The notes under the pieces were generated by a model. That model made no database searches. It was not told where the DNA came from and saw only the letters and a list, made by a program, of their open reading frames with translations. Below, in pieces: positions 1 to 64,000 of a stretch of DNA of 64,000 bases. How positions within the stretch are numbered: the stretch's first letter is position 1; every line of letters begins with the position of its first letter. This stretch comes from a virus. The stretch lies in the IMG/VR virus record IMGVR_UViG_3300026484_000236, positions 1 through 64,000 of that record. The stretch is one strand, 5' to 3'. The position numbers were made by a program, and so were the translations under genes.

Positions 1-180
1 CAGCTTGTGCTGGAGCAGCTGGCATACTTGGAGCAGCTTGTGCTGGAGCAGCTGGCATACTTGGAGCAGCTTGTGCTGGAGCAGCTGGCATACTTGGAGC
101 AGCTTGTGCTGGAGCAGCTGGCATACTTGGAGCAGCTGGCATACTTGGAGCAGCTTGTGCTGGCATACTTGGAGCAGCCA
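1..180 (-). repeat. tandem repeat encoding Ala/Pro/Met/Gln-rich tail
   Basis: A unit of about 33 bp encoding AAPSMPAAPAQ is repeated, with shorter 18-bp AAPSMP variants mixed in, running off the left edge. The copies are almost identical in DNA, so the array probably expanded recently by slippage or unequal recombination. It forms the C-terminal tail of the ssDNA-binding protein described next. Confidence 0.9.
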
Positions 181-733
181 TAGCTTCTTGATCAGCTACA
201 TAACCACCGTCGATTGCTGCTGGAGCTGGAGCATGTCCACCAGTATATTTATTTTTTTCTAATCTTAGAATCTGAATCCAGTTTCCAAACATTTTAACAC
301 CACGTTGTGGTTTATCATAACCAGATACAACTACACCAACATTAGCTAGTGTTCCTTCTCCAACGATACCAACGTTTGGTACTTCATTAGATTGAGAATC
401 ATAAACCTTAATTGGATATTGTGTATCAGCATTTTGAACACCTTTAAAAATCACATGACTCTTAGAAGGATCTACCATTGGATGAAGAGCTTGAGCAATT
501 CTGGAAAGATCGCCTGGTTGGAATACGGTATATCCCATACTTTGTGGATTATTAGTACCACCAGAAACCTGAGCCCAAGTATTATTACAAGTATCTATAA
601 TTTCTTGAGCTTGTGGATGATCCATTGGGATTACACATTCGAAACTAAACTTGTTTGATGTTTCATTTACTCTTTCTAAGAAAGGCCATTGAATAAGAAC
701 TTGATTCACTTGGAGATTTGTATTTACTGCCAT
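1..733 (-). CDS. ssDNA-binding protein, T7 gp2.5/Enc34-like OB fold, partial (C-terminus beyond left edge)
   Basis: The reading frame starts at an ATG at 733 behind AAGGAAATACAA and leaves the window at position 1. The first 165 or so residues resemble phage single-stranded DNA-binding proteins of the DUF2815/gp2.5 type: a compact beta-rich domain with a late strand pair (GTLANVGVVVSGYD, GVKMFGNWIQILRLE) typical of that OB fold. It would coat ssDNA in replication and recombination. Behind the fold lies a low-complexity Ala-Pro-Ser-Met-Gln tail of tandem repeats, where gp2.5 proteins usually have a short acidic tail. The real C-terminus cannot be seen. The family assignment is by fold pattern only. 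Confidence 0.6.
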   Translation of the reverse strand, partial: MAVNTNLQVNQVLIQWPFLERVNETSNKFSFECVIPMDHPQAQEIIDTCNNTWAQVSGGTNNPQSMGYTVFQPGDLSRIAQALHPMVDPSKSHVIFKGVQNADTQYPIKVYDSQSNEVPNVGIVGEGTLANVGVVVSGYDKPQRGVKMFGNWIQILRLEKNKYTGGHAPAPAAIDGGYVADQEAMAAPSMPAQAAPSMPAAPSMPAAPAQAAPSMPAAPAQAAPSMPAAPAQAAPSMPAAPAQA

Positions 734-761
734 TTGTATTTCCTTTAAATTAAACGTTTAA

Positions 762-848
762 TTCTGGCTTCGGCCAAGAATTTTTAACTATACCAAAATA
801 TATCTATATTATCTGTATATAGACTTTTAGTATTTTGGCTTCGGCCAA
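762..848. other. two GGC-TTCG-GCC hairpins upstream of the ssDNA-binding gene
   Basis: Two short stems, at 762-780 and 835-848, share the sequence TTGGCTTCGGCCAA or a close variant. In the plus-strand sense the loop is the stable cUUCGg tetraloop; in the sense of the surrounding minus-strand genes it is CGAA. They flank the promoter-like motif at 793-813. The first is followed by five T on the plus strand, so it could terminate antisense transcripts; a 5' leader structure is the alternative. Confidence 0.55.
793..813 (-). promoter_or_regulatory. promoter-like ATAGATAT motif upstream of ssDNA-binding gene
   Basis: On the minus strand this reads GATAATATAGATATATTTTG. The core ATAGATAT recurs in at least eight other intergenic sites in this window, mostly upstream of a first gene. 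It lies 60 bases before the start at 733. A phage RNA polymerase promoter is the likely meaning but this is inferred from recurrence only. Confidence 0.4.
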
Positions 849-892
849 TTAATTTAAAAGGTATGGTCTTCCTTTTTATATTTATTGAGAAA

Positions 893-919
893 ACTATTCA
901 TAGTCGTACTATGAATAGT
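893..919 (-). terminator. palindromic hairpin ACTATTCATAGT after the nuclease gene
   Basis: A perfect 12-bp stem with a 3-base loop lies just after the stop codon of the gene at 937-2007 and is followed on the minus strand by TTTTCTC. Nearly the same hairpin with the same flanking TAACTATCTTTAGCTATC occurs at 28234-28262. A terminator or RNA 3'-end stabiliser is likely. Confidence 0.55.
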
Positions 920-936
920 TAACTATCTTTAGCTAT

Positions 937-2007
937 CTATAATAATCCTTTTAATATATCATTAATTATATCTAAATCTAGATAACTTAAACGCACTAAC
1001 AATATATTATTTTTAATGGCATACTTTGTTTTTATATTATCTTTTAATCGTCTTAATTTAAATTCTTTCTCGCCACCAAAACACTTTATTGGTTTAAAAT
1101 GCTGTTCTCCATCATACTCTATCAACAGATTATAATCTGGTAAATAAAAATCAAATGGAAGTGTATTTTTATATTTACAATCTTTAAAACGATATTCGGA
1201 AAAGAAAACTATATTATTTTCTTTTAAAAAATTTAATATTTTTCTTTCCCCTTTTGATTGAGAACATATTGGGCAACCTGCTCCAGATTTATGATTACTT
1301 GGTAATTGCCAAAAACTACCATGTACCGGACAAATAATTTCCATTTTAGTATCAACATTTACAAAAGTTTCTTCGATGTATTTAAATTTATTAAAATGCG
1401 CCTTATTGAAATCATCTATATGTTCGTAAATTGATTTTCTAACGCACTCCGGACAACCAGAAGCCTGACGATTAATATGGTTAATAGCAATTTGGAAAAA
1501 ACTCCCATGCTTTGGACAGATAATTTCAACTTTTGACATACTATTTATATATTCTACCTTAGTATAATTATATTTTAAACCATGTTTTAATTTAGCTTTT
1601 TCAATCCATTCGGTTTTTGATAATTTTTTAGTTCCGCCGCATCTAGGGCAACCACTTTTTAAATGACTATTTGGAGTTTGGAAAAAACTACCATGTTTAT
1701 CAATCCTGCAAATAATTTCAATTTCTTTCATGGAACCTTTATAATTCATTTTTGAATAATCGTATTTATTTTTATGAATTTTATTAAAGTTATCTATAAT
1801 TTCAAAAGTGGTTTTAATCCGTCCGGAACATCTGGGACACCCGGAACCATTTAAATGCATATTTGGCCGCTGCCAAAAACTACCATGTACTGGACAAATA
1901 ATTTCCATTTTAGTACGACGGTTAATATATACCGATTTAGAATAATCATAATTTGGATGAATTTTTTTACATCTAGTTATAACTTCTTCTTGGGATAATT
2001 TACGCAT
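937..2007 (-). CDS. homing-endonuclease-like protein: four zinc-ribbon modules plus Vsr/EDxHD-like nuclease domain
   Basis: 356 residues. Four successive modules of about 65 residues each carry the pattern Y-[DN]-Y-[ST]-K ... [IV]-E-I-I-C-P-x-H-G-S-F-x-Q ... H ... G-C-P-x-C, which should bind zinc and probably DNA. The C-terminal 100 residues form a nuclease domain with FDFYLPDYNLLIEYDGEQH, matching the Asp/Glu and Gln-His pattern of Vsr-like (EDxHD) nucleases of free-standing phage homing endonucleases. It is the member with most modules among five related genes here (13820, 47657, 50112, 63155). It sits between the ssDNA-binding and DpdA-like genes, an accessory position. The start at 2007 follows AAGGAAATAAT. 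Confidence 0.75.
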   Translation of the reverse strand: MRKLSQEEVITRCKKIHPNYDYSKSVYINRRTKMEIICPVHGSFWQRPNMHLNGSGCPRCSGRIKTTFEIIDNFNKIHKNKYDYSKMNYKGSMKEIEIICRIDKHGSFFQTPNSHLKSGCPRCGGTKKLSKTEWIEKAKLKHGLKYNYTKVEYINSMSKVEIICPKHGSFFQIAINHINRQASGCPECVRKSIYEHIDDFNKAHFNKFKYIEETFVNVDTKMEIICPVHGSFWQLPSNHKSGAGCPICSQSKGERKILNFLKENNIVFFSEYRFKDCKYKNTLPFDFYLPDYNLLIEYDGEQHFKPIKCFGGEKEFKLRRLKDNIKTKYAIKNNILLVRLSYLDLDIINDILKGLL

Positions 2008-2039
2008 ATTATTTCCTTATGGAAATAATATCTAATTAA

Positions 2040-3284
2040 CTATTTATAATAATCTTCAATTAAAGCATGTACTTCTTGATGGTACTCTTCAAAAGTTCCA
2101 TCTTCATAATGCTTTAATCCTTTTTTAGCTAATCTAAAATTATTTACTAATTCTTGAGCTAACCGACCTTGTTTAAAAATAGGATTGTATAATTGTAAAT
2201 CTTGTATTGTCCAATCTAAAATACTTCGATCTTGAATTTTATCCATATTATCATCCCGGAATTTATTAGCAAATGCTAATGTACTTTCAACCCCTTGACA
2301 AACTATTTCTACAAAGTCCGGATTAGAAACTTTTCCAGTTTTTTTCAAAGTTTCTAATGCTTCTTCTATATTATAATCAACTTTTTTTAATGAAACGTTG
2401 TTTTCTAACATAATTGCTAAATGATCTATATCTCTAGCCATTTCGAATTCATTATCATTTAAGGCATTTCTATATATTAATGGAAGCTTTGCCTGTATCG
2501 GACTAAATCTTAAGATTTCGCTCGAATCCATTGTAATTTCAAAACCTACTATTTCTTCTAAAATTACAGCCGTAATAATAGCTAATCTAGAACTTTGTCC
2601 CAACATATGTACATGTTTAATTACACCATCTTTTCCAAGATATTTCGCATAACCCATTAACCAGAATAACATTGGAGTAAAATGATTAAATTTGGCATTT
2701 GTCTCTTTTTTAAGACCTACTAAACCTCCAAAAGAATATCTTGAATAAATATCAAATACTTTATTATCTTCCATAATCTTTTTCCAAATTTCTAATGTTT
2801 CCGGAAATCTACTCTGAACAATAAATAATTGTTTATCTCTAAGTTTTGGAAATTTTTCAAATATTTTTAAACTAGATTCAATACTATGTTTATTATATTT
2901 AAAAATTTCATCTTTTGATAAATTTTTATTAAGAACGTCTAATGAAAATATCAAAGTTTCAATATTTTCATTTTCAAAATTGTTATGAAATTTCTTTAGA
3001 AGAAAGTGATAGGTATCTATATATTCCCGAAGTCTATTTTTAGAAATATACCCCATAAGAATTTGGAAACCACCACTATCTAACAATAATGTTTTCAAAT
3101 TTGGATCAGTGATTTCATTAAAATTTTTAAAAAGTTTATCCATCTGTCGATAAACTTGATGAATACTCCAACCACGGGAAGTGGTTGGTTCCGCAATACT
3201 AATTAAAGCGGCGTTAAAGTGATTAATAATAATATTTTTTACTTCGGAAACTGGACTTAGTCCTGTTACTGGTATATACTGCAT
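2040..3284 (-). CDS. dpdA: DpdA-like DNA 7-deazaguanine transglycosylase (TGT superfamily)
   Basis: 414 residues, read as a tRNA-guanine transglycosylase superfamily protein of the phage DpdA type, which exchanges guanine in DNA for a 7-deazaguanine base. Visible family motifs are DSGGFQ at 69-74, FSLDV at 113-117, YSFGGLVG at 183-190 (the substrate-recognition GG loop), HVHMLG at 224-229 and a TMDSSE segment whose Asp253 is the candidate nucleophile. The zinc-binding C-terminal site of bacterial TGT is not evident, as in DpdA proteins. The same window holds QueE (11266-12111) and Gat-QueC (43461-44933), which supply the base. An RNA-directed TGT cannot be excluded by eye, but the phage context favours DNA. 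Confidence 0.75.
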   Translation of the reverse strand: MQYIPVTGLSPVSEVKNIIINHFNAALISIAEPTTSRGWSIHQVYRQMDKLFKNFNEITDPNLKTLLLDSGGFQILMGYISKNRLREYIDTYHFLLKKFHNNFENENIETLIFSLDVLNKNLSKDEIFKYNKHSIESSLKIFEKFPKLRDKQLFIVQSRFPETLEIWKKIMEDNKVFDIYSRYSFGGLVGLKKETNAKFNHFTPMLFWLMGYAKYLGKDGVIKHVHMLGQSSRLAIITAVILEEIVGFEITMDSSEILRFSPIQAKLPLIYRNALNDNEFEMARDIDHLAIMLENNVSLKKVDYNIEEALETLKKTGKVSNPDFVEIVCQGVESTLAFANKFRDDNMDKIQDRSILDWTIQDLQLYNPIFKQGRLAQELVNNFRLAKKGLKHYEDGTFEEYHQEVHALIEDYYK

Positions 3285-3286
3285 AT

Positions 3287-3622
3287 TTATCCCTCTATTA
3301 AATTAGGTGTTCCGGCATATCTATTAATAGTATCTGCTAAACGTTGTCTCGTACTAACAATAGAAAGTTGATTTTTTAATAAATCAATTCTATGTTTAGC
3401 TAAATTCATTTCAAGAACTTCATTATTAAAATTTTCATCTGTTGATCTAAGGGCAAGTACTTGTTTCTCCTGTGATGTTCTAGATTCGGTATCCATTTTA
3501 TCAGCGATGTAACTATCTACTTTATGCGATAATTCCAAATGTTTTTCCATTTGTGTCAGGAGGTCTATTTCAATAGTCTCAAGTTTTGCAAAGTCTTTTT
3601 GCAGTTGTTCTAAAATTTCCAT
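3287..3622 (-). CDS. small coiled-coil protein, unknown function
   Basis: 111 residues, almost wholly helical and rich in Leu, Glu, Gln and Lys, with heptad-like spacing over residues 1-95, so probably a coiled coil. Start at 3622 follows AAGGAATTATT. Its stop lies three bases before the DpdA-like start, so the two are probably co-translated. I do not recognise a family; a small structural or scaffold protein is possible. Confidence 0.6.
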   Translation of the reverse strand: MEILEQLQKDFAKLETIEIDLLTQMEKHLELSHKVDSYIADKMDTESRTSQEKQVLALRSTDENFNNEVLEMNLAKHRIDLLKNQLSIVSTRQRLADTINRYAGTPNLIEG

Positions 3623-3631
3623 AATAATTCC

Positions 3632-4069
3632 TTATAAATTAATTTGTGAAAGCAAATCTAATTGCTTAATCATATTTGAATAAAAAGCTATTCTACCTTT
3701 TAAAAGACCTAAGACCAATTTTTCATCTTCGGATAAAGTATCTGATCTTAAACTATATTCATGAAGAGTTACTAAATAACTTTGATAAATTTTTTTAATT
3801 TCCTCTACCTGATTTGGAACTTGAAATGTTTTTGTATTTTTCCCATGAAATTCGAAAGGTACTTTTAGAATAGTGTTTTCTAAAAGTACCAGTGCGTCAA
3901 TATTAAAATTATTATCGATTTCGTTTCTTTCATTAAGTTCTTCATCGTTAAGTTCTTCTTCTTTAAATGTTTTTTCCGGTGGAATAATTTTTAAAATAAT
4001 CATTTCCTCATGAACTAACGTTTTATTATATCTTAAAAAAGTATCTTTATCTAATGCTACTTCTACCAT
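3632..4069 (-). CDS. unknown protein, 145 aa
   Basis: Start at 4069 follows AAAGGAGATTT. The protein is mixed alpha/beta with an acidic centre (EEELNDEELNERNE) and a helical C-terminal half. No motif is recognised. It follows the E2-like gene and an 91-residue gene in the same run, so it may belong to the same module as the E1/E2-like pair. Confidence 0.6.
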   Translation of the reverse strand: MVEVALDKDTFLRYNKTLVHEEMIILKIIPPEKTFKEEELNDEELNERNEIDNNFNIDALVLLENTILKVPFEFHGKNTKTFQVPNQVEEIKKIYQSYLVTLHEYSLRSDTLSEDEKLVLGLLKGRIAFYSNMIKQLDLLSQINL

Positions 4070-4078
4070 AAATCTCCT

Positions 4079-4354
4079 TTAATTTAAAATTAAATTAATG
4101 TTTAAATCATTTAAACATTCTTTTAATGTAGTAGTTAAATTACCAAAATCCAAATTATGTAATAAATCATTATTCGTTTTAAGAATATTGTTTATATCAT
4201 ATTTTTTATCTAATATATTTAATTTATTAAATATATCATTCCATACCTTCATTAGTAAAACGGTATTTCGAATAACTTTTTTATCAATAATGAGATTACT
4301 ATTATGAATTACTACGCCTTCTGCAACTGCTGTTGGAATATTACCATTCTCCAT
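4079..4354 (-). CDS. unknown small protein, 91 aa
   Basis: An upstream in-frame Met exists at 4432 but lies inside the preceding gene without a ribosome binding site. The ATG at 4354 (MENGNIPTAVAEG) follows AGGAGAATCAA and is preferred. The gene overlaps the end of the E2-like gene by 14 bases, suggesting coupled translation. The sequence is helical and Asn/Leu-rich with no known motif. Confidence 0.6.
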   Translation of the reverse strand: MENGNIPTAVAEGVVIHNSNLIIDKKVIRNTVLLMKVWNDIFNKLNILDKKYDINNILKTNNDLLHNLDFGNLTTTLKECLNDLNINLILN

Positions 4355-5480
4355 TTGATTCTCCTGTTGAAGTTGATTCAGTTTCTTGACTTTCAGCGGC
4401 TTCTTCTTTAGTAGGAACTTTATAAAAATCACATGCTATTTTTTTAGCGGTTGTTGCCATACTAATCCATTTTTTATTATTGTTTGTCAAAATACCATCA
4501 AACCACATACTACTCAAGTAAACTCTATTTAAAGTTAACCAACCACTAGCACGTTCTTTTGGAAGACTTCCTGTACAAATTTTACCAGCACCATCTCCCA
4601 TAATATAATCGGAGCCATGTCTATGATCTATATTACCAGAAATCATTATTCCCGTATTATAACCAACAGAATTACTTCGGGTTGGATTCTTTAAAAGAAT
4701 CATTCCGTAATATGGAGTAGCTATACTATCTACAATCATTTGAAGAGGTACCATTAAAGCTTTTGGAATAGTTGAGCTTACAACATCCTCTTTAAATTGT
4801 AATGGAGCAAATTGATCAATTTGCTCCAACGTGCTTAAAAATTCAAGTTCTGTAAAATATGTATCTAAATTTTGATTTAGATTTCTCTGTACTGTTTCGG
4901 TATTGATAAAATATTTTGATTGTGAAATATAAGAAACCCAAGATTTTTCATAGTTTATATTATACCCCTTATCAACAGTGGTAGCATCTATTTCACTCGA
5001 ATTCATAGAATCGTAATTATATTCGTAGATAATAATAGTTCCTTTTTCGGGAATTTTAATTTGTCCAAGTTTAATCGCTAATGCGGTTAAGGGATGCAAT
5101 GGATTAATTAAATACTGGGTGCGAGAATCTGATTTAATAAGCACTCCATAAATTTCTGGAACATTATGAACATTTTCTAAAAATGCCATAATATCGAAAT
5201 TTTTTGATAAATCATACTTTATCGATTTAATTTGAGATTTTAATTTATCTCTTAATTTATTTTTACTTGAATGAGAACTTACCGAAGAAGTTACAGAACC
5301 ATCATATCTAAAAATGGCATCGTTATCTCGTAAAATATCGTCTGAACTTAATGGGAAATAAAGATTTCCATCGTTATCTCCATAGGCATTATCAGATTCC
5401 TCAACTATTTGAGTTTCCGATTCGATAATATCTTTTACTTCTTCTTTAATTGCTAAATGAAATACGCTAATTGCTTTCAT
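4341..5480 (-). CDS. candidate E2-like (Prok-E2/PRTRC-B type) protein next to E1-like gene
   Basis: 379 residues. The C-terminal third has the segment HRHGSDYIMGDGAGKICTGS (286-305) followed by LPKERASGWLTLNRVYLSSMW, which resembles the G-[KR]-[IV]-C-x-G core and following helix of bacterial E2-like proteins found beside ThiF-type E1 proteins (the PRTRC-B/Prok-E2 families); Cys302 would be the thiol carrier. The N-terminal half is a separate alpha/beta region. The tail from about 355 is a Ser/Thr/Glu-rich linker ending in GEW, like the EPDW end of its E1-like neighbour at 5589-6647. The match is weak by eye, so treat E2 identity as a hypothesis; the neighbouring E1-like gene is the main support. 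Confidence 0.4.
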   Translation of the reverse strand: MKAISVFHLAIKEEVKDIIESETQIVEESDNAYGDNDGNLYFPLSSDDILRDNDAIFRYDGSVTSSVSSHSSKNKLRDKLKSQIKSIKYDLSKNFDIMAFLENVHNVPEIYGVLIKSDSRTQYLINPLHPLTALAIKLGQIKIPEKGTIIIYEYNYDSMNSSEIDATTVDKGYNINYEKSWVSYISQSKYFINTETVQRNLNQNLDTYFTELEFLSTLEQIDQFAPLQFKEDVVSSTIPKALMVPLQMIVDSIATPYYGMILLKNPTRSNSVGYNTGIMISGNIDHRHGSDYIMGDGAGKICTGSLPKERASGWLTLNRVYLSSMWFDGILTNNNKKWISMATTAKKIACDFYKVPTKEEAAESQETESTSTGESNGEW

Positions 5481-5528
5481 ATTTTTCCTTTTTTATTTAA
5501 TATTTTTTTTATTTTTATTTTTATTTTA

Positions 5529-5560
5529 AGTTATATTAAGACTTCGGTCTTAATATAACT
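5529..5560. terminator. 14-bp hairpin with TTCG loop between E1-like and E2-like genes
   Basis: A perfect 14-bp stem closes on a cTTCGg tetraloop in the plus-strand sense and is followed there by five T, the form of an intrinsic terminator for plus-strand transcripts. For the minus-strand genes around it, the loop is CGAA and no T-run follows, so it would be an RNA stability or processing structure there. Confidence 0.55.
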
Positions 5561-5588
5561 TTTTCTTTATTTTTATTTTTAATACGGT

Positions 5589-6647
5589 TTACCAATCTGG
5601 TTCCGTATTACTTCTTTCAACATTTTCTGAGGTTTCCTCGGTGGACTCTTCCGGATATAAGGAATACACTTCACCATAATCAACTCTAAATAAACTTTCA
5701 CTTTGTATATGAGTTGGTTTTGGTAAATTCTTTTTACCTTGTATTGGAATTTCGTTAAAGATTTCTAACATTTTAATAGTACCTACGGCAAGATTAGCTA
5801 GAAGCACTGGAACATCGATACTACCATAGCTTTCAAAAGTTAACTCTGTATTTACTAATGGTTGATAGAAAATTTCTAATTCATTGTTCGCATGCCCTAA
5901 GAAATAAAAGGGAGCGTTATTCAAAAGAACACGAGCTTCGAAATTTGGAGCACCAATAAATACAAATCCATCTTTTACTAATTGTTTTACTTCTTTTTCA
6001 TCTTCTAGATATCTTTTAAAGAGACCCATCTTTTTAGTAAGTTGAAACTCTTCTTTAATAAGTCTAATCTTTGGAAGGGATCCATCATCATTACAATGAA
6101 TATTTAGAAACGAATCTAGAATAACTGGTTTACTAATTCTAAGAATATTTGTAAGACTAATACTATCTTTTTCAAAAATTATAATTTCTTCGAAAATTGG
6201 ATCGTTATACGAACTTATGAAAGCAAGAAGATAAGTATTCCATAAAAAGTTAATCATTGCACCACCATAACCAACTACACATATTTTAAGATTTTTCTGA
6301 GCAATTGAATCTAGTAATTCGTGTACCTTGGCTTTTCCCTCTGGAGTTGTTGGATCGTATCCAATAATATCAGTACAATATTGTTTTATAGTATCATTAA
6401 AATAAATTGTTTTGCTTTTATTACCATTATAAGAAATTGGAAAAGTATTTGTAAGACTTGGGTTAAGAATAAGAAGATTAGGATTCATATATGTCGTAAA
6501 TCTTTTAAGTAATCTAAAATTACTTTTACCTAATTTACTAATTACGTCATTATCCAACGCATGTTTAATAATGCTTGAATCTGCATAACGGTGTCTAATT
6601 TCTTCTTGGATTTTTTCCATTACATTTACTGTAGTATTGTTTGCCAT
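5589..6647 (-). CDS. E1/ThiF-like adenylating enzyme family protein
   Basis: 352 residues. Residues 120-250 match the Rossmann core of the ThiF/MoeB/E1 superfamily: LKICVVGYGGAMINF (nucleotide loop at 126-130), a second strand ending IIIFEKDSISLTNILR (158-170, equivalent to D-x-V-x-x-x-N-L-x-R with Arg170), Lys193, and FVFIGAPNFEARVLLNN (229-244, equivalent to the D-N-x-x-A-R helix). The family adenylates the C-terminus of ubiquitin-like or peptide substrates. No CxxC zinc pair and no clear catalytic cysteine are visible, as in PRTRC-type ThiF proteins. The N-terminal 115 residues are extra. The C-terminus is a Glu/Ser/Thr linker ending EPDW. Upstream lies the tandem-repeat protein, downstream the E2-like protein. 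Confidence 0.65.
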   Translation of the reverse strand: MANNTTVNVMEKIQEEIRHRYADSSIIKHALDNDVISKLGKSNFRLLKRFTTYMNPNLLILNPSLTNTFPISYNGNKSKTIYFNDTIKQYCTDIIGYDPTTPEGKAKVHELLDSIAQKNLKICVVGYGGAMINFLWNTYLLAFISSYNDPIFEEIIIFEKDSISLTNILRISKPVILDSFLNIHCNDDGSLPKIRLIKEEFQLTKKMGLFKRYLEDEKEVKQLVKDGFVFIGAPNFEARVLLNNAPFYFLGHANNELEIFYQPLVNTELTFESYGSIDVPVLLANLAVGTIKMLEIFNEIPIQGKKNLPKPTHIQSESLFRVDYGEVYSLYPEESTEETSENVERSNTEPDW

Positions 6648-6693
6648 TTAATTGCCTTTTTTATTTAAGTTATTTTTTTATTTATTTTGTAAA

Positions 6694-6721
6694 AACTATC
6701 AATAGTTAACTATTGATAGTT
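6694..6721. terminator. palindromic hairpin AACTATCAATAG-TTAA
   Basis: A perfect 28-base palindrome between the repeat-protein gene and the E1-like gene. It belongs to a family of ATAGTTAACTAT palindromes that recur at 893-919, 28234-28262 and in both copies of the long inverted repeat. A 3'-end structure of the repeat-protein transcript is likely. Confidence 0.5.
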
Positions 6722-6740
6722 AACTATCTCCAGTTGACTT

Positions 6741-7481
6741 TTATTTACCTGATTTAGCAGTTGCTTGAATACTAGCTGTATCGGCAGTACTAATTGAAAT
6801 ACCAGAATCAGTATTACTAGTACCAGAATCAGATGATGTTCCAGATGTTCCAGATGTACTTGTAGCACTTCCTGAACTTTGAACTGCTTCTTGAAGTAAA
6901 GCATCTAAAGAAGATGCTCCTGATTTAGCAGTTGCTTGAATACTAGCTGTATCGGCAGTACTAATTGAAATACCAGAATCAGTATTACTAGTACCAGAAT
7001 CAGATGATGTTCCAGATGTTCCAGATGTACTTGTAGCACTTCCTGAACTTTGAACTGCTTCTTGAAGTAAAGCATCTAAAGAAGATGCTCCTGATTTAGC
7101 AGTTGCTTGAATACTAGTTGTATCGGCAGTACTAATTGAAATACCAGAATCAGTATTACTAGTACCAGAATCAGATGATGTTCCAGATGTACTTGTAGCA
7201 CTTCCTGAACTTTGAACTGCTTCTTGAAGTAAAGCATCTAAAGAAGATGCTCCTGATTTAGCAGTTGCTTGAATACTAGCTGTATCGGCAGTACTAATTG
7301 AAATACCAGAATCAGTATTACTAGTACCAGAATCAGATGATGTTCCAGATGTTCCAGATGTACTTGTAGCACTTCCTGAACTTTGAACTGCTTCTTGAAG
7401 TAAAGCATCTAAAGAGGTTGCTCCTGATTTAGCCATAGTTAAGATATTAGTTGTATTAGTATTTGAGATAATTGTTGCCAT
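6741..7481 (-). CDS. Ser/Thr/Gly-rich tandem-repeat protein with polyubiquitin-like repeat layout
   Basis: 246 residues: a 20-residue leader ending MAKSG, then four repeats of 57, 54, 57 and 57 residues, then one extra Lys. Each repeat begins A-[ST]-SLDALLQEAVQ, a short amphipathic helix, continues as a Ser/Thr/Gly/Asp linker, and ends SIQATAKSG. Lysine occurs only in the AKSG junctions and at the last residue. Head-to-tail identical units ending in Gly with one extra residue on the last unit is the layout of polyubiquitin precursors, and the next genes are E1-like and E2-like. The units are not beta-grasp domains, so a disordered modifier, a multi-core peptide precursor or a repetitive structural protein are all possible. 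Start follows AAGGAAGTCCAA. Confidence 0.7.
   Translation of the reverse strand: MATIISNTNTTNILTMAKSGATSLDALLQEAVQSSGSATSTSGTSGTSSDSGTSNTDSGISISTADTASIQATAKSGASSLDALLQEAVQSSGSATSTSGTSSDSGTSNTDSGISISTADTTSIQATAKSGASSLDALLQEAVQSSGSATSTSGTSGTSSDSGTSNTDSGISISTADTASIQATAKSGASSLDALLQEAVQSSGSATSTSGTSGTSSDSGTSNTDSGISISTADTASIQATAKSGK
6747..7421 (-). repeat. four direct repeats of 171/162 bp
   Basis: Units occupy 7421-7251, 7250-7089, 7088-6918 and 6917-6747. They are almost identical in DNA, differing by a 9-base deletion in the second unit and a few single-base changes (for example Ala to Thr near the second junction). Such DNA identity means either very recent duplication or continuing homogenisation. 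Confidence 0.95.
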
Positions 7482-7530
7482 TTGGACTTCCTTTTTTATT
7501 TAAGTTTTTTATTTAAATTTTTTTTATTTT

Positions 7531-7544
7531 TTGGCTTCGGCCAA
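7531..7544. other. GGC-TTCG-GCC hairpin
   Basis: Another TTGGCTTCGGCCAA stem, here in the leader of the repeat-protein gene just after the CTGTCGTTA element. The A-rich stretch after it in the minus sense leads directly to the ribosome binding site. Confidence 0.5.
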
Positions 7545-7554
7545 GACATTAATT

Positions 7555-7593
7555 TAACGACAGGAATAAATAGATCGTTAGATCTATTTATTC
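7555..7593 (-). terminator. 13-bp hairpin followed by CCTGTCGTTA
   Basis: On the minus strand a 13-bp stem (GAATAAATAGATC, loop 4) overlaps the stop region of the gene at 7584-8117 and is followed at once by CTGTCGTTA. The same hairpin-plus-C(C/T)TGTCGTTA arrangement occurs at 40989-41025, 47568-47625 and, on the plus strand, at 60882-60921. It is probably a transcript end or RNA processing signal of the phage. Confidence 0.6.
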
Positions 7594-8117
7594 TTAAGAT
7601 TTTTAATAGCTTCTAATGCTTTTTTACGCATATCTTTTTCAGTATCATTCGATTCGAAATCAACAGAACCTTTGGAAATACCTATAAGAAAATCTTCATC
7701 TACTATTTTGAAAGTATTTTCTAAGCTCATCCATATAGGATTAGTATCCATTCTAGTTTTACCAATTAGCATTTTACCTTCTTTACCATTTAACGAAAAA
7801 CAGTAAATTGATTCAGTTCCATCTGATAACATTTGCTTTAGAGGTAAGTCTCTTAAAGTTAATTCTCGGACATTAATTAAAACACCCTTTATTTGAATTT
7901 TTTTATTTTCCGAAGTTTCCGAAAAAATATCAGTAGCCTTTAATAACATTTTTATAATCTTATCGATATGTTTTGTTTTTATTTTAGCACTTTTACCCGG
8001 TTTATTTACTAAGTGTTGTACTTCATCTTCATTTACTTCGATAATAGTATATACTTTTTTATCATTTGCCCAATTTAAACCACTTTTAATTTCTGGTAAA
8101 TCTTCTACTTTTCTCAT
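7584..8117 (-). CDS. unknown protein, 177 aa
   Basis: Start at 8117 follows AAAGGAAAATAAA. Mixed alpha/beta with a Lys-rich centre (GKSAKIKTKHIDKIIK) and a charged helical C-terminus (EKDMRKKALEAIKNLKNK). No domain is recognised. It is the first gene upstream of the tandem-repeat protein, from which it is separated by a terminator-like element. Confidence 0.6.
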   Translation of the reverse strand: MRKVEDLPEIKSGLNWANDKKVYTIIEVNEDEVQHLVNKPGKSAKIKTKHIDKIIKMLLKATDIFSETSENKKIQIKGVLINVRELTLRDLPLKQMLSDGTESIYCFSLNGKEGKMLIGKTRMDTNPIWMSLENTFKIVDEDFLIGISKGSVDFESNDTEKDMRKKALEAIKNLKNK

Positions 8118-8128
8118 TTTATTTTCCT

Positions 8129-9061
8129 TTAATAAGCCGTTGTATTATATTTGAAATGGCTTTCGCCATAAACATTTCGATATTGAGAATACATATTAAA
8201 TAAAGTTTTATCTAATTCATAATCTGTAAGTCCATTTCCAAACCGTTTAAGATTTTTTTTTAACTTTTGTAAAGTTAAATAAGTAAAACATCTTAAAACT
8301 TTTTCATCTTCTGCTGATAATATTTCTTTATTAAGAAAATATTTATCAAATTGAATTGGAAGTTTTAATACTCTGGCATGTTTTAAAATACTAGGTATTC
8401 TATAATCAATTGGAATAAAACATTTATCGATTTCCAATAACTTGGATCTATCTAATCCAATATTTTCAGTAATTAAATTCCAAGCAAGTATTTCACGTTT
8501 TTGAAATTTATCCTGTCCATAACTACTAAAATATCTTTTTAAAAATTTATAGTATCTTCTATATATGCTTAAATAATTTAACTTATAATCAGCCGATGAT
8601 CTATTTACAAATTTTAATTGACCAAGTTCAAATTCGATTTTGTATAAATCTTTTTCGAAATCAGTAGTATCAATAATAAATAATTTATTTACATCCTCGA
8701 TATACCAATCAATCATTTTAAAATTTTTTAATAATAAAACCGTTTTTAGTTTTTTTAAAAACAGTTTTCTATCAGTTAGTAATAAATCAATTTCTGGATA
8801 TATTCTTGATATTAAAAGATCATTTAATTCTTTACTTCTAGCATAATTAATACCATTCTTTGGCCAAAAATTATAATTAAACATATTAAGAATACTATTA
8901 TATAAAATTTCATGTTTTATATTATTGTGAATATTTACTGGTTCATTTTTAAAAGCATAGATACCTCTTAAAAAATCCTCAGGAAATTCGTTTTGAAATT
9001 TTACATTGTATTTTTTTTGATATTCTTTTACTTGATTTTTAGAATACGTTAATAAAGACAT
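8129..9061 (-). CDS. possible queuosine 5'-phosphate N-glycosylase (Qng1/DUF2419-like)
   Basis: 310 residues. Two segments recall the DUF2419 queuosine-salvage family: ILNMFNYNFWP near residue 55-65, where the family has a L-D-A-L-N-F-x-F-W-P strand, and IDKCFIPIDYRIPSILKHARVL, like the family's F-x-D-Y-R-x-P-Q-x-L active-site segment followed by a helix of the same length. The family releases the 7-deazaguanine base queuine from queuosine nucleotides. In a phage that carries DpdA, QueE and Gat-QueC such an enzyme could recycle bases for DNA modification. The match is from memory over short stretches, so another helical phage protein remains possible. Confidence 0.4.
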   Translation of the reverse strand: MSLLTYSKNQVKEYQKKYNVKFQNEFPEDFLRGIYAFKNEPVNIHNNIKHEILYNSILNMFNYNFWPKNGINYARSKELNDLLISRIYPEIDLLLTDRKLFLKKLKTVLLLKNFKMIDWYIEDVNKLFIIDTTDFEKDLYKIEFELGQLKFVNRSSADYKLNYLSIYRRYYKFLKRYFSSYGQDKFQKREILAWNLITENIGLDRSKLLEIDKCFIPIDYRIPSILKHARVLKLPIQFDKYFLNKEILSAEDEKVLRCFTYLTLQKLKKNLKRFGNGLTDYELDKTLFNMYSQYRNVYGESHFKYNTTAY

Positions 9062-9444
9062 TTTTCCAAATCCACCTTTTTAAAAGCTTTTATTTTAAAA
9101 ATAATTTTTCTCGGATCCATATAAAAACCATATATTTCCAATCCTCTTATTTTCAAAAACTCTTTTATTTGGTTTTCAATATGTTCTCTTAGAACTAGAG
9201 TTTCCGTAGTAACACTAGCACTGTGAAAATATTTTGTACCATTTTTAATATGAAAAGTTTCTTGACCACCATCCATATTAATTTTGATACGGTTATCGTC
9301 TTGCCAAATATAAATAAGGGATTTTGAATAAATATCCAAATCATGGTATAATCGTTTAACTAAATTAATTATTATATTATGCTTTCTTATTTCTTCTTTA
9401 GACGCTTCATGTTCATTTTCTTCGAGAATATTTAATAAATTCAT
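9049..9444 (-). CDS. unknown protein, 131 aa
   Basis: Start at 9444 follows AAAGGATCGAA. The gene overlaps the next one (8129-9061) by 13 bases, so translation is probably coupled. Helical N-terminus, then a beta-rich part. I recognise no family. Confidence 0.6.
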   Translation of the reverse strand: MNLLNILEENEHEASKEEIRKHNIIINLVKRLYHDLDIYSKSLIYIWQDDNRIKINMDGGQETFHIKNGTKYFHSASVTTETLVLREHIENQIKEFLKIRGLEIYGFYMDPRKIIFKIKAFKKVDLEKCLY

Positions 9445-9453
9445 TTCGATCCT

Positions 9454-9879
9454 TTAAAATAAATCGTCGGTAGTAATTCCTAAATCAATAACTATACCGT
9501 CGTCAGTAGTTGGACGAGATGTATCTAAATCAGTTAAAATACCTTCTATTGCCATTGGTCCAGTATTTTCTGAAGTTCTTCGTGTTGTTTTTCTATCGCC
9601 TTTAAATTTATCTAGATATTGATCAAAATCAACTACAAATTTATTTTGTAATTCTATAGCTTCTTGTCTGTCTTCCGCTGTTTTTACTGGAACTAAAATC
9701 ATTTCATAACCAAGTTTATCTATGATTTTATCTAAGCCCTTTTCTCCAATTTTATCTTGTTTCCCAGATAAGAAATATCTAATACCTAAATAAGATAATG
9801 GTAATTCCATATCTTTTAAAAAGTTTGTAATATTAGGAACCTTTGTTAATAATAGATCCTTAATTTTTGTATGTAACAT
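9454..9879 (-). CDS. small protein with possible HTH and acidic aromatic tail
   Basis: A Met 14 codons upstream (9921) exists, but the ATG at 9879 (MLHTKIKDLLL) follows AAAGGAAAAATAAA and is preferred, giving 141 residues. Residues 20-60 (LSYLGIRYFLSGKQ ... LDKIIDKLGYEMILVPV) look like the helix-turn-helix and following strand seen in small phage regulators. The C-terminus is acidic and ends TTDDLF, like the protein-docking tails of ssDNA-binding proteins. A DNA-binding regulator is a reasonable guess. Confidence 0.45.
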   Translation of the reverse strand: MLHTKIKDLLLTKVPNITNFLKDMELPLSYLGIRYFLSGKQDKIGEKGLDKIIDKLGYEMILVPVKTAEDRQEAIELQNKFVVDFDQYLDKFKGDRKTTRRTSENTGPMAIEGILTDLDTSRPTTDDGIVIDLGITTDDLF

Positions 9880-9903
9880 TTTATTTTTCCTTTTATATTT
9901 AAA

Positions 9904-9925
9904 GTTCTCGGCTTCGGCCAAGAAC
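9904..9925. other. hairpin with TTCG loop before 9454-9879
   Basis: GTTCTCGGCTTCGGCCAAGAA forms a stem with one C-A mismatch, just upstream of the ribosome binding site of the 141-residue gene. It is one of the recurring cUUCGg (plus sense) hairpins in this part of the window. Confidence 0.5.
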
Positions 9926-9929
9926 TGAA

Positions 9930-11255
9930 TTATACCAATGTGGTATTTTCATCTTTATTCCAATTTAAAACATAAACTGATCCAGAACAAACGTGATTTG
10001 AAGTATTTTGTACTTCTCCTGGTTCTAAAGCAATATCTGGTTCATAATTGAATTCGATTTCGGCAGCAACCGTAATCGAATTACCTTGTAAATTTCCAAT
10101 ATTTATTTTTCTACCAAGTTTAAAAATATCTACTGGCGCTTTATCAATATATATTCTATATATTTTTGGATTTAATTTCAAAAATTTTAAGATATTTTCT
10201 CGAATCGCTTGTACATCATTAATAGATAAATTTCCTTCATCCTCGTAATAATTAGATATTGGTGAAGTAGCATACGATACACTTGGTAAAGCATCGCTTT
10301 TATCTAGTATTAATCCAGTATTTATTAAAGGAGGTAATTCATCAACATTATTAGTAAATAAATTTTTATATCTGTAAACAGATTGCAATTTATCCTTAAT
10401 AAATTTAACACTATAATAAGGTTCTATAAATTGTGCGTTGGATATTTTATAAGAAGTATCTTTTAAAAAATTACTAACGTAATTATTTACATAACTTATA
10501 TCATCTATATCCAATAAATCTGCTAATATTAATTCCGTTATTGTACCAGTAGTAACAGATGGAGTATTAACAGTATCCGAAACAGATGAAAAAAATTCAT
10601 CAAAACCAAATATAATTGGATCTAGGGACACTTTATTTACATATACTAATTCAAAATAATTATCTAAATTTGAGGTATTTGGATTAAATATATAATTATT
10701 AAATGTAGATATGCTTTTATTGGATATACTATTACTGATACCTAAACTATTTCCATATTTTTTTATGGCCAATTCATTCATACTATGAAAAATATCCATA
10801 TTATAAAAATTAGGTTTATTAAGTTTAGAAATACTATAGAAATTATTATCATTTTTTAATCCTGAAGTCAAATAGGAATCTAATAATAAAACCATAGCAT
10901 TGTCACCAGTACCAGTTTGACTAACCGCTGATATTTCTTCGGCTTTCGTTATTTTATAAATATTTTTATAAATACTTTTTCCATTTATAACTAAAGTTAT
11001 TTCTAACAATACCAACATATTCGATAAATTAAAAAATTCCTGTTCGTTGATATCAGTAAGTATTAATCTATTAATTGGAATAAAATTAGTATCGTAACAA
11101 TTTTTAGCAACTCGAAATGATTGAATTCTAGCACCAGAAAAAATACTACAGTTTGTTAAATTTACTTTATTAACTGTAGGTAAGGTACTATCTGGTTTTA
11201 TTTCAATATTTAAACTATAATTGGAATAATTTATAGATTTTGGAGCATCTGCCAT
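9930..11255 (-). CDS. putative virion or baseplate-hub-like protein
   Basis: 441 residues, beta-rich, Asn/Ser/Ile-rich, with no membrane segments. The N-terminal domain has strands such as RLILTDINEQEFFNLSNMLV and LLEITLVINGKSIYKNIYKI; the last 100 residues include YRIYIDKAPVDIFKLGRKINI and SITVAAEIEFNY. This layout recalls baseplate hub (gp27-like) and related tail proteins of myophages, but no specific motif proves it. It is isolated among replication and metabolism genes. Start follows AAAGGATAGAGA. Confidence 0.3.
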   Translation of the reverse strand: MADAPKSINYSNYSLNIEIKPDSTLPTVNKVNLTNCSIFSGARIQSFRVAKNCYDTNFIPINRLILTDINEQEFFNLSNMLVLLEITLVINGKSIYKNIYKITKAEEISAVSQTGTGDNAMVLLLDSYLTSGLKNDNNFYSISKLNKPNFYNMDIFHSMNELAIKKYGNSLGISNSISNKSISTFNNYIFNPNTSNLDNYFELVYVNKVSLDPIIFGFDEFFSSVSDTVNTPSVTTGTITELILADLLDIDDISYVNNYVSNFLKDTSYKISNAQFIEPYYSVKFIKDKLQSVYRYKNLFTNNVDELPPLINTGLILDKSDALPSVSYATSPISNYYEDEGNLSINDVQAIRENILKFLKLNPKIYRIYIDKAPVDIFKLGRKINIGNLQGNSITVAAEIEFNYEPDIALEPGEVQNTSNHVCSGSVYVLNWNKDENTTLV

Positions 11256-11265
11256 TCTCTATCCT

Positions 11266-12111
11266 TTAATCCATTTCGATATCTATATGTAATCTTGGTG
11301 AATATTTAATACCTAGTTTAAGCGCCTCTCTGGAAGCAGTATGTTGAGAATTTTTCCAAAGTTCTATATCTTTACCATGTGGTTCATCAGGCGTCCAAGG
11401 CATTAGCATAATATGTTTTCTACCAAGATTAAATCCTTTTAATCTGTTAATAAAAATAAGATTATCTAGATTTTTTTTATCTGCTTCCCACACAAATTTA
11501 AAATACAAATGACTTTTATTAAAATAATTCATACAATTATCAATAACTTTAGTATACATATCCCAAACTTGATCTTGGGATAATTCCCCACCATAACAAG
11601 CTTCCGCATCTAATTTTGGACTAATAGTTAAGGTTGGTAAAGTTCCACATTGTCTTTCAATAATATTAAAAGTTTTAATAGTTTCCATTACAATTTTTTT
11701 ATCTTGTAAAAGATTACCATTACTTTCAATACCAATGAAATCAAAATGAATATCATTATCAGCTAACCAATCGATAATTTTATTAAGACTTGCTATAAAA
11801 TGTAATGGTTCACCACCAGTAATAGTAAGTCTTTTAATTTCTTTATCTTTAATCTCGGCCTTAATCTCTTTACCAAGTTTTTCTAATTCTTGTCCTTCAT
11901 CGGAATACCAAGAATATTTAGAATCACACCAAGAGCATTTTGCTGAATAACAACCATTAAGTCTAATATAAAGACTTGGTTCGCCAATACTGTTTCCTTC
12001 TCCTTCGAGAGAAACAAACCATTCACTAATAGTTGGCATATTGCTTAATGTTCCAAAATGTAATTTTTTTTTATCATTCGCTTCTTTTTCATGTTCTAAT
12101 GAATATCTCAT
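11266..12111 (-). CDS. queE: 7-carboxy-7-deazaguanine synthase, radical SAM enzyme
   Basis: 281 residues. The start of the QueE fold is plain: SEWFVSLEGEGNSIGEP then LNGC with a cluster motif Cys54, Cys59, Cys62 (spacing C-x4-C-x2-C, one residue longer than the usual C-x3-C-x2-C). LTITGGEPLH is the S-adenosylmethionine-binding GGE segment, and the C-terminus SPRLHIDIEMD matches the family end. QueE makes the 7-deazaguanine ring from carboxytetrahydropterin, feeding QueC. With DpdA (2040-3284) and Gat-QueC (43461-44933) it forms a phage DNA-modification pathway. FolE and QueD are not in this window. A promoter-like motif lies just upstream. Confidence 0.88.
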   Translation of the reverse strand: MRYSLEHEKEANDKKKLHFGTLSNMPTISEWFVSLEGEGNSIGEPSLYIRLNGCYSAKCSWCDSKYSWYSDEGQELEKLGKEIKAEIKDKEIKRLTITGGEPLHFIASLNKIIDWLADNDIHFDFIGIESNGNLLQDKKIVMETIKTFNIIERQCGTLPTLTISPKLDAEACYGGELSQDQVWDMYTKVIDNCMNYFNKSHLYFKFVWEADKKNLDNLIFINRLKGFNLGRKHIMLMPWTPDEPHGKDIELWKNSQHTASREALKLGIKYSPRLHIDIEMD

Positions 12112-12133
12112 ATTTTTGCCTTATTTGTAGTTT

Positions 12134-12153
12134 GATTATAATATCTATAATAA
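12134..12153 (-). promoter_or_regulatory. promoter-like ATAGATAT motif upstream of queE
   Basis: Minus-strand TTATTATAGATATTATAATC ends about 22 bases before the queE ATG, leaving room for a very short leader with the ribosome binding site. It matches the other ATAGATAT sites in the core and in the following T/A-rich half. Confidence 0.45.
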
Positions 12154-12169
12154 CTACCATTCGTATTCA

Positions 12170-12709
12170 TTATATAATATCCCAAGGAAAAACTAGCCAA
12201 CCTTCAGGTTTAAGATTTCCATAATAATAACTAAACATGAGTTCTTGATCAGTAAAAGTTTCTTCTTTTAATTTTTGAAGATAGTTTTTATCCATAAAAG
12301 AAACTGCAAAATGAATATTTAAATTAGTCTCATTTTTATTTATTTTTAAAACATCTTTAAAAACTGTTTTAATTAAGTCAATTGTTTCTCCAGAATCAAT
12401 TAAATCATCTGTAAAAATAATATTTTTATAAGTACGTTCGTTAATCAATGTACTAAAATAATTGAAAATTTTATGATATAATGCTTCTGGATCATTTTCA
12501 GTTTTACAATCACGTAATTGAATACTTATTGTTTCTACTGAACAATTTAGTCCATATGATAACATCTGGGCTAAGTTTAAACCACCTCTAGCAATACCAA
12601 CAACTAAAACATCTTCTAAATCACGTTCAACTAAAGCTTCTTTAATATCAACTGCTCCATTAAATAATGTCTGTTCTTTAATATATACTTTTTGTATTTC
12701 GTTTCCCAC
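12170..12709 (-). CDS. purine phosphoribosyltransferase family protein
   Basis: 179 residues starting with GTG behind AAAGGAGAATAT. The PRPP-binding motif IIFTDDLIDSGET lies near residues 97-109, after a strand VLVVGIARGGLNLAQ that matches the family's pyrophosphate loop. The C-terminal GWLVFPWD resembles xanthine/hypoxanthine-guanine type enzymes. It would salvage purine bases into nucleotides in the infected cell. Whether it handles a 7-deazaguanine base is unknown; its place directly upstream of queE makes the question worth asking. Confidence 0.8.
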   Translation of the reverse strand: MGNEIQKVYIKEQTLFNGAVDIKEALVERDLEDVLVVGIARGGLNLAQMLSYGLNCSVETISIQLRDCKTENDPEALYHKIFNYFSTLINERTYKNIIFTDDLIDSGETIDLIKTVFKDVLKINKNETNLNIHFAVSFMDKNYLQKLKEETFTDQELMFSYYYGNLKPEGWLVFPWDII

Positions 12710-12722
12710 ATATTCTCCTTTC

Positions 12723-13298
12723 TTACCAATTAAATATAAAACCTTCCTCGGTTTCTATAACTGGTTCGGTTCTATATTTTAACATTTTAGGATAAAATGA
12801 TTTATCCTTAACTAATTTTATCCTTCGATTAACCAAACAATCAATTACTGATCTTAATCTTGGTCTAGAAGATTCAACTCTTCTATTATTTACCTGTATC
12901 GCCGGATAAATAGAAATACTTTTTACCATCCAATTATAAATATATATTCCGGATTGAATATACATATCTTCAAATGGATACTTTAAAAAAGTACATAATT
13001 GAAAAGTATTTCCACGTATTATATCGTATTCTTGAATAGTAGTAAAAGTAGTTATACTACCTTCTCCACCAAAGCCTCGATCGTTTTCGAATAAGGCATA
13101 ATTTTTATAATTAAAGAATAAATCTTCTCCAAAAATAATATATTCACCAGCTTTTTTAAAATTAGGATATATTTTTATTAACTCAGATAAAGTAAATAAC
13201 TCTATCTTTACTAATTTATCTCTTACCTCACTTAATCGAATTTCCTCAATGGTCGAATATCTACCCCCACTTGATATGAGTTTATACCACGGTAACAT
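12723..13298 (-). CDS. unknown protein, 191 aa
   Basis: Start at 13298 follows AGGAGATTAAT. Aromatic-rich alpha/beta protein with a basic C-terminal part (NNRRVESSRPRLRSVIDCLVNRR) and a FNW end. No family is recognised. It lies 13 bases from the phosphoribosyltransferase gene. Confidence 0.6.
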   Translation of the reverse strand: MLPWYKLISSGGRYSTIEEIRLSEVRDKLVKIELFTLSELIKIYPNFKKAGEYIIFGEDLFFNYKNYALFENDRGFGGEGSITTFTTIQEYDIIRGNTFQLCTFLKYPFEDMYIQSGIYIYNWMVKSISIYPAIQVNNRRVESSRPRLRSVIDCLVNRRIKLVKDKSFYPKMLKYRTEPVIETEEGFIFNW

Positions 13299-13307
13299 AT
13301 TAATCTC

Positions 13308-13622
13308 CTAATTCCAAAGCTTAGGTAAAAAATTTCCAAGTTTACCATAAATTTTAAAATTGCGTTTTTTATTTTCTCGTTCATCTTCGGATATTTCTTG
13401 AAATTCAATAACTTTTTCTAACTCCTGAATTAATTCTTTGAGTTTTTCTTTATCATTATAATCACCGACGTAATTAGTTTCGGTACCCCAAATTAATTCC
13501 ATCTTTTTTAATTTCAATAAGAGTAATTTATTTATATAAATAAAATCATTATCTTTATCTTCTTTTAAAAAATTATAATAATATTTTAAATTACTAAAGA
13601 ATCTAATAATATTACCAAACAT
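13308..13622 (-). CDS. unknown small protein, 104 aa
   Basis: A Met at 13649 is in frame, but the ATG at 13622 (MFGNIIRFF) follows GGATTCTAATT and overlaps the upstream gene by only 11 bases, so I prefer it. Amphipathic N-terminal helix, then a KLKELIQELEKVIEF helix typical of small phage proteins. Function unknown. Confidence 0.5.
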   Translation of the reverse strand: MFGNIIRFFSNLKYYYNFLKEDKDNDFIYINKLLLLKLKKMELIWGTETNYVGDYNDKEKLKELIQELEKVIEFQEISEDERENKKRNFKIYGKLGNFLPKLWN

Positions 13623-13800
13623 AATTAGAATCCATTTTTTTACGAACAAGTACCCGTAAGAATAAAAAAACGTAAATTTTATATTCGTAATTATCTATTA
13701 CTCCTATCCAAGTAGTAATTCGGTTATCATTAATGGTTTCTTTAGTGCTTAATACACCATCGAATTTTCCAGTAAAAAAATCCATTTTTCCTATTTTCAT
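13612..13800 (-). CDS. unknown small protein, 62 aa
   Basis: Strong ribosome binding site AAAGGAGGATTAA before the ATG at 13800. Mostly beta, with strands TTWIGVIDNYEYKIYVFLFLRV. It follows the nuclease gene at 13820-14548 and overlaps the next gene. Function unknown. Confidence 0.55.
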   Translation of the reverse strand: MKIGKMDFFTGKFDGVLSTKETINDNRITTWIGVIDNYEYKIYVFLFLRVLVRKKMDSNYVW

Positions 13801-13819
13801 TTAATCCTCCTTTAAAGAT

Positions 13820-14548
13820 TTAAACCTTGAAATAAGCTTCTTTGTTTAAAACTTCTTCAATGTCTTCAAAATATCCTATTCGAATAATTCTTATATCGTT
13901 TTTAATACAATACTCAGTTTTAATTTTATCACGTTCTTGAGTCTTTAAGAATCCTTCTAAACCTCCAAAATAAGAATCACTTTCATAATGTTGTCTACCA
14001 TCGTACTCAATGACAGTATTTAAATCCTCTAAATAAAAATCAAATCTATAATTATCAAAGAGTTTAACTTCTTGAGAGTACTTAATATTCTTGGATTCTA
14101 GAAATTCTCTAACTTTTCTTTCTCCTTTAGATTCAGAGCATTTTGGGCACCCAGAACCATTTATATGAGCAAAAACCGTTTGTAAAAATTCTCCATGTAT
14201 TGGACAAATAATTTTTAATTTTGTTTTTTGAGTACTACTATAATTATTATCAAACCAGATTTTAGAAAAATCTGGATAAGTGTATTTAGTAGTTAAACGA
14301 TTTTTTAAATCTTCGAAAGTTAATTTTGCATTTTTAGCACAATATCTACATCCCTTTCCAGCAACGGCGCTTCCAATTTTTTGAATAACTATACCATGTA
14401 TTGGACATAAAATTATCATTTTAGTACTAAGATTTTTATAATATTGATCATACCAATACTTATTAATACAATAATAATATTTATCTAATTTTTGAAAATT
14501 GTTTATACAATTTTTAATTTTTTCTAAGGAATATTTTCGTGAATCCAT
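13820..14548 (-). CDS. homing-endonuclease-like protein: two zinc-ribbon modules plus Vsr/EDxHD-like nuclease domain
   Basis: 242 residues. Two modules with I-I-C-P-x-H-G and paired C-x2-C ends (CRYCAK, GCPKCSESKGE) precede a nuclease domain with FDFYLEDLNTVIEYDGRQH and KTEYCIKNDIRIIRI. It begins one base after the stop of the DNA polymerase exonuclease fragment (14550-15632), whose last codons carry its ribosome binding site. Homing endonucleases next to split polymerase genes are a known pattern, which supports that role. Related to genes at 937, 47657, 50112 and 63155. Confidence 0.75.
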   Translation of the reverse strand: MDSRKYSLEKIKNCINNFQKLDKYYYCINKYWYDQYYKNLSTKMIILCPIHGIVIQKIGSAVAGKGCRYCAKNAKLTFEDLKNRLTTKYTYPDFSKIWFDNNYSSTQKTKLKIICPIHGEFLQTVFAHINGSGCPKCSESKGERKVREFLESKNIKYSQEVKLFDNYRFDFYLEDLNTVIEYDGRQHYESDSYFGGLEGFLKTQERDKIKTEYCIKNDIRIIRIGYFEDIEEVLNKEAYFKV

Positions 14549-14549
14549 A

Positions 14550-15632
14550 TTAAACCTCGAAATGAATCTCTTTATTTAATTTAGTATATCTCAGTAATTG
14601 ATCATTCATAACATAATGAAGATTATTTCTAAAAGTGTACATTAACGATCTACCACCAGTAGTAGCAGACATAATACTATTATTATAAGAATTTAATGAC
14701 CATTGTAACTCTAGGAATTGTAACTTAGTATCCAATTTAAAAATTGGAATAACATCTATCATATTATACAATAGATAATTAGGTAAATTTCCTAAATAAT
14801 TTTCATTAAAGCCACCGGGCAAATCTAATTTAGACATTTTTAATTCTTTTTGAATAATTGTCTGAAGTTTAAAATTTGGTAAAGACTTACCAAATCCTCC
14901 TCCACCTTGATCAACGGGTTTATACATTTCCAATAAATCTATTAATAAATAATCGGGCAATTTAAAATATTTACCATTATTCGATAATTCTCCAAATTGG
15001 GAAACATAATTTGCAGTATCCTCTTTATTAGTAAGATTTATAAATCTGTTAAATATATATGGATTATCAAAAAGATTACTATTAAAACCGATTAAAAATA
15101 AAGTTTCCTCCATTAAACGATCTCTAAAAAAAGTTCTTAATAAATCAACTTCCGAATCAAAACCAAGTACTTTTATTTTTAAATCTGGTACTATATAATT
15201 TGGATCATCGTCACATAACTTTTTATAACCTTCTTCTACCAATTGTTGTAATTGATTTTGATCGTTAATTTTTGGAGTATGTGTTACCAATCGCCCACTC
15301 TCCACTACCTGCACTTGCTTTAAATAATAAATAGTGCTAATATTAGTCATATTATTGTATACCGCTATAGCATTTATTGGTCTATCTGCCGTTTCCGAAT
15401 CTGGGAAAACACCTGGTTCAATAAATACTTCAATATCATAATAAGTCTTATTAAGAACTTTTTTATCATAAGCTGCCTCTTCATAACCCAATCGTTTAAA
15501 ATTATGGAACGCATAAGCATTAGGGTTAAAATCAACATTATAAAATTGATAATGTTTTAATGATTTTCGATATAAAAAATTCTCGATTTCCTTTTTTGGA
15601 TATGGTATTCCAACTAAATCTTCTGGTCTCAT
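14550..15632 (-). CDS. family B DNA polymerase fragment: 3'-5' exonuclease domain
   Basis: 360 residues. Proofreading motifs of family B polymerases are visible: Exo I as YYDIEVF (Asp and Glu near 65-67), Exo II as IGFNSNLFDN, and Exo III as YNMIDV. The protein stops shortly after the exonuclease domain, before any palm motif A (D-x-x-S-L-Y-P) or motif B (K-x3-N-S-x-Y-G). The motif C piece is encoded by the gene immediately upstream (15633-16610), so the order of the parts is reversed relative to an intact polymerase. The stretch with motifs A and B is absent from this window and must be elsewhere if the enzyme is active. Confidence 0.8.
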   Translation of the reverse strand: MRPEDLVGIPYPKKEIENFLYRKSLKHYQFYNVDFNPNAYAFHNFKRLGYEEAAYDKKVLNKTYYDIEVFIEPGVFPDSETADRPINAIAVYNNMTNISTIYYLKQVQVVESGRLVTHTPKINDQNQLQQLVEEGYKKLCDDDPNYIVPDLKIKVLGFDSEVDLLRTFFRDRLMEETLFLIGFNSNLFDNPYIFNRFINLTNKEDTANYVSQFGELSNNGKYFKLPDYLLIDLLEMYKPVDQGGGGFGKSLPNFKLQTIIQKELKMSKLDLPGGFNENYLGNLPNYLLYNMIDVIPIFKLDTKLQFLELQWSLNSYNNSIMSATTGGRSLMYTFRNNLHYVMNDQLLRYTKLNKEIHFEV

Positions 15633-16610
15633 TTATACACCTTTGGGAAATAATTTATCAAAAGCAGCTAACTTCATATCTATATTAAAATTAAGAATTC
15701 TATCAAAATCTATACGTATATCAAGTTGTTGTAATTTTAAAATAATTTCCTGTTTTTTCTCGTCTGTAAATTCTAAATCCGATGGGAAAGAAATAATATT
15801 TAATTTATCTTTTATAAAATCATTTGGTAATTGATAAGGACTTCGTTGATAATGTTGATATTTTTTATATACCAAATTTTTATTAATAATTACCGGAACC
15901 ATTAATAAACTATCACCCGGTCTTAATTGATCATCAAAAATAAGATTATAAAACATTGCTCCTTGAATATGAGTAGGAACTGTTTTAGTCGCTTTAGTTG
16001 GCCATTTTTTTGGAATAACGAATTCTTTAAAATTAAAATCATTAATGTTTTGTGTAATTAAATCAATATATTTCTTTTTTATAATCGTGTAAATCTGATA
16101 TCTAATTTTTTCTAAAGTATCAAATTCTACTTGAATCGTTAATACATTATAAATTTCTTTTAAAAAGCCTAATGTAACTACAGACGTATCTGCTTTAAGT
16201 ATTTGACCACCAGTTTTTTTAATTTCTAAATCTTCGTAAAAAGTTCCTTCCATCCAAATCTTGGCCAAAGCATAGAATTTTTTAGTATTAAAAAAACCAC
16301 GAGTAGCAATTACTTCCGATTTAAAATCCATATAATTCCATTTTGGATCTATATTAGCTCTTTCTTTTAGAATAGTATCAAAAACATTTCTGTATTTAAT
16401 ATTACAATCCTTAGCCACTTTTTGAGAATAATCGACGGTTCTATGTATATCATCGTACTTATTAAAAGGTACTTTAAAATAATTATACGAACTATCAGTA
16501 TCTGCGTAAAGTAAATTTGGATGTTTTTCAATAGTACTAATAAAATCTATTACGAATATTTCATTATGGTGTTCTGCTGCTTTAACCCCAATATCTCTAA
16601 TATCTTCCAT
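15633..16610 (-). CDS. family B DNA polymerase fragment: C-terminal palm/thumb with motif C
   Basis: 325 residues. LLYADTDSSY near residue 33-42 is motif C with its two catalytic Asp, and TKKFYALAKI is the K-x-Y motif that follows. KTGGQILKADTSVVTLGFLKEI matches the conserved K-x-x-x-x-x-R-S-D-T-x segment of the thumb border. The protein begins just after where motif B should lie. It is translated before the exonuclease fragment (stop and next ATG separated by one base). The two must assemble with a missing middle part, as in other split phage polymerases. Start follows AAAGGAGTGAT. Confidence 0.8.
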   Translation of the reverse strand: MEDIRDIGVKAAEHHNEIFVIDFISTIEKHPNLLYADTDSSYNYFKVPFNKYDDIHRTVDYSQKVAKDCNIKYRNVFDTILKERANIDPKWNYMDFKSEVIATRGFFNTKKFYALAKIWMEGTFYEDLEIKKTGGQILKADTSVVTLGFLKEIYNVLTIQVEFDTLEKIRYQIYTIIKKKYIDLITQNINDFNFKEFVIPKKWPTKATKTVPTHIQGAMFYNLIFDDQLRPGDSLLMVPVIINKNLVYKKYQHYQRSPYQLPNDFIKDKLNIISFPSDLEFTDEKKQEIILKLQQLDIRIDFDRILNFNIDMKLAAFDKLFPKGV

Positions 16611-16619
16611 ATCACTCCT

Positions 16620-17033
16620 TTAGTAATTTTTAAATAAAAAATATATTTCTGGTATTAAACATATATCTATCTTATATTTACTAGCTATTTCCTTTTCAGG
16701 AACACCTTTTAAAAAATCATAATAAATATTTAAAGCCATTTTTACGGTATCTTGTCCTGAGTGAATACCATTTAAAATTTTTTGTATTTCATTAAACGTC
16801 ATATTTACTCCAATTGATAAATCAATTAAATCTTTATATGATACCCAGAATGAAAAACCATCCTCCATTTCAATTAAAACATTATTAGCACAAAAATTTA
16901 AATTTTTGTAATTTTCTTTAATTTTACCAGTTTTGCCTAAGTACGAAGGAATTTTTTCATTGATGCCTATATTTGTATATTTTAATCTGTATAATTTTAT
17001 TCGGCAATCTTTTTTTATTCTTTGTATTATCAT
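16620..17033 (-). CDS. unknown protein, 137 aa, possible C-terminal HTH
   Basis: Start at 17033 follows AAAGGAGGAAAC. The N-terminal half looks like a small SH3-like barrel (YLGKTGKIKENY ... NVLIEMEDGFSFWVSYKDL). The C-terminal half is helical and contains GVPEKEIASKYKIDICLIPEIY, the pattern of a helix-turn-helix. No specific family is recognised. Confidence 0.5.
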   Translation of the reverse strand: MIIQRIKKDCRIKLYRLKYTNIGINEKIPSYLGKTGKIKENYKNLNFCANNVLIEMEDGFSFWVSYKDLIDLSIGVNMTFNEIQKILNGIHSGQDTVKMALNIYYDFLKGVPEKEIASKYKIDICLIPEIYFLFKNY

Positions 17034-17061
17034 GTTTCCTCCTTTATAATATATGTTTGTA

Positions 17062-17400
17062 TTAGGTATCGAATATTATATTCAATTTACTATTTCTAGG
17101 TATATTTAACGAACTTATTTCTTTTTTCCATTCATTATTGATTTGTATAATAGTTTTCGTATCAAATCTTCCAGATGAAATATAAAATGATGATAAGGCC
17201 CAAATTTTTTTAGGAGCTTTGTCAAAAAATTCTTCTGGTGTCCATTCTGGATTCCTATGTTGTGGTTTATAACTTCCCCAACCTTGTTTATATGGTTTCA
17301 TTTGATCTACCCAATCAACTGGACTAATACCATATTTTGAAATAAGTCTAAAGAATTTTAAAGTATCTTTACTGTAATTAAAATTTATATTGTATTCCAT
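17062..17400 (-). CDS. small Trp-rich protein with C-terminal KLNIIFD tail
   Basis: 112 residues. Trp-rich middle (WGSYKPQHRNPEWTPEEFF) and a IQINNEWKKEI helix, ending NSKLNIIFDT. The tail resembles the K-L-x-I-K-F-(E/D) ends of many small proteins between 26 and 41 kb, and the spaced Trp recall the paralogues at 38469-38813 and 39410-39781. Function unknown. Confidence 0.55.
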   Translation of the reverse strand: MEYNINFNYSKDTLKFFRLISKYGISPVDWVDQMKPYKQGWGSYKPQHRNPEWTPEEFFDKAPKKIWALSSFYISSGRFDTKTIIQINNEWKKEISSLNIPRNSKLNIIFDT

Positions 17401-17408
17401 AAAATTTC

Positions 17409-18314
17409 CTATATGTTAAAATAATTTCTTTTTAAAAACTTTAAAAAAGCTTCTAGATATTCTATTTGTAATTTTTTTCCTCTTGGTGAACCACCAATAC
17501 TTTTATGACCACCCGCTTTCTTACCAAAGAATGCTTGTAATGGTTCTATAACTCCATTTGATCCAAAATATTTTTTGGCCAGTTCTTCGTTTTGACAAGC
17601 TAAAGTAATGCTATTGCTACCAGTATTATATTGTAATATCATATCATATTCCAAACCATTATTTAAATAACGGTCTGTTACGGAGGTATTACTAATATAA
17701 GTTACTAGTATTTTTGGAATACTTAACTCCAATTCGGTAATTTCTTTTAAAAAATCATTTTCATTAATTCCTTGTAAAAGATATTTTTTAATACTTTCTG
17801 GAACACCAAGAATAATATAATCTCTAATACGAAGTATTAACTTATGAATATCTTTCGATAAACTATTTAGATTAATTTTCCAAAAATTAATTAAACTTGT
17901 AATCGCTAAAAGTTTAATATGATCTGGATTATTATAATCAAGTAATTCATTTTTGAATTTATAAAATCCGTTTATATCTAAATATCCAACTAATTCGCTA
18001 ATTACTCTAGCAGTTTTAGTATTTTTTAGATAACCTCCTGCCCACATAATTCCAAATACAGTATCTAAATCAATATGACTAATTATAAAATTATTATATT
18101 TATAATTAACATTTTCATAATTATTAGGAATTAAAATAGTGCTTGCTGGTTTATTATCCGATAATTTTCCATGATGGAGTAGTTCTAAAACTGCTCCATC
18201 TTTCTTACCGAAATATTCATCTCCATATTCCGTTTCTATAGCTACGACATCAGTCATAGTTTTCGAAACATTTACGGCTTGTTCATATGATGAACATAAT
18301 CTGATATCGATCAT
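17409..18314 (-). CDS. DHH-superfamily-like phosphoesterase, divergent
   Basis: 301 residues. IISHIDLDTVFGIMWAGGYL (His80, Asp82, Asp84) resembles the H-x-D-x-D motif that opens DHH phosphoesterases, and the C-terminal GKKAGGHKSIGGSPRGKKL resembles the DHHA1 glycine-histidine nucleic-acid-binding loop. A canonical DHH triad is not visible, so it may be a divergent or inactive member. Two clearer DHH proteins are encoded at 46219-47193 and 48364-50115. Start follows AAAGGAGATAAC. Confidence 0.5.
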   Translation of the reverse strand: MIDIRLCSSYEQAVNVSKTMTDVVAIETEYGDEYFGKKDGAVLELLHHGKLSDNKPASTILIPNNYENVNYKYNNFIISHIDLDTVFGIMWAGGYLKNTKTARVISELVGYLDINGFYKFKNELLDYNNPDHIKLLAITSLINFWKINLNSLSKDIHKLILRIRDYIILGVPESIKKYLLQGINENDFLKEITELELSIPKILVTYISNTSVTDRYLNNGLEYDMILQYNTGSNSITLACQNEELAKKYFGSNGVIEPLQAFFGKKAGGHKSIGGSPRGKKLQIEYLEAFLKFLKRNYFNI

Positions 18315-18333
18315 GTTATCTCCTTTACTTAAA

Positions 18334-19593
18334 TTAAACCACCTGCGAATTATTTTGGGATTCTAAATAATCAAAAATTTTAAAATCTTCTCTTTTAAGA
18401 ATTATATTCTCAGGGAGATGTTCTAAAATCTCTGGATAAATTAAAAATGCCCCATTGATAAAATCAAAAATTTTATTTTTGAATTCATCATTTTTAATAA
18501 ATGCTTCTAGTATCTCTTTTGAGAATTCTAAATTTTCAGCTGATTCGTAGTCTTTAGATTCAAATACTTCTAATTCAAATTCCTCTGGTACTTCGGCAAC
18601 TACCATATTTTCAGTACTTCTTGCGTTTTCATTTTTTACTTTAAGATCAACTCTTTTAAAATCTTCAGAAAGCAATCTAATTTTAACAATATTTATATTT
18701 TGCTCAATTTCTCCATCTTCGCTTTGTATATCGGTTACAATTTTTTTAAGAAATACGTAATCTCCAAAAGCTTTATAAGAATCAAAATCAAATACTACAT
18801 TATCGAATGTTTGATTTTTATAAATCAAATCGTAACTTCTTTCGTATTTAATAGTAATGCTTTTATAAGCAAACGCGATTTTTACTAAACCAACGATAAT
18901 ATTAATTAACGCCTGTTTATTATCTTTAAAATTTTTAAGAAGAATACTCGCGTTATTTTTATCAATCACATAAAAGAAGTTTTTAATCTCGGTAATATCC
19001 TGCTGAATATTTAAAAGATATTTTTGAGCTTTAAAAATACTCATATATGAATCTCCAGAAATTTTAGCTGATTGAACTTTAGAAGTAAGTAAATTATTAA
19101 CCATAATTGAATTACGTGGTGGTTTAATACGATTAATATTAATACGTTTTACTGCTTCAAGAATTCTTGGAGTGAGTTCACCAAATGGTCTTAAGTATTG
19201 ACCCATTTCTTGAATTTTAGCTTTACCTCGTTCTTGATTTTGAAATAAAGAAACGCTTTCATCATAAGTATAGATATCTCTTTCAAAATCCTTAATCTTT
19301 GCTATAATATCTTCTTCCGAAATACTTACTTGTCGTGATTCAGAATAATCTCTATCTCTATAGGCTGCGTCAACTGTTAAACCTTCTTCTCGCGTTAAAC
19401 TTCTATCGGCCACTTCTTCAGTTCTAACACTATTGTCAGGCGTTATTTGATCACCTTGTACATTTCGTTGGATAATACGTTGGCCAATATTAATCTCTGC
19501 CTCATTTACTTCTTCTCTTCTTATTCTTTCTTGTTCATTTATTCCATCCTCGAACTCCGAAGTTGGTGTTGAATTTAATTCTTGTGTAGACAT
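18334..19593 (-). CDS. unknown protein, 419 aa, downstream of RNA polymerase beta-C
   Basis: The first 100 residues are highly charged and probably disordered (EQERIRREEVNEAEINIGQ). The rest is helical with one beta-rich region and an acidic segment around VPEEFELEVFESKDYE. I recognise no family. Because it is the first gene after the beta-C piece and the non-virion enzymes of phiKZ-like phages carry a fifth, promoter-specific subunit of about this size, it is one candidate for that subunit; this is inference from position only. Start follows AAAAGGAGACGTA. Confidence 0.4.
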   Translation of the reverse strand: MSTQELNSTPTSEFEDGINEQERIRREEVNEAEINIGQRIIQRNVQGDQITPDNSVRTEEVADRSLTREEGLTVDAAYRDRDYSESRQVSISEEDIIAKIKDFERDIYTYDESVSLFQNQERGKAKIQEMGQYLRPFGELTPRILEAVKRININRIKPPRNSIMVNNLLTSKVQSAKISGDSYMSIFKAQKYLLNIQQDITEIKNFFYVIDKNNASILLKNFKDNKQALINIIVGLVKIAFAYKSITIKYERSYDLIYKNQTFDNVVFDFDSYKAFGDYVFLKKIVTDIQSEDGEIEQNINIVKIRLLSEDFKRVDLKVKNENARSTENMVVAEVPEEFELEVFESKDYESAENLEFSKEILEAFIKNDEFKNKIFDFINGAFLIYPEILEHLPENIILKREDFKIFDYLESQNNSQVV

Positions 19594-19650
19594 TACGTCT
19601 CCTTTTTTTAATTTAATTTTTTATTTTTTTACTAAAAATAAAGAAAAAAT

Positions 19651-19752
19651 GATAAATATAAACCGTAGTTTATATTTATCTGATATTAAGATATCTATAG
19701 TTTCATGTCCTTATTTTAAAGACATGAATACTTAGGAGCCTCGGCTCCTAAG
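19651..19752 (-). promoter_or_regulatory. cluster of three hairpins with an ATAGATAT promoter-like motif
   Basis: In the minus direction a 10-bp GC-rich hairpin (19752-19731) overlaps the stop codon of the beta-C gene, then a TTCATGTC stem (19728-19702), then the motif CTATAGATATCTTAATATC (19700-19681), then a 13-bp stem GATAAATATAAAC (19680-19651). The first structure probably ends the upstream transcript and the motif starts the next one, leaving the last hairpin in the leader of the 419-residue gene. Confidence 0.5.
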
Positions 19753-21766
19753 TAAATTCCATACCAATTATTTTTAAAGCAGTGTTAATAGTTTTTTTAG
19801 TAACACTTTGGTATTTTTGCTTCATATTGTATTTACCATCTTTAATAATTTTCATTAAGAAAGTTTCCTTATCTTCTTGAGAATCGGATTTAAAAGTATA
19901 TAATTCTTTTAGTACGGCATTATTATGTCTATGTGATAATAATGAAGCTGTACTTTGCCAACTTAAATGTTGACCACCTTCCACTTTTCTACCTTTAGCT
20001 GGTTGCCCAGTAGTTTTACTATAATTATTAGCAAATGATACCGCATTATATTTTGAGTTACTAGTGTGATACAATTTGATTAAATAATTTTCACCGTATT
20101 GTAAATTAGCAGTAGTTTCATAATAACTTTTAATATCATTCTTTCTAAAAATAGTATTTTCTAAATTTAGGAAAGCTCTTAAATAAGTAGTAAATGCTCC
20201 AGTAAAAGTAATATCTTTTTTAGAAGTAATATTTACTTTAAATAAATCTTCGTAATCATTTACAATTTTCATAAATTCGTAATATGGAATATTAGCAAAA
20301 TTACTAAAAAATAAATAAAGACCATCTTTATCGATATTTTCACAAAGTGTTTGGAATACCTTATCATCGGATAACATATGTGAAACGGTATTGTAATAAT
20401 CTTCGTCCGTGTATTTAATAAAAGTTTCGTTTATGTACTTAAGTTTTTCTAATCTTGTTTTATTATCAGATCTTTCAACATCTCTAATAATTTTACTTAG
20501 ATTTAATTCGTAGATACTCCCCCAGTTATTACGACCAAAGATACCAAGTGGGTTAAATACCACATCGAATGGTAATTTAGTATCCGGGTTTTTAGGCATA
20601 AGTTCATCCGGCACTATTAAAGCAACCGTTCCTTTACCGGCATAAAGATTACTAAATTTATCTCCTTTAGTAGTTCCAGTAACATATGAAATATCAAGCT
20701 CTACTATATAATCTAAAAATTCTGGATCAGTATTGTATCTCATACTAAATTCTTCTATCATAATTTTACTTGGGTTTTTCATTTGAAAATATTGAGATTC
20801 TATATTATTAACATATTCCTCAACATCTTCTTCTTTTAAACCAAGAGATCTAAATTTTAAACGAAGATTTTCTATATCTTTAAGTTGAATATTATAATAA
20901 TACTCGAGTTCTGTTATAAGTTCCGAAGTATAAAAATACTCTTTTCTTTTATCATTAAAAGAATCGTTGGTTAATTTGTGAACTTTAATTCTTTCAATTT
21001 TTCCATTTTTAATACCTTCAATGCCTTTGGTATAATACTTAGACTCAGTACTTTCATCAATATTAATTAATTCAGTTAAGAAGAAATCTTCCATATCAAT
21101 ATTATAGTACTTAGCTATTTTATCAGTATCATCTAAAGTTTCACCAATTAATGGAAAATAAGATTCACTTTTTTTATTTTTAATAAACTTCATGAATTTA
21201 GTAATTGGTATAAAAATCTTTTCACTGTATTCAATTTCAGTTTTCTTAGCAAAGCTTTCTGAAATAGCGATTGCATCATCGGCATTAAATCCAAAGAAAG
21301 TACTAAATAAAATATCGGCTCGGTAACCAACTCTGGGTAGTTGACTTTCTGGAATATAATTACTGTAATCAAAAAGAACATCATTCTTTTTAAAAGACGT
21401 TCCTTCAGTAACACAATATTTTAACGAAAGACTATTATTAATTAATTTTTTATACATTGGAATATGTTTTAATTCCATATTCTTTTTAGTAGTATAATAA
21501 ATAATAAGTAGTTCATCTTTTCTAAAAATAACTATTCCATCATCTTCAGCAATTTCTTGATACGGTGATTGAACAGTTGTTAAATCTTTATAATTTTTAT
21601 CTATAATAAATGGGGTTTCTGTTTTATTAGAAATAACCAATTGCCCCATTTGCTTATTTTCCATATTGAGTCTAGACGCATCGACACTCGATGCGAATGG
21701 ACAAAACACTTCAACGACTGGACTAAATAAAACTACGTCTTTCTCATCTTGATTAATATTACTCAT
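19748..21766 (-). CDS. non-virion RNA polymerase, beta subunit C-terminal half
   Basis: 672 residues matching the C-terminal half of bacterial beta: GYRADILFSTFFGFNADDAIAISE corresponds to the G-x-N-x-x-x-A-x-x-P-x-x-G-x-N-x-E-D-A segment; TTKGDKFSNLYAGKGTVA carries the two active-centre lysines (GDK and GKG); DVVFNPLGIFGRNNWGSIYE matches D-I-V-L-N-P-L-G-V-P-S-R-M; and GGQHLSWQSTASLLSHR ends the clamp-binding region. It pairs with the beta-N gene at 24758-25960, separated by ligase and small genes. Split beta is typical of phiKZ-like polymerases. Start follows AAGGAACATAA. Confidence 0.88.
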   Translation of the reverse strand: MSNINQDEKDVVLFSPVVEVFCPFASSVDASRLNMENKQMGQLVISNKTETPFIIDKNYKDLTTVQSPYQEIAEDDGIVIFRKDELLIIYYTTKKNMELKHIPMYKKLINNSLSLKYCVTEGTSFKKNDVLFDYSNYIPESQLPRVGYRADILFSTFFGFNADDAIAISESFAKKTEIEYSEKIFIPITKFMKFIKNKKSESYFPLIGETLDDTDKIAKYYNIDMEDFFLTELINIDESTESKYYTKGIEGIKNGKIERIKVHKLTNDSFNDKRKEYFYTSELITELEYYYNIQLKDIENLRLKFRSLGLKEEDVEEYVNNIESQYFQMKNPSKIMIEEFSMRYNTDPEFLDYIVELDISYVTGTTKGDKFSNLYAGKGTVALIVPDELMPKNPDTKLPFDVVFNPLGIFGRNNWGSIYELNLSKIIRDVERSDNKTRLEKLKYINETFIKYTDEDYYNTVSHMLSDDKVFQTLCENIDKDGLYLFFSNFANIPYYEFMKIVNDYEDLFKVNITSKKDITFTGAFTTYLRAFLNLENTIFRKNDIKSYYETTANLQYGENYLIKLYHTSNSKYNAVSFANNYSKTTGQPAKGRKVEGGQHLSWQSTASLLSHRHNNAVLKELYTFKSDSQEDKETFLMKIIKDGKYNMKQKYQSVTKKTINTALKIIGMEFT

Positions 21767-21778
21767 TTATGTTCCTTA

Positions 21779-23347
21779 TTATATACTACAATCTTCACAG
21801 AATAACTTTTTTTCGTCAACTGCCTTTCTCAAATCTTCTCTTAATTTATAAATCATTTTAAAAGAATCTCTAGAACGCATAATTTTATTTAAATTATCGG
21901 CTTCTGTTTTATCATCTCTAAATGTAATAAAACGAGGATGCATTAAACTATAATATTCATTTTTATCCGATTTAGTAATATCATTTGCTTCGCCTTCGCA
22001 AATTTTACCTAAATATCTTTCTTGATTTTCCCAAATCTCTTTTTTAAGATCTTTATCAATTCCGGACAAATTAGTCTTAACTAAACCATCTTCGGATTCG
22101 CAAACCAACGCTCCTAACGTATCTTTTCTTTTACCTTCTTCGAAACCAACTACTCGTAAATCAAAATCAAAAATATTTTTAAATTTAATACAATTTACCG
22201 AATGTCCTATTTCAAAAGGAGCTTTAGTAACTTTAAAGATAATACCTTCTTTTCCTTCTCGCAATTGTTCTTCGAAAAAATCAATTACTGTTTCAAAATT
22301 AGATTTCGAAATAGTTTTTGTATTTATCAATTGAATTAATTCGCCAGTATTAACTTCTTTAAAAGAATTCAAAGCATTTTCTAATTTATAAAAACGAGAA
22401 CCATTATCCGGCTGAGCTGAAAAATCATGATTGGTAGTAAGATCCCAAATGGTATATCTAATTTTTTTTCTCATTTCGGCATCAGAAATACCAAAAACCT
22501 TTTTAAACTCATCCTTGTATTTCTTAAGTTCTTTTGGATTTTCTTTTTCTTTAATATTTAAAGTAGTTAAAGCTTTAAAAATACCATTTGCTTCTAGACG
22601 GTTTGGATAACCATCCACGGTTAGTTCACCATGTAACGTTATAATATCTTTTTTAGAAATGAAATTATTTTTTTCCAAAAATATTCTAAAATCTTTAAGT
22701 TGTTTTAAAATTTTTTTATCTTGGAACATAATTTCTTTTAGTCTACGGCTAATAAATTGCCCAGTACTTAAATTAGCAAATGCAAATAAACCATCGGCTT
22801 TTTCTTGAGCTAATCCAAATATTTCGTTATCATTCATATGTTCTATGTTTTGATATGAACTTACTCTATTAATTAAGTCGATGAAACCATTAAATCCGAC
22901 GGCTCCCATATAATCTGCAGTTGGAATACATTTTGGGATAACTTGATTAATTAATCGTACTCCTAATCCAATATCTAGATCTCTATCCAAAATCATTTTA
23001 AGAAATACCTTTATATCTTGATTACATGAATCGTGAAGTTGTATCAATGCTTTTTTACCAGCGTTTCCACGTAATTTTTTAACTAGAAATAAGTCCTCAA
23101 TTCTATTTAATAAAGTACCTAAATCGTTTACAGGTATTTTAAAATAATCGTCAATTATTGATAAATCTTCTTCTTTTGGATGCGTAATATTAAAAATTAT
23201 ATATGGACTATAAATATATTGAAAAAATCTAGTAATATTTTTTTTATCTAATTTATATAATTGTAATAAAATAGTTTTTTTTCTAGTAGTTCTATTCGAA
23301 TTTTTAATATTGTCCAAATATTTTATAATATTTTTTGTGTGTGTCAT
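21779..23347 (-). CDS. ATP-dependent DNA ligase, T4 gp30-like
   Basis: 522 residues, the usual size for T4-type ligases. The nucleotidyl-transfer motifs are in order: motif I EKADGL with the AMP-accepting Lys183, motif III LHGELTV, motif IV GKEGIIFKV and motif V NCIKFKN, followed by an OB-fold segment (DFDLRVVGFEEGKRKDTLGALVCE). The N-terminal 150 residues are the helical DNA-binding region. It seals nicks in replication and repair. The gene lies between the two halves of the beta subunit. Start follows AAAAAAGGATCAAT. Confidence 0.9.
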   Translation of the reverse strand: MTHTKNIIKYLDNIKNSNRTTRKKTILLQLYKLDKKNITRFFQYIYSPYIIFNITHPKEEDLSIIDDYFKIPVNDLGTLLNRIEDLFLVKKLRGNAGKKALIQLHDSCNQDIKVFLKMILDRDLDIGLGVRLINQVIPKCIPTADYMGAVGFNGFIDLINRVSSYQNIEHMNDNEIFGLAQEKADGLFAFANLSTGQFISRRLKEIMFQDKKILKQLKDFRIFLEKNNFISKKDIITLHGELTVDGYPNRLEANGIFKALTTLNIKEKENPKELKKYKDEFKKVFGISDAEMRKKIRYTIWDLTTNHDFSAQPDNGSRFYKLENALNSFKEVNTGELIQLINTKTISKSNFETVIDFFEEQLREGKEGIIFKVTKAPFEIGHSVNCIKFKNIFDFDLRVVGFEEGKRKDTLGALVCESEDGLVKTNLSGIDKDLKKEIWENQERYLGKICEGEANDITKSDKNEYYSLMHPRFITFRDDKTEADNLNKIMRSRDSFKMIYKLREDLRKAVDEKKLFCEDCSI

Positions 23348-23370
23348 ATTGATCCTTTTTTATTTATTTT

Positions 23371-23393
23371 TTCTAATCCTCGAAGGATTAGAA
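23371..23393 (-). terminator. 10-bp hairpin overlapping a stop codon
   Basis: TTCTAATCCT pairs with AGGATTAGAA around a 3-base loop; the stop codon of the gene at 23388-23783 lies inside it. Hairpins overlapping stop codons also occur at 19731-19752 and 41004-41025. Confidence 0.5.
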
Positions 23394-23783
23394 CGTTGGT
23401 ACAGTTGGAATATTTAACTCATTCACTGGTTCAGGTATTCCCATTTGTGGTTGTTGTGTAGTTGGTTGATTCGTCGGAATCTGTTCTGCTGGTACAACTG
23501 CATTTTCTAATTGAATATCATGTACCGTTAATTGAAATTCCGTTGTTCCATTATAAGTATTCTGTGCAAATACTCCAACTAATCCAATAGTTTTACCTTT
23601 TAAATTTTCTGGTCCAAAATCTTTAATTTTAGATACTATATCCGATTTAAAAACTAAGAACTTATAAGTTTGAAAAGTTCCAGTTTCATCCGGTAAGCTA
23701 ATGTACCCGACGGAGTACTCTTTATTTTGCTTAGACATATTTAAATAACACGCGGTTATTTCCCCAGTATATAATTGATTCAT
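23388..23783 (-). CDS. probable small OB-fold protein with Pro/Gln-rich tail
   Basis: 131 residues. The first 95 form alternating strands (EITACYLNM, YSVGYISLP, YKFLVFKSD, KTIGLVGVFAQNTYNGTTEFQLTVHDIQLE) with the strand order expected of an OB-fold nucleic-acid-binding domain. The rest is a Pro/Gln/Thr-rich tail. It may be a second ssDNA- or RNA-binding protein beside the one at the left edge. No diagnostic motif. Start follows AAAAGGAGATAAA. Confidence 0.45.
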   Translation of the reverse strand: MNQLYTGEITACYLNMSKQNKEYSVGYISLPDETGTFQTYKFLVFKSDIVSKIKDFGPENLKGKTIGLVGVFAQNTYNGTTEFQLTVHDIQLENAVVPAEQIPTNQPTTQQPQMGIPEPVNELNIPTVPTF

Positions 23784-23784
23784 T

Positions 23785-24216
23785 TTATCTCCTTTTCATT
23801 TTATTAAATTTTTCTTCATCTAGGACCGTTTGTATTTTACTAAGATATCCTATCTTTTTAATATTTCTTTGAATATTATCTTCATGTATATAAATCTCCT
23901 CAAATAATTGACAAGTTTGTTTTATAACATGTTCTTTATACCAATTAATTTTAGATTGCATATCTAAATAACTTAATTGTATTTTTTCAAATACTGGTAT
24001 TTCTTTTTCTTCGATTTCTGGATCGGGAATCTTTGCTTCGGCTAAGACAAAATCCATATAAATATCCTTTGGATCATCTGATAAATGTATTAAGTATTCT
24101 CCTATATACATATATCTTTCCGTTTGATCTAAAGATTCTTCGGAATCGAACAATTCAAAATCTAAGAAGATATTTATTTTTTCACGGGTGCTTTGAAAAA
24201 TATCCAACTCATTCAT
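23785..24216 (-). CDS. unknown acidic protein, 143 aa
   Basis: Helical and acidic (EESLDQTERYMYIGEYLIHLSDD ... PEIEEKEIPVFEKIQ), no known motif. Start at 24216 follows GGAAGTAAAAAT and overlaps the end of the upstream membrane-protein gene by four bases, implying coupled translation. Confidence 0.6.
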   Translation of the reverse strand: MNELDIFQSTREKINIFLDFELFDSEESLDQTERYMYIGEYLIHLSDDPKDIYMDFVLAEAKIPDPEIEEKEIPVFEKIQLSYLDMQSKINWYKEHVIKQTCQLFEEIYIHEDNIQRNIKKIGYLSKIQTVLDEEKFNKMKRR

Positions 24217-24761
24217 ATTTTTACTTCCTTTTCGAATTGTTTTTTAAATGTATATAATTCTTCAGAATCTGTTATCACTATAAATTTATCTTTAAAAAAA
24301 TATATGTTTAAAATTTCATTATTCCTTTCAAAATATTTAGCTAACTCTGTTCCAGGATTAGTAACACAATATACAATTACATCATGTCTATTAAATAAAC
24401 AGGTGTAGTTTTCTATTAATAACCTTTTTTCAATATTGTATAATTCTTTTTCTTTTTCCGTAATTGATTCTGGTGGTAAAGTATTATAAATATTAATATA
24501 GTTTAATAATCTTTGTAATGAATTCCTACTTCGTCCTGCTAATATTAATATATACCATAATAAAAAACCTAATAAATAATTAAAAATTACTAACCCATAC
24601 TCAAAATTAGTTTCGGTAGATACTAAAATAAAAGTACCAATTATAAACATATACCAAACCATTGCTTTATTATAGGTATCCGAACTTATAAATGCTTTAA
24701 TCTTTTCCCAACGTGTCATAATATTTTCCCAACGTGTCATAATATTTTCCCAACGTGTCAT
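24213..24761 (-). CDS. two-helix membrane protein with triplicated start
   Basis: 182 residues. Two hydrophobic segments (AMVWYMFIIGTFILVST and YGLVIFNYLLGFLLWYILIL) lie at about residues 34-80, with a cytoplasmic-type soluble C-terminal domain. The N-terminus is MTRWENI repeated three times because a 21-bp tandem repeat carries the start codon with it, giving three in-frame ATGs at 24761, 24740 and 24719. The first ATG overlaps the TGA stop of the beta-N gene as ATGA. Function unknown. Confidence 0.6.
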   Translation of the reverse strand: MTRWENIMTRWENIMTRWEKIKAFISSDTYNKAMVWYMFIIGTFILVSTETNFEYGLVIFNYLLGFLLWYILILAGRSRNSLQRLLNYINIYNTLPPESITEKEKELYNIEKRLLIENYTCLFNRHDVIVYCVTNPGTELAKYFERNNEILNIYFFKDKFIVITDSEELYTFKKQFEKEVKI

Positions 24762-24774
24762 AATATTTTCCCAA
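24703..24774 (-). repeat. 21-bp tandem repeat, three copies plus a partial copy
   Basis: Unit TTTTCCCAACGTGTCATAATA (21 bp, plus-strand sense, here cited as positions 24703-24723) is repeated at 24724-24744 and 24745-24765, with nine more bases after. Each copy includes a start codon for the membrane protein, so the array multiplies its possible starts. Confidence 0.95.
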
Positions 24775-25960
24775 ATAAATTAACTTTTGTAGTACTAGTG
24801 AGTACTAAATTCAATGCTGTTTTATCAGCTGAAACCGAAATTGGACAAATCTTTCCAAAGGTTTTTGGATGATTCTCAGTCCATGATTTTGGTAAACGAC
24901 CATCCGTAATAATACTAATATCTTGAGATATCTTATGTATTAATGAAGATGGGTAAGGAAGACTTAAATCATATAAGTTACCTCGGTGTAAATTCTTATT
25001 GAAACCTTTTGTCATAATACTGTTTTTATTCATACTTGCCAAAAAGTTTTGATTAGCTTTATCAATCGCTCCATAAAGTAATCTTACGTAAATTTCAAAA
25101 ACTGGTCTGACTAAATATTCCAAAAGAACAATTCTTCTATTATCTGGATCGGCCATATCAATTGGAGTTTCATTTAAATACAACTCAATAATTTTTTTAA
25201 ATATTTCTGGAAGTGTTCGCACTCCATAATAATTATCAAAAATATCTCTGTAGTATTCAAGCATTAAAAACTTGTCGAAGAAATCTGTTATAGTTCCTTC
25301 TTTTTCAAAGACCTCATAAAAGAAATCGGTTTTATGAAAACCAAAGAAATCAATTACTTTCTTTAATTCTTCTTTTGTAAATCTAAATGGATTTTCTCCA
25401 GTTTTCTTATGTATTAATCCATGCTCTGCCAAATATTCCAAATATTCTTCATCTTTATTAAAAAATATTTTTAAAAATAAAAGCATATCTATTTTTTTAT
25501 TTTTAAATTGAATTATCTTTTCATCATTAAAAATAAAAGTAAAGTTATAAACTGGGTTAATATTAGCAAATATTTTTTGCTCTTTATCTGATTCAACGTC
25601 TATTCTATCAATAGGGGCTTTTTCTAAAAATAACAATGGTACATAAACCATATTATTTAAAATAAAGAAATTATCTTTTATTAACTTTGGTACATAAATT
25701 TCGATTTTATTATCGAATTCTTTATATCGTTGGGTGACAATATAATTATCCATAAACGAATTATCTTTATTTATATACCCTGGTTGAACATCCTCCTTAG
25801 TTAATGTAAAATTATAATCTGGATTAAGTTCGTGAATCTTTGAAAATAGATCTATTAAAATTACCTCTAATTTACCTAAATCATGTTTTCTAAATTCTTT
25901 AATTAATAATTCTTCATTATCTTCTCTTGTGTCGTATTTACTGAAACTTACTAAGTTCAT
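24758..25960 (-). CDS. non-virion RNA polymerase, beta subunit N-terminal half
   Basis: 400 residues. The C-terminal part matches the end of the N-terminal half of bacterial beta: GFNKNLHRGNLYDLSLPYPSS, then WTENHPKTFGKICPISVSADKTALNLVLTSTT, equivalent to [22 protein letters not shown]. It should join the beta-C protein (19748-21766). The breakpoint, just after this rifampicin-region segment, is the same general place as in other phiKZ-like phages. The stop codon overlaps the next ATG. Start at 25960 overlaps the stop of a 45-residue gene. Confidence 0.85.
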   Translation of the reverse strand: MNLVSFSKYDTREDNEELLIKEFRKHDLGKLEVILIDLFSKIHELNPDYNFTLTKEDVQPGYINKDNSFMDNYIVTQRYKEFDNKIEIYVPKLIKDNFFILNNMVYVPLLFLEKAPIDRIDVESDKEQKIFANINPVYNFTFIFNDEKIIQFKNKKIDMLLFLKIFFNKDEEYLEYLAEHGLIHKKTGENPFRFTKEELKKVIDFFGFHKTDFFYEVFEKEGTITDFFDKFLMLEYYRDIFDNYYGVRTLPEIFKKIIELYLNETPIDMADPDNRRIVLLEYLVRPVFEIYVRLLYGAIDKANQNFLASMNKNSIMTKGFNKNLHRGNLYDLSLPYPSSLIHKISQDISIITDGRLPKSWTENHPKTFGKICPISVSADKTALNLVLTSTTKVNLFGKIL

Positions 25961-26097
25961 TAATTCTCCTCATTATTTATACTTGGATTAAAATTCTTAT
26001 CTAGAATTCTTCTTCCTACTCTAACTAGGTATTCCTCTATATCTTTTCTCCAAGCGTATATAATTAACGCTCCAAAACCTACACCACCTACATCCAT
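25960..26097 (-). CDS. small protein, 45 aa
   Basis: ATG at 26097 follows GAAGGAGATTAA, which is supplied by the end of the upstream small gene; the stop TAA overlaps the beta-N ATG. Sequence MDVGGVGFGALIIYAWRKD then a basic helix, so a short hydrophobic N-terminus and charged tail. Chain-like coupling to both neighbours supports it as real. Function unknown. Confidence 0.55.
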   Translation of the reverse strand: MDVGGVGFGALIIYAWRKDIEEYLVRVGRRILDKNFNPSINNEEN

Positions 26098-26259
26098 TTA
26101 ATCTCCTTCGAATTTAACATCCAATTTTTTATTTTTTCTTTTTTTTAAAGATTCCTCTAATATTTTAATCTGTTGTTTTTCAGAAATTAATCTTGCAGAA
26201 ATAACTTTAGATATACTATTTATACCATAATAATTTTCTCCTGGATATTCCGGGTTCAT
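26098..26259 (-). CDS. small protein, 53 aa, with KLDVKFEGD tail
   Basis: ATG at 26259 overlaps the TGA of the upstream gene and follows GAGGAGG. A helical Lys-rich middle leads to the tail KKLDVKFEGD. The tail matches those of at least eight other small proteins; its Glu-Gly codons also form the ribosome binding site of the next gene. Function unknown. Confidence 0.55.
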   Translation of the reverse strand: MNPEYPGENYYGINSISKVISARLISEKQQIKILEESLKKRKNKKLDVKFEGD

Positions 26260-26528
26260 ATTGCATCCTCCTCAAAATTAATACCAGGTGAAATCATGTC
26301 CTTTAATTTGGTTGGTTTTTTAACCCTATTTTCATCGCTCTTCCAATACATTTTTTTATAATACATAGTTTTAATACCATAATCATTATTTTCATTAAAC
26401 CAGTTATTATCCCACTCTCCTCGATATGTTTCAAAATTTAAGAAATTTACTTTATTTTGAACACTGTCTATAATACCTTCTAATATTTTAGAGGTATCTG
26501 ATTCATCTAAATTTGTATAATCATTCAT
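26256..26528 (-). CDS. small protein, 90 aa, with INFEEDA tail
   Basis: The longest frame begins at a TTG inside the upstream tail, but the ATG at 26528 (MNDYTNLDES) sits six bases after GAGGAGG and is the likely start. Trp-rich middle (YRGEWDNNWFNEN). It ends ISPGINFEEDAI, where the DNA of the last 20 codons nearly repeats that of the end of the upstream gene. Function unknown. Confidence 0.55.
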   Translation of the reverse strand: MNDYTNLDESDTSKILEGIIDSVQNKVNFLNFETYRGEWDNNWFNENNDYGIKTMYYKKMYWKSDENRVKKPTKLKDMISPGINFEEDAI

Positions 26529-26928
26529 ATGCATCCTCCTCAAAATTAATTTTTAATTTCTTTGGTTTTTCTGATTTATCCGATAATAAACTCTCGGGTA
26601 ATTTAAATTCGATAGAAATAAATTGATTTAAGTCAGATGTTTCTGGAGTTATTTCAACCTCATCTAGTGCTATAAAATTTGGACTTAACCCTCTATTATA
26701 AGATCGTATTGAAGAAGTTGGTCTAATGGTACTAGTATTTATTCCAATACCTGAACCATATGTACTATTTAATATCATTTTTTTTATCGTATGTTCCGAA
26801 TACATTCTTCCATTTTTATTCGAAGCGATTACCCCACCATTTTGATCAATATCATTATTATTTATAAGATTGGACCATTGCTGATAAATATCAAAAAATT
26901 TGGATCGATCTATTCCACCATCCTGCAT
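26521..26928 (-). CDS. unknown protein, 135 aa, with KLKINFEEDA tail
   Basis: Start at 26928 follows AAAGGAGATTAA. Gly/Ser/Asn-rich middle, then an acidic strand-rich part and the tail KPKKLKINFEEDAYE. The tail is the same type as in neighbouring genes and resembles the N-terminus of the virion RNA polymerase beta (KIKINFENE). Function unknown. Confidence 0.6.
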   Translation of the reverse strand: MQDGGIDRSKFFDIYQQWSNLINNNDIDQNGGVIASNKNGRMYSEHTIKKMILNSTYGSGIGINTSTIRPTSSIRSYNRGLSPNFIALDEVEITPETSDLNQFISIEFKLPESLLSDKSEKPKKLKINFEEDAYE

Positions 26929-27855
26929 TTAATCTCCTTTTAATTTTTTAATTGCCTCCAAAGCTTCTAATTTAGTTTTATCTTTAATATTTAAAATTTT
27001 TTCGGGTTGTTTAAATTTATATAGGTATTGGTCTATAACCGATTCCATATTTTGATTATTTACGCAACTTCTACATGGTCCAAGCACTTGGCTAATATCT
27101 ACTTTCATACTATTCATATTTTCCATATTTTCTATAGAAATTTCGGCCAAATCTATAATAGTACTGCATGCATCATATTCTCCAAAAACTACTTTACCAT
27201 CCTCTTTAATCAATGGCTTACAAAAACTAGTCAAACTATGAGTTTTAACATAATCGATGGCTTTAAATAATTCTCCATTATACTCACTTAATGAATTATA
27301 CATATTAAAACATGCGGGGCTTTTTCGCTGAGCGATAAAAGAAACTTCTTTTATCTTATCAATATTTTTTAAAGCTCTACCAACTGGTATAATACCATGA
27401 TCCAAAGTTTCACATAATACCATACGACTTTCTACATCATCTCCATATTTTTTTTTAATTTTATCAAATTTTTTATTTAGAAACTTAACTCTTTCATCAT
27501 GATCTTTATAAATTCCTTTTACTGATGTAAGTTGAATTAAAAGATTTGGATATTTTTGCATAAGTTTTAAAACTTTTTTTAATTGTTCCTTATTATAAAA
27601 ACCATCACCATTCGTAATAATAGTAATTGGTCTTGGACTAAAAGCTTTTAAAACTTTTTTAAGAATTTTAATAAATTCCGGATGTTCTGTCGGTTCACCA
27701 CCACTTAATTGAATAGTAGTCGTTAGGGGCGCTAATTCAGCAAATCTAATCATTTTATCTATAATTTCCATTGTAGCATGCTTACCCTTAGTAGTGCTAT
27801 CTTGCATACAATGCATGCATCCCATATTACAATAATTTGTAATTCTAAATACCAT
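26929..27855 (-). CDS. radical SAM enzyme with C-terminal Cys cluster (SPASM/twitch-like)
   Basis: 308 residues. The cluster motif C-N-M-G-C-M-H-C lies at residues 8-15, followed by QLSGGEPTEHPEF (the GGE segment) and TIITNGDGF. The C-terminal third holds further cysteines (SFCKPL, YDACST, GPCRSC) at the spacing expected for an auxiliary cluster of the SPASM or twitch type, used by enzymes that modify peptides or proteins. The substrate is unknown. It is not QueE-like. The tandem-repeat protein at 6741-7481 or the tagged small proteins around it are conceivable substrates. Start follows AAAGGATAAGAA. Confidence 0.75.
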   Translation of the reverse strand: MVFRITNYCNMGCMHCMQDSTTKGKHATMEIIDKMIRFAELAPLTTTIQLSGGEPTEHPEFIKILKKVLKAFSPRPITIITNGDGFYNKEQLKKVLKLMQKYPNLLIQLTSVKGIYKDHDERVKFLNKKFDKIKKKYGDDVESRMVLCETLDHGIIPVGRALKNIDKIKEVSFIAQRKSPACFNMYNSLSEYNGELFKAIDYVKTHSLTSFCKPLIKEDGKVVFGEYDACSTIIDLAEISIENMENMNSMKVDISQVLGPCRSCVNNQNMESVIDQYLYKFKQPEKILNIKDKTKLEALEAIKKLKGD

Positions 27856-27876
27856 TTCTTATCCTTTGGTTTTTAA

Positions 27877-28209
27877 TTAGTCAAATTTAATTTTTAACTT
27901 ATATATGTTTTTTTTAAAAAGTATTTTACCACCATCGTTTTTACATTTTCCAACAATACTTCTCCATTCCCTGTGGACTGCGTGTAATTCAATTGATTTT
28001 ATAAAACCCAATCTTTCATATTTATTACTCCAATTTATATGAGTATTAAAAATTTCACCAATATCCGAATTATTATTAACCTTTTCAAATATCTGTTCTA
28101 ATGTTATATTATTATTATAATCGCCTCCTTCAATTAAAATTCTTCTTAAAACCTCTAAATTTGAAAAATGGTGTATAATATAATCCATAAAATATATGTT
28201 CTCTCCCAT
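27877..28209 (-). CDS. small protein, 110 aa, with KLKIKFD tail
   Basis: Start at 28209 follows AAAAAGGATTATAT. Helical N-terminus (FMDYIIHHFSNLEVLRRIL), a middle NTHINWSNKYERLGFIKSIEL and VHREWRSIVG, then KNIYKLKIKFD at the end. Spaced Trp and tail place it with the family represented at 39410-39781. Function unknown. Confidence 0.55.
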   Translation of the reverse strand: MGENIYFMDYIIHHFSNLEVLRRILIEGGDYNNNITLEQIFEKVNNNSDIGEIFNTHINWSNKYERLGFIKSIELHAVHREWRSIVGKCKNDGGKILFKKNIYKLKIKFD

Positions 28210-28233
28210 ATATAATCCTTTTTTTATTTAAAT

Positions 28234-28262
28234 AACTATTCATAGTACCACTATGAATAGTT
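28234..28262 (-). terminator. 13-bp palindromic hairpin AACTATTCATAGT
   Basis: A perfect stem with a 3-base loop lies between the 63-residue gene and the next gene. Stem and flanks are nearly identical to the element at 893-919, including TAACTATCTTTAGCTATC beside it, so this is a repeated genome element rather than a chance hairpin. Confidence 0.6.
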
Positions 28263-28270
28263 AACTATCT

Positions 28271-28462
28271 TTAGCTATCGAACTTAATATCAATTTTCCC
28301 TTTTTTTATTTCAGGTTTTCCTAAAAAAGAAACTGGATCTTTTTGTATTATATCAATAGCCATATCTAGCATAATTCGTCTTTGTTCTTGTGTTGCCTGT
28401 TCCATATCTACATTTTTAAGCATCGATATTCTATCATTTAATGAACCTTCCGGAGATACCAT
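28271..28462 (-). CDS. small protein, about 63-76 aa, with KIDIKFDS tail; start uncertain
   Basis: The ATG at 28462 (MVSPEGSLNDRI) has no ribosome binding site. The frame stays open upstream, through ISTSFNDLDILLK, to about 28506, inside the end of the beta'-C gene, with ATT codons but no ATG, so a rare ATT start or coupled reinitiation is possible. The C-terminus KKGKIDIKFDS is the shared tail. The last codons are part of the repeated palindrome element. Function unknown. Confidence 0.5.
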   Translation of the reverse strand: MVSPEGSLNDRISMLKNVDMEQATQEQRRIMLDMAIDIIQKDPVSFLGKPEIKKGKIDIKFDS

Positions 28463-28496
28463 TTTTAAAAGAATATCTAAATCATTGAAAGAAGTA

Positions 28497-30545
28497 CTAA
28501 TAATACATCTCTAGTAGTTCATTGTACATATGTCCGGTTCCATCAGTACTAGAATTTTCATTTTTATAAACATTAGCAATGGCTCTATTACTAAAATTAT
28601 AAAATATTGATAATTTTGGATCAAGTTTTTCAATAATATTTTTTAAAGCAATTTGTGTAGTTGCTGGTTTATCAGAATACTTACATATATTACCATCTTC
28701 GTCATAAAAAATAAGACTAAGAATCATTTCAAAATAAACACTAAGTAAATCATTTTGTGTAATTACTTCTACTAAAGAATTATAGATTTCACTAGGAACT
28801 ATAAATTTGTCATCTTTTCTATTTTTATCTATAAGTGATACAATACTGGTAAGAATTTTTACAGAGTCATCATTATATGGTAAGTTAATTACTTTTAATA
28901 CTAACGAAGTATATTCTCCTTTTTCAGTATCTTTATAATCAGTTGTAGTTATTTCTAAATCACTTTCGTTATATTTAGTAAATAAATATTCTATAAGTAC
29001 TTCTGTATTTTCCTTAGCTGTTTCAATTATGGTTTCATCTGGTTTAGCTATAATTTTAGAATCTTTTAAAATATCTAAAACTTTATAATTTAATTCCGTA
29101 ATAAAAGCTCCACCAAAGTGGTGCGCTCTAAGAACAGATTGAATAATACCCTCTGCTATATAACTACCAAGACTTGCTCCAACATGTTTAGAAGTAGGAG
29201 TTTTCTTACCAAAACATTTTTTACAAATACCGAATGTCGGTACTTGACATTTTCGCGGTGAATACATTCTCCAACTTTGTCCAATCATTTCACTAAAATA
29301 ATCTCTCCAATCTTTACACTCTGTTTCTATATCGATATAAAAATCTTTTTTTGTTTCTTCATTTATAAACCAACGATGATTTAATGATTTAAGATGATCC
29401 TTATCTTTAATTTCGATATCTATTGTTTTACGTTCATCTATTGGAACTTCAGCTTGACAATCTTCAATATCATATTCAAAATGTAAAATACCAGTACTGA
29501 AGAAAAATTTTCTTTGAAGTTCGCCACCTCTAGGAATACTATCTTGTCTCTGCATTAATGCTAATCTTGCACTATCTCCAGTTTCATAATATTCTTTTTG
29601 AGTTAAACCATCAAGCAAGGAATGCTCGATATTTCTTGGAATAGCTTTACCATAGATATTGGTAGGAATTCCCGTATTACTCGCTGCTTTTAATAATTGA
29701 ACTGATTTCAATCTTGCTCCAGAATCTGAAACACGATGAAGAATATTATCTGGATTCTTTTTAACTTCTGGTCCAACATAATCTTCGAATAGTACCATAT
29801 TTTGATGAAAAGCTAAATACGGTTCGTTCTGAATAAGATTCTTTTTATATTCTGTAATTTTTTCAGAATTTACAGCAAAGTCATTTAAATTAAAACTAGG
29901 GTTACAATAATCTATAGTTGTCCCAATCTCCATTAAAAATTTATCTAATTCATGTCCAAGATTCCATAATTCGTCTGATCTACCATTCGCTTTCAAATCT
30001 TTATAAAATCTCCACAGTAATTTAGTAAGATTTTTTTTATTTAAAATTTCAAAACTATGGTAAATGATAAAGTCATCTGAGGTTTCGTCCCAATCGGCAG
30101 GATGTAAACATCTATTAATTAACCAATCAGATAAAGTAAGAGTTATATCTAAATTATCAATTGATATTACTAAATTATTTTCTTTAATACTATCGAAATT
30201 TATATATTTTTCTCTAAGTTCAGCGAAGTCTTTTACAATTACTTCTATTTCTCCCAAAGCTAAAGCATTTTCTCCAAAATCAGTATCAAAATTATATCCT
30301 ATATTTTGATATGCCACTTTTGTATACATATAACTAGCATATATAGCTTCATGTTCGAAATCAAATAATAACGAATCTCTTTGTTCAAATTCAATATTGT
30401 TATTTACAAACATATGTGCAAAATCGTGCTTTGCTTCTTCGGAATGTAAAGCCGCTGCAATAACATTATCACCATCATAATCATGGTTGTGAAGCACTGA
30501 TGTTAAGTTAGATAACTCCATTACTCTATTTTTTCGTATTTCCAT
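28497..30545 (-). CDS. non-virion RNA polymerase, beta' subunit C-terminal part with catalytic loop
   Basis: 682 residues from the ATG at 30545, which follows AAAGGAAAATTA and overlaps the upstream stop; the in-frame Met six codons earlier is less likely. Residues 19-26, HNHDYDGD, are the magnesium-binding N-A-D-F-D-G-D loop with Asp22, Asp24 and Asp26. TFGICKKCFGKKTPTSKHVGAS corresponds to the second zinc site and the G-x-x-V-G-I-I-A-A-Q-S region, leading to RAHHFGG (trigger loop region start). The protein therefore starts a few residues before the active-site loop; the N-terminal part is at 33614-35155, with about 3 kb of inserted genes between. Confidence 0.88.
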   Translation of the reverse strand: MEIRKNRVMELSNLTSVLHNHDYDGDNVIAAALHSEEAKHDFAHMFVNNNIEFEQRDSLLFDFEHEAIYASYMYTKVAYQNIGYNFDTDFGENALALGEIEVIVKDFAELREKYINFDSIKENNLVISIDNLDITLTLSDWLINRCLHPADWDETSDDFIIYHSFEILNKKNLTKLLWRFYKDLKANGRSDELWNLGHELDKFLMEIGTTIDYCNPSFNLNDFAVNSEKITEYKKNLIQNEPYLAFHQNMVLFEDYVGPEVKKNPDNILHRVSDSGARLKSVQLLKAASNTGIPTNIYGKAIPRNIEHSLLDGLTQKEYYETGDSARLALMQRQDSIPRGGELQRKFFFSTGILHFEYDIEDCQAEVPIDERKTIDIEIKDKDHLKSLNHRWFINEETKKDFYIDIETECKDWRDYFSEMIGQSWRMYSPRKCQVPTFGICKKCFGKKTPTSKHVGASLGSYIAEGIIQSVLRAHHFGGAFITELNYKVLDILKDSKIIAKPDETIIETAKENTEVLIEYLFTKYNESDLEITTTDYKDTEKGEYTSLVLKVINLPYNDDSVKILTSIVSLIDKNRKDDKFIVPSEIYNSLVEVITQNDLLSVYFEMILSLIFYDEDGNICKYSDKPATTQIALKNIIEKLDPKLSIFYNFSNRAIANVYKNENSSTDGTGHMYNELLEMYY

Positions 30546-32002
30546 TAATTTTCCTTTGTCCAAATATATTTAAGATGTCCTGCATCCCAGATTTTTCTAT
30601 AGCCGCTATTTAAAACAATTTCTTCTTCCGTCAAATCATCCGAATAATTTTCTTTAAATTCTTCCAAGTTTTTTAGTTTATGTTTTTGAAACTGACTCCT
30701 ATGTATCATATGTAATTTCCAATCGGATGGTTTAAAATAATAATAACTTGGTTTAGTTTTTTCAATAAAAGAAAAATTAAGGATATCATAAATATTATTT
30801 TTATTTACCCATCTACAATTACCATATGTTAATATATTTCTAGGATTATAGTGTCTAATAAAATATTTAAATAGTTTACTAGCTCCACCAACAATTAAGG
30901 TATTTTTTAAAGAAGCTGACCGAATTAATTCCCAATCAATTTTCTTATTAAATCGAGGTTTTCCAAACGTCATAATGGAAACTAATTCGTTTTCAAAATA
31001 TAATCCTAATTTAATATTAGAATATGCATACCCTTGTAAATGATTTTCCTCTAAAAATTGTTTGGCTATTTTAGAGGAAATTTCTTTTATTTTACATTTT
31101 CGAGCAAATATTTTTCTTGAAAATAAACCTAATTTTAATAATATTTTAGATTCCCATATACTTTTTAAATTTTCATCTGATAATTCATTTTCATTTATTT
31201 GAAATAAATGAATATTTTTTTTATAAGATTCCTCTACCTTAATAGAATGTCTTGATAACTGATGTTGTTTATTATCTTCTCCTCCATAACTATGCCAATA
31301 TACTCCATTAGTTTCTATAGCAAAATTATAATCTGGTAAGTAAAAATCTAATTCAGTTCCATTAGAAAGTATTTTGCGACTATTTTTTAAAATAGTTGCT
31401 TTTATACTATTATTTAAAATATCCTGTATTACTTGTTCGGTTGTTCCAGGATTACCAAGGGTTGTCTTTACATCCAACCCAAACCTTCTTATATATTTTT
31501 GAGCAGTTCCTTTTTTTATACCAAGAATATTTTCTATTTTTGTATAATCGCACTCATTAGTCCCATCCTTTTCTATTAAAAATTCTTTTATAAATAATTC
31601 CTTATTTAATAGATACTTGGCATTTTCTCCATAGAGTTTTTTTAACTTAGTCTCGGTTTGTTTATATCTACTTGCATCTGAGAATTTTTCTTTACCAATA
31701 TTAGCTAAATAAGAACTTCCCTTTTTGCAATTTAAACTACAGAAACTTCCAGGACGAGAATTAGCTAAATTTACCATTTTATTACAATTGTCTCCTTTAC
31801 ATTGTAAATCATCTTTAGAATATTGATTTAAATAAAATGAAACTTTTGAACGGATATCAGTTTTTATATCTTGAATTTCATTTAATTTTAATTCGGTAAA
31901 ATAATTTTCAACCGTTTCTTTTTCCTCAATTGTTATATTTTTTAATAAACTGGAATTTAATATTCCACGTTTATCAAAATATTTTTCAAAGGTGTAGTTC
32001 AC
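30545..32002 (-). CDS. homing-endonuclease-like protein with zinc finger and Vsr/EDxHD-like domain
   Basis: 485 residues starting with GTG behind AAAAAGGAGAGTAA. Residues 80-110 hold a zinc-finger-like C-x4-C ... C-x3-C (LQCKGDNCN, SFCSLNC). A helix-turn-helix-like stretch precedes the nuclease core ELDFYLPDYNFAIETNGVYWHSYGG, typical of Vsr-related EDxHD homing enzymes (the I-Bth0305I kind); a long C-terminal domain follows. It abuts the beta'-C gene exactly where beta' is split before its catalytic loop. A truncated relative of its N-terminus is encoded just upstream at 32015-32386. Confidence 0.7.
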   Translation of the reverse strand: MNYTFEKYFDKRGILNSSLLKNITIEEKETVENYFTELKLNEIQDIKTDIRSKVSFYLNQYSKDDLQCKGDNCNKMVNLANSRPGSFCSLNCKKGSSYLANIGKEKFSDASRYKQTETKLKKLYGENAKYLLNKELFIKEFLIEKDGTNECDYTKIENILGIKKGTAQKYIRRFGLDVKTTLGNPGTTEQVIQDILNNSIKATILKNSRKILSNGTELDFYLPDYNFAIETNGVYWHSYGGEDNKQHQLSRHSIKVEESYKKNIHLFQINENELSDENLKSIWESKILLKLGLFSRKIFARKCKIKEISSKIAKQFLEENHLQGYAYSNIKLGLYFENELVSIMTFGKPRFNKKIDWELIRSASLKNTLIVGGASKLFKYFIRHYNPRNILTYGNCRWVNKNNIYDILNFSFIEKTKPSYYYFKPSDWKLHMIHRSQFQKHKLKNLEEFKENYSDDLTEEEIVLNSGYRKIWDAGHLKYIWTKEN

Positions 32003-32014
32003 TTACTCTCCTTT

Positions 32015-32386
32015 TTATCTCATCACTTTTCTACAATTACTAGAACAATAACTCTCAGGAATATTATGTTTAAGCCAAACTAAATTTTCACATATTTTAT
32101 TATTACATTGTAAATCGTCTAACGAGTACTCAAAAAAATAACATATACATTTCAATTGAAAAAGATCATTATATATATTATTAAATATTTCATCATCTAA
32201 CCAACTAATATTTTCATCCCAATATAATTTAATTTCCTGAACTAAATCACAATCATTTTTAATTAATTTTAAATATCGTGGAACAAAGTCCCCATTACGA
32301 TCTGTAAATTTAATAAAATTTTCTAATTTATCATCAGGTATTAAATTCAACAATCTTTTTTTATTATGGTTTATATTGTTAATCAT
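32015..32386 (-). CDS. truncated paralogue of the homing-endonuclease N-terminal zinc-finger region
   Basis: 123 residues. The end YSLDDLQCNNKICENLVWL ... ESYCSSNCRKVMR repeats the zinc-finger region of the next gene (YSKDDLQCKGDNC ... SFCSLNC) and then stops, with no nuclease domain. It may be a decayed or separately kept DNA-binding fragment. Its ATG overlaps the end of the upstream gene. Confidence 0.6.
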   Translation of the reverse strand: MINNINHNKKRLLNLIPDDKLENFIKFTDRNGDFVPRYLKLIKNDCDLVQEIKLYWDENISWLDDEIFNNIYNDLFQLKCICYFFEYSLDDLQCNNKICENLVWLKHNIPESYCSSNCRKVMR

Positions 32387-32873
32387 TTCGTTGTTTTACC
32401 GCCTCTAATAATATATCTTTATACTTATTAGCCAATTGACTTTTCTCAACGTTTGGTCTAATTCCAGAATCGGGATGGCATATTTTTTGTACTTCTTTCC
32501 ATCTATATTTTATTTCATATTTAGTAACTTCTTCTATTTCATAAAAATCATAAAACTCCATAGCCGAAATAATTTCATTTTTTGAAATTTTTGATTTTTC
32601 TTTAACTTTTTGCTCTATATAATCCACTATTTTATTATAGAGTTTATTTCCAAAAATAAACCATTTTGGTTTATTTTTTCTGGCTAATTCAAAATTTTGG
32701 AAGTTTAAAATATGATTGAATAATTTATATATTCCATAAAAAAGAATACCAAAAATAATCACTAAACCAAATAAAATAGCCAACGATACCGTCCAAAAAT
32801 AAATGACCAGTATTATAAAACTCCACGAAATAAATTCGCGTGTCCATTTATTTAAAGTATTGTCCTGTTTCAT
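32379..32873 (-). CDS. membrane-anchored J-domain-like protein
   Basis: 164 residues. Residues 12-50 form two closely spaced hydrophobic helices (FISWSFIILVIYFWTVSLAILFG and following). The C-terminal 50 residues read YRWKEVQKICHPDSGIRP ... NKYKDILLEAVK, with the HPD loop between two helices that defines J domains, though it is short. It could recruit host or phage Hsp70 to the membrane. Its place inside the region inserted between the beta' halves is odd for a core gene. Confidence 0.55.
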   Translation of the reverse strand: MKQDNTLNKWTREFISWSFIILVIYFWTVSLAILFGLVIIFGILFYGIYKLFNHILNFQNFELARKNKPKWFIFGNKLYNKIVDYIEQKVKEKSKISKNEIISAMEFYDFYEIEEVTKYEIKYRWKEVQKICHPDSGIRPNVEKSQLANKYKDILLEAVKQRND

Positions 32874-32874
32874 A

Positions 32875-33123
32875 TTAAGCTCTTATACTCACTCTAACGA
32901 AGTGATTATTATAATCCTCTGGGATATTAAATAATTCTCTTCCGTAACTTGTTATATCAACATCATTAAAAGTAACAATATTGTTTATAATATTACTACC
33001 TCGTCTAAATGTATCAAATACTTTTTTATCATTTAAATATAAATGACCTGATTTTAATTCGAGATTTTCTCTAATACTAAATGGATATTCTTTTCCATCT
33101 ATTACATAAATAGCATCTGTCAT
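32875..33123 (-). CDS. unknown small protein, 82 aa
   Basis: The in-frame Met at 33147 lacks a ribosome binding site; the ATG at 33123 (MTDAIYVIDGKEYPF) follows AAAAGGAATAAC. Beta-rich. It overlaps the end of the preceding gene by four bases. Function unknown. Confidence 0.55.
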   Translation of the reverse strand: MTDAIYVIDGKEYPFSIRENLELKSGHLYLNDKKVFDTFRRGSNIINNIVTFNDVDITSYGRELFNIPEDYNNHFVRVSIRA

Positions 33124-33341
33124 GTTATTCCTTTTATATTTATACAACCAAAATTTTCACAGGTTGTTTTTATTGTTTTACTTTTATTACCAAAAATATA
33201 TTCTATTAAAAGAATATTAGTAATTGGATTCCAATAAAAATCATGTTTTTTATCAAGTGCCCATTTTTTATCAACCGTTATGGTTATACCATCTCCATTT
33301 GAAAAAGTCTCTATAAAATATTTTTTGGTCTCGATATTCAT
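33120..33341 (-). CDS. unknown small protein, 73 aa
   Basis: Beta-rich with Lys and Asn (TITVDKKWALDKKHDFYWNPITN). The stop of the upstream gene and its ATG at 33341 overlap. No family is recognised. Confidence 0.5.
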   Translation of the reverse strand: MNIETKKYFIETFSNGDGITITVDKKWALDKKHDFYWNPITNILLIEYIFGNKSKTIKTTCENFGCINIKGIT

Positions 33342-33538
33342 TATTCTACCAATTCAATATCGGATATTAATTTATCCAATGCATCTCGAAGTTCTTTAGC
33401 TTCTTTTATATTTAGATAAGTATCCGGACAAGAATCATCTATATTTGATTCAAATGATTCCATATTTGGAAAATCAATCTCTTCCAAACATGGATTTACT
33501 TCAGTTGGACTTATTTTTTCAAGAACTATTAATTTCAT
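33341..33538 (-). CDS. unknown small acidic protein, 65 aa
   Basis: ATG at 33538 (MKLIVLEKIS) follows GGGAGGAAAAAGA; an upstream GTG-type start is less likely. Acidic, with a C-terminal helix EAKELRDALDKLISDIELVE. Function unknown. Confidence 0.5.
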   Translation of the reverse strand: MKLIVLEKISPTEVNPCLEEIDFPNMESFESNIDDSCPDTYLNIKEAKELRDALDKLISDIELVE

Positions 33539-33636
33539 TCTTTTTCCTCCCATTCATATTCATAAATTTTTTTCTTACCATTTTTACCACGATATCGGTA
33601 TTTTGATATTTTTTTAAGAATTAGTTGTTTCTCCAT
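33535..33636 (-). CDS. very small charged protein, 33 aa
   Basis: Begins with ATG at 33636 inside the end of the beta'-N gene, behind AAAGGATATTT, and ends in TGA overlapping the next ATG. Sequence is basic then acidic (KYRYRGKNGKKKIYEYEWEEKE). The double overlap with neighbours and the ribosome binding site suggest it is translated, but at this length chance cannot be excluded. Confidence 0.4.
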   Translation of the reverse strand: MEKQLILKKISKYRYRGKNGKKKIYEYEWEEKE

Positions 33637-35155
33637 AAATATCCTTTATCTTATCCCTATAAATTTTTGTAACTGCTAATTTCATATTATTTTGAAATAT
33701 TTTCATCATTGGTCTATTCTCTAAAATACCTTTTCGAACATATTCTGGAGCTTCTTGCAGTGCTTCAAAATACAATAATCTTTCATCATCCGATAATCCA
33801 TCTAATTCCGGTATTTCTATAATTTCGTTTTTAGAATCCCCATAGGCTCTTGCTAACATATATCCAGACATACTCCACTTATATAAGTTTGGTTGTCTTT
33901 CAACAATCATTTTAAAATCAGAAATATAATTTTTAAGAAAATCACTTAAATCATCTTCTGGTATAGCTATTTCAAAGTTTTTATCAAAACTATCATATAC
34001 ATATTGAATGTATTCAACTATACTAAATAATTTAACTTCCCCCTCTTTTTCTATAATTTCAATTTCGTTTTCTTCATACTTAAGAAATAAATATCTAAGT
34101 AACTCAGGTAAGAATAATTTCTTAACGCTTTCTTCCGGAAGACCAATTTGATAAGGTTTAAGAACTGGATTAGGAACAATTACAGCTCTCTGAGAGAATT
34201 CAATTGTTTTACCAGTCAATGATTCCCTAACATAATTCTTAGTTTTTTGAAAGTTAAATTGAAGAATTTCATCATAAATAGCGTCAACTGATTGCTGGTA
34301 TTTATATACCGTATTTCCAAAGAAATCTGAATTAGCGTTATAAAGATTATCCATAATACTAGTACCTCTAGAAATATTTTTAAGTATTTCTATATAAGCT
34401 TTTGAAATAGGATGTGGTATAATTTTTACGTTTGAAATTTTAATAACCTGTCTTGAACCAGGAGGAGTTACTAAAATATAATTAATAAAAATATGTTTGA
34501 TATATTTATAATTAATTTTATCAGTTATTAAATGTCTAAATTTATAACGTTCCTCTAATTTTTCTTCTTCGGTAACTGGATGTTCAATTACTTCTCCGGT
34601 TTCTTCATTTATCGAGTAATACTCAGATTTTAATTCATCTTTAAGAAAATTAAATAATAATCTTAATGAATTAATATCAAATACTGGAAAATCAACTAAA
34701 CAATTACCAATTTCCTTTTCTGATATTTTTGAGGTTCTCAATAATTTTTCTTTACTGAGACTATAAATATATGGATTTTCTTTATTAGCGTTATATTGAA
34801 ATTTATTTAATAAATTTTTTATAGCGTTAAAACCAAATACCTCTTGCAAAGCATTTTTAAAATCTGGGTTTATAATATATATACCTTCGGGTAATAATAT
34901 TTTAGCAAATTGGGAATTACGTTTATCGCTTAATCCACATTCAACTCCACAAAGATCACAAACTTCCCCAGCATTAATTCTTCCAAATAATTTTTCGCAT
35001 TGGCATTTATAATTTTTCAATGGTCCAAATATCTGTTCGGAATATAATGAATCTTTGCTAAAGATATTGTGTTTATTACTTGTGTATATTGCCGGATTGG
35101 TTACTTCGGGTAACTCATCCACTCTCTCGTACTCTTTAAAATTTAATGTAATCAT
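33614..35155 (-). CDS. non-virion RNA polymerase, beta' subunit N-terminal part
   Basis: 513 residues matching the N-terminal part of beta': SEQIFGPLKNYKCQCEKLFGRINAGEVCDLCGVE is the first zinc-binding site with its four cysteines, and VRESLTGKTIEFSQRAVIVPNPVLKPYQIGLPEE matches the bacterial L-x-G-K-R-V-D-Y-S-G-R-S-V-I-V segment. It ends RKGILENRPMMKIF, near the place of the N-R-A-P-T-L-H motif, just before the active-site loop that opens the beta'-C gene. Start follows CAAAGGAATTAA, below a promoter-like motif. Confidence 0.88.
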   Translation of the reverse strand: MITLNFKEYERVDELPEVTNPAIYTSNKHNIFSKDSLYSEQIFGPLKNYKCQCEKLFGRINAGEVCDLCGVECGLSDKRNSQFAKILLPEGIYIINPDFKNALQEVFGFNAIKNLLNKFQYNANKENPYIYSLSKEKLLRTSKISEKEIGNCLVDFPVFDINSLRLLFNFLKDELKSEYYSINEETGEVIEHPVTEEEKLEERYKFRHLITDKINYKYIKHIFINYILVTPPGSRQVIKISNVKIIPHPISKAYIEILKNISRGTSIMDNLYNANSDFFGNTVYKYQQSVDAIYDEILQFNFQKTKNYVRESLTGKTIEFSQRAVIVPNPVLKPYQIGLPEESVKKLFLPELLRYLFLKYEENEIEIIEKEGEVKLFSIVEYIQYVYDSFDKNFEIAIPEDDLSDFLKNYISDFKMIVERQPNLYKWSMSGYMLARAYGDSKNEIIEIPELDGLSDDERLLYFEALQEAPEYVRKGILENRPMMKIFQNNMKLAVTKIYRDKIKDIYGETTNS

Positions 35156-35180
35156 TTAATTCCTTTGAATTTTAGACTGT

Positions 35181-35200
35181 ATTTATTATATCTATAATAC
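35181..35200 (-). promoter_or_regulatory. promoter-like ATAGATAT motif upstream of beta'-N
   Basis: Minus-strand GTATTATAGATATAATAAAT lies 26 bases before the beta'-N start. The rest of the gap (35201-35347) is AT-rich and holds nothing else I can identify. Confidence 0.4.
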
Positions 35201-35347
35201 TGTTTCTCTACATTTAGTTTTTATTTTATGGTTTATCGACTAATCTAAAATTAAAATAAATACTTTTTAATATTAAATTTATATAATATTCTTCAAATAT
35301 TAATATTACTATATTAATTCTTTCTTATTTATTTTATTCCTTTTAAT

Positions 35348-36100
35348 TTAATCGAATTTAATATTTAATTTAAATGTTTTTGATATAAATTCTCTTTTGT
35401 TTAATTTTTTTCCATTTATCCAATATTGATTTTTTTTTACATTGTTTGTATATTCCAATGCTGGTCCATCTTCTCGGTGCAATTTATCATGCACAAAATA
35501 CTGGCGGTAACCTAGATATTTACATTCGACGGCTGGACCATCTTCTCGGTGATATTCTCCAAATATTGCCCAGATTTTACAAAATTTTTTTGAAATTTTA
35601 GCTGGACCATCTTCTCGATGAAGAAAATATTTATAGTCTTCTATTAATTCATTTTTAAATTTTTTTCTTATATTATAATTCAACAATATTGATATTTGGT
35701 TTAATCTAGATAAATTATTCCATTCTATCTTAAAAAAATAAATATTAGAATGAGTATAAAATAACCAGTCGTCTCTTGGCACCGGATTAAGTTTAAATAT
35801 ATTTCGAAAAACTTTGAAAAAATGAATATACTTAAAGGCACCCGAAGGTTTATAAAATATTGGAAATATTCCATATTTAAAATATTTATAATAAATATAT
35901 AGTGGATATAATTTTAAAAAATCTGCTATATATACAAATGATAATTTAAATAATGAAAAAATTTTTATAAAGGTCGGGAAACTTAAAGCAAACCATTTTT
36001 TAACTTGGTTATATTTATAGTTTAATTTCCATTCATTTAAATTGTTCGTGTGTTCTCTTTCTCCAACTAGGCCTCGTAAATCTCCATCCACGTTGATCAT
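35348..36100 (-). CDS. protein with three HREDGPA repeats and C-terminal KLNIKFD tail
   Basis: 250 residues. The C-terminal half has three copies of H-R-E-D-G-P-A spaced by 20-25 residues, with aromatic strands between them, a repeat known from hypothetical proteins of T4-like and other large phages. The N-terminal half is aromatic and basic with long hydrophobic stretches (FALSFPTFIKIFSLFKLSFVYIADFLKLYPLYIYY) that may associate with membrane. The last residues FKLNIKFD are the shared tail. Function unknown. Start follows CAGGTAGATAG. Confidence 0.6.
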   Translation of the reverse strand: MINVDGDLRGLVGEREHTNNLNEWKLNYKYNQVKKWFALSFPTFIKIFSLFKLSFVYIADFLKLYPLYIYYKYFKYGIFPIFYKPSGAFKYIHFFKVFRNIFKLNPVPRDDWLFYTHSNIYFFKIEWNNLSRLNQISILLNYNIRKKFKNELIEDYKYFLHREDGPAKISKKFCKIWAIFGEYHREDGPAVECKYLGYRQYFVHDKLHREDGPALEYTNNVKKNQYWINGKKLNKREFISKTFKLNIKFD

Positions 36101-36502
36101 CTATCTACCTGTTTGGATAAGATACTTTAAAGCTGCTGATATATGTTTACAATATTTTTTATGGCAATCTGGATTAGTAGTTTCTGGTGGAGCGTCTACA
36201 AATCCTTCTGGTATAAATAAAGAACCTTCTTGATTTAAACAATACGCTCTTCTAAAAATAAAATCATGGCAATTGCAATACACCCGTACTTCGGTATCTG
36301 GTGTAATTATTGGTACGCCATTTCGACCCTCTACTTTAACAGTATATAATTGTGGCCCACCGTACTTCTTTTTCATAGTAGTACCGGAACTTTTAATAAT
36401 TAGCTGTTTACTTTCCTGATCAAAATTACGAGATTTTATAAGTTTGATTACGCTCATATTATGATCAACATTACCAGACATTAACTCATGTGCTTTTAAC
36501 AT
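36101..36502 (-). CDS. SWIM-type zinc-finger-like protein, 133 aa
   Basis: VRVYCNCHDFIFRRAYCL ... PDCHKKYCKHISAALKYL fits the C-x-C ... C-x-H pattern of SWIM zinc fingers, with extra cysteines in between. SWIM domains bind DNA or protein. The N-terminal half has basic strands. Start follows AAAAGGAAGAAAA. Confidence 0.6.
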   Translation of the reverse strand: MLKAHELMSGNVDHNMSVIKLIKSRNFDQESKQLIIKSSGTTMKKKYGGPQLYTVKVEGRNGVPIITPDTEVRVYCNCHDFIFRRAYCLNQEGSLFIPEGFVDAPPETTNPDCHKKYCKHISAALKYLIQTGR

Positions 36503-36517
36503 TTTTCTTCCTTTTTT

Positions 36518-36898
36518 TTATTCTGTCCATTCATAAATTAAATCCTCATATTTAAAATCGATAATTTTGTTCTTAAAATATACTTGTGTTGTATATATTT
36601 TATCATTTTCATCTATAACGCTTATTATACCACGTTTAAATAATTCAGATTCAAAATCATCCAATACTTTTAATTTAGTATGATGAATTTCCCAAACTTC
36701 TCCATTAATAAATAAACCAGTGTTTTCCTGATCTAGTAAATATGGAAATTTTACAAAACCATTTTTATCATTAATAACCATTGGAAATTTTTTAACTGTT
36801 TTAGCCTTTGTCTTATATGTACCAATTTTCTTTAAAATATCATTATTTTCAAAATTATTTTTTAAAGAACCATATACAAATATTTTCACAATTCCCAT
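36518..36898 (-). CDS. gamma-glutamylcyclotransferase/AIG2-like protein
   Basis: 126 residues. IFVYGSLKNNF at the start is the Y-G-S-L substrate loop of this fold, and INGEVWEIHHTKLKVLDDFE carries the expected helix with the catalytic-region Glu. Family members act on gamma-glutamyl amines or glutathione breakdown products; phages often carry them with unknown purpose. Its ribosome binding site lies in the end of the upstream phosphoesterase gene. Confidence 0.75.
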   Translation of the reverse strand: MGIVKIFVYGSLKNNFENNDILKKIGTYKTKAKTVKKFPMVINDKNGFVKFPYLLDQENTGLFINGEVWEIHHTKLKVLDDFESELFKRGIISVIDENDKIYTTQVYFKNKIIDFKYEDLIYEWTE

Positions 36899-36899
36899 A

Positions 36900-37721
36900 T
36901 TAATTTCCTTCGAATATTTCTAAATCGTCTTTATCTATAAAAAAATCCGATAATTTTTTAGGAGTAAAATTTACTCTTTCACATGAACAATTAAAATATT
37001 TCAAATTAAATTTTTCTCCAAACGGATTTATATTTCTAGAATGTGTATGACCATGAAAATTAAATTTAATAGTATTATCATTATTTACAATATGAATTAA
37101 CTTATCGATTCTTAGATTTATATTTTCATTTTTTCCTCGTCTAGAAACTTCTTTTTCGTACTCCGAAATTGGATAATGACTAAATATAGAATTATTAATA
37201 ATTAAAGTGCTGAATAAATCGTCTTTATCTTTTCCAGGAACTTCTCTTATAATCATTTTACCATTTTCTAAAAATAGAACTTTAACCAGTCCCCGAATTA
37301 CAGTAAAATTTGGATAAGAATTTGAACCACTTCTATCATGATTACCCAGAATTAATATTTTTTTACCATTAAGTTTTGGTATAATTTCCTGGATACCTTT
37401 CCAGGCAAAATCACCCATACATATAATAAGATCCTCGTCTTTAATTACATCATTCCATTTTCTAATTATCATATCATTATGATATTCAATTAATTCTTTA
37501 GAAATATTTTCTAACTTTTTATGAGTTCTTCCTGTATCCTGATACAAGAAATCTTTTATTACTTTAATAAACTTTTCTGGAAGTTCTGGATGTTCGAGAA
37601 CTAAATCTAATCTAGATCTTTCAAAAAGAAAAACTCTATCATGAAAAAAATGAGTATCCGATATTATACGAGTATTTCCATTAATCTCTTTTAATATTTC
37701 TAAATCTTTTCTTTCTAGCAT
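36900..37721 (-). CDS. calcineurin-like metallophosphoesterase
   Basis: 273 residues with all metal-binding motifs in order: IISDTHFFHD near the N-terminus, CMGDFAW, LILGNHDRSGSN, FSHYP and FHGHTHSRN. The set is typical of small phage phosphoesterases of the calcineurin superfamily; the substrate (nucleotide, nucleic acid end or phosphoprotein) cannot be told. The C-terminus LEIFEGN partly resembles the shared tail, but here it can be explained by the ribosome binding site for the next gene. Confidence 0.85.
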   Translation of the reverse strand: MLERKDLEILKEINGNTRIISDTHFFHDRVFLFERSRLDLVLEHPELPEKFIKVIKDFLYQDTGRTHKKLENISKELIEYHNDMIIRKWNDVIKDEDLIICMGDFAWKGIQEIIPKLNGKKILILGNHDRSGSNSYPNFTVIRGLVKVLFLENGKMIIREVPGKDKDDLFSTLIINNSIFSHYPISEYEKEVSRRGKNENINLRIDKLIHIVNNDNTIKFNFHGHTHSRNINPFGEKFNLKYFNCSCERVNFTPKKLSDFFIDKDDLEIFEGN

Positions 37722-37722
37722 C

Positions 37723-38451
37723 TTAATACTCCGATTTAATTAAATGATTAATTGGATGTTTCTCAGTAGTTAATTCTTTAATAACTTCCGGAATTATACA
37801 TCTAACCGAATCAATTTTTTTATATTTTTTATTAATTGATTTATTATCATCGGATAATTTATCAATCCAACCGGTAATTTGTCCAGCCCCAGAACCAGTT
37901 GTTTTACAAACGCATTTTTTAGAAGTAATATAATACTTATATTTTTTCGTAAATATTAATTTCATATTTTCTTTTGGTTGTATAAATACATTAATATCTA
38001 AATGTTCACCAAAAATATTATACTGATTATTTAAAAAATTGTATAGATATCCCTCTTCATTTCCAGTACCTAATCCGGTTCGGACTGGATTAAGATTAGT
38101 ATACTTGTAAAAAACTTTATCTTTTTTATCATAAAGTAAATAAAATTCTTTATTATTACCAAACACTTTTATAATAATATTTTTGTATGTTTCTTGAGCT
38201 TCAAAAATATTATTAACATACTTAGTAATTTTTTTTTTGAATTTTTCCTTTGGGTCTAAAAATTCTTCAAAACAGTCCTCTGGATATCCTTTTCGAAGGA
38301 GTTCCATCATCGAATCATGATCAATTCTAGAATTAGTAATTTCTAAATATTTTTGTTGATAAACAATACCTTTAAAAGTTACTTCCTCAAATTTCATTAA
38401 ACCATCTTCTACTTCTCTTGGGAGTACAAATATATATTTTTTTTCAGACAT
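37723..38451 (-). CDS. unknown protein, 242 aa
   Basis: Start at 38451 follows AAGGAAATAAA. Mixed alpha/beta; one Cys-containing Gly-rich stretch (CVCKTTGSGAGQITGWIDKL). No family is recognised. Its stop is two bases from the phosphoesterase ATG. Confidence 0.6.
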   Translation of the reverse strand: MSEKKYIFVLPREVEDGLMKFEEVTFKGIVYQQKYLEITNSRIDHDSMMELLRKGYPEDCFEEFLDPKEKFKKKITKYVNNIFEAQETYKNIIIKVFGNNKEFYLLYDKKDKVFYKYTNLNPVRTGLGTGNEEGYLYNFLNNQYNIFGEHLDINVFIQPKENMKLIFTKKYKYYITSKKCVCKTTGSGAGQITGWIDKLSDDNKSINKKYKKIDSVRCIIPEVIKELTTEKHPINHLIKSEY

Positions 38452-38468
38452 TTTATTTCCTTTTTTAT

Positions 38469-38813
38469 TTAATTAAATACAATAGTGGTTATATTATTTA
38501 AACCACTAGTTTCTTTATTTAATGGTAATTTACCATAACTAATTTCATAATTAACTCCTAAAACTAATTTTAAGCGTTCTAAACTACTAATATAATTCAG
38601 CCACGATTCATTAACATACGACCAAAAATTATAGCCTTCTGGAGTACTTTCCCACTCAAAAGAATAATTAATATATTCCACACTATCACCACCTGGTATG
38701 TCTAGTTTGGAACAAAAGTTACGATACTTTAAATTCGAAGTAAATCTTTTGGCTATATCATACGAATAATTTTGTATTAACCATTCGTATAATGTTATTA
38801 TTTTTCTTTTCAT
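38469..38813 (-). CDS. small W-x-x-T-x-E-G-Y-N-x-W family protein, 114 aa
   Basis: Begins with a YEWLIQNYSYD helix, then VEYINYSFEWESTPEGYNFWSYVNESW. The same layout, with EGYNYW and VNDEW, is seen at 39410-39781, and the N-terminal EWL helix also at 39071-39409, so these are tandem paralogues. This one lacks the KLKIKFEG tail. It lies just downstream of the left copy of the long inverted repeat. I recall similar W-x-x-T-x-E-G motifs in small proteins of T4-like phages, without known function. Confidence 0.6.
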   Translation of the reverse strand: MKRKIITLYEWLIQNYSYDIAKRFTSNLKYRNFCSKLDIPGGDSVEYINYSFEWESTPEGYNFWSYVNESWLNYISSLERLKLVLGVNYEISYGKLPLNKETSGLNNITTIVFN

Positions 38814-38864
38814 AATTTTCCTTTATTTATCAAATTTAATATCTTTTTATTTCAAACAACTATC

Positions 38865-39072
38865 AATAGTTAACTATTAATAGTTGTTTGTTTTTAAAAT
38901 CTCTAGCTAACAGATTTTAAAATAAACTTAAAATCAAAAACCAAGTCCCCTATTTTCCGGTGTTATAAAGGATTGAAAATTTAACTATTTCTTAAATTTT
39001 AGGTTTTAAAATTTTTTGTCTTTTTGAAATAACTGGCTATAGTAGGTTAGTTGACACTATGAATAGTTATTT
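38865..39072 (-). repeat. left copy of 208-bp inverted repeat; structured leader element
   Basis: Matches the reverse complement of 50865-51072 with one mismatch (39063 against 50874). In both places the element is oriented the same way relative to the gene downstream of it: here toward 38813 on the minus strand, there toward the virion polymerase gene. Read in that direction it contains several hairpins, including two that share AAAATTT and so exclude each other. The rest of the gap 38814-39070 holds nothing else. Confidence 0.92.
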
Positions 39073-39409
39073 AATTCCCTTCGAATTTGATTTTTAATTT
39101 TTCTTTTTTAAAAAAATTAAAATCGTAATATACATCCTCATCTAACAATTTATTAATTTCAGAAAAACATCTCCAATCTTGATCAATAATAAAAAATTTA
39201 CTAGAAAACGTTTTATCAGAATGATTCCATATAAACAATCTGTCAATTATGTTCTTATTTCTCGTTAGACCATTAATCTCAGAACAATTTTTTTTATTGG
39301 AATAATTGCCAAGATTTTTATGCATATGTGAAAATTTTATTTCTTTTTTTAATAAATTAATATTAAAATTATACTTATCAGTTAACCATTCTATTATATT
39401 TACTCTCAC
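39071..39409 (-). CDS. small paralogue family protein, 112 aa, with KLKIKFEGN tail
   Basis: Starts with GTG at 39409 behind GAAGGAGATTAG, supplied by the tail of the upstream gene. IIEWLTDKYNF resembles the N-terminus of the 38469 gene; LFIWNHSDKTFSSKFF ... DQDWRCF may be a diverged W-x-x-T region. It ends KEKLKIKFEGN. No gene follows closely, so the tail is not kept merely as a ribosome binding site. Its stop codon lies at the edge of the inverted repeat. Confidence 0.6.
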   Translation of the reverse strand: MRVNIIEWLTDKYNFNINLLKKEIKFSHMHKNLGNYSNKKNCSEINGLTRNKNIIDRLFIWNHSDKTFSSKFFIIDQDWRCFSEINKLLDEDVYYDFNFFKKEKLKIKFEGN

Positions 39410-39781
39410 CTAATCTCCTTCGAATTTAACTTTTAATTTTTTAGTATTTGGTAAATGATTAAAGAATATTTTTTTTACGTTATATTCCGGGTGATCTTCA
39501 TAATTTTCAATATCGTATAAAACAGTTTTCCATTCATCATTTACTATTTTCCAATAATTATATCCTTCCTGAGTTTTACTCCAATGAGCATGTAAATTTA
39601 TATATTGGGTTGGGTGTAAATTTTTATTATATAATCTCTTTTTTTTATATGAGGATAATAAAGAAATATTATGTAAAAAATTTTTATAAGCTAATTCGTA
39701 TCCTTCTGTTTTTTCAGAAAAAATAATTAACCATTCTAAAAAACAAATTTCTTCATTTAAGTATGGTTTTTCTAAATTCAT
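39410..39781 (-). CDS. small W-x-x-T-x-E-G-Y-N-x-W family protein, 123 aa, with KLKVKFEGD tail
   Basis: FLEWLIIFSEKTEGYELAY at the N-terminus, then TQYINLHAHWSKTQEGYNYWKIVNDEW in the middle and NTKKLKVKFEGD at the end. It is the clearest member of the small-protein family that shares both the Trp motif and the tail. Start follows AAAAAAGGAAAATAA. Function unknown. Confidence 0.65.
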   Translation of the reverse strand: MNLEKPYLNEEICFLEWLIIFSEKTEGYELAYKNFLHNISLLSSYKKKRLYNKNLHPTQYINLHAHWSKTQEGYNYWKIVNDEWKTVLYDIENYEDHPEYNVKKIFFNHLPNTKKLKVKFEGD

Positions 39782-39814
39782 TTATTTTCCTTTTTTAATT
39801 TAAGTAAGCATAAA

Positions 39815-40005
39815 ATGGTCCCGCGCCTTGCTTCGAGGTAGTAAGCCAAGTAGTACTAAGTATTAATCCCATTATCAATCTATTGTATATCTTGCTTTTA
39901 CGCTAGTACAATCCCTTGTACCAATATACTATTGATAATGTATTAATCCTAATACCACCTGCCATACTGCTCTATGCCTGACCGGTAACCCGATATAATA
40001 AGCTT
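39815..40005 (-). ncRNA. candidate structured RNA in a 340-bp gene-free gap
   Basis: The gap 39782-40123 has no plausible gene but is unusually rich in GC-containing complementary segments. ATTATCAAT (39871-39879) pairs with ATTGATAAT (39931-39939); inside it GTACAA pairs around a CCCT-type loop (39906-39921); GTATTA/TAATAC form a hairpin at 39940-39955; CTTGCTT pairs with AAGCCAAG at 39827-39850. The block GTATTAATCC flanks the long stem on both sides. No tRNA T-arm is visible, so it is not an obvious tRNA. Strand is assumed from the neighbours. Confidence 0.4.
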
Positions 40006-40029
40006 CTTTCATCTTATTGTATCTTTTCT

Positions 40030-40048
40030 GATTATAAGATATCTATAC
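40030..40048 (-). promoter_or_regulatory. promoter-like GTATAGATATCTTATAATC motif
   Basis: Identical over 19 bases to the motif at 47628-47646, and preceded in both cases by ACTTTAAAATAACTAT. It lies in the gap between 40124-40330 and the candidate structured RNA, so it may start transcription of that RNA or of the genes after it. Confidence 0.45.
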
Positions 40049-40123
40049 ACATATATAGTTATTTTAAAGTAAATGTGCAATATTTTATTCTTAAACTTTT
40101 CTTTATTTATTTATATCTTTACT

Positions 40124-40330
40124 TTATTTCCAGTTTAATAATTTAACTAGAACCTTTTCGTGAGATCGGTTAACCATTACTTCATCTCGCCATACTGGTC
40201 TATAAGTATGTCTATTTTGACTTACTAATTTTAAATAAATTTCTGGTTTATTTTCTTCAATATCTTTAATAATAGAATTGAACATTTCCTCTGCTTTATC
40301 TATACTTTCATTTATTTTTTTCTTTAACAC
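40124..40330 (-). CDS. unknown small protein, 68 aa
   Basis: Starts with GTG at 40330 behind AAAAAGGAAAAAGCC. Helical N-terminus (KKKINESIDKAEEMFNSIIKDIEEN), then a basic part ending VKLLNWK. No family is recognised. Confidence 0.5.
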   Translation of the reverse strand: MLKKKINESIDKAEEMFNSIIKDIEENKPEIYLKLVSQNRHTYRPVWRDEVMVNRSHEKVLVKLLNWK

Positions 40331-40349
40331 GGCTTTTTCCTTTTTTATT

Positions 40350-40556
40350 TTAATGTTTAAATATGTATTGATCGATGTTGTAAAATATAAAAGCTCCTAT
40401 AATAGAAACTATTACCAAATCAATATATTCTTTATATTTTCCAAACTTTTTGGTTAAACTATATTTATTTATTAATACTAATGGTATCATCATTACGAAT
40501 GCACTGAGTAGCCATCTACTTAAATAAATACCAAAACGTTCTGTAAAAAAACACAT
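40350..40556 (-). CDS. small membrane protein, 68 aa
   Basis: Two hydrophobic helices (LSRWLLSAFVMMIPLVLI and IDLVIVSIIGAFIFYNI) joined by a basic loop. Start at 40556 is coupled to the tail of the upstream gene, whose GAAGGAG serves as ribosome binding site. An inner-membrane accessory or lysis-related role is possible. Confidence 0.55.
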   Translation of the reverse strand: MCFFTERFGIYLSRWLLSAFVMMIPLVLINKYSLTKKFGKYKEYIDLVIVSIIGAFIFYNIDQYIFKH

Positions 40557-40967
40557 CTATTCTCCTTCGAATTTAATTTTTATTTTTGGAACATCTTTTA
40601 TATTGCAAAATAAGTTTATATTTTTAGCACCAATTTTATCATAAACACTATTCCAATTGTGTCTGAGATTAAAAAAATACTCCCCATAATCAGAATCATC
40701 CCAATCATTCGTATCTATATTAAAAAATCTTTGTATATTAAAAATTTTATTCGTTTCAGCACGTCTGAAAAAATCAAAAATTGCTCCGACATCGGTTTTT
40801 AAATGTTCTGTATATTTATAGTTTCTATTTTTATAAACATTGAAGAATTTTTCAAATTCTTCCATTTTTAATTCTGGGTATAAATCAATAAATTCCATAA
40901 ACACTATATTATTTTTTTTAGAGCTATTTAAAATAAAATCTATTTCATTTTTTATTTTTCTTCTCAT
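40557..40967 (-). CDS. small protein, 136 aa, with KIKIKFEGE tail
   Basis: Helical, aromatic and Asp-rich, with YFFNLRHNWNSVYDKIGA in the position of the Trp helix of the 39410 family and ending DVPKIKIKFEGE. Start at 40967 follows AAAAGAGACGAT. Function unknown. Confidence 0.55.
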   Translation of the reverse strand: MRRKIKNEIDFILNSSKKNNIVFMEFIDLYPELKMEEFEKFFNVYKNRNYKYTEHLKTDVGAIFDFFRRAETNKIFNIQRFFNIDTNDWDDSDYGEYFFNLRHNWNSVYDKIGAKNINLFCNIKDVPKIKIKFEGE

Positions 40968-40988
40968 ATCGTCTCTTTTACCTCTTTT

Positions 40989-41025
40989 TAACGACAGGAA
41001 ATGATTCCGGAACTTATTCCGGAAT
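40989..41025 (-). terminator. 9-bp hairpin overlapping stop codon, followed by CCTGTCGTTA
   Basis: On the minus strand ATTCCGGAA pairs with TTCCGGAAT across the clamp-loader stop codon (41025-41004), and CCTGTCGTTA follows after six bases. It is the second of four hairpin-plus-CCTGTCGTTA elements. Confidence 0.6.
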
Positions 41026-42045
41026 ACCTCCCTTACGTTGATAAATATTTAATAAAAGTTTTCCAATAGTACTTACTAAATGTAAGTTCGGGAACTTTTT
41101 ATTATCTATATCTTGATAGTTCTCTATGATAACGTTTTTGATATCTATGCTAAAATTTTCATCTAGTAACATATTAAAAATATAATCGTAATCTAAATTA
41201 AGATCGCTTTTAGTCGTATCAAGAATTGCCTTATAATATTGAGCAAATTGTGGATCGTTATCAACATTTTCTAAAATTTTAGCAAGATTTTCTTTTGGTT
41301 GAGCTTCGGCATACCCTATAAGATATTTTAATAAATCAAAAATATAATCTTCGTGATTACTAGAACTTTCTAATTCTCCAATATTCATAAGTACTTTATC
41401 TTTAACATTTATTTCAATATTGTTAAGAAGAACTCTCAACCCTTTTTGAATATGTTTATTTACAAATTCCCAAACATAATCTCTATTATATTGAATTTCT
41501 TCTTTATCAAGAACTCCAATAATATAATAAAATGCTTGTTCGGCTTGAATTTCTTTAAAGTTTAACTGCATATTAAAACGAGTTCTTAATGCTGGATCTA
41601 ATTTATGAGGGTGGTTTGTATTTGCTATGAAAGAAACATAACTTTGATATTTTTCCATAAGTCCGTCTTTAAGCATATTCTGTGCTTGTGGACTTAATTT
41701 ATCAGCTTCCTCAATAAGAACAATCTTTTGATTACTTCTACCAGGTTTAGAAACTAACCAAGCTTTTAATTCCTCTACAGCATCAACACCTTTACCAAGT
41801 CTATGAAAATCTTTTGGTTCTTTGATAATACTTTTAACAAGTACATCAGCAAGTGAACTCTTCCCAAAACCACCAGGACCATAGCTTAACACGTTACCTG
41901 GAATAAATTGATTAGTTACTGCATTTGAAAACATTGCTTTGATATCTTCCGGTTTTGCTGGACTACCATTTAAGGTATTTGGAAATACTAATTCCTCTAT
42001 ATTATTAGGCTTATATTTCATAAACCATGCTCTGTTATCTATCAT
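41014..42045 (-). CDS. clamp loader ATPase subunit (RFC small subunit/gp44-like)
   Basis: 343 residues from the ATG at 42045 behind GGGAGTTATGT; an in-frame Met ten codons upstream lies in the preceding gene. Walker A GPGGFGKS (56-63), Walker B KIVLIEEADKL (107-117) and the arginine-finger-type ALRTRF (about 158-163, S/T-R-C-like position) identify an AAA+ clamp loader that would load the sliding clamp for the phage polymerase. The C-terminal helical part is less conserved. No sliding clamp is recognised in this window. Confidence 0.82.
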   Translation of the reverse strand: MIDNRAWFMKYKPNNIEELVFPNTLNGSPAKPEDIKAMFSNAVTNQFIPGNVLSYGPGGFGKSSLADVLVKSIIKEPKDFHRLGKGVDAVEELKAWLVSKPGRSNQKIVLIEEADKLSPQAQNMLKDGLMEKYQSYVSFIANTNHPHKLDPALRTRFNMQLNFKEIQAEQAFYYIIGVLDKEEIQYNRDYVWEFVNKHIQKGLRVLLNNIEINVKDKVLMNIGELESSSNHEDYIFDLLKYLIGYAEAQPKENLAKILENVDNDPQFAQYYKAILDTTKSDLNLDYDYIFNMLLDENFSIDIKNVIIENYQDIDNKKFPNLHLVSTIGKLLLNIYQRKGGIPE

Positions 42046-42254
42046 ACATAACTCCCATCTGGACCAAAAGTACATTTACGATTGGTCTCTTTATTTTTAT
42101 TTTTATTTTTTTGAATTGTAATTTTTAACCAAAAGAAGAAAAATTCTATTTTATCAAAGTCTTCTAAACGACCAACCCAAATATCTAAATATTTAATCTT
42201 ATTGGAAAATACTGCTCGAACCTGTTCTTTAAATGAATATCTAAATTGAAACAT
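42042..42254 (-). CDS. unknown small basic protein, 70 aa
   Basis: Start at 42254 follows AAGGACAATAA; TGA overlaps the clamp loader ATG. Aromatic (KIEFFFFWLKITI) with a Lys/Asn-rich C-terminal region. Tight coupling with the clamp loader gene suggests the pair is regulated together. Function unknown. Confidence 0.55.
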   Translation of the reverse strand: MFQFRYSFKEQVRAVFSNKIKYLDIWVGRLEDFDKIEFFFFWLKITIQKNKNKNKETNRKCTFGPDGSYV

Positions 42255-42263
42255 TTATTGTCC

Positions 42264-42755
42264 TTATTTATATAATTTTTCTTTTGCTATATCATATAAA
42301 GAAACTTCACCAAGTTCTTTAATTACCTTAACTCCATCGATTTCATTTAAAAGGTCTTTATCTTTTAATTGTTCTTCTGTTTCGGCTTCTGTACTAAAGA
42401 AAATAACCTCTTTTCCTTTTTTTGGAATGAGTTTTATTTGCTCCAAATAAAGTTTACGATCATTTACTTTTGGAAGTTTAGCATAAATAAACATCTTAAA
42501 TTCGCATAAACGATCCCAAGTTTCTAAAGCATTTAAGGCATCCGATTTATCAATGAACTCATTTTCTTTTACAGATTTACCATAAAATTTAGAAAGTGTT
42601 TTATAATAACGATTGCCCTCATGAGAATTTATCTTAGTAATTTTATATTTATCAAAATACCAAACCACTTTATGAAAATAATCCTTTGCTTTGATTTTAT
42701 CAAATTTTTTTACTTTACACAGAAATCTAATTTCTTTAATTAAATTTTTAGACAT
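42264..42755 (-). CDS. unknown protein, 163 aa
   Basis: Start at 42755 follows AAAGGAAAAAA. Helical basic N-terminal half, then strand-helix alternation (GKEVIFFSTEAETEEQLKDKD ... GVKVIKELGEV). No family is recognised. Confidence 0.6.
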   Translation of the reverse strand: MSKNLIKEIRFLCKVKKFDKIKAKDYFHKVVWYFDKYKITKINSHEGNRYYKTLSKFYGKSVKENEFIDKSDALNALETWDRLCEFKMFIYAKLPKVNDRKLYLEQIKLIPKKGKEVIFFSTEAETEEQLKDKDLLNEIDGVKVIKELGEVSLYDIAKEKLYK

Positions 42756-42772
42756 TTTTTTCCTTTTATTTA

Positions 42773-43036
42773 TTATACGATGCTGTAACGATTAATTATT
42801 TTTTTTAATCGTTTCTTAATCATTTTACAAGCCACTGTTGGATCATCATCAGTACTAGCTATAATATCGAAATGTTGATCTGGATCCATTTTTAAAGTAC
42901 ATGTCCAAGCAGTACCTTTAAGTTTTAAAGATACGCTTCTAACCGATCCAATATGATCTTCACATAACTGTTGTATACGTAATAAACGATCTTCGTTTGT
43001 TTTTACCTTCTTATCTGTCTTTATTTTTTTACACAT
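42773..43036 (-). CDS. unknown small basic protein, 87 aa
   Basis: Start at 43036 follows AAGGAAAATAA. Lys-rich N-terminus, a beta-rich middle (RSVSLKLKGTAWTCTLKM) and a basic C-terminal helix MIKKRLKKIINRY. It might bind nucleic acid, but no motif is recognised. Confidence 0.55.
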   Translation of the reverse strand: MCKKIKTDKKVKTNEDRLLRIQQLCEDHIGSVRSVSLKLKGTAWTCTLKMDPDQHFDIIASTDDDPTVACKMIKKRLKKIINRYSIV

Positions 43037-43045
43037 TTATTTTCC

Positions 43046-43459
43046 TTATATTGAATAAACTTTAGGTTCTTGAACTTCACCTAAATCATTTAAAAGAATT
43101 TCCACATAATGAAATTCACCATTATCATTTCCTTCGCATTTTTCTAAGAATTCATCCACTTCTTCATTAATATAAAAAAGCTTTTGATTTTTTTCATCCT
43201 TAACCAAATACTTTTCAACTTCCTCTAAATGTTCTGACATTGACAATCCATTGGAATATTGTAATCTATTTTGTCCAGCTATATACATACCAAGAATAGA
43301 AAGATTATAAATATGATTGAGAGCGTCCTTAATTCCTTCGGTAGTATCTTCTTTAAAATCTGGATAATAACCAACGGCTTTTAAAAAAGCTATAAAAGTT
43401 TTGCTGAAATCATTATCACCAAATCTAATACCAACTTTATGAATTTTTAATTCTCTCAT
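43046..43459 (-). CDS. unknown protein, 137 aa, next to gat-queC
   Basis: Start at 43459 follows AAAGGATTGAT, one base after the Gat-QueC stop. Mixed alpha/beta and acidic; GIRFGDNDFSKTFIAFLKAVGY opens it. It lacks the Cys/His motifs of QueD, so I do not call it that. Position suggests a link to the deazaguanine pathway but nothing in the sequence proves it. Confidence 0.55.
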   Translation of the reverse strand: MRELKIHKVGIRFGDNDFSKTFIAFLKAVGYYPDFKEDTTEGIKDALNHIYNLSILGMYIAGQNRLQYSNGLSMSEHLEEVEKYLVKDEKNQKLFYINEEVDEFLEKCEGNDNGEFHYVEILLNDLGEVQEPKVYSI

Positions 43460-43460
43460 A

Positions 43461-44933
43461 TCAATCCTTTATATTTTGATGTATCGCTTCTTTTCGAAGT
43501 AAGCAACTACCACATTCCCCACACGCTTCCCCATTAACTGGATAATAACAACTAAAAGAAATATTAAGTAATTCGCGAAGGGTATCTTCTCCAAATTCTT
43601 TTTTAAATTCTTTTAACATATTAATCTTAGTGCGATTAATATATGGACTAAGTAATTTAACATTATTGAATTGTTTACCACCGTACTTTAACATATTCTC
43701 AGTACTTTCTAACCAAGCGATATTATTATCACCATATACTTGACCATCACTAAGATTTAACCCAAGGCCAACCATAATTAAATAATCTTTTGGATACTCT
43801 TCCAAATAATCAAATTCTTTCTGTGATTGAGCTACTAAAATTTGAGCCATTAAGGTATTTCTAAATGGTACATAAGCTAAAGTATCTTCGGTTTCGGCTT
43901 TATCTCCAACAGCATCTTTATCTAATAATTTAGATTTTTCTCCAGCTACTTCAGAAATATTATTTATAATTCCAGAAATATTTTCTCTATATAAATCAAT
44001 ATTTAAACTTCTAAATATTTTTTTATCTTTTAAATAATCTAAAAAATTATTAGCTGAAGTTATTTCTTCGTTTTCAGCGTTACATCCGTACTCAAAATAA
44101 GTTAACTCGGTTTCTATTTGGTAATCATTATCATCCATAATGACACGATTTAATTTCTTTTCCAAATCAGAAAATATCTTATACGCGTTTAAAACGGAAT
44201 CCATTCCTCCACTAAAAGCTATCTTAAGACTAATGGTCTTGTTCTTTAAAGCTTTCTTTTTTGGAACCATAGCTAAATTTCTACCACTCTTTGTAAAAAT
44301 ATTAGTAGTGCTATAAGTTTTAATACCGTTATGATACCCAATATATTTACCCATACCTTTATCGACCATTTTTACTTCTAAAGTATTCTGATCTATTTCA
44401 ATGTAACTATATAAGCCTTCTAATTTTTTAAAATCTTTTTTTTTAAGAAAAGAAAAAATTTCGGTATCTACTGTAATAATTTGACCAATTTCTTTAACTA
44501 TTTCAGTATCGTTCGAAATAGTTCCATGTACGAAAAATATTTTATCTAAGGTATTATTAAAATATGGGCTTATATTTACATCACCTGCTTCCATTTCTGG
44601 ACGCTGTCGACTAAATAATCCGAAAACAATTTTATGAGGATTAATAATACGATACAAACTATTAAAATTTTTCAAAATATCTTTTTTAATTTCCTTAAAT
44701 GTACTGGCACTAAAATCGTAAGAAACATTTTGTGATCTAGAAGAGTTAAATTTATCAACTCCCTGAATTATTATTAAAACACTATAACCCTCATCTGACC
44801 CAATATTACCACCTTTAATACTTAAAAGTTTTTCAAACTCATCCAAATTATTTAAATAATCATCTTCAAATTTGAATATTTGGGTACTATCGTTGAAAAG
44901 TTTAGTATATTCTTTTACTATAATTTGACACAT
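43461..44933 (-). CDS. Gat-QueC fusion: class II glutaminase-like domain plus 7-cyano-7-deazaguanine synthase domain
   Basis: 490 residues beginning Met-Cys-Gln, so Cys2 is the expected N-terminal nucleophile of a class II glutamine amidotransferase domain (about 1-225, with VHGTISNDTEIVKE like the N-G-E-I-x-N strand of asparagine synthetase). The QueC part follows: PP-loop SGGMDS at 241-246, VPFRNTLMAQIL, GLGLNLSDGQVYGDN, and the zinc cysteines Cys462, Cys471, Cys474, Cys477 in NGEACGECGSCLLRKEA. QueC makes preQ0; Gat-QueC fusions have been reported in phages whose DNA carries amide- or amidine-type 7-deazaguanines. It should act with QueE and DpdA. Start follows AAGGAAGTAAA. Confidence 0.85.
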   Translation of the reverse strand: MCQIIVKEYTKLFNDSTQIFKFEDDYLNNLDEFEKLLSIKGGNIGSDEGYSVLIIIQGVDKFNSSRSQNVSYDFSASTFKEIKKDILKNFNSLYRIINPHKIVFGLFSRQRPEMEAGDVNISPYFNNTLDKIFFVHGTISNDTEIVKEIGQIITVDTEIFSFLKKKDFKKLEGLYSYIEIDQNTLEVKMVDKGMGKYIGYHNGIKTYSTTNIFTKSGRNLAMVPKKKALKNKTISLKIAFSGGMDSVLNAYKIFSDLEKKLNRVIMDDNDYQIETELTYFEYGCNAENEEITSANNFLDYLKDKKIFRSLNIDLYRENISGIINNISEVAGEKSKLLDKDAVGDKAETEDTLAYVPFRNTLMAQILVAQSQKEFDYLEEYPKDYLIMVGLGLNLSDGQVYGDNNIAWLESTENMLKYGGKQFNNVKLLSPYINRTKINMLKEFKKEFGEDTLRELLNISFSCYYPVNGEACGECGSCLLRKEAIHQNIKD

Positions 44934-44942
44934 TTTACTTCC

Positions 44943-45248
44943 TTATAATTCTATTTTTTTAAATTTATCCGTATCCCATACAGTAAATTTAATTGGATAA
45001 TTTAAAGACATTGTTATATGAGTCATCATTCTAGGACTAACGAAATCGAAAACAACTTTATCATCACCATCCCAAATGTTCTCGATCAGTGATCCTAATG
45101 TATCCTCTGGACTTTTACCAAGATCTGGTAATTCAATTTTTATCCAGTTTTCTCCGGTTATGTACTCCGTAATAAGATTACTAAGCTTTTGGTACATTTG
45201 TGCTTTCTCTGCTTCTGAAGTACTTTCAAAATATAATTCGAATATCAT
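44943..45248 (-). CDS. unknown acidic protein, 101 aa
   Basis: Start at 45248 follows AAAGGAAATGAA. Acidic alpha/beta protein (DGDDKVVFDFVSPRMM). It directly precedes gat-queC with nine bases between. No family is recognised. Confidence 0.55.
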   Translation of the reverse strand: MIFELYFESTSEAEKAQMYQKLSNLITEYITGENWIKIELPDLGKSPEDTLGSLIENIWDGDDKVVFDFVSPRMMTHITMSLNYPIKFTVWDTDKFKKIEL

Positions 45249-45262
45249 TTCATTTCCTTTTT

Positions 45263-45430
45263 TTATTTTAAATTTTTTGTCGCTAAGTATTCTATTAAGT
45301 ACTTAGCATAATCAACTACTAATTCATTTCCGAAAAAAATAAAAGATTTCTCTTTGTTTTCAACAGCTATGTTATATTTAGCAACTAAAATATCGAATTC
45401 TTTTTTCGTTATTTCCTTTTCTATTGACAT
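45263..45430 (-). CDS. small protein, 55 aa
   Basis: ATG at 45430 follows TAAGGTAAAAAC and overlaps the end of the secreted-protein gene. A Lys/Glu-rich helix (MSIEKEITKKEFDILVAKY) is followed by SFIFFGNELVVDYAKYLIEYL. The frame is short but fills the gap cleanly and has a ribosome binding site. Function unknown. Confidence 0.5.
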   Translation of the reverse strand: MSIEKEITKKEFDILVAKYNIAVENKEKSFIFFGNELVVDYAKYLIEYLATKNLK

Positions 45431-45693
45431 GTTTTTACCTTAGAAATTATCAGTGTTTTATCATTTATTTTATATGTCTTATTTTCAAAAACCTGAACTA
45501 AATTTCCAGCTCGTCCTTGAGAGTATCTTTGCCAAACATAACCATCAATACAATAAGTGTATATATACGCAGTGCTTGACCACAAACCAAAACTGTCAAC
45601 GATATTCTTATTTATTAAAGTAACTTCTTTAACATACGAAGTTTCTGCAAAAGTAGAAACCACTAATAAACATAATACCAATATTTTTTTCAT
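45421..45693 (-). CDS. small secreted protein, 90 aa
   Basis: MKKILVLCLLVVSTFAETSY is a classical signal peptide with likely cleavage after TFA. The mature part is about 74 residues with two cysteines (YTYCIDGYVW and KVKTC at the end) that could form a disulfide in the periplasm. Phage-encoded periplasmic proteins often act in superinfection exclusion or lysis control; the sequence does not decide. Start follows AAGGAAAAAT. Confidence 0.65.
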   Translation of the reverse strand: MKKILVLCLLVVSTFAETSYVKEVTLINKNIVDSFGLWSSTAYIYTYCIDGYVWQRYSQGRAGNLVQVFENKTYKINDKTLIISKVKTCQ

Positions 45694-45706
45694 ATTTTTC
45701 CTTTAA

Positions 45707-45994
45707 TTAAGATGTAAAAGAATACATTAATTCTTCATCAAGTAATTTAGCTTCGTATTCAAATGAATAATTTAAATTTAAACATTCTACTATGGAAACA
45801 AAGTTATTTCCAAATGGTACTTTATCACTTAAATCAATTAACATTTCTCTTAAATCTACTGGTTCTATTTCTTTAATATTATCTCTCCAATCAAGAATAA
45901 TATAAAAAATATTTTTAACTCCATTAAAAGAAGAATACCAATATCTTCCTTTAATTCGACGCAAATCTTTAAGAGTTATTTCGGATATTGTCAT
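45707..45994 (-). CDS. unknown small protein, 95 aa
   Basis: Start at 45994 follows GGAGGTTAAA. Alpha/beta with KGRYWYSSFNGVKNIFYIILDW in the first half and an acidic second half. No family is recognised. Confidence 0.55.
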   Translation of the reverse strand: MTISEITLKDLRRIKGRYWYSSFNGVKNIFYIILDWRDNIKEIEPVDLREMLIDLSDKVPFGNNFVSIVECLNLNYSFEYEAKLLDEELMYSFTS

Positions 45995-45995
45995 T

Positions 45996-46229
45996 TTAAC
46001 CTCCTAGTATATCAGCTAATCTATAATTTTGAGCACGTTTGTAAGTTTTAAAGAAAATATAACCTCTTTTTTTTAAAAGTTTTTTTTCTTCCTTATTTTT
46101 TATTTCGTGTACATATCCATGATTAGCGAAATCTTTTTCATTATCTACCCCATCACCAATATAAAATCTTTTTTTAATAATTTTATCTGGTTTGATAATT
46201 AACCCATCCTCGGTAAATTTAGTTTTCAT
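45996..46229 (-). CDS. unknown small basic protein, 77 aa
   Basis: Lys-rich, with a KNKEEKKLLKKRGYIFFKTYKRA stretch. Start at 46229 overlaps the end of the DHH phosphoesterase gene by 11 bases and has only a weak ribosome binding site, so it probably depends on coupled translation. Function unknown. Confidence 0.5.
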   Translation of the reverse strand: MKTKFTEDGLIIKPDKIIKKRFYIGDGVDNEKDFANHGYVHEIKNKEEKKLLKKRGYIFFKTYKRAQNYRLADILGG

Positions 46230-47193
46230 TTACTGAGTCTTTGTTTAATAATAAAGTACTTAACAGATTTAAATCACCTTTAAATCCGCATGCGTTTCTA
46301 TGACCCCCACCACCATAAGCTTTGGCAATTAATGAAACGTCTGGTAAATCGTTTATGCTGCGAAGGCTAAAAACTACTTCACCGGTTTCTAGAATAAAAT
46401 ACATACATGCTGGTTTTTGATATTTAAGACATATATTATTTCCAATTTCGGAAATATTTTCAGTAGCATTTAACATAAGTACTTCTATATCTCCAAACCA
46501 AACAGATTTTAATTTGTCTATTTTAATTTTGGAATTAACCATACTTTCTGTTTTCTCCAAAAGAATTTTACCAATTTCAATAATATTCTCTAATTCTAGA
46601 TATTGGCAAACCGTTAAGAAAGCATTTATTTCTACTTCTTCGGAAGAATAATAAATATTTTTCTTATAAATTTTATTTTTTTGACGATCTATTGCCATTC
46701 GTAACCCTTCCGAAAATTCTTTCGATTGTGAAAGTTTCCATTCCCAAAGATCACGATCCTGAATATATTGAATAAATTCAAATGGAATAATATCCCCAAT
46801 TTCATCTAATTCTGTTCTAACGTGTTCCCAAGTTAGCATTGCTCCTGATTTAGACATATCGAAGATAAGATCTAAATTGGTAATATTTTCTAAACCTTGA
46901 AGATCAGCTTCGGAAGTTTTATGATGATCTATAATCATAACATTTTCAAACCAATCACAAACTTCTAAAATTTGAGTTTTATCTAAGCTAAAATCCAGAA
47001 AGACTAAGTCAGTGCATTTTTTTTCATCTTCTGTTAAATTTTTCATGAACTCTTCTTTAGCTGGTTCACCATGTTGAATGGCTTTATATATCATGTTAAC
47101 GCCAAGTTCTTCTAACATACTATAAGAAGCGGCTGCCCCGAGGCCATCCACGCAATTTTTATGATATACTACTAATGTTTTTAACGTTTTCAT
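46219..47193 (-). CDS. DHH/DHHA1 phosphoesterase (oligoribonuclease NrnB-like)
   Basis: 324 residues from the ATG at 47193 behind GGAGGCTTAAT; an upstream in-frame Met lies in the preceding gene. VVYHKNCVDGLGAA (11-17) is the first metal motif, VFLDFS the second, MIIDHHKTSE (88-93) the DHH triad, and AYGGGGHRNACGF the DHHA1 substrate loop. The family degrades short RNA or DNA oligonucleotides or cyclic dinucleotide products. It could clear oligonucleotides or counter nucleotide-signalling defences; which is not shown. Confidence 0.82.
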   Translation of the reverse strand: MKTLKTLVVYHKNCVDGLGAAASYSMLEELGVNMIYKAIQHGEPAKEEFMKNLTEDEKKCTDLVFLDFSLDKTQILEVCDWFENVMIIDHHKTSEADLQGLENITNLDLIFDMSKSGAMLTWEHVRTELDEIGDIIPFEFIQYIQDRDLWEWKLSQSKEFSEGLRMAIDRQKNKIYKKNIYYSSEEVEINAFLTVCQYLELENIIEIGKILLEKTESMVNSKIKIDKLKSVWFGDIEVLMLNATENISEIGNNICLKYQKPACMYFILETGEVVFSLRSINDLPDVSLIAKAYGGGGHRNACGFKGDLNLLSTLLLNKDSVNEN

Positions 47194-47194
47194 A

Positions 47195-47425
47195 TTAAGC
47201 CTCCAAAGCTTGTTTGCATAAATCATAATCTTCTTGTGTTAAAAGATTATCTCCACATTTAGGACATGGTTGTCCAACTACATAATTCTCGAATAAAATA
47301 TCATCATTTACGTAATCGCATTTTGGATTATCACATCGTAAACCTTTTATTTCGATTACAGTTTTTTTTAATATTCCTGGTTGAAAAACTTCTAAAAACT
47401 TTCCAAATTTAAACGGTATTACCAT
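47195..47425 (-). CDS. zinc-ribbon protein, 76 aa
   Basis: Two cysteine pairs, LRCDNPKCDY and QPCPKCGDN, form a zinc ribbon after a short beta-rich N-terminus. The C-terminal helix is acidic. It may bind RNA polymerase or nucleic acid. Start follows AAAAAGGATAAAA; the stop is followed at once by the DHH gene. Confidence 0.6.
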   Translation of the reverse strand: MVIPFKFGKFLEVFQPGILKKTVIEIKGLRCDNPKCDYVNDDILFENYVVGQPCPKCGDNLLTQEDYDLCKQALEA

Positions 47426-47454
47426 TTTTATCCTTTTTAATTTTTAAGAAAAAA

Positions 47455-47478
47455 AAGAAGAGATTATAATCTCTTCTT
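47455..47478 (-). terminator. strong intrinsic terminator
   Basis: On the minus strand AAGAAGAGATTA pairs with TAATCTCTTCTT and is followed by eight T in all. It is the most canonical intrinsic terminator in the window and lies directly after a nine-codon minigene. Confidence 0.8.
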
Positions 47479-47480
47479 GA

Positions 47481-47510
47481 TTAGCATCCTGGTGTAATAT
47501 CTGTTCCCAT
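47481..47510 (-). CDS. nine-codon minigene MGTDITPGC
   Basis: A strong ribosome binding site (GGAGG, ten bases before the ATG) precedes a reading frame of nine codons ending TAA, three bases before the terminator. It may be a leader peptide or simply ribosome protection of an RNA end. A six-codon minigene (MGIEGI, 60861-60881) with a ribosome binding site sits before the plus-strand terminator at 60882. Confidence 0.35.
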   Translation of the reverse strand: MGTDITPGC

Positions 47511-47567
47511 AAAACACCTCCATTTTTATTTAAATTTGAGATTATCCTTGTTTTCTTACGTCCTCAA

Positions 47568-47625
47568 TAACGACAAGAAAACACGAAGATAAAAATAAAT
47601 ACATATTCGGTATTTATTTATCTTC
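47568..47625 (-). terminator. long hairpin followed by CTTGTCGTTA
   Basis: On the minus strand a roughly 16-bp stem (GAAGATAAATAAATAC with one mismatch in the partner) at 47625-47585 is followed by TTTTCTTGTCGTTA. That sequence is itself in a second possible hairpin (GTTTTCTT with AAGAAAAC). It is the third hairpin-plus-TGTCGTTA element. Confidence 0.55.
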
Positions 47626-47627
47626 TC

Positions 47628-47646
47628 GATTATAAGATATCTATAC
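47628..47646 (-). promoter_or_regulatory. promoter-like GTATAGATATCTTATAATC motif
   Basis: Same 19 bases as at 40030-40048. It lies after the nuclease gene at 47657-48355 and would start a short transcript of about 170 bases through the minigene to the terminator at 47455. Confidence 0.45.
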
Positions 47647-47656
47647 TTAACGATAG

Positions 47657-48355
47657 TTATTTTAAAGTACTCTTACTCAGAATTTTTTCTATTTTATTAA
47701 AATCTTTATATGAAATTCTAATAAGATTAATATTGTTTTTTTTACAATATATATCTTTCTCTTTATCTCTAAAACAGGTTTCTTTAAATCCCTTTTCACC
47801 ACCAAAATAATTTATTGGTTTAAAATGTTGGATACCATCGTACTCAATAACGGTATCCAAATCTTTTAAATAAAAATCAAAACGATATTTTTTAAATAAA
47901 TTATATTCTCTTAAATATTCTATATTATTTTCTTCTAAAAATTCTTTAATTCTTTCTTCCCCTTTGCTTTTTTTACCACAAATTGGACAACCATTCCCTT
48001 GTTTGTGATCATTTGGTTTTTGAAAAAAACTACCGTGTTCTGGACAAATAATTTCTACTTTTGTTTTATTATTTATGTAATTAACCTTACTGTAATCGTA
48101 TTTATTTCCATGAACATTTTTAAAATCTTTTATAATTTCCAATTGGGTTAAGGTATTATCTTTATAAAAACATTCCCGGCATCTCTTACCCATTTTATGA
48201 TATTTTGGATATACTAAAAAACTTCCATGTTCTGGACATATTATTTCTATCTTAGTATTATTATTAATATAATTAACTTTCGAATAGTCATATTTATCCC
48301 CATGAACTTCTTTAAACCAGTTTAAAACCTCTTCTAGTTTTAATTTTCTAGGCAC
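47657..48355 (-). CDS. homing-endonuclease-like protein: two zinc-ribbon modules plus Vsr/EDxHD-like nuclease domain
   Basis: 232 residues starting with GTG at 48355. Two modules with K-Y-D-Y-S-K-V-N-Y-I-N-N, E-I-I-C-P-E-H-G-S-F and C-x2-C ends are followed by FDFYLKDLDTVIEYDGIQHFKP and the Lys-rich C-terminus. It follows recJ directly, while a close relative (50112-50810) precedes recJ. The first module lacks one half of a C-x2-C pair variation (KRCRECF). Confidence 0.75.
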   Translation of the reverse strand: MPRKLKLEEVLNWFKEVHGDKYDYSKVNYINNNTKIEIICPEHGSFLVYPKYHKMGKRCRECFYKDNTLTQLEIIKDFKNVHGNKYDYSKVNYINNKTKVEIICPEHGSFFQKPNDHKQGNGCPICGKKSKGEERIKEFLEENNIEYLREYNLFKKYRFDFYLKDLDTVIEYDGIQHFKPINYFGGEKGFKETCFRDKEKDIYCKKNNINLIRISYKDFNKIEKILSKSTLK

Positions 48356-48363
48356 GATTATTC

Positions 48364-50115
48364 CTATTCTAAAATAGGAATAATTCTGGATACTTTTAAA
48401 ACGATTTTTGTATTTCCTCTAAATGTTTCTAATTCTGGTTTAAAATGAATATAAATATTATCACCTTTTTTAGGAGTATATTCATGGAAAAAATTAAGAG
48501 CTTTGAATGATAACATATTATTTTCATCTATAATAGTCATGCTTAAATGATTCTTTTGTTTACCAATTTCAGTACTTGTTTTAACAATTGCTTTAGTTAC
48601 AAAATTAGGTTTATAGAAATAATGTCCGAATGGTTCAAATTTATCTAGAGTATGTATTAAATCTTCATTGATATTTTTAAGATCAATATATCCAGTAGCT
48701 TTTTTATCACTCATGAATTGATGATCTGGAATCTTCTTAAATTCTTCCTGAATTGTTAAAAAGAACTCTTCTAAATCGTCCGCTTTTACTCCAAGACCAA
48801 GAGCTTGTTTATGACCACCAACATGTGTTAAGAATTTAAGAATATGTTCTTTACGGAATTGACCTAGTATATCTATAGTTCCAACACTTCTTCCACTTCC
48901 AGAATAACTAGTCTTTTCTTCGTTCAAATTAAGTACTATACATGGAACCTTATATTTATCGGATAATCTTCCAGCAACGATTCCTAAAAGACCTTTAGCT
49001 TCTTGATTAAATTGACCAGGAATCATAATTAACTTATAACCATTTTTTTTAGTAGGCATATAATCTTTAAATCTATATTCGACATAATCCAATAGTTTTT
49101 GTTGTTTTTCTTTACGAGAATCATTAATTTGGCTGATATAATCCCACCACTGTTTAGAAAATTCTTCGGTTTCCTGAACTAAAAAGTTACACGCGTCATT
49201 AGCAGAAGTTAATCTATTACAAGCATTTAATAATGGACTAAAACCAAAACCAATATCTTCAGCAACTCCTTTAACTATTTCCCCATCAATTTCTTTTTCT
49301 TTTAAAAAAGTTTTAAAGAACTGATCTTGAACATTTAAGTACTTACCATTATTAAAGAAGTCTTTTACTAAGTATCTACTAATACCTTGATTTAATTTCA
49401 TTACGTCTGAAATAGTAGTAATAGCTAAACCTGGTAAAAAATCCTCGTATAAATCTTTTCCAGCAATCGATAATTTATAAGTTTCTGCTAAAGCTTGGAA
49501 CATATAGTAAAGTACAACTGTTCCAGAAATATTCATATCCTTTTTACCAAACTCACAATCAGTTTGACAAGGATCTATAACAGCTACTCTAGATTCTTCT
49601 TCTGGTTTATTAGACTGCCAAAGTGGCCAAGCCTTATCATAATCTGGAGTATGGTGATCATTGATAATTACATTTGCACCAGCACGTAAAGCATATTCTG
49701 TAGCCTCTTTAGCAGTAATTCCATTATCGGTTGTTATAAATAAATCACCTTCTTGAACATCTCTTTCAGATACATGAACTGGTAAAAAACCATACCCATC
49801 AGCTCTTTTGGTTAATACTAATTCAATATTTTGATAATTGAAATGCTTTGAAAAAAATCTATACGTTAAATAATATGTAAACATTCCATCCGCATCACAA
49901 TCGTGGATAAAAAATATTTTTTTACCCTGTGACATAGTATTTACCATTAAATCAATACCCTTTTTCATATCTTTAAAATCCCAATGTGAAAAATTAAAGA
50001 ATTCTTCCTCTGAATTTATTTGAGGATAATTATCTAATTTAGATTGTAGAATTTTTTCTATTTCTTCAAAAGTTTCAAATTTTGGTAAATTATTTATTTT
50101 TTCTATCTCGTTCAT
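48364..50115 (-). CDS. recJ: RecJ-like single-strand-specific 5'-3' exonuclease
   Basis: 583 residues. Metal motifs of the DHH family are clear: FFIHDCDADGM (71-77), LFITTDNGI, IINDHHTPD (152-158) and VAVIDPCQ; the DHHA1 region holds SGSGRSV and LTHVGGHKQALG, and an OB-fold-like C-terminus follows. It would resect DNA for recombination or degrade ssDNA. It is flanked on both sides by homing-endonuclease-like genes, and its ATG overlaps the stop of the upstream one. Start follows AAGGAAGAAAT. Confidence 0.88.
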   Translation of the reverse strand: MNEIEKINNLPKFETFEEIEKILQSKLDNYPQINSEEEFFNFSHWDFKDMKKGIDLMVNTMSQGKKIFFIHDCDADGMFTYYLTYRFFSKHFNYQNIELVLTKRADGYGFLPVHVSERDVQEGDLFITTDNGITAKEATEYALRAGANVIINDHHTPDYDKAWPLWQSNKPEEESRVAVIDPCQTDCEFGKKDMNISGTVVLYYMFQALAETYKLSIAGKDLYEDFLPGLAITTISDVMKLNQGISRYLVKDFFNNGKYLNVQDQFFKTFLKEKEIDGEIVKGVAEDIGFGFSPLLNACNRLTSANDACNFLVQETEEFSKQWWDYISQINDSRKEKQQKLLDYVEYRFKDYMPTKKNGYKLIMIPGQFNQEAKGLLGIVAGRLSDKYKVPCIVLNLNEEKTSYSGSGRSVGTIDILGQFRKEHILKFLTHVGGHKQALGLGVKADDLEEFFLTIQEEFKKIPDHQFMSDKKATGYIDLKNINEDLIHTLDKFEPFGHYFYKPNFVTKAIVKTSTEIGKQKNHLSMTIIDENNMLSFKALNFFHEYTPKKGDNIYIHFKPELETFRGNTKIVLKVSRIIPILE

Positions 50116-50810
50116 ATTTCTTCCTTTAGTATTTTTTCTATATTATTAAATTCCGTGTATGGAATTCGTATAAGTTTAATATTATTTTTTTTACAATATT
50201 CTGTTTTAATTTTATCACGTTCTTGTAATTTTTTAAATTCTTTTTCTCCACCAAAAAATTTTATAGGTTTATAATGTTGTTCTCCATCAAATTCTATTAA
50301 TATATTATGATCCGGTAAATAAAAATCAAATCTTAAAATTCCGTTTTTTTTACAATTTTTAAAAGTATATTCTGATAAAAAATTAAGAGTGTTATTTTTT
50401 AAAAATTTAGCTATTTTTATTTCCCCTTTTGAAGTATTACATATTGGGCAACCATAACCAAGACGAAAATAGTCAAAGGTTGTTCTAAAATCATCATGTA
50501 TTGGACATCCAATAATAATGGATGATCTAGAATTTTTATAATTTATTTTTGAATAATTATATTTATCTCCATATATTAATTCTAATTCTTTTATTATCTT
50601 TTCTAAAGGATTTCTTAATTTTTTATATTGGTATTTTTTACATCCATGTCCTTGTTTATGAGTATTTGGTTTCTGGAAAAAACTTCCATGTTCTGGACAA
50701 ATAATTTCTATCTTAGTCATAGTATTTTTATATTGAACTTTACTATAGTCGTATTTATCACCATGAACATTTTTAAAATCTTTTATATGTTCTGATACTG
50801 ACTTCTTCAT
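50112..50810 (-). CDS. homing-endonuclease-like protein: two zinc-ribbon modules plus Vsr/EDxHD-like nuclease domain
   Basis: 232 residues. The first module ends GHGCKKYQYK, so one of its two cysteine pairs is lost; the second ends GCPICNTSKGE. The nuclease core is FDFYLPDHNILIEFDGEQHYKP. Its end carries the ribosome binding site for recJ. Start at 50810 follows AGGAAAAAAAT. Confidence 0.75.
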   Translation of the reverse strand: MKKSVSEHIKDFKNVHGDKYDYSKVQYKNTMTKIEIICPEHGSFFQKPNTHKQGHGCKKYQYKKLRNPLEKIIKELELIYGDKYNYSKINYKNSRSSIIIGCPIHDDFRTTFDYFRLGYGCPICNTSKGEIKIAKFLKNNTLNFLSEYTFKNCKKNGILRFDFYLPDHNILIEFDGEQHYKPIKFFGGEKEFKKLQERDKIKTEYCKKNNIKLIRIPYTEFNNIEKILKEEI

Positions 50811-50833
50811 ATTTTTTTCCTAATTTATTTTAA

Positions 50834-50851
50834 TAGTAATAATATCTATGG
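50834..50851 (-). promoter_or_regulatory. promoter-like ATAGATAT motif upstream of 50112-50810
   Basis: Minus-strand CCATAGATATTATTACTA lies 24 bases before the nuclease ATG at the head of the minus-strand run. It keeps the ATAGATAT core. Confidence 0.4.
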
Positions 50852-50864
50852 AACTATAACTATG

Positions 50865-51072
50865 AAATAACTAGTCATAGTGTCAACTAACCTACTATAG
50901 CCAGTTATTTCAAAAAGACAAAAAATTTTAAAACCTAAAATTTAAGAAATAGTTAAATTTTCAATCCTTTATAACACCGGAAAATAGGGGACTTGGTTTT
51001 TGATTTTAAGTTTATTTTAAAATCTGTTAGCTAGAGATTTTAAAAACAAACAACTATTAATAGTTAACTATT
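50865..51072 (+). repeat. right copy of 208-bp inverted repeat; structured leader of virion polymerase gene
   Basis: Reverse complement of 38865-39072 with one mismatch. It fills the divergent gap between the minus-strand run and the plus-strand polymerase gene, ending 100 bases before its start. In the plus direction it can form AAATAACT/AGTTATTT, AAATTTTA/TAAAATTT or the competing AAAATTTAA/TTAAATTTT, AAAATCT/AGATTTT and an AACTATTAATAGTT hairpin. The remaining 51073-51172 is AT-rich with only the ribosome binding site AAAGGAAATAT. Confidence 0.92.
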
Positions 51073-51172
51073 AATACCACGCACTATGAATAGTTATTAA
51101 TTCATCTCCAAAAATAAAATCTAAATTATTAAAAATTAACTAAATAATATTAAAAATATAAAGGAAATATCT

Positions 51173-54100
51173 ATGCCAAAATCAAAAATTAAAATAAATT
51201 TTGAGAATGAAAAAGATGGTAAATTAAGATTTTACGAAAAGTTTAGTGAAAGTGGGGAATTATTAGAATATGCTTTTATTACCCCAGGTAATGATGATAT
51301 TCAATATTATACCCAAGATCAGGATATAAAAACTTTTCCAAAATCTCAATTAAATAGTTTTATTATTGGATTATATAATAACATTTCAGACGAAAAAACG
51401 AAACATAATCGAGTGGATAAAAAAAATAAAACAAGTGTTGTTTATTTTAGTCTTCGTATGTTTGCTAGTAATTTTCCTTTAGTTCTTTTATTATTTATTC
51501 ATAAAGGTATTCTTGGAACATTAAGATATTATGGATTAAAATATTCTAAAAGTAAAACCAAAGATAGAACGGCTTTTTTAAGCGTTCGTATAAAACAAGG
51601 GAATGAACCAGGATTTTTAAATATATTTACTAATTCTTTATTTGATGAATACTTAGTAAACGGTATTCGTAAAGAAGCTACAAGATTATTTCCATCCGGA
51701 GAACATATGATTTCGGATAAAGATTTAGATAATCCTAAAACTATGGAAAAATATTTTAGTAAATATTATTCTTTAAATAAGTACCTAAATCTTAAAAATT
51801 CGAAAACAAATTTTATAGATATTACTACTAAAAAGGTTCTTGCTTCTAAAGGAGATCCAAGTGATTTTATGGAAGTATTTGGTAAGTTTATGCCGGATAA
51901 ACTTATTAATGGTAAAATAGAAGATATTTCTGATTTAAGTAATTTAAGAATTCGTATGTCTGAAAGTATTACCCATCTTGCTTATAAAGTACTTCAACAA
52001 GGTATTGGATACATGAAAAATAATAAAGGACAATATAATATTAAATTAGATATTGATCCAAATTTTATTTCAAAAGAATTACAAGCTAGTGGTATGTTAC
52101 AGTACTCTCAAAATATTAATCCATTAGCAGAACTTACTCTTAGTAATAAAATTACTAAAACAGGTGTTGGAAATCCTAAACAAGAACAGATTAATATGCA
52201 GCGTCGCGATTTAAATAAATCTTATTTTGGAACTATTTCTCCAAGTACTACTAATGAGTACAGTGGAATTGGACTTAATCAAACTCTTAGTAATAAAGCT
52301 ATTATTAAAGATAGATTTGGAAATATTTTAGTTCGTCCATTTGATAATGATATTAATGGTTTAGATTTACTTAGTGCTACTGATAGTCTTAGTCCATTTT
52401 TTGAGTACGATGATACAACTAGACGTATTATGGGTAATCAACAAGTTTCCCAATTTACTCAAATAGAATCCCCAGACGAACCTTTAGTACAAACTGGAAT
52501 GGAAGCTATTGTACCACATCTGGTTTCAGATAGATTTGCTATTAAAGCTAAGGAAGATGGTAAAGTAATCCGTTTAGATCATGAAATGGAATTAAAATAT
52601 AAATCTGGTTCAAAAGATTATTTTAATTTAGATGATGTAATGTCTAGAACTTCACGTGGTGTTTACTTACCACTTAAATTAACCCCTTTAGTAAAGAATG
52701 GTGAAAAAGTTAGAAAAGGTCAGGTACTTGCTACAACTTCTTCTTTAAAAACTGGTAAGTTAGCGGTTGGTAAAAATCTAGTAATTGCTTTAATGTCCTA
52801 TCGTGGTATGAACTATGAAGATGGTTGGGCTGTTTCAGAAAGCATAGGTAAAAAATTTAAAAATACTTTATTAAAACGTATTTTAATTCCTATTGATAGA
52901 GAATCAAATATTTTAGAATATAAAATAAAAGTCGGTCAAGAAACTAAACCAGGTGATGTATTAATAGAATATTCTAGTACTAAAGGTAATGAATCAGTTG
53001 AAGCATTAGTTCAATCGGCTACCGAAAGTATGGATGGGGAAGCTACAGATGGTTTTGATGTAAGTATTGGACGTAACTTTCATCAAGGAAATATTAGATA
53101 TAATTCACCAGGTGGAAAAATTAAAACGGTTAATATTTTAATTAATTCTCAAAGTATTGATTCAAAATTACTTAGTGAATGGAAATTACTTAATAAAGAA
53201 TTACAGAAAAAAATTAAAAATTGTAAAGAATTATTAGATCCAGTAAAACAAATGAATTGTCAAGATCAGATAAATAATCTTAAATCGACCGTTGTTGGTG
53301 GACATAAATTAAATAACGACGTATTCGATGGAACAATTATAGAAATGTATATCGAGTATCCAAATCCTATTCAAAATGGTTCTAAGTTTACATTACTTGG
53401 AAGTTCTGGTGGTAAAGGGACCGTTCAATATATGATCCCAGAAGGAAAAGAACCGATTGCAGAAAAAACCGGTTTAAAAATAGAATTTTTACCAACTCCT
53501 ATTTCAAATATATCTCGTAAAAATATTTCAGTAGTTCTTAGTATGTACACTGGAAAAATATCTTATTTTTTAAATAAAAAATTAAAAGAACTTATAGAAA
53601 GTTCTAGATTGAAAGAGGCTGAAAAATTATTATTAGAAACATTGTATTTCCTTGATAAAACTAAAGATAAAGAATTAATTGGATATGTAAAAGATTATTT
53701 TCAAAATTCGCCAAAAGAAATTATTACTATGGTAAAACAATCCGATCCTTTACAAAAACCGGCTTTTCCAATACTAGTAACTCCATTTAAAAATAAATTA
53801 CTTATGGAAGATATTAAAAAAGCAGCTGCCTTTTTAAAAATACCTTTAAATGAAAAAGTAATTATTCGAGAAGAAGATGGAACAGTTTCCGAAAGAGAAG
53901 TACCAGTTGGTATTGCCCCAATTGCGTTATTAGAACATATTCCACAATTTATGGCAAACGTTCGTGGTTCCGTAAATATTAAAAAATCTGCTGTAACTGG
54001 ACAGGGACGTTCTGGTACTAAAGAAGGTAATGGGGCAGTTCGTATTGGATTATACGATATGTTTGGTTTAAGTTATAGAAAAAGTACAGCTCTTTTAAAA

Positions 54101-54286
54101 GAAATGCATTTTATGAAATCAGATAATGCCGTGGCTACTAATAAATTAAATAATAGTATTCTAAAAACTGGTAAAGTTCCTAGTCAAGATGATTTAGAAT
54201 TAGATGAGGAAACAGAAAAATTATCTAAAACTAAAAAACTTATAGAAACGTATTTTTACGGCGCTATGTTAAAACCAAACTTATAA
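51173..54286 (+). CDS. virion RNA polymerase beta subunit, unsplit
   Basis: 1037 residues covering both halves of beta. NPLAELTLSNKITKTGVGN and YFGTISPSTTNEYSGIGLNQTL match the end of the N-terminal half (N-P-L-S-E-L-T and Y-G-R-I-C-P-I-E-T). VGKNLVIALMSYRGMNYEDGWAVSE matches the catalytic-half entry. GSKFTLLGSSGGKGTVQ holds the two active-centre lysines. The C-terminus GAVRIGLYDMFGLSYRKST matches the clamp end. It begins MPKSKIKINFENE, close to the C-terminal tails of small minus-strand proteins. The minus-strand set already supplies a beta, so this is the second enzyme; virion packaging is inferred from phiKZ-like phages and from the late-type neighbours. Confidence 0.85.
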   Translation: MPKSKIKINFENEKDGKLRFYEKFSESGELLEYAFITPGNDDIQYYTQDQDIKTFPKSQLNSFIIGLYNNISDEKTKHNRVDKKNKTSVVYFSLRMFASNFPLVLLLFIHKGILGTLRYYGLKYSKSKTKDRTAFLSVRIKQGNEPGFLNIFTNSLFDEYLVNGIRKEATRLFPSGEHMISDKDLDNPKTMEKYFSKYYSLNKYLNLKNSKTNFIDITTKKVLASKGDPSDFMEVFGKFMPDKLINGKIEDISDLSNLRIRMSESITHLAYKVLQQGIGYMKNNKGQYNIKLDIDPNFISKELQASGMLQYSQNINPLAELTLSNKITKTGVGNPKQEQINMQRRDLNKSYFGTISPSTTNEYSGIGLNQTLSNKAIIKDRFGNILVRPFDNDINGLDLLSATDSLSPFFEYDDTTRRIMGNQQVSQFTQIESPDEPLVQTGMEAIVPHLVSDRFAIKAKEDGKVIRLDHEMELKYKSGSKDYFNLDDVMSRTSRGVYLPLKLTPLVKNGEKVRKGQVLATTSSLKTGKLAVGKNLVIALMSYRGMNYEDGWAVSESIGKKFKNTLLKRILIPIDRESNILEYKIKVGQETKPGDVLIEYSSTKGNESVEALVQSATESMDGEATDGFDVSIGRNFHQGNIRYNSPGGKIKTVNILINSQSIDSKLLSEWKLLNKELQKKIKNCKELLDPVKQMNCQDQINNLKSTVVGGHKLNNDVFDGTIIEMYIEYPNPIQNGSKFTLLGSSGGKGTVQYMIPEGKEPIAEKTGLKIEFLPTPISNISRKNISVVLSMYTGKISYFLNKKLKELIESSRLKEAEKLLLETLYFLDKTKDKELIGYVKDYFQNSPKEIITMVKQSDPLQKPAFPILVTPFKNKLLMEDIKKAAAFLKIPLNEKVIIREEDGTVSEREVPVGIAPIALLEHIPQFMANVRGSVNIKKSAVTGQGRSGTKEGNGAVRIGLYDMFGLSYRKSTALLKEMHFMKSDNAVATNKLNNSILKTGKVPSQDDLELDEETEKLSKTKKLIETYFYGAMLKPNL

Positions 54287-54302
54287 AAATTAAAGGAAAA
54301 TA

Positions 54303-54650
54303 ATGAAAAAAATTGAAGATAGTTTAACATTTATGTTAAAAATGGCTAAAAAGGAAGATATTTTAGATTTAGATAAATATAATAATAAAAGTTTAGAAGA
54401 AGAATTAGAAATGGTTTTTGAATTAAATTATGGTATTGATTATATAGATAATAAAATTAATTCTAAAAAAGAAAAATATAAAGCTAAAAGAATATCATTT
54501 TCTAAATTACAAAAATATTCTCTAGAAAAGCCAAATTTAGTAAGTATTTCTTCACCTGATAGAAAGAGTTTAGAAACTCTTTCTAGAGAAAACATGTTAA
54601 TTGAATCAAGAAAACGTACAAAGGTTTTCCATGAAAATAAATATAAATAA
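54303..54650 (+). CDS. unknown basic protein, 115 aa
   Basis: Start follows AAAGGAAAATA. Helical and acidic in the first half, Lys/Arg-rich in the second (KKEKYKAKRISFSKLQKYSLEK). It overlaps the start of the next gene. Function unknown; likely part of the virion or polymerase operon. Confidence 0.55.
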   Translation: MKKIEDSLTFMLKMAKKEDILDLDKYNNKSLEEELEMVFELNYGIDYIDNKINSKKEKYKAKRISFSKLQKYSLEKPNLVSISSPDRKSLETLSRENMLIESRKRTKVFHENKYK

Positions 54651-55053
54651 AAAAGAACTTCTTGAAAGTTCTGGTTTTATGATAGGAGTCAATAAAGGAT
54701 TTCACGAAAGTCCTTTACCAACATTTGCCGTAAAAAGTTACAGCGATTTAGGAACTTTAAAGCCAAAATATAGTAAAGATGATATAGCAATTGCCCAAGA
54801 TCTTGGATTACGTATGGGAACTCAAGCCTTGACTAAATTAACTTTAGGTGGTTTAGCATACGGAGTAGCCAGAGGAGCTCAGGATATAGCAGTTGATAAT
54901 GGTATGGATATGGATATAGATAGTGATAGTTCTAAGTTAGCGGCATCTATTCCAGCAATTGCTACTGCTTGGTATACGTCGGATAAGGCTAATAAACATT
55001 TACCAAATCTTCATAAAAAAGTAATTGGTGAAAAAAACAGTATATATAAATAA
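54631..55053 (+). CDS. small protein with N-terminal ININKK tag and hydrophobic Gly-rich segments
   Basis: The ATG at 54631 (MKININKKELLESSG) behind AAAGGTTTTCC is preferred over one at 54601. Residues 65-80 (LTLGGLAYGVARGAQ) and 105-118 (LAASIPAIATAWY) are Gly/Ala-rich and could cross or perturb a membrane. The N-terminus is shared with genes at 55063, 56293, 57227 and 60979, and may be a capsid-targeting or processing signal. Confidence 0.6.
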   Translation: MKININKKELLESSGFMIGVNKGFHESPLPTFAVKSYSDLGTLKPKYSKDDIAIAQDLGLRMGTQALTKLTLGGLAYGVARGAQDIAVDNGMDMDIDSDSSKLAASIPAIATAWYTSDKANKHLPNLHKKVIGEKNSIYK

Positions 55054-55062
55054 GGTAAAATT

Positions 55063-55659
55063 ATGGCAAAAATATTATTAAATAAAAAAAATTTTTTAGA
55101 GTATGTTAATAATCTAAAAAATCCAAATGCTCAAGGAAAAGCTCTTGGACTAACACTTGGTACAACTATAGCTGGTGGTACTATTGGTGCATTAACTGGT
55201 GAAGTTCTAGGTAATCCTTTTGGTGGTGCTGGTGTTGGAGCAGCCCTTGGTGGAGCTGCAGGAGTATATAAATCTAAAAAATATTTTACAGAAGCTTCTA
55301 AAGTTTTTAAAATTTCTAGAAAACTTATTAAAGCAGTGGATAATCAAAATAAAAGATTAGGTGATAATCATCCAACAACCATTAAAAATAAAGAAAAATT
55401 TAAAGAAGTATTTTCTAAAAAACCAAACGAAAATAAAACAGTTTTAACAGAAGCTTCTGAAAGTAAACCAGAAAAGTCTCAAATTGTACGATGTACAGGT
55501 ATTAAAGAAAAGAAAGGGTTTAGTTGTAAAGAAGAACTTAAGCGAGGTAAACCAACAGGAAAGTTCTTTATAACAACACATAGAGCCCGCTCTAAAAGTT
55601 ATGATAGCTTTGATAAAATACCTCAATCGATAATTAATTTTATAGATAGTACAGGATAA
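55063..55659 (+). CDS. glycine-zipper protein with N-terminal LLNKKNFLE tag
   Basis: 198 residues. MAKILLNKKNFLEYV opens it. Residues 27-70 form a glycine zipper (LGLTLGTTIAGGTIGALTGEVLG ... GVGAALGGAAGVY), a pattern of membrane-inserting proteins. The rest is basic and ends with a small strand-rich domain. Start follows AAGGTAAAATT. An ejected or internal virion protein is plausible. Confidence 0.6.
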   Translation: MAKILLNKKNFLEYVNNLKNPNAQGKALGLTLGTTIAGGTIGALTGEVLGNPFGGAGVGAALGGAAGVYKSKKYFTEASKVFKISRKLIKAVDNQNKRLGDNHPTTIKNKEKFKEVFSKKPNENKTVLTEASESKPEKSQIVRCTGIKEKKGFSCKEELKRGKPTGKFFITTHRARSKSYDSFDKIPQSIINFIDSTG

Positions 55660-55663
55660 TTAA

Positions 55664-56077
55664 ATGAATAAAGATTTAAAAATTTTAGTAGTTGATGATT
55701 CTAAAACGATGCTTAGAATTATTACAAATTCTTTAATAAGAGTTGGTATACCAAAAGAAAATATTGATACAGCTTTAGATGGTATAGAAGCATGGGATTT
55801 ATTACAAAACCCTCATTTAGATTTAACATCTGGAGAAGAAGTACCTTATGATATTATAATGACAGATTGGAATATGCCAAATAGAAATGGTTTAGAATTA
55901 GTAAAGTTAATTCGTAAAGCAGATCAGTACAGCAATATCCCAATTATAATGATTACTACGGAAGGTGGTAAATCTTCAGTTATTCAAGCTCTTAAAGCCG
56001 GAGTTAATAATTATATAGTTAAACCCTTTACTCCACAAGTACTTCAGGAAAAACTTAGTACAATTCTAGGAAATTAA
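55664..56077 (+). CDS. cheY: CheY-like chemotaxis response regulator
   Basis: 137 residues, a single receiver domain. Acidic pair Asp11-Asp12, phosphoacceptor Asp68 in MTDWNMP, switch Thr98 and Lys120 in VKPF are all present, so it should accept phosphate and bind the flagellar switch. The segment IPIIMITTEGGK, ALKAGVNNYIVKPFTPQVL is almost what I recall of CheY in Helicobacter and relatives, pointing to gene capture from a Campylobacterota host. A short insertion (about HLDLTSGEEV) precedes the phosphoacceptor strand. It lies among late-type genes, four bases after the glycine-zipper gene. It could alter host swimming during infection. Confidence 0.92.
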   Translation: MNKDLKILVVDDSKTMLRIITNSLIRVGIPKENIDTALDGIEAWDLLQNPHLDLTSGEEVPYDIIMTDWNMPNRNGLELVKLIRKADQYSNIPIIMITTEGGKSSVIQALKAGVNNYIVKPFTPQVLQEKLSTILGN

Positions 56078-56078
56078 A

Positions 56079-56282
56079 ATGAATTTTTTAAATAAGATTT
56101 ACGGTATTTTTATAAAAATACCAAGAACTTATTATGGTTTAGAAAAAGAATTAGATAAATATGAAAAAATAAACAATAGAAATAATTTTCATGAATATAA
56201 ATATACTCGTTTACGTCAAAGATACGTAAGTATTTACTGGAATAATGTATTTAATAATAAGTGTGATTGTAATTGGAAATAA
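56079..56282 (+). CDS. unknown small basic protein, 67 aa
   Basis: Start follows AGGAAATTAAA, one base after the CheY stop. Aromatic and basic (YKYTRLRQRYVSIYWNNVF) with CDC near the end. No family is recognised. Confidence 0.5.
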   Translation: MNFLNKIYGIFIKIPRTYYGLEKELDKYEKINNRNNFHEYKYTRLRQRYVSIYWNNVFNNKCDCNWK

Positions 56283-56292
56283 GGAAAATAAT

Positions 56293-56532
56293 ATGAAAAT
56301 AGATATAAATAAACAAGTCGTTTTAGAAGAACTTGGTAATAAAGAAGGTTTAATGGCCTCCAATATGGGTGGAGCATTACTTGGTGGAGCTGCTACTGTT
56401 GGTACAGCGATGGCATTAAATGATGGTAATTATATGCCATTTACAGCAGTTCCTGGTATTATAACTGGTTCTTTTTTAGGTGGTTCGATATATAAAACAT
56501 TAAACGATCCAAGACTAAAACAGGCCCAATAA
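56293..56532 (+). CDS. glycine-zipper protein with N-terminal MKIDINKQVVLEE tag, 79 aa
   Basis: The ATG at 56293 follows AAGGAAAATAAT; an upstream Met at 56245 lies in the preceding gene. A Gly/Ala-rich hydrophobic span (MGGALLGGAATVGTAMAL ... PGIITGSFLGGSIY) forms most of the protein. Same N-terminal tag as the genes at 54631 and 57227. Confidence 0.6.
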   Translation: MKIDINKQVVLEELGNKEGLMASNMGGALLGGAATVGTAMALNDGNYMPFTAVPGIITGSFLGGSIYKTLNDPRLKQAQ

Positions 56533-56562
56533 AATAATAAAAATTAATTAAATGGAAATAAA

Positions 56563-57237
56563 ATGGCAAATCAAGAATTACAAAAACTAAATCCGGAATT
56601 TAAAGATAATGAAATTATAGATTATGATAATGATATTAAATTAATTTATATGAAATCGAAAGATATTAAAGTACTTAAAGAAAGAATTTGGAAACGACAA
56701 AATAAAATTTGTCCTATTCTTGGAATAGAAATTCCCTTAGATAAGGCAGTTTTAGACCATAAACATAAACTGAAATCAGATTTTCCTGGACCTAATAAAG
56801 GTACTATCAGAACCTTTTTAGATTTTAGAGCAAATGCTTTGGCTGGTAAAATGGAAAATGCTTTTAAAAGATACTTTGGTTCGGATGAATCAAAACATCC
56901 AATATCTTTACCAGAATTTTTAAGAAATACTGCTGATTATTTAGAAAATGGTGATTATGTGGAAACGTATGATAATACAGATATTTATTATATTCATCCT
57001 AATGAAGTACCTAAACGTATTAAAATTAAAAAATCAGAGCAGAATAAAATAAATAAATATTATTTAGAATTATACCCAAGACGAAAAAAGATACCTAAAT
57101 TTACTTATATGAATGATGAAGTTCAACGAATCATGGGTGATATTAAAGATCTTGAAACTGATAAAGCCTTAGCAAAAGCTGAAAAACAACAACAAAAAAA
57201 GGCAAAAAAGGAAAAGGAAATTTTAAATGATTTATAA
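56563..57237 (+). CDS. T4 endonuclease VII-like Holliday junction resolvase, zinc cysteines lost
   Basis: 224 residues. KICPILGIEIPLDKAVLDHKHKL (Asp65-His66) and NKGTIRTFLDFRANALAGKMENAFKR (Asn91 region) match the His-Me core of T4 endonuclease VII, V-L-D-H-D-H ... R-G-L-L-C-x-x-C-N; DYLENGDYVETYDNTDIYYIHPN matches the following region with Y-I-H-P-N. Three of the four zinc-binding cysteines are replaced, so the fold must be held differently. It would resolve branched DNA before packaging. The start follows an AATGGAAATAAA context. Confidence 0.75.
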   Translation: MANQELQKLNPEFKDNEIIDYDNDIKLIYMKSKDIKVLKERIWKRQNKICPILGIEIPLDKAVLDHKHKLKSDFPGPNKGTIRTFLDFRANALAGKMENAFKRYFGSDESKHPISLPEFLRNTADYLENGDYVETYDNTDIYYIHPNEVPKRIKIKKSEQNKINKYYLELYPRRKKIPKFTYMNDEVQRIMGDIKDLETDKALAKAEKQQQKKAKKEKEILNDL

Positions 57238-57547
57238 AATAGATAAAAAAATAATTTTAGAGGAAGCTTCTAGAAGATTAGAAAAAGCTCTTACTAAAGC
57301 AGTAGTTATTTCAAAAGTTAGGGATAATCCAAATAATTTAAAAAAATTAATGAAAGGTTTATCAACCAATGATAATATTGGAACTCCTAAAGAAGTTAAA
57401 CCTAAAAAAGATAAAATAATTAAGTTCGATAAACAGACTATTTCCGGTATCTCTAACTCGGCTAGAGAAATTATAAAAGAAAAAACTATAAAAGAAAAAA
57501 CTAAAAAAGAAAAACCAAAATACAAAAAACTAGATATATTGGTATAA
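57227..57547 (+). CDS. basic protein with N-terminal IDKKIILEE tag, 106 aa
   Basis: ATG at 57227 overlaps the end of the resolvase gene. MIYKIDKKIILEEASR is the shared tag; the remainder is very Lys-rich with a repetitive end (KEKTIKEKTKKEKPKYKK). Such a basic tail fits a protein packaged with DNA. Function unknown. Confidence 0.55.
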   Translation: MIYKIDKKIILEEASRRLEKALTKAVVISKVRDNPNNLKKLMKGLSTNDNIGTPKEVKPKKDKIIKFDKQTISGISNSAREIIKEKTIKEKTKKEKPKYKKLDILV

Positions 57548-57555
57548 GGATTAAT

Positions 57556-57666
57556 ATGAATGTTAGTACAAAAATTATAATAGTAGTTGCGATAAGTGTC
57601 CTTGTGGTACTTGGTGCTTATTTAGATGGAACACCATTAATTGATATTCCAAATTTATTTAATTAA
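57556..57666 (+). CDS. small membrane peptide, 36 aa
   Basis: ATG at 57556 follows AAGGATTAAT. A single hydrophobic helix (TKIIIVVAISVLVVLGAYL) makes up most of it. Its place just before the holin-like gene suggests a lysis accessory role, but size and sequence alone do not prove it. Confidence 0.5.
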   Translation: MNVSTKIIIVVAISVLVVLGAYLDGTPLIDIPNLFN

Positions 57667-57677
57667 AAGGAAATGGT

Positions 57678-57854
57678 ATGAAATTTCAAGGAAAACTAAT
57701 AAGCAAAGATAATCAAAGTTTGGTTATTAATGTAGAATCTTTTGATATATGGGAAGCCGAAAAAAAGATTCTAGAATTATTTGAGAATAAATACTTAGAA
57801 TATCATTCTTATGGATATGAGCTAACTCATATAAATACAATAGAATATAAATAA
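57678..57854 (+). CDS. unknown small protein, 58 aa
   Basis: ATG at 57678 follows AAAAGGAAATGGT. Beta-rich start (KFQGKLISKDNQSLVINVE), then an amphipathic helix. No family is recognised. Confidence 0.5.
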   Translation: MKFQGKLISKDNQSLVINVESFDIWEAEKKILELFENKYLEYHSYGYELTHINTIEYK

Positions 57855-57865
57855 AGGAACCAAAA

Positions 57866-58321
57866 ATGACAATTCCATTTATTGGGGACATTATTAAAAC
57901 TGGTGGTGATTTAATTAAATCTTATTTTCCCCCAGATTTAAGTCCAGAGCAAAAAGCTAAGTTGGAAGCAGGTATTCAACAATATCAATTAAAGATGCAG
58001 GAATCTTTGCAAAATTATCATACTGAAATTATTAAACAACAAGGTGGTATAGTTAAAGCAGAAGCCCAAAGTGAATCTTGGTTAGCTAGAAATTGGAGAC
58101 CACTTACTATGTTAACATTCGTTTTTATTATCGCTAATAATTATATTATTTATCCATATCTTAGTATGTTTGGTGTAGGCGCACAAGCTTTAGAAATTCC
58201 GCCAGATATGTGGGCACTTCTGAAAATAGGTCTTGGTGGTTATGTAGTTGGTAGAAGTGTTGAGAAAGCTGTTAAAAATTATTCATTGACTAAAACTGGC
58301 CAACAATCGGTTCAAGGATAA
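57866..58321 (+). CDS. holin-like protein (3TM holin/DUF3154 type)
   Basis: 151 residues. An amphipathic N-terminus and a long soluble helix (SPEQKAKLEAGIQQYQLKMQESL) lead to SWLARNWRPLTMLTFVFIIANNYII and a second hydrophobic span WALLKIGLGGYVVGRSVEKAV. The W-L-x-R-x-W-R-P-L motif before the first membrane segment is typical of phage holins of the 3TM/gene-transfer-agent type. It would form the membrane lesions for lysis, with the peptidase at 59022-59549. Start follows AAAGGAACCAAAA. Confidence 0.75.
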   Translation: MTIPFIGDIIKTGGDLIKSYFPPDLSPEQKAKLEAGIQQYQLKMQESLQNYHTEIIKQQGGIVKAEAQSESWLARNWRPLTMLTFVFIIANNYIIYPYLSMFGVGAQALEIPPDMWALLKIGLGGYVVGRSVEKAVKNYSLTKTGQQSVQG

Positions 58322-58323
58322 TT

Positions 58324-59028
58324 ATGAAAAAATATTTAAAAATTATTCCATTTGTTGCAGTAATGTTTTTGGGAACTATTATACATGCGGAAGTATATGA
58401 TCAAATTATCCCAAGTACTAAAGAACATCCATATATAATTTATTACAACTATAAATATAAAGAACCAGTTAAAGTACAGTATACAATATTTGATGAAAAT
58501 ACAAATAAATTGAATATTACGAAACGTCCAGGATTTAGATCAGATAAAAAAATTCCTAAAAAATATAGATCTTATACATCGGATTACACGCATTCTGGTT
58601 ACGATAGAGGACATATGGCACCAGATGCCTTATTCGATTATAATCAAACTGTATTAAAAAATGTTTATATTATGTCAAATATAACTCCACAATTACCAAA
58701 TCTTAATAGAAAAGTTTGGAAATATTTAGAAGCGTATGTACGATATCAGGTAATAATTTATAAAAAATTAAAAATTGAAAATTATATATTTTTTGAAGAA
58801 CCAATTAAAAGAATTGGTAAACATAAAATAGCAGTTCCAACTAAATTTTTAAAAACTATTATTTATTTAGATAAAGATATGGAATGTTATTTATTTTTAA
58901 ATAATGAAAATTCATTATTTAATAAAGATCCAATAAATTATAAAATTTCCAATGAATTATGTAATTTTTATAGAAAAACTCTTTACAAAAATAAAACAAA
59001 TACCGAATTAAAGGAACCATTATGGTAA
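58324..59028 (+). CDS. secreted DNA/RNA non-specific endonuclease (NUC1 family)
   Basis: 234 residues. MKKYLKIIPFVAVMFLGTIIHAE is a signal peptide, so the enzyme acts outside the cytoplasm. GYDRGHMAPDALF carries the D-R-G-H catalytic motif (Asp94-His97), and MSNITPQLPNLNRKVW contains the metal-binding Asn of the family. A periplasmic nuclease could degrade incoming DNA of competing phages or host DNA at lysis. It overlaps the peptidase gene by seven bases, within the lysis cassette. Confidence 0.85.
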   Translation: MKKYLKIIPFVAVMFLGTIIHAEVYDQIIPSTKEHPYIIYYNYKYKEPVKVQYTIFDENTNKLNITKRPGFRSDKKIPKKYRSYTSDYTHSGYDRGHMAPDALFDYNQTVLKNVYIMSNITPQLPNLNRKVWKYLEAYVRYQVIIYKKLKIENYIFFEEPIKRIGKHKIAVPTKFLKTIIYLDKDMECYLFLNNENSLFNKDPINYKISNELCNFYRKTLYKNKTNTELKEPLW

Positions 59029-59549
59029 ATATAGAAAAAGAATTAGATATTAAAGATGTTATTAAATATAGTGAAGCTTTAACTATTAAATTATCAAAAA
59101 ATTTTAAATTAAGCGAATTTATGTACAGTAGCACAGCTCTTAGAAAAGGTATCGATAACGATATACCAAGAGAATATCTTCCAAGAATTCAATATTTGGT
59201 AGACACGGTTATTCAACCAGTTAGAGATAAATTTGGTCCAATTAAAATTAATTCAGGGTATAGAAGTGTAGAACTATGTTTGGCTATTGGAAGTAATAGT
59301 CATAGTAATCATGCTTATGGTTTAGCTGCTGATATTGAACCATATAATAAAAGTATCTCTTTATTTGATGTATTAGAATACATTGAAAAAGAATTAAATT
59401 ATAAAGAACTTATTGGAGAATATTTTCCAACTGGTTGGGTACATGTTGCAGCACAAAAAGGTAATAATAAACGCGTTTTAAAATTAAAAGATAAACATCA
59501 TAATTATACCGAAGTCGATTTAGAAACTATAAAAAAATCCGTAGCTTAA
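59022..59549 (+). CDS. peptidoglycan peptidase M15-like endolysin
   Basis: 175 residues. SNHAYGLAADIEP (His97, Asp104) and GWVHVAAQ (His141) are the zinc-binding motifs of M15-type L,D- or D,D-peptidases, and IKINSGYRS is the substrate loop. No signal peptide is visible, so it should need the holin-like protein for release. Start follows AAAGGAACCATT inside the end of the nuclease gene. Confidence 0.85.
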   Translation: MVNIEKELDIKDVIKYSEALTIKLSKNFKLSEFMYSSTALRKGIDNDIPREYLPRIQYLVDTVIQPVRDKFGPIKINSGYRSVELCLAIGSNSHSNHAYGLAADIEPYNKSISLFDVLEYIEKELNYKELIGEYFPTGWVHVAAQKGNNKRVLKLKDKHHNYTEVDLETIKKSVA

Positions 59550-59558
59550 AGTATTAAA

Positions 59559-59576
59559 GTATAGATATAGTTAATG
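59559..59576 (+). promoter_or_regulatory. promoter-like GTATAGATATAGTTAATG motif
   Basis: Plus-strand copy of the ATAGATAT motif, 27 bases before the start at 59603. Its presence on the plus strand upstream of a plus-strand gene supports the strand-specific promoter reading. Confidence 0.4.
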
Positions 59577-59602
59577 ATCAGACAAGAAATTAAGGAACAA
59601 TT

Positions 59603-60337
59603 ATGATATTTTATTCAAATACAGACACGTCTGATAATAATTTGCCAACTCAAGAATATCTTCCAACTTTGGAGGATATTCTATCTGAAAGTAAATTTTT
59701 ATTAGATACGGATATTAAAAATTTTAACTATTATTTATTTGAAGGTGACATAGAAAAACTACAACCAGATGAATTTGAATTTGCTTCTAATGAATTAATA
59801 GAAAAATTTATTAACGAAGTAAACGAAAATTATTTAAATATAGATATAAATTATTTAACTCATAAAAACGAATACGAGAAAAAAATATTTCTCAAAAAAT
59901 TTATATTATTTTTTATGCAAATACTGCCATATGAAATTTTAAAACCTATTCTAAAAGATTATAATACGTTAAGTACACTAAACCCAAGTGATTCATTAGT
60001 ACTAGAAGATACTTTTAATACACCAAGCGAAACTATTTTATATAGAGTACTTGATTACGATAATGATAATATTTATAAAATAAAAGATTTACTTTTAGAA
60101 CAATTAGATAAAAAAATTAAAAAGATGAGTAATTTTATCAATATAATAGATGAAGTTATGGAACTAAGTAAGAAAAATACTTTAGAAGATTCAAGAGATA
60201 TATTTGAAGATCATGTCAATACCCAAAATAATTATTACAAAATTTATAAATCAGTTATTCAAAATACAGATTTAGAAAAACTTGTAAATTTATTTAGAAA
60301 ATATATTGAAAAAGATTATTTAAATTTAATAAATTAA
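59603..60337 (+). CDS. unknown protein, 244 aa
   Basis: Acidic, Asn/Leu-rich helical protein. Start follows AAGGAACAATT. No motif is recognised; neighbours suggest a virion-related or late role. Confidence 0.55.
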   Translation: MIFYSNTDTSDNNLPTQEYLPTLEDILSESKFLLDTDIKNFNYYLFEGDIEKLQPDEFEFASNELIEKFINEVNENYLNIDINYLTHKNEYEKKIFLKKFILFFMQILPYEILKPILKDYNTLSTLNPSDSLVLEDTFNTPSETILYRVLDYDNDNIYKIKDLLLEQLDKKIKKMSNFINIIDEVMELSKKNTLEDSRDIFEDHVNTQNNYYKIYKSVIQNTDLEKLVNLFRKYIEKDYLNLIN

Positions 60338-60355
60338 TAAAACGAAGGAAGTGTT

Positions 60356-60847
60356 ATGAAAATAACTTTAAAAGATACTAGTACTTTAATTCAAGACGCT
60401 AAAGGTATTAGCGCTGGTATTGAAGATAGACTAGAAAATTTCTTTAGAACTTACGGGGGTAAAACAATTACTCCAACAGATTTTAAAGTTTATCAGTACT
60501 ATGACAAAGATGGAAATGTTCAACAGCAATTTTCGTTTGATTTCTTTCCAGAAAATATGATGTACACTAATATAACTATCCCCGATAGTTGGCTAACATC
60601 TTATGATTTAGAAGAGAATACTGATATTATTTTTTGTAAAGCATGTGCTTATAAAGCAAATATTAATCAACTCTATCCATTTAGAGATGGTAAAGTAGTT
60701 TCAAAAGATGATCAGGGAAATGATGATGTTACGGATGATAAGTACACAAATGCTTATCAAAAAACCTACAAATATTTTTTAGATAATGATTTGGATCTCT
60801 TATGTCCAATATGTTTTTCTAAAAATTCATTTACAACCATTTCATAA
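60356..60847 (+). CDS. zinc-ribbon protein, 163 aa
   Basis: Two cysteine pairs, FCKACAYK and LCPICFSK, form a zinc ribbon in the second half; the first half is alpha/beta (VQQQFSFDFFPENMMYTNI). Start follows GAAGGAAGTGTT. The MKITLKDTSTL start is only loosely like the ININKK tags. Function unknown. Confidence 0.55.
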   Translation: MKITLKDTSTLIQDAKGISAGIEDRLENFFRTYGGKTITPTDFKVYQYYDKDGNVQQQFSFDFFPENMMYTNITIPDSWLTSYDLEENTDIIFCKACAYKANINQLYPFRDGKVVSKDDQGNDDVTDDKYTNAYQKTYKYFLDNDLDLLCPICFSKNSFTTIS

Positions 60848-60881
60848 TAAAGGATTTATTATGGGAATTGAAGGAATATAG

Positions 60882-60921
60882 AAAATTTGAGGAATTAATT
60901 CCTCAAATTTTCCTGTCGTTA
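60882..60921 (+). terminator. 13-bp palindromic hairpin followed by CCTGTCGTTA
   Basis: AAAATTTGAGGAA pairs with TTCCTCAAATTTT and CCTGTCGTTA follows directly. It is the plus-strand copy of the hairpin-plus-CCTGTCGTTA element, which shows the element is oriented with transcription. A six-codon minigene (MGIEGI) with its own ribosome binding site precedes it. Nothing else is seen in 60922-60978. Confidence 0.65.
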
Positions 60922-60978
60922 AATAAAGGAACCGAATAGAAAACGAGAACAAAAGGATATTAATTATAGGAAAAAAAT

Positions 60979-61872
60979 ATGATATTAAATATAAATAAAA
61001 GTTCATTAATTGAAGAAATTCAACGGCCGGGAGCTTGGTTTAAAAAGACGGTTGGTACTAAAGGTAAACTTAAACCAGTGAAAAATGAAAATCGCTCTAA
61101 ATTAGCTGCTACTTTATCAAGTGGTTTTAAATCTTTATTAAGTACAAAGAAATTAAGAAAAAGTTCAGAACAAAATATGAAAAAAATTCAAACTCAATAT
61201 AATATTAGAAAAAATAGTTCTTATGATCCAGTATATAGTAAAGATAATAAAAATTACGAAACTTATAATATCGAAAATTCTAAAAGAAAAGAAAAGGTAT
61301 TGAAAGGTATCCAATCTAAAATAGATGACCATAGCGAAAATATTGAAAAATATAGAAATATTGAGGATACAAAAAGAAAACTTCTGAAAACACAACAATA
61401 CTCAAATTCAATTGATATTCCAGCTAAAAAGTATGCCGAAATACAAGGTAAGAAAATACCAGAAGGAATTGATCCAAATACCAGAATTACAAATGAAAGA
61501 GTAAAATCTTTTGAAAGTATGCCAAATGATCAAAGAAAAAATTTATTAAATGCTAATAAAGATAAAAAATTTAATCCAATGACGGAAAAATTAAATTCTC
61601 CGACTGTTCAACAAGCACAGGTAGATGCAAATTTATATACTCAAAGAGAAGTAGATAATTTCAATAATGGACAAAATGTGGGGTTAGCTGATTATAAATC
61701 ACAAAACGCTCAAGAAGTAAATCAAAGTATTAATAAACGTAGAAATGATTTAAAAGTATTTGGAAATAATGATCAATCATTATGGAAAGCTTCTGGACTT
61801 ATTGGTGGACAGGGTCAACATATACTACATGGAAATAATAATCAAGTAGCTGCTAGTAGATATACAGCTTAA
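60979..61872 (+). CDS. basic protein with N-terminal NINKSSLIEE tag, 297 aa
   Basis: MILNINKSSLIEEIQRPG is the shared N-terminal tag, here followed by a Lys/Arg/Ser-rich, largely disordered sequence with helical stretches and a Gly/Gln/Asn-rich end (GLIGGQGQHILHGNNNQ). It sits directly upstream of the virion beta' fragment. A packaged internal protein is a reasonable guess. Start follows AGGAAAAAAAT. Confidence 0.55.
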   Translation: MILNINKSSLIEEIQRPGAWFKKTVGTKGKLKPVKNENRSKLAATLSSGFKSLLSTKKLRKSSEQNMKKIQTQYNIRKNSSYDPVYSKDNKNYETYNIENSKRKEKVLKGIQSKIDDHSENIEKYRNIEDTKRKLLKTQQYSNSIDIPAKKYAEIQGKKIPEGIDPNTRITNERVKSFESMPNDQRKNLLNANKDKKFNPMTEKLNSPTVQQAQVDANLYTQREVDNFNNGQNVGLADYKSQNAQEVNQSINKRRNDLKVFGNNDQSLWKASGLIGGQGQHILHGNNNQVAASRYTA

Positions 61873-61890
61873 TAGATATATTAATGAATA
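61871..61890 (+). promoter_or_regulatory. promoter-like AATAGATATATTAATGAATA motif
   Basis: The ATAGATAT core lies directly after the stop codon of the tagged protein and about 50 bases before the virion beta' start. Weakest of the set because of its AT-rich setting. Confidence 0.3.
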
Positions 61891-61930
61891 AGAAACAAGA
61901 AGATTTTACAACGAAATAAAGGAAACAAAA

Positions 61931-63145
61931 ATGTCTTTTAAAAAAGTCATAAGTACAGAAACAATTAATAAAGTACATGAAACTAAAAATATAACTCAAG
62001 AAATTATTGGTACTAGTATCCACGAAGTACCAATACAATACCGAATCCTAAGTAAGAATGATTTTGGAATTCATAAGAATAGAATTAACTTAGGTCTCTT
62101 TAATAAAAAAACCGATTTTAGAATTTCTGAAAAAGAATCTATAATCACTCTTAATAAAGAAACCTTAGAATTACAGGCCCCAACGGTTACAGAAATACAA
62201 CGTGATCCAGATAATTATTTTTTATTTTGGAAGTACTCGTTTCAAAAAAGAAATAATGAAATTTTAATTATTAAAGATAAAAATAATAATAAAGAATTTC
62301 AAATTAAATTAACATATTCTTTTGCTAAAGAAATTATTATACATTTACTTTATTCTGATGAATCATTTCAATTTTCTAAAAATTTTACCGAGACTGAAAA
62401 AATATTCATAAGTAATTTTATAACTTTTAAAAATAATAAAGTTAGTTTTAACAAAGGTATTTTAGTAAATTCAAATTATAAATTTTTATTAGGGTTAACA
62501 GAATTATTTAAAAATTCTGGAATTATACCAGAAAATATCAATTTATATAGCGTTGGTTTAATTTTTAATCTTTTGGAAGCTAGTTATAGTATTCGTAAAA
62601 AAGATGAAAATTTTATAGTAAGATATAAGTTCAGTTCATACTTATATAAATTATTAATAAAAGAAAATGAGTTAGATATTTTAAAAGATTTACAATTTAA
62701 ATTTAGAAATTTAAAATATTTTATAATAAATGGTCAAATTAAAACCAGGTACTTAAAATTTTATAATGATATAAATGATATTAGAAGTATGGAAAATAAT
62801 TTAGATCCAGTTGGTATAAACTCTGGGGAAATTGAATTAATTCCGTGTACTGATATAGTATTTGAAAAAGTTCAGGTAAATCAAGATAATTTAAAAATGG
62901 TTGATTTAGTTATGGAAAATGATAATGCTCATAACTTTTATTTGGACGGATTACCATTATTGAAAAACTCTGATGGTGATATCCTAGCGGCAATGGCATT
63001 ATTTTCTAAAGAAGCAGCTAAAGAAGCTTCTGAAAATTTTAGTGCTACTAATAAAACGAAATTCGTTAATCCTGCTAATTTAAATATACAAAATTGGGGT
63101 GTAAAGACTGACAGTCAATTAGGGTTATATAACGCTACTAAATAG
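61931..63145 (+). CDS. virion RNA polymerase beta' subunit, N-terminal part with degenerate catalytic loop
   Basis: 404 residues. The last 65 match the bacterial beta' active-site region: LLKNSDGDILAAMALFSKEAAKEA aligns with A-Y-N-A-D-F-D-G-D-Q-M-A-V-H-x-P-L-x-x-E-A-x-x-E-A, and NPANLNIQNWGVKTDSQLGLY with S-P-A-N-G-x-P-I-I-x-P-S-Q-D-x-x-L-G-L-Y. Asp348 and Asp350 are kept; the first Asp of the loop appears as Asn346. The protein ends about 55 residues after the loop, and a homing-endonuclease-like gene follows nine bases later, so the C-terminal part should lie beyond the right edge. Start follows AAAGGAAACAAAA. Confidence 0.75.
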   Translation: MSFKKVISTETINKVHETKNITQEIIGTSIHEVPIQYRILSKNDFGIHKNRINLGLFNKKTDFRISEKESIITLNKETLELQAPTVTEIQRDPDNYFLFWKYSFQKRNNEILIIKDKNNNKEFQIKLTYSFAKEIIIHLLYSDESFQFSKNFTETEKIFISNFITFKNNKVSFNKGILVNSNYKFLLGLTELFKNSGIIPENINLYSVGLIFNLLEASYSIRKKDENFIVRYKFSSYLYKLLIKENELDILKDLQFKFRNLKYFIINGQIKTRYLKFYNDINDIRSMENNLDPVGINSGEIELIPCTDIVFEKVQVNQDNLKMVDLVMENDNAHNFYLDGLPLLKNSDGDILAAMALFSKEAAKEASENFSATNKTKFVNPANLNIQNWGVKTDSQLGLYNATK

Positions 63146-63154
63146 GATACTGGT

Positions 63155-64000
63155 ATGGCTTTAAATACTAAAATATTTATAAAACGTTCTATAAATAAAC
63201 ATGGAGATAAATATAATTATTCAAAATCTAAATATACTGGAATTTTTAATAAATTAATTATAATATGTCCAATACATGGCGAATTTTTACAAACGGCTAA
63301 AGATCATATGTATGGAAATGGATGTCAAGAATGTGCCAAAATTAATAAATTTAAAAACTTAGATAAAGTTATAGAAGATTTTAAAAATGTTCATGGGAAT
63401 AAATACGATTACTCGAAAGTAATTTATAAAGATTCCAAAACACCGATCGAAATAATTTGTACGATACATGGAAGTTTTTTTCAACAACCAAATGGACATT
63501 TATCGTATGGTTGTCAAAAATGTTCTAATGATAAATCTAGAAAAAACTTAGATAAAGTTATAAAAGATTTTAGAAAAGTTCATGGGAATAAATACGATTA
63601 TTCAAAAGTACAATATGAAAATACTACGACTAAAGTAGAAATTATCTGTCCGGAACATGGGAAATTCTTTCAAATGCCGATGAATCATAGAAATGGAAAT
63701 GGTTGTCCGAAATGCAAAAATTCGTTTGGTGAAAATAAAATAAGAAATTATTTAGAAGAAAATAATATAAATTATATTCAGGAAAAAATTTTTAAAGATT
63801 GTAAATTTAAAAAAGTTTTACCATTTGATTTTTATTTACCAAATTTAAACGTAATTATTGAATTCGATGGAGAACAACATTTTAAACCAATAAAATATTT
63901 TGGCGGAGAAAAAACTTTTAAAATTATTCAAAAAAGAGATTTTATAAAAAATGAATATTGTAGAAAGAACAATATAAAACTTATAAGAATACCACAATAT
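63155..64000 (+). CDS. homing-endonuclease-like protein: three zinc-ribbon modules plus Vsr/EDxHD-like domain, partial at right edge
   Basis: The frame opens at ATG 63155 behind AGGATACTGGT and leaves the window. Three modules with K-Y-[DN]-Y-S-K, I-I-C-[PT]-x-H-G and paired cysteines are followed by PFDFYLPNLNVIIEFDGEQHFKP and NEYCRKNNIKLIRIPQY, so only a few C-terminal residues are missing. It is the only copy on the plus strand and lies at the break of the virion beta' gene. Confidence 0.75.
   Translation, partial: MALNTKIFIKRSINKHGDKYNYSKSKYTGIFNKLIIICPIHGEFLQTAKDHMYGNGCQECAKINKFKNLDKVIEDFKNVHGNKYDYSKVIYKDSKTPIEIICTIHGSFFQQPNGHLSYGCQKCSNDKSRKNLDKVIKDFRKVHGNKYDYSKVQYENTTTKVEIICPEHGKFFQMPMNHRNGNGCPKCKNSFGENKIRNYLEENNINYIQEKIFKDCKFKKVLPFDFYLPNLNVIIEFDGEQHFKPIKYFGGEKTFKIIQKRDFIKNEYCRKNNIKLIRIPQY

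Follow-up and report, generated by a model that had tools for sequence, protein, structure and literature searches.

In bacteria, E1-E2 systems have been described in anti-phage defence and on plasmids. The PRTRC cassette (e.g., NC_007901.1), which corresponds to operon type 6d of Iyer 2006 (PMC1779556), combines an E1 (ThiF), the E2-like protein B, the JAB protein A, and the ubiquitin-like protein C. Tandem modifier repeats adjoin the E1 in the polyUbl operons (type 6e), where each repeat is a ubiquitin-like domain and it is the E2-like protein that lacks activity (PMC1779556). With PRTRC proteins as queries, we located related systems in jumbo phages. Protein gp199 of Bacillus phage vB_BauM_KLEB27-3 consists of four head-to-tail 57-aa ubiquitin-like units that end in GVKG, and it matches Prok_Ub (E 5e-27, in four stretches) and PRTRC_C (E 8.8e-17); the same phage encodes an E2 (gp196; Prok-E2_D, E 2.7e-4) and a JAB protein (gp195; PRTRC_A, E 3.1e-7), both with matches below the cut-off, as well as gp194 (ThiF, E 1.9e-12). 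In Vibrio phage D69, genes for E2, JAB, and E1 come after a protein in whose sequence we read three ubiquitin-like domains, each ending in GTKG (protein HMM, E 3.7e-5). Salmonella phage Arash carries E2, JAB, and E1, and Acinetobacter phage ME3 possesses an E1 and a JAB-type protein. These full E2-JAB-E1 operons of jumbo phages, some of them with multi-ubiquitin proteins, show that phages do carry E1-E2 systems of multi-ubiquitin layout. The open-access titles and abstracts on ubiquitin-like systems included no paper on phage-encoded polyubiquitin systems, and none on KLEB27-3 by name.

The DNA analyzed here (the window) represents the first 64 kb of a possibly incomplete virus record of 167,008 bp. 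This record encodes its own multisubunit RNA polymerase, a distant relative of the jumbo-phage enzymes (21-26% identity), and a preliminary description of the window had rightly assigned it to a phage. The coordinates, strand, and lengths given there for three consecutive minus-strand ORFs also proved correct. These ORFs and the elements around them are:

7490 to 7503, minus strand: leader TTAAATAAAAAAGG of the repeat gene (exact match; ATG 8 nt on)
6741 to 7481, minus strand: repeat protein of 246 aa with tandem units of 54-57 aa, AKSG five times, and K as last residue (tandem repeat; core kept in two relatives)
6694 to 6736, no strand assigned: hairpin in the gap between the repeat gene and the E1-like gene (fold and repeat)
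6655 to 6668, minus strand: leader TTAAATAAAAAAGG of the E1-like gene (exact match; ATG 7 nt on)
5589 to 6647, minus strand: divergent E1/ThiF-type protein of 352 aa (hhalign, HMM rank, 36% identical homologue in a distant relative)
5528 to 5561, no strand assigned: 15-bp hairpin in the gap between the E1-like and E2-like genes
5487 to 5500, minus strand: leader TTAAATAAAAAAGG of the E2-like gene (exact match; ATG 6 nt on)
4341 to 5480, minus strand: E2-like candidate of 379 aa with conserved Cys302 in (G)KICTGS (homologue in the distant relative; PRTRC-B Cys motif)

Four exact copies of TTAAATAAAAAAGG are present in the window, three of them directly upstream of these genes, with the ATG following 6-8 nt on; if one mismatch is allowed, nine matches are found, compared to 0.94 expected. 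The leader is absent from the eleven other genes inspected between positions 937 and 12111, and it likewise precedes the repeat gene in a close relative of the phage (G001, locus L096). Because the identical leader stands before all three genes and has just one other exact copy in the window, the repeat, E1-like, and E2-like genes look like one co-expressed module. This shared leader supports a joint function and is the strongest direct evidence for the three genes acting together, although it speaks for co-expression and not for chemistry.

The Rossmann E1/ThiF-type core that had been proposed for the 5589-6647 protein was borne out by profile comparisons. In hhalign analyses, the protein scored 41.2 against 18 E1s (P 3.6e-5; shuffled maximum 23.4), 37.4 against PRTRC ThiF proteins (maximum 22.6 in 200 column shuffles), and 31.1 against MoeB, ThiF, and TcdA (shuffle maximum 21.8), thus exceeding all shuffles. 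When an E1 HMM was run over the 292 ORFs of the window phage and its distant relative G004 (IMGVR_UViG_3300028534_000514; 281 kb, with an RNA polymerase 47% identical to that of the window phage), the E1-like proteins of the two phages occupied ranks 1 and 2, with E values of 0.008 and 0.019 (0.003 and 0.006 with extra phage E1s in the HMM). The signal is limited to residues ~110-170 of the window protein, and its C-terminal half alone is not significant. The Rossmann/E1 motif is present as KICVVGYGG...IIIFEKDSISLTNILR, and the elements of the E1/ThiF nucleotide-binding half (GxGGxG, acidic-x-D, N, R) were all recovered except for the third glycine, which is replaced by Met in GYGGAM; E159-K-D161, N167, and R170 are invariant across the two phages. 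Neither PF00899 nor an NCBIfam ThiF model matched the window protein (at E 1) or its G004 homologue, and Pfam, NCBIfam, PHROGs, and PADLOC provided no match that would support an assignment of the E1- and E2-like proteins of either phage. The 5589-6647 protein is hence a divergent E1/ThiF-type protein whose assignment is statistically supported, though unrecognised by curated families.

Relatives of the window phage were collected through RNA polymerase alignment, which yielded 54 related loci, and the records behind 38 of these were searched for both the E1-like and the E2-like gene. G004 is the one record that contains the pair. Its E1-like and E2-like proteins are 36% and 27% identical to those of the window, respectively, and the two genes overlap and have the same order, so that the E1-E2 adjacency is present in two divergent phages. 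A 502-aa gene follows and overlaps the E2-like gene of G004; it carries HRHPGDFGFSATD, the sole JAMM-type pattern in the 292 ORFs, which resembles the PRTRC-A motif HSHGRYPAFFSATDDADD. Neither hhalign nor HMM analysis added support for the JAB identity of this protein, and its apparent JAB/JAMM assignment is one at the motif level. Conservation of the three-gene neighbourhood, on which the preliminary description had staked its proposal, is split: the E1-E2 adjacency is kept in G004, while the repeat gene was not found there but is kept in close relatives. Direct searches of viral contigs and phages for close relatives of the E1-like gene, the E2-like gene, and the neighbouring TGT/DpdA-like gene gave no matches, and neither did scans of genome contigs.

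The repeat gene contains a 171-bp tandem array of ~4 copies (6748-7433; 95% matches), and AKSG recurs five times in its product at spacings of 57, 54, 57, and 57 aa, with a single K after the last. These near-identical head-to-tail units and the short C-terminal tail reproduce the polyubiquitin arrangement that had been noted before. The ubiquitin fold, however, does not extend to them: the units are of low complexity and rich in Ser, Thr, and Gly, match no ubiquitin-like family, and do not qualify as beta-grasp domains. No match of the protein to a precursor family was obtained either. Two close relatives, G001 (108 residues, 84% identity) and the phage of locus L099, possess the repeat gene, but each of the two contigs breaks off within it, which conceals the genes beyond. 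These relatives share with the window phage a 26-aa core that begins with AKSG and hardly varies, whereas the linkers differ. Between the window phage and G001, this core, AKSGASSLDALLQEAVQSSGSATSTS, shows a single T/S exchange, in the first window copy, along with three synonymous codon differences per core; in L099 one residue near the core end is changed. A core that is near-unchanged in the presence of synonymous differences, combined with variable linkers, suggests that the repeat core is under selection.

Comparison with the described systems reveals both likenesses and differences. As in the PRTRC cassette, the E1- and E2-like genes lie close together, the E2-like protein has a VCxGS-type cysteine motif, and a JAMM-motif gene stands beside the G004 pair. 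However, the window proteins match no PRTRC profile and are longer (352 and 379 aa, versus about 265 and 240), the E1-like protein lacks the conserved SC cysteine, and neither the JAB protein A nor the ubiquitin-like protein C, both of which a PRTRC system requires, was found in the possibly incomplete 167-kb record, nor were Prok_Ub, Prok-JAB, or the JAMM pattern. The tandem repeats adjoining an E1 recall the polyUbl operons of type 6e (PMC1779556), but the repeats of the latter are ubiquitin-like, those of the window are not, and the type 6e E2-like protein is inactive. Type II CBASS (Cap2/Cap3) shares the bacterial E1-E2 and JAB logic; in contrast, the window module has separate E1 and E2 genes with no cyclase seen beside them, and the PADLOC E1-E2 models for CBASS/Bil-like defence did not match it. 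With the jumbo-phage operons the module has in common the large-phage setting and the grouping of E1 and E2 genes, and with KLEB27-3 and D69 also the upstream tandem-repeat protein, the units of which end in KG in these two phages and measure 57 aa in KLEB27-3. Those operons differ in their recognisable ubiquitin-like repeats, their JAB gene, and their E1s, which match E1 profiles. The window module thus resembles the jumbo-phage systems in layout, although its parts have diverged strongly and its repeat is not ubiquitin-like. It most likely derives from a known type of system, with a putative catalysis and a putative modifier.

We tentatively favour, at not quite an even chance, a conjugation-derived module that acts on a small C-terminal peptide, for which the repeat units are the best candidate. 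Such a module would originate from bacterial PRTRC-type E1-E2 ubiquitin-like conjugation machinery. Its E1-like protein is predicted to bind a nucleotide, possibly for an activation chemistry, together with the C terminus of a small protein. For this small protein, as modifier or partner, an AKSG-ended unit of the repeat protein is the best candidate at the locus. The E1-like protein would then pass, or simply present, this small protein to Cys302 of the E2-like protein, in a putative E2 fold, for attachment to a presumed target. Of the conjugation pair originally proposed, the E1 homology and the E1-E2 adjacency in G004 stand, but its supposed modifier comes without a ubiquitin fold.

Canonical E1 chemistry is doubtful for the E1-like protein since the conserved E1 cysteine is absent and the Mg-binding Asp could not be assigned. 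No catalytic cysteine is kept outside strand 1: the two E1-like proteins share just C123 of this strand, with which the single cysteine of the G004 protein aligns. One alignment sets MoeB Asp130 against a Pro in each of the two phages (GAPN/GAPT; Pro234 in the window protein) and the PRTRC SC motif against YG; a second alignment places the Asp elsewhere, the C-terminal alignment being weak. The Mg ligand may have been lost. We also considered a catalytically dead E1 and dropped this notion because the C-terminal alignment is too weak. The missing cysteine, the Pro and YG positions, and the Met in place of the third glycine would suit a degenerate, non-catalytic E1/E2-derived pair that acts by binding, as a decoy or adaptor that, for instance, sequesters a host type II CBASS/Bil modifier or E1-E2 partner, with the repeat protein as multivalent bait. 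Yet the active-site equivalences move with the alignment used, Cys302 is kept across 27% identity, and the apparent JAMM motif is also kept in G004, so that we view binding without catalysis as unlikely, if still to be reckoned with.

The GKICTGS core reported previously is present in the 4341-5480 protein, and its Cys302 is kept by both phages, within ICTGS in the window protein and within VCTGS in the G004 homologue. The motif follows the [VI]CxGS cysteine pattern of Prok-E2_D (PRTRC-B) and aligns with the PRTRC-B VCxGS (hhalign P 0.018; range of single-comparison P values 0.018-0.023), with a score of 23.7 against a maximum of 22.7 in 200 shuffles. The match spans just 11-18 residues around Cys302. 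In a PSSM search with the Cys motif, the window gene scored best of the 292 ORFs, at a level that shuffled ORF sets reached as well and that is not significant genome-wide, and against phage E2s alone the protein fared hardly better than shuffles (1/80 above). PF14460, TIGR03737, and a full-length E2 HMM did not match it. AlphaFold models from two-sequence alignments were poor and uninformative (pLDDT 34.5 for the 4341-5480 protein, with an equally uninformative Foldseek search); Foldseek matches to phosphoheptose isomerases and methyltransferases were disregarded, and profile searches of the PDB returned nothing credible. The profile and structure checks that had been recommended for both proteins produced hhalign signals, but silence from curated families and poor models. 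We consider the 4341-5480 protein probably E2-like, mainly since its gene adjoins the E1 gene in two phages; the conserved Cys motif (P ~0.02) agrees with this part of the earlier claim, while the full-length E2 HMM misses the protein. The short extent of the match, the PSSM scores of the shuffled sets, and the lack of the repeat gene in G004 would also be expected if a real E1-like protein merely had neighbours with similar expression signals, the 4341-5480 protein being no E2 and the repeat protein being unrelated, e.g., a structural or adhesive low-complexity protein. An identical leader on exactly three consecutive genes and an E1-E2 pair kept in G004 argue against such a chance neighbourhood, which we rate as rather unlikely.

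A multi-core RiPP-like peptide precursor matured by a ThiF-like enzyme, the alternative offered in the preliminary description, is very improbable: some peptides are matured by ThiF-like enzymes according to one report (PMC12250964), the 26-aa core is nearly invariant between variable linkers in three phages, and radical-SAM genes form a cluster in the phage genome, but this cluster lies ~100 kb from the module, the precursor families gave no match, and the surroundings of the repeat gene contained no recognisable gene for export, a protease, or another RiPP function.

E2-JAB-E1 operons thus occur in several jumbo phages, in some cases with multi-ubiquitin proteins, and the lineage studied here most likely carries a strongly diverged version of them. 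Quite improbable is the most far-reaching form of the conjugation-derived module favoured here, in which a phage would conjugate a modifier outside the beta-grasp class, namely an apparently unstructured ~57-aa peptide whose copies are joined head to tail in a polyprotein with AKSG at its end, by means of an E1-/E2-like pair without the E1 cysteine. It can now be tested whether phages themselves tag virion or host proteins while infecting a cell, and whether a modifier without the ubiquitin fold can serve.

Recognisable E1-E2-type systems of four jumbo phages, each lying on a stretch of the respective phage genome (L097 and L100 to L102), served as the yardstick for the E1-like and E2-like module of the window:

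L097:648-6638 (OM634661.1, about 167.6-173.6 kb), Bacillus phage vB_BauM_KLEB27-3, polyubiquitin-like system
L102:301-4858, Vibrio phage D69, multi-ubiquitin protein, E2, JAB and E1
L100:1519-4539, Salmonella phage Arash, E2, JAB and E1
L101:1122-5259, Acinetobacter phage ME3, JAB and E1

Related systems are present in D69, Arash and ME3. In KLEB27-3, E2-, JAB- and E1-type genes accompany gp199, a four-unit polyubiquitin-like protein; a tblastn search of phage records with gp199 found no match in any other phage record. Two members of the Arash set are annotated as 'structural protein', and a tRNA and other small genes separate JAB from E1 in ME3.

Xanthomonas phage PhiXhv-12 (L091:1682-5558) encodes three proteins of interest here: one of 140 aa with a C-terminal GG, one of 892 aa that carries the motif GSLCLGS, and one of ThiF type that matches PF00899 (E 4.8e-21). 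DNA topoisomerase genes adjoin these three; likewise, genes resembling topoisomerase subunits lie near the E1-E2 pair of the distant relative G004.

Further features of the window phage (whole record, G000) were noted:

1-155, minus strand, 33-bp tandem repeat encoding (APSMPAAPAQA)n
54601-55053, 56245-56532, 60979-61872 and five elsewhere in G000, proteins with an M-x-L-E-I-N-K-x-x-L-L-E-E-like N-terminus
937-2007, 13820-14548, 47657-48355, 50112-50810 and several genes in locus L003, zinc-finger-like family
8129-9061, 11266-12111, 43461-44933, queuosine-type genes (Q-salvage-like, QueE-like radical SAM, QueC)
L068:4465-16454 (G000 about 108.5-120.5 kb), radical-SAM-type cluster of about nine genes

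The record starts inside the tandem repeat, whose ORF extends past the window edge. At least eight otherwise different G000 proteins share the N-terminal motif, perhaps a targeting or assembly signal. CP.HG.F...GCP.C is a repeated zinc-finger-like module; the related proteins that contain it form a family of which one genome holds many copies. The queuosine-type genes suggest that the window phage has 7-deazaguanine metabolism.
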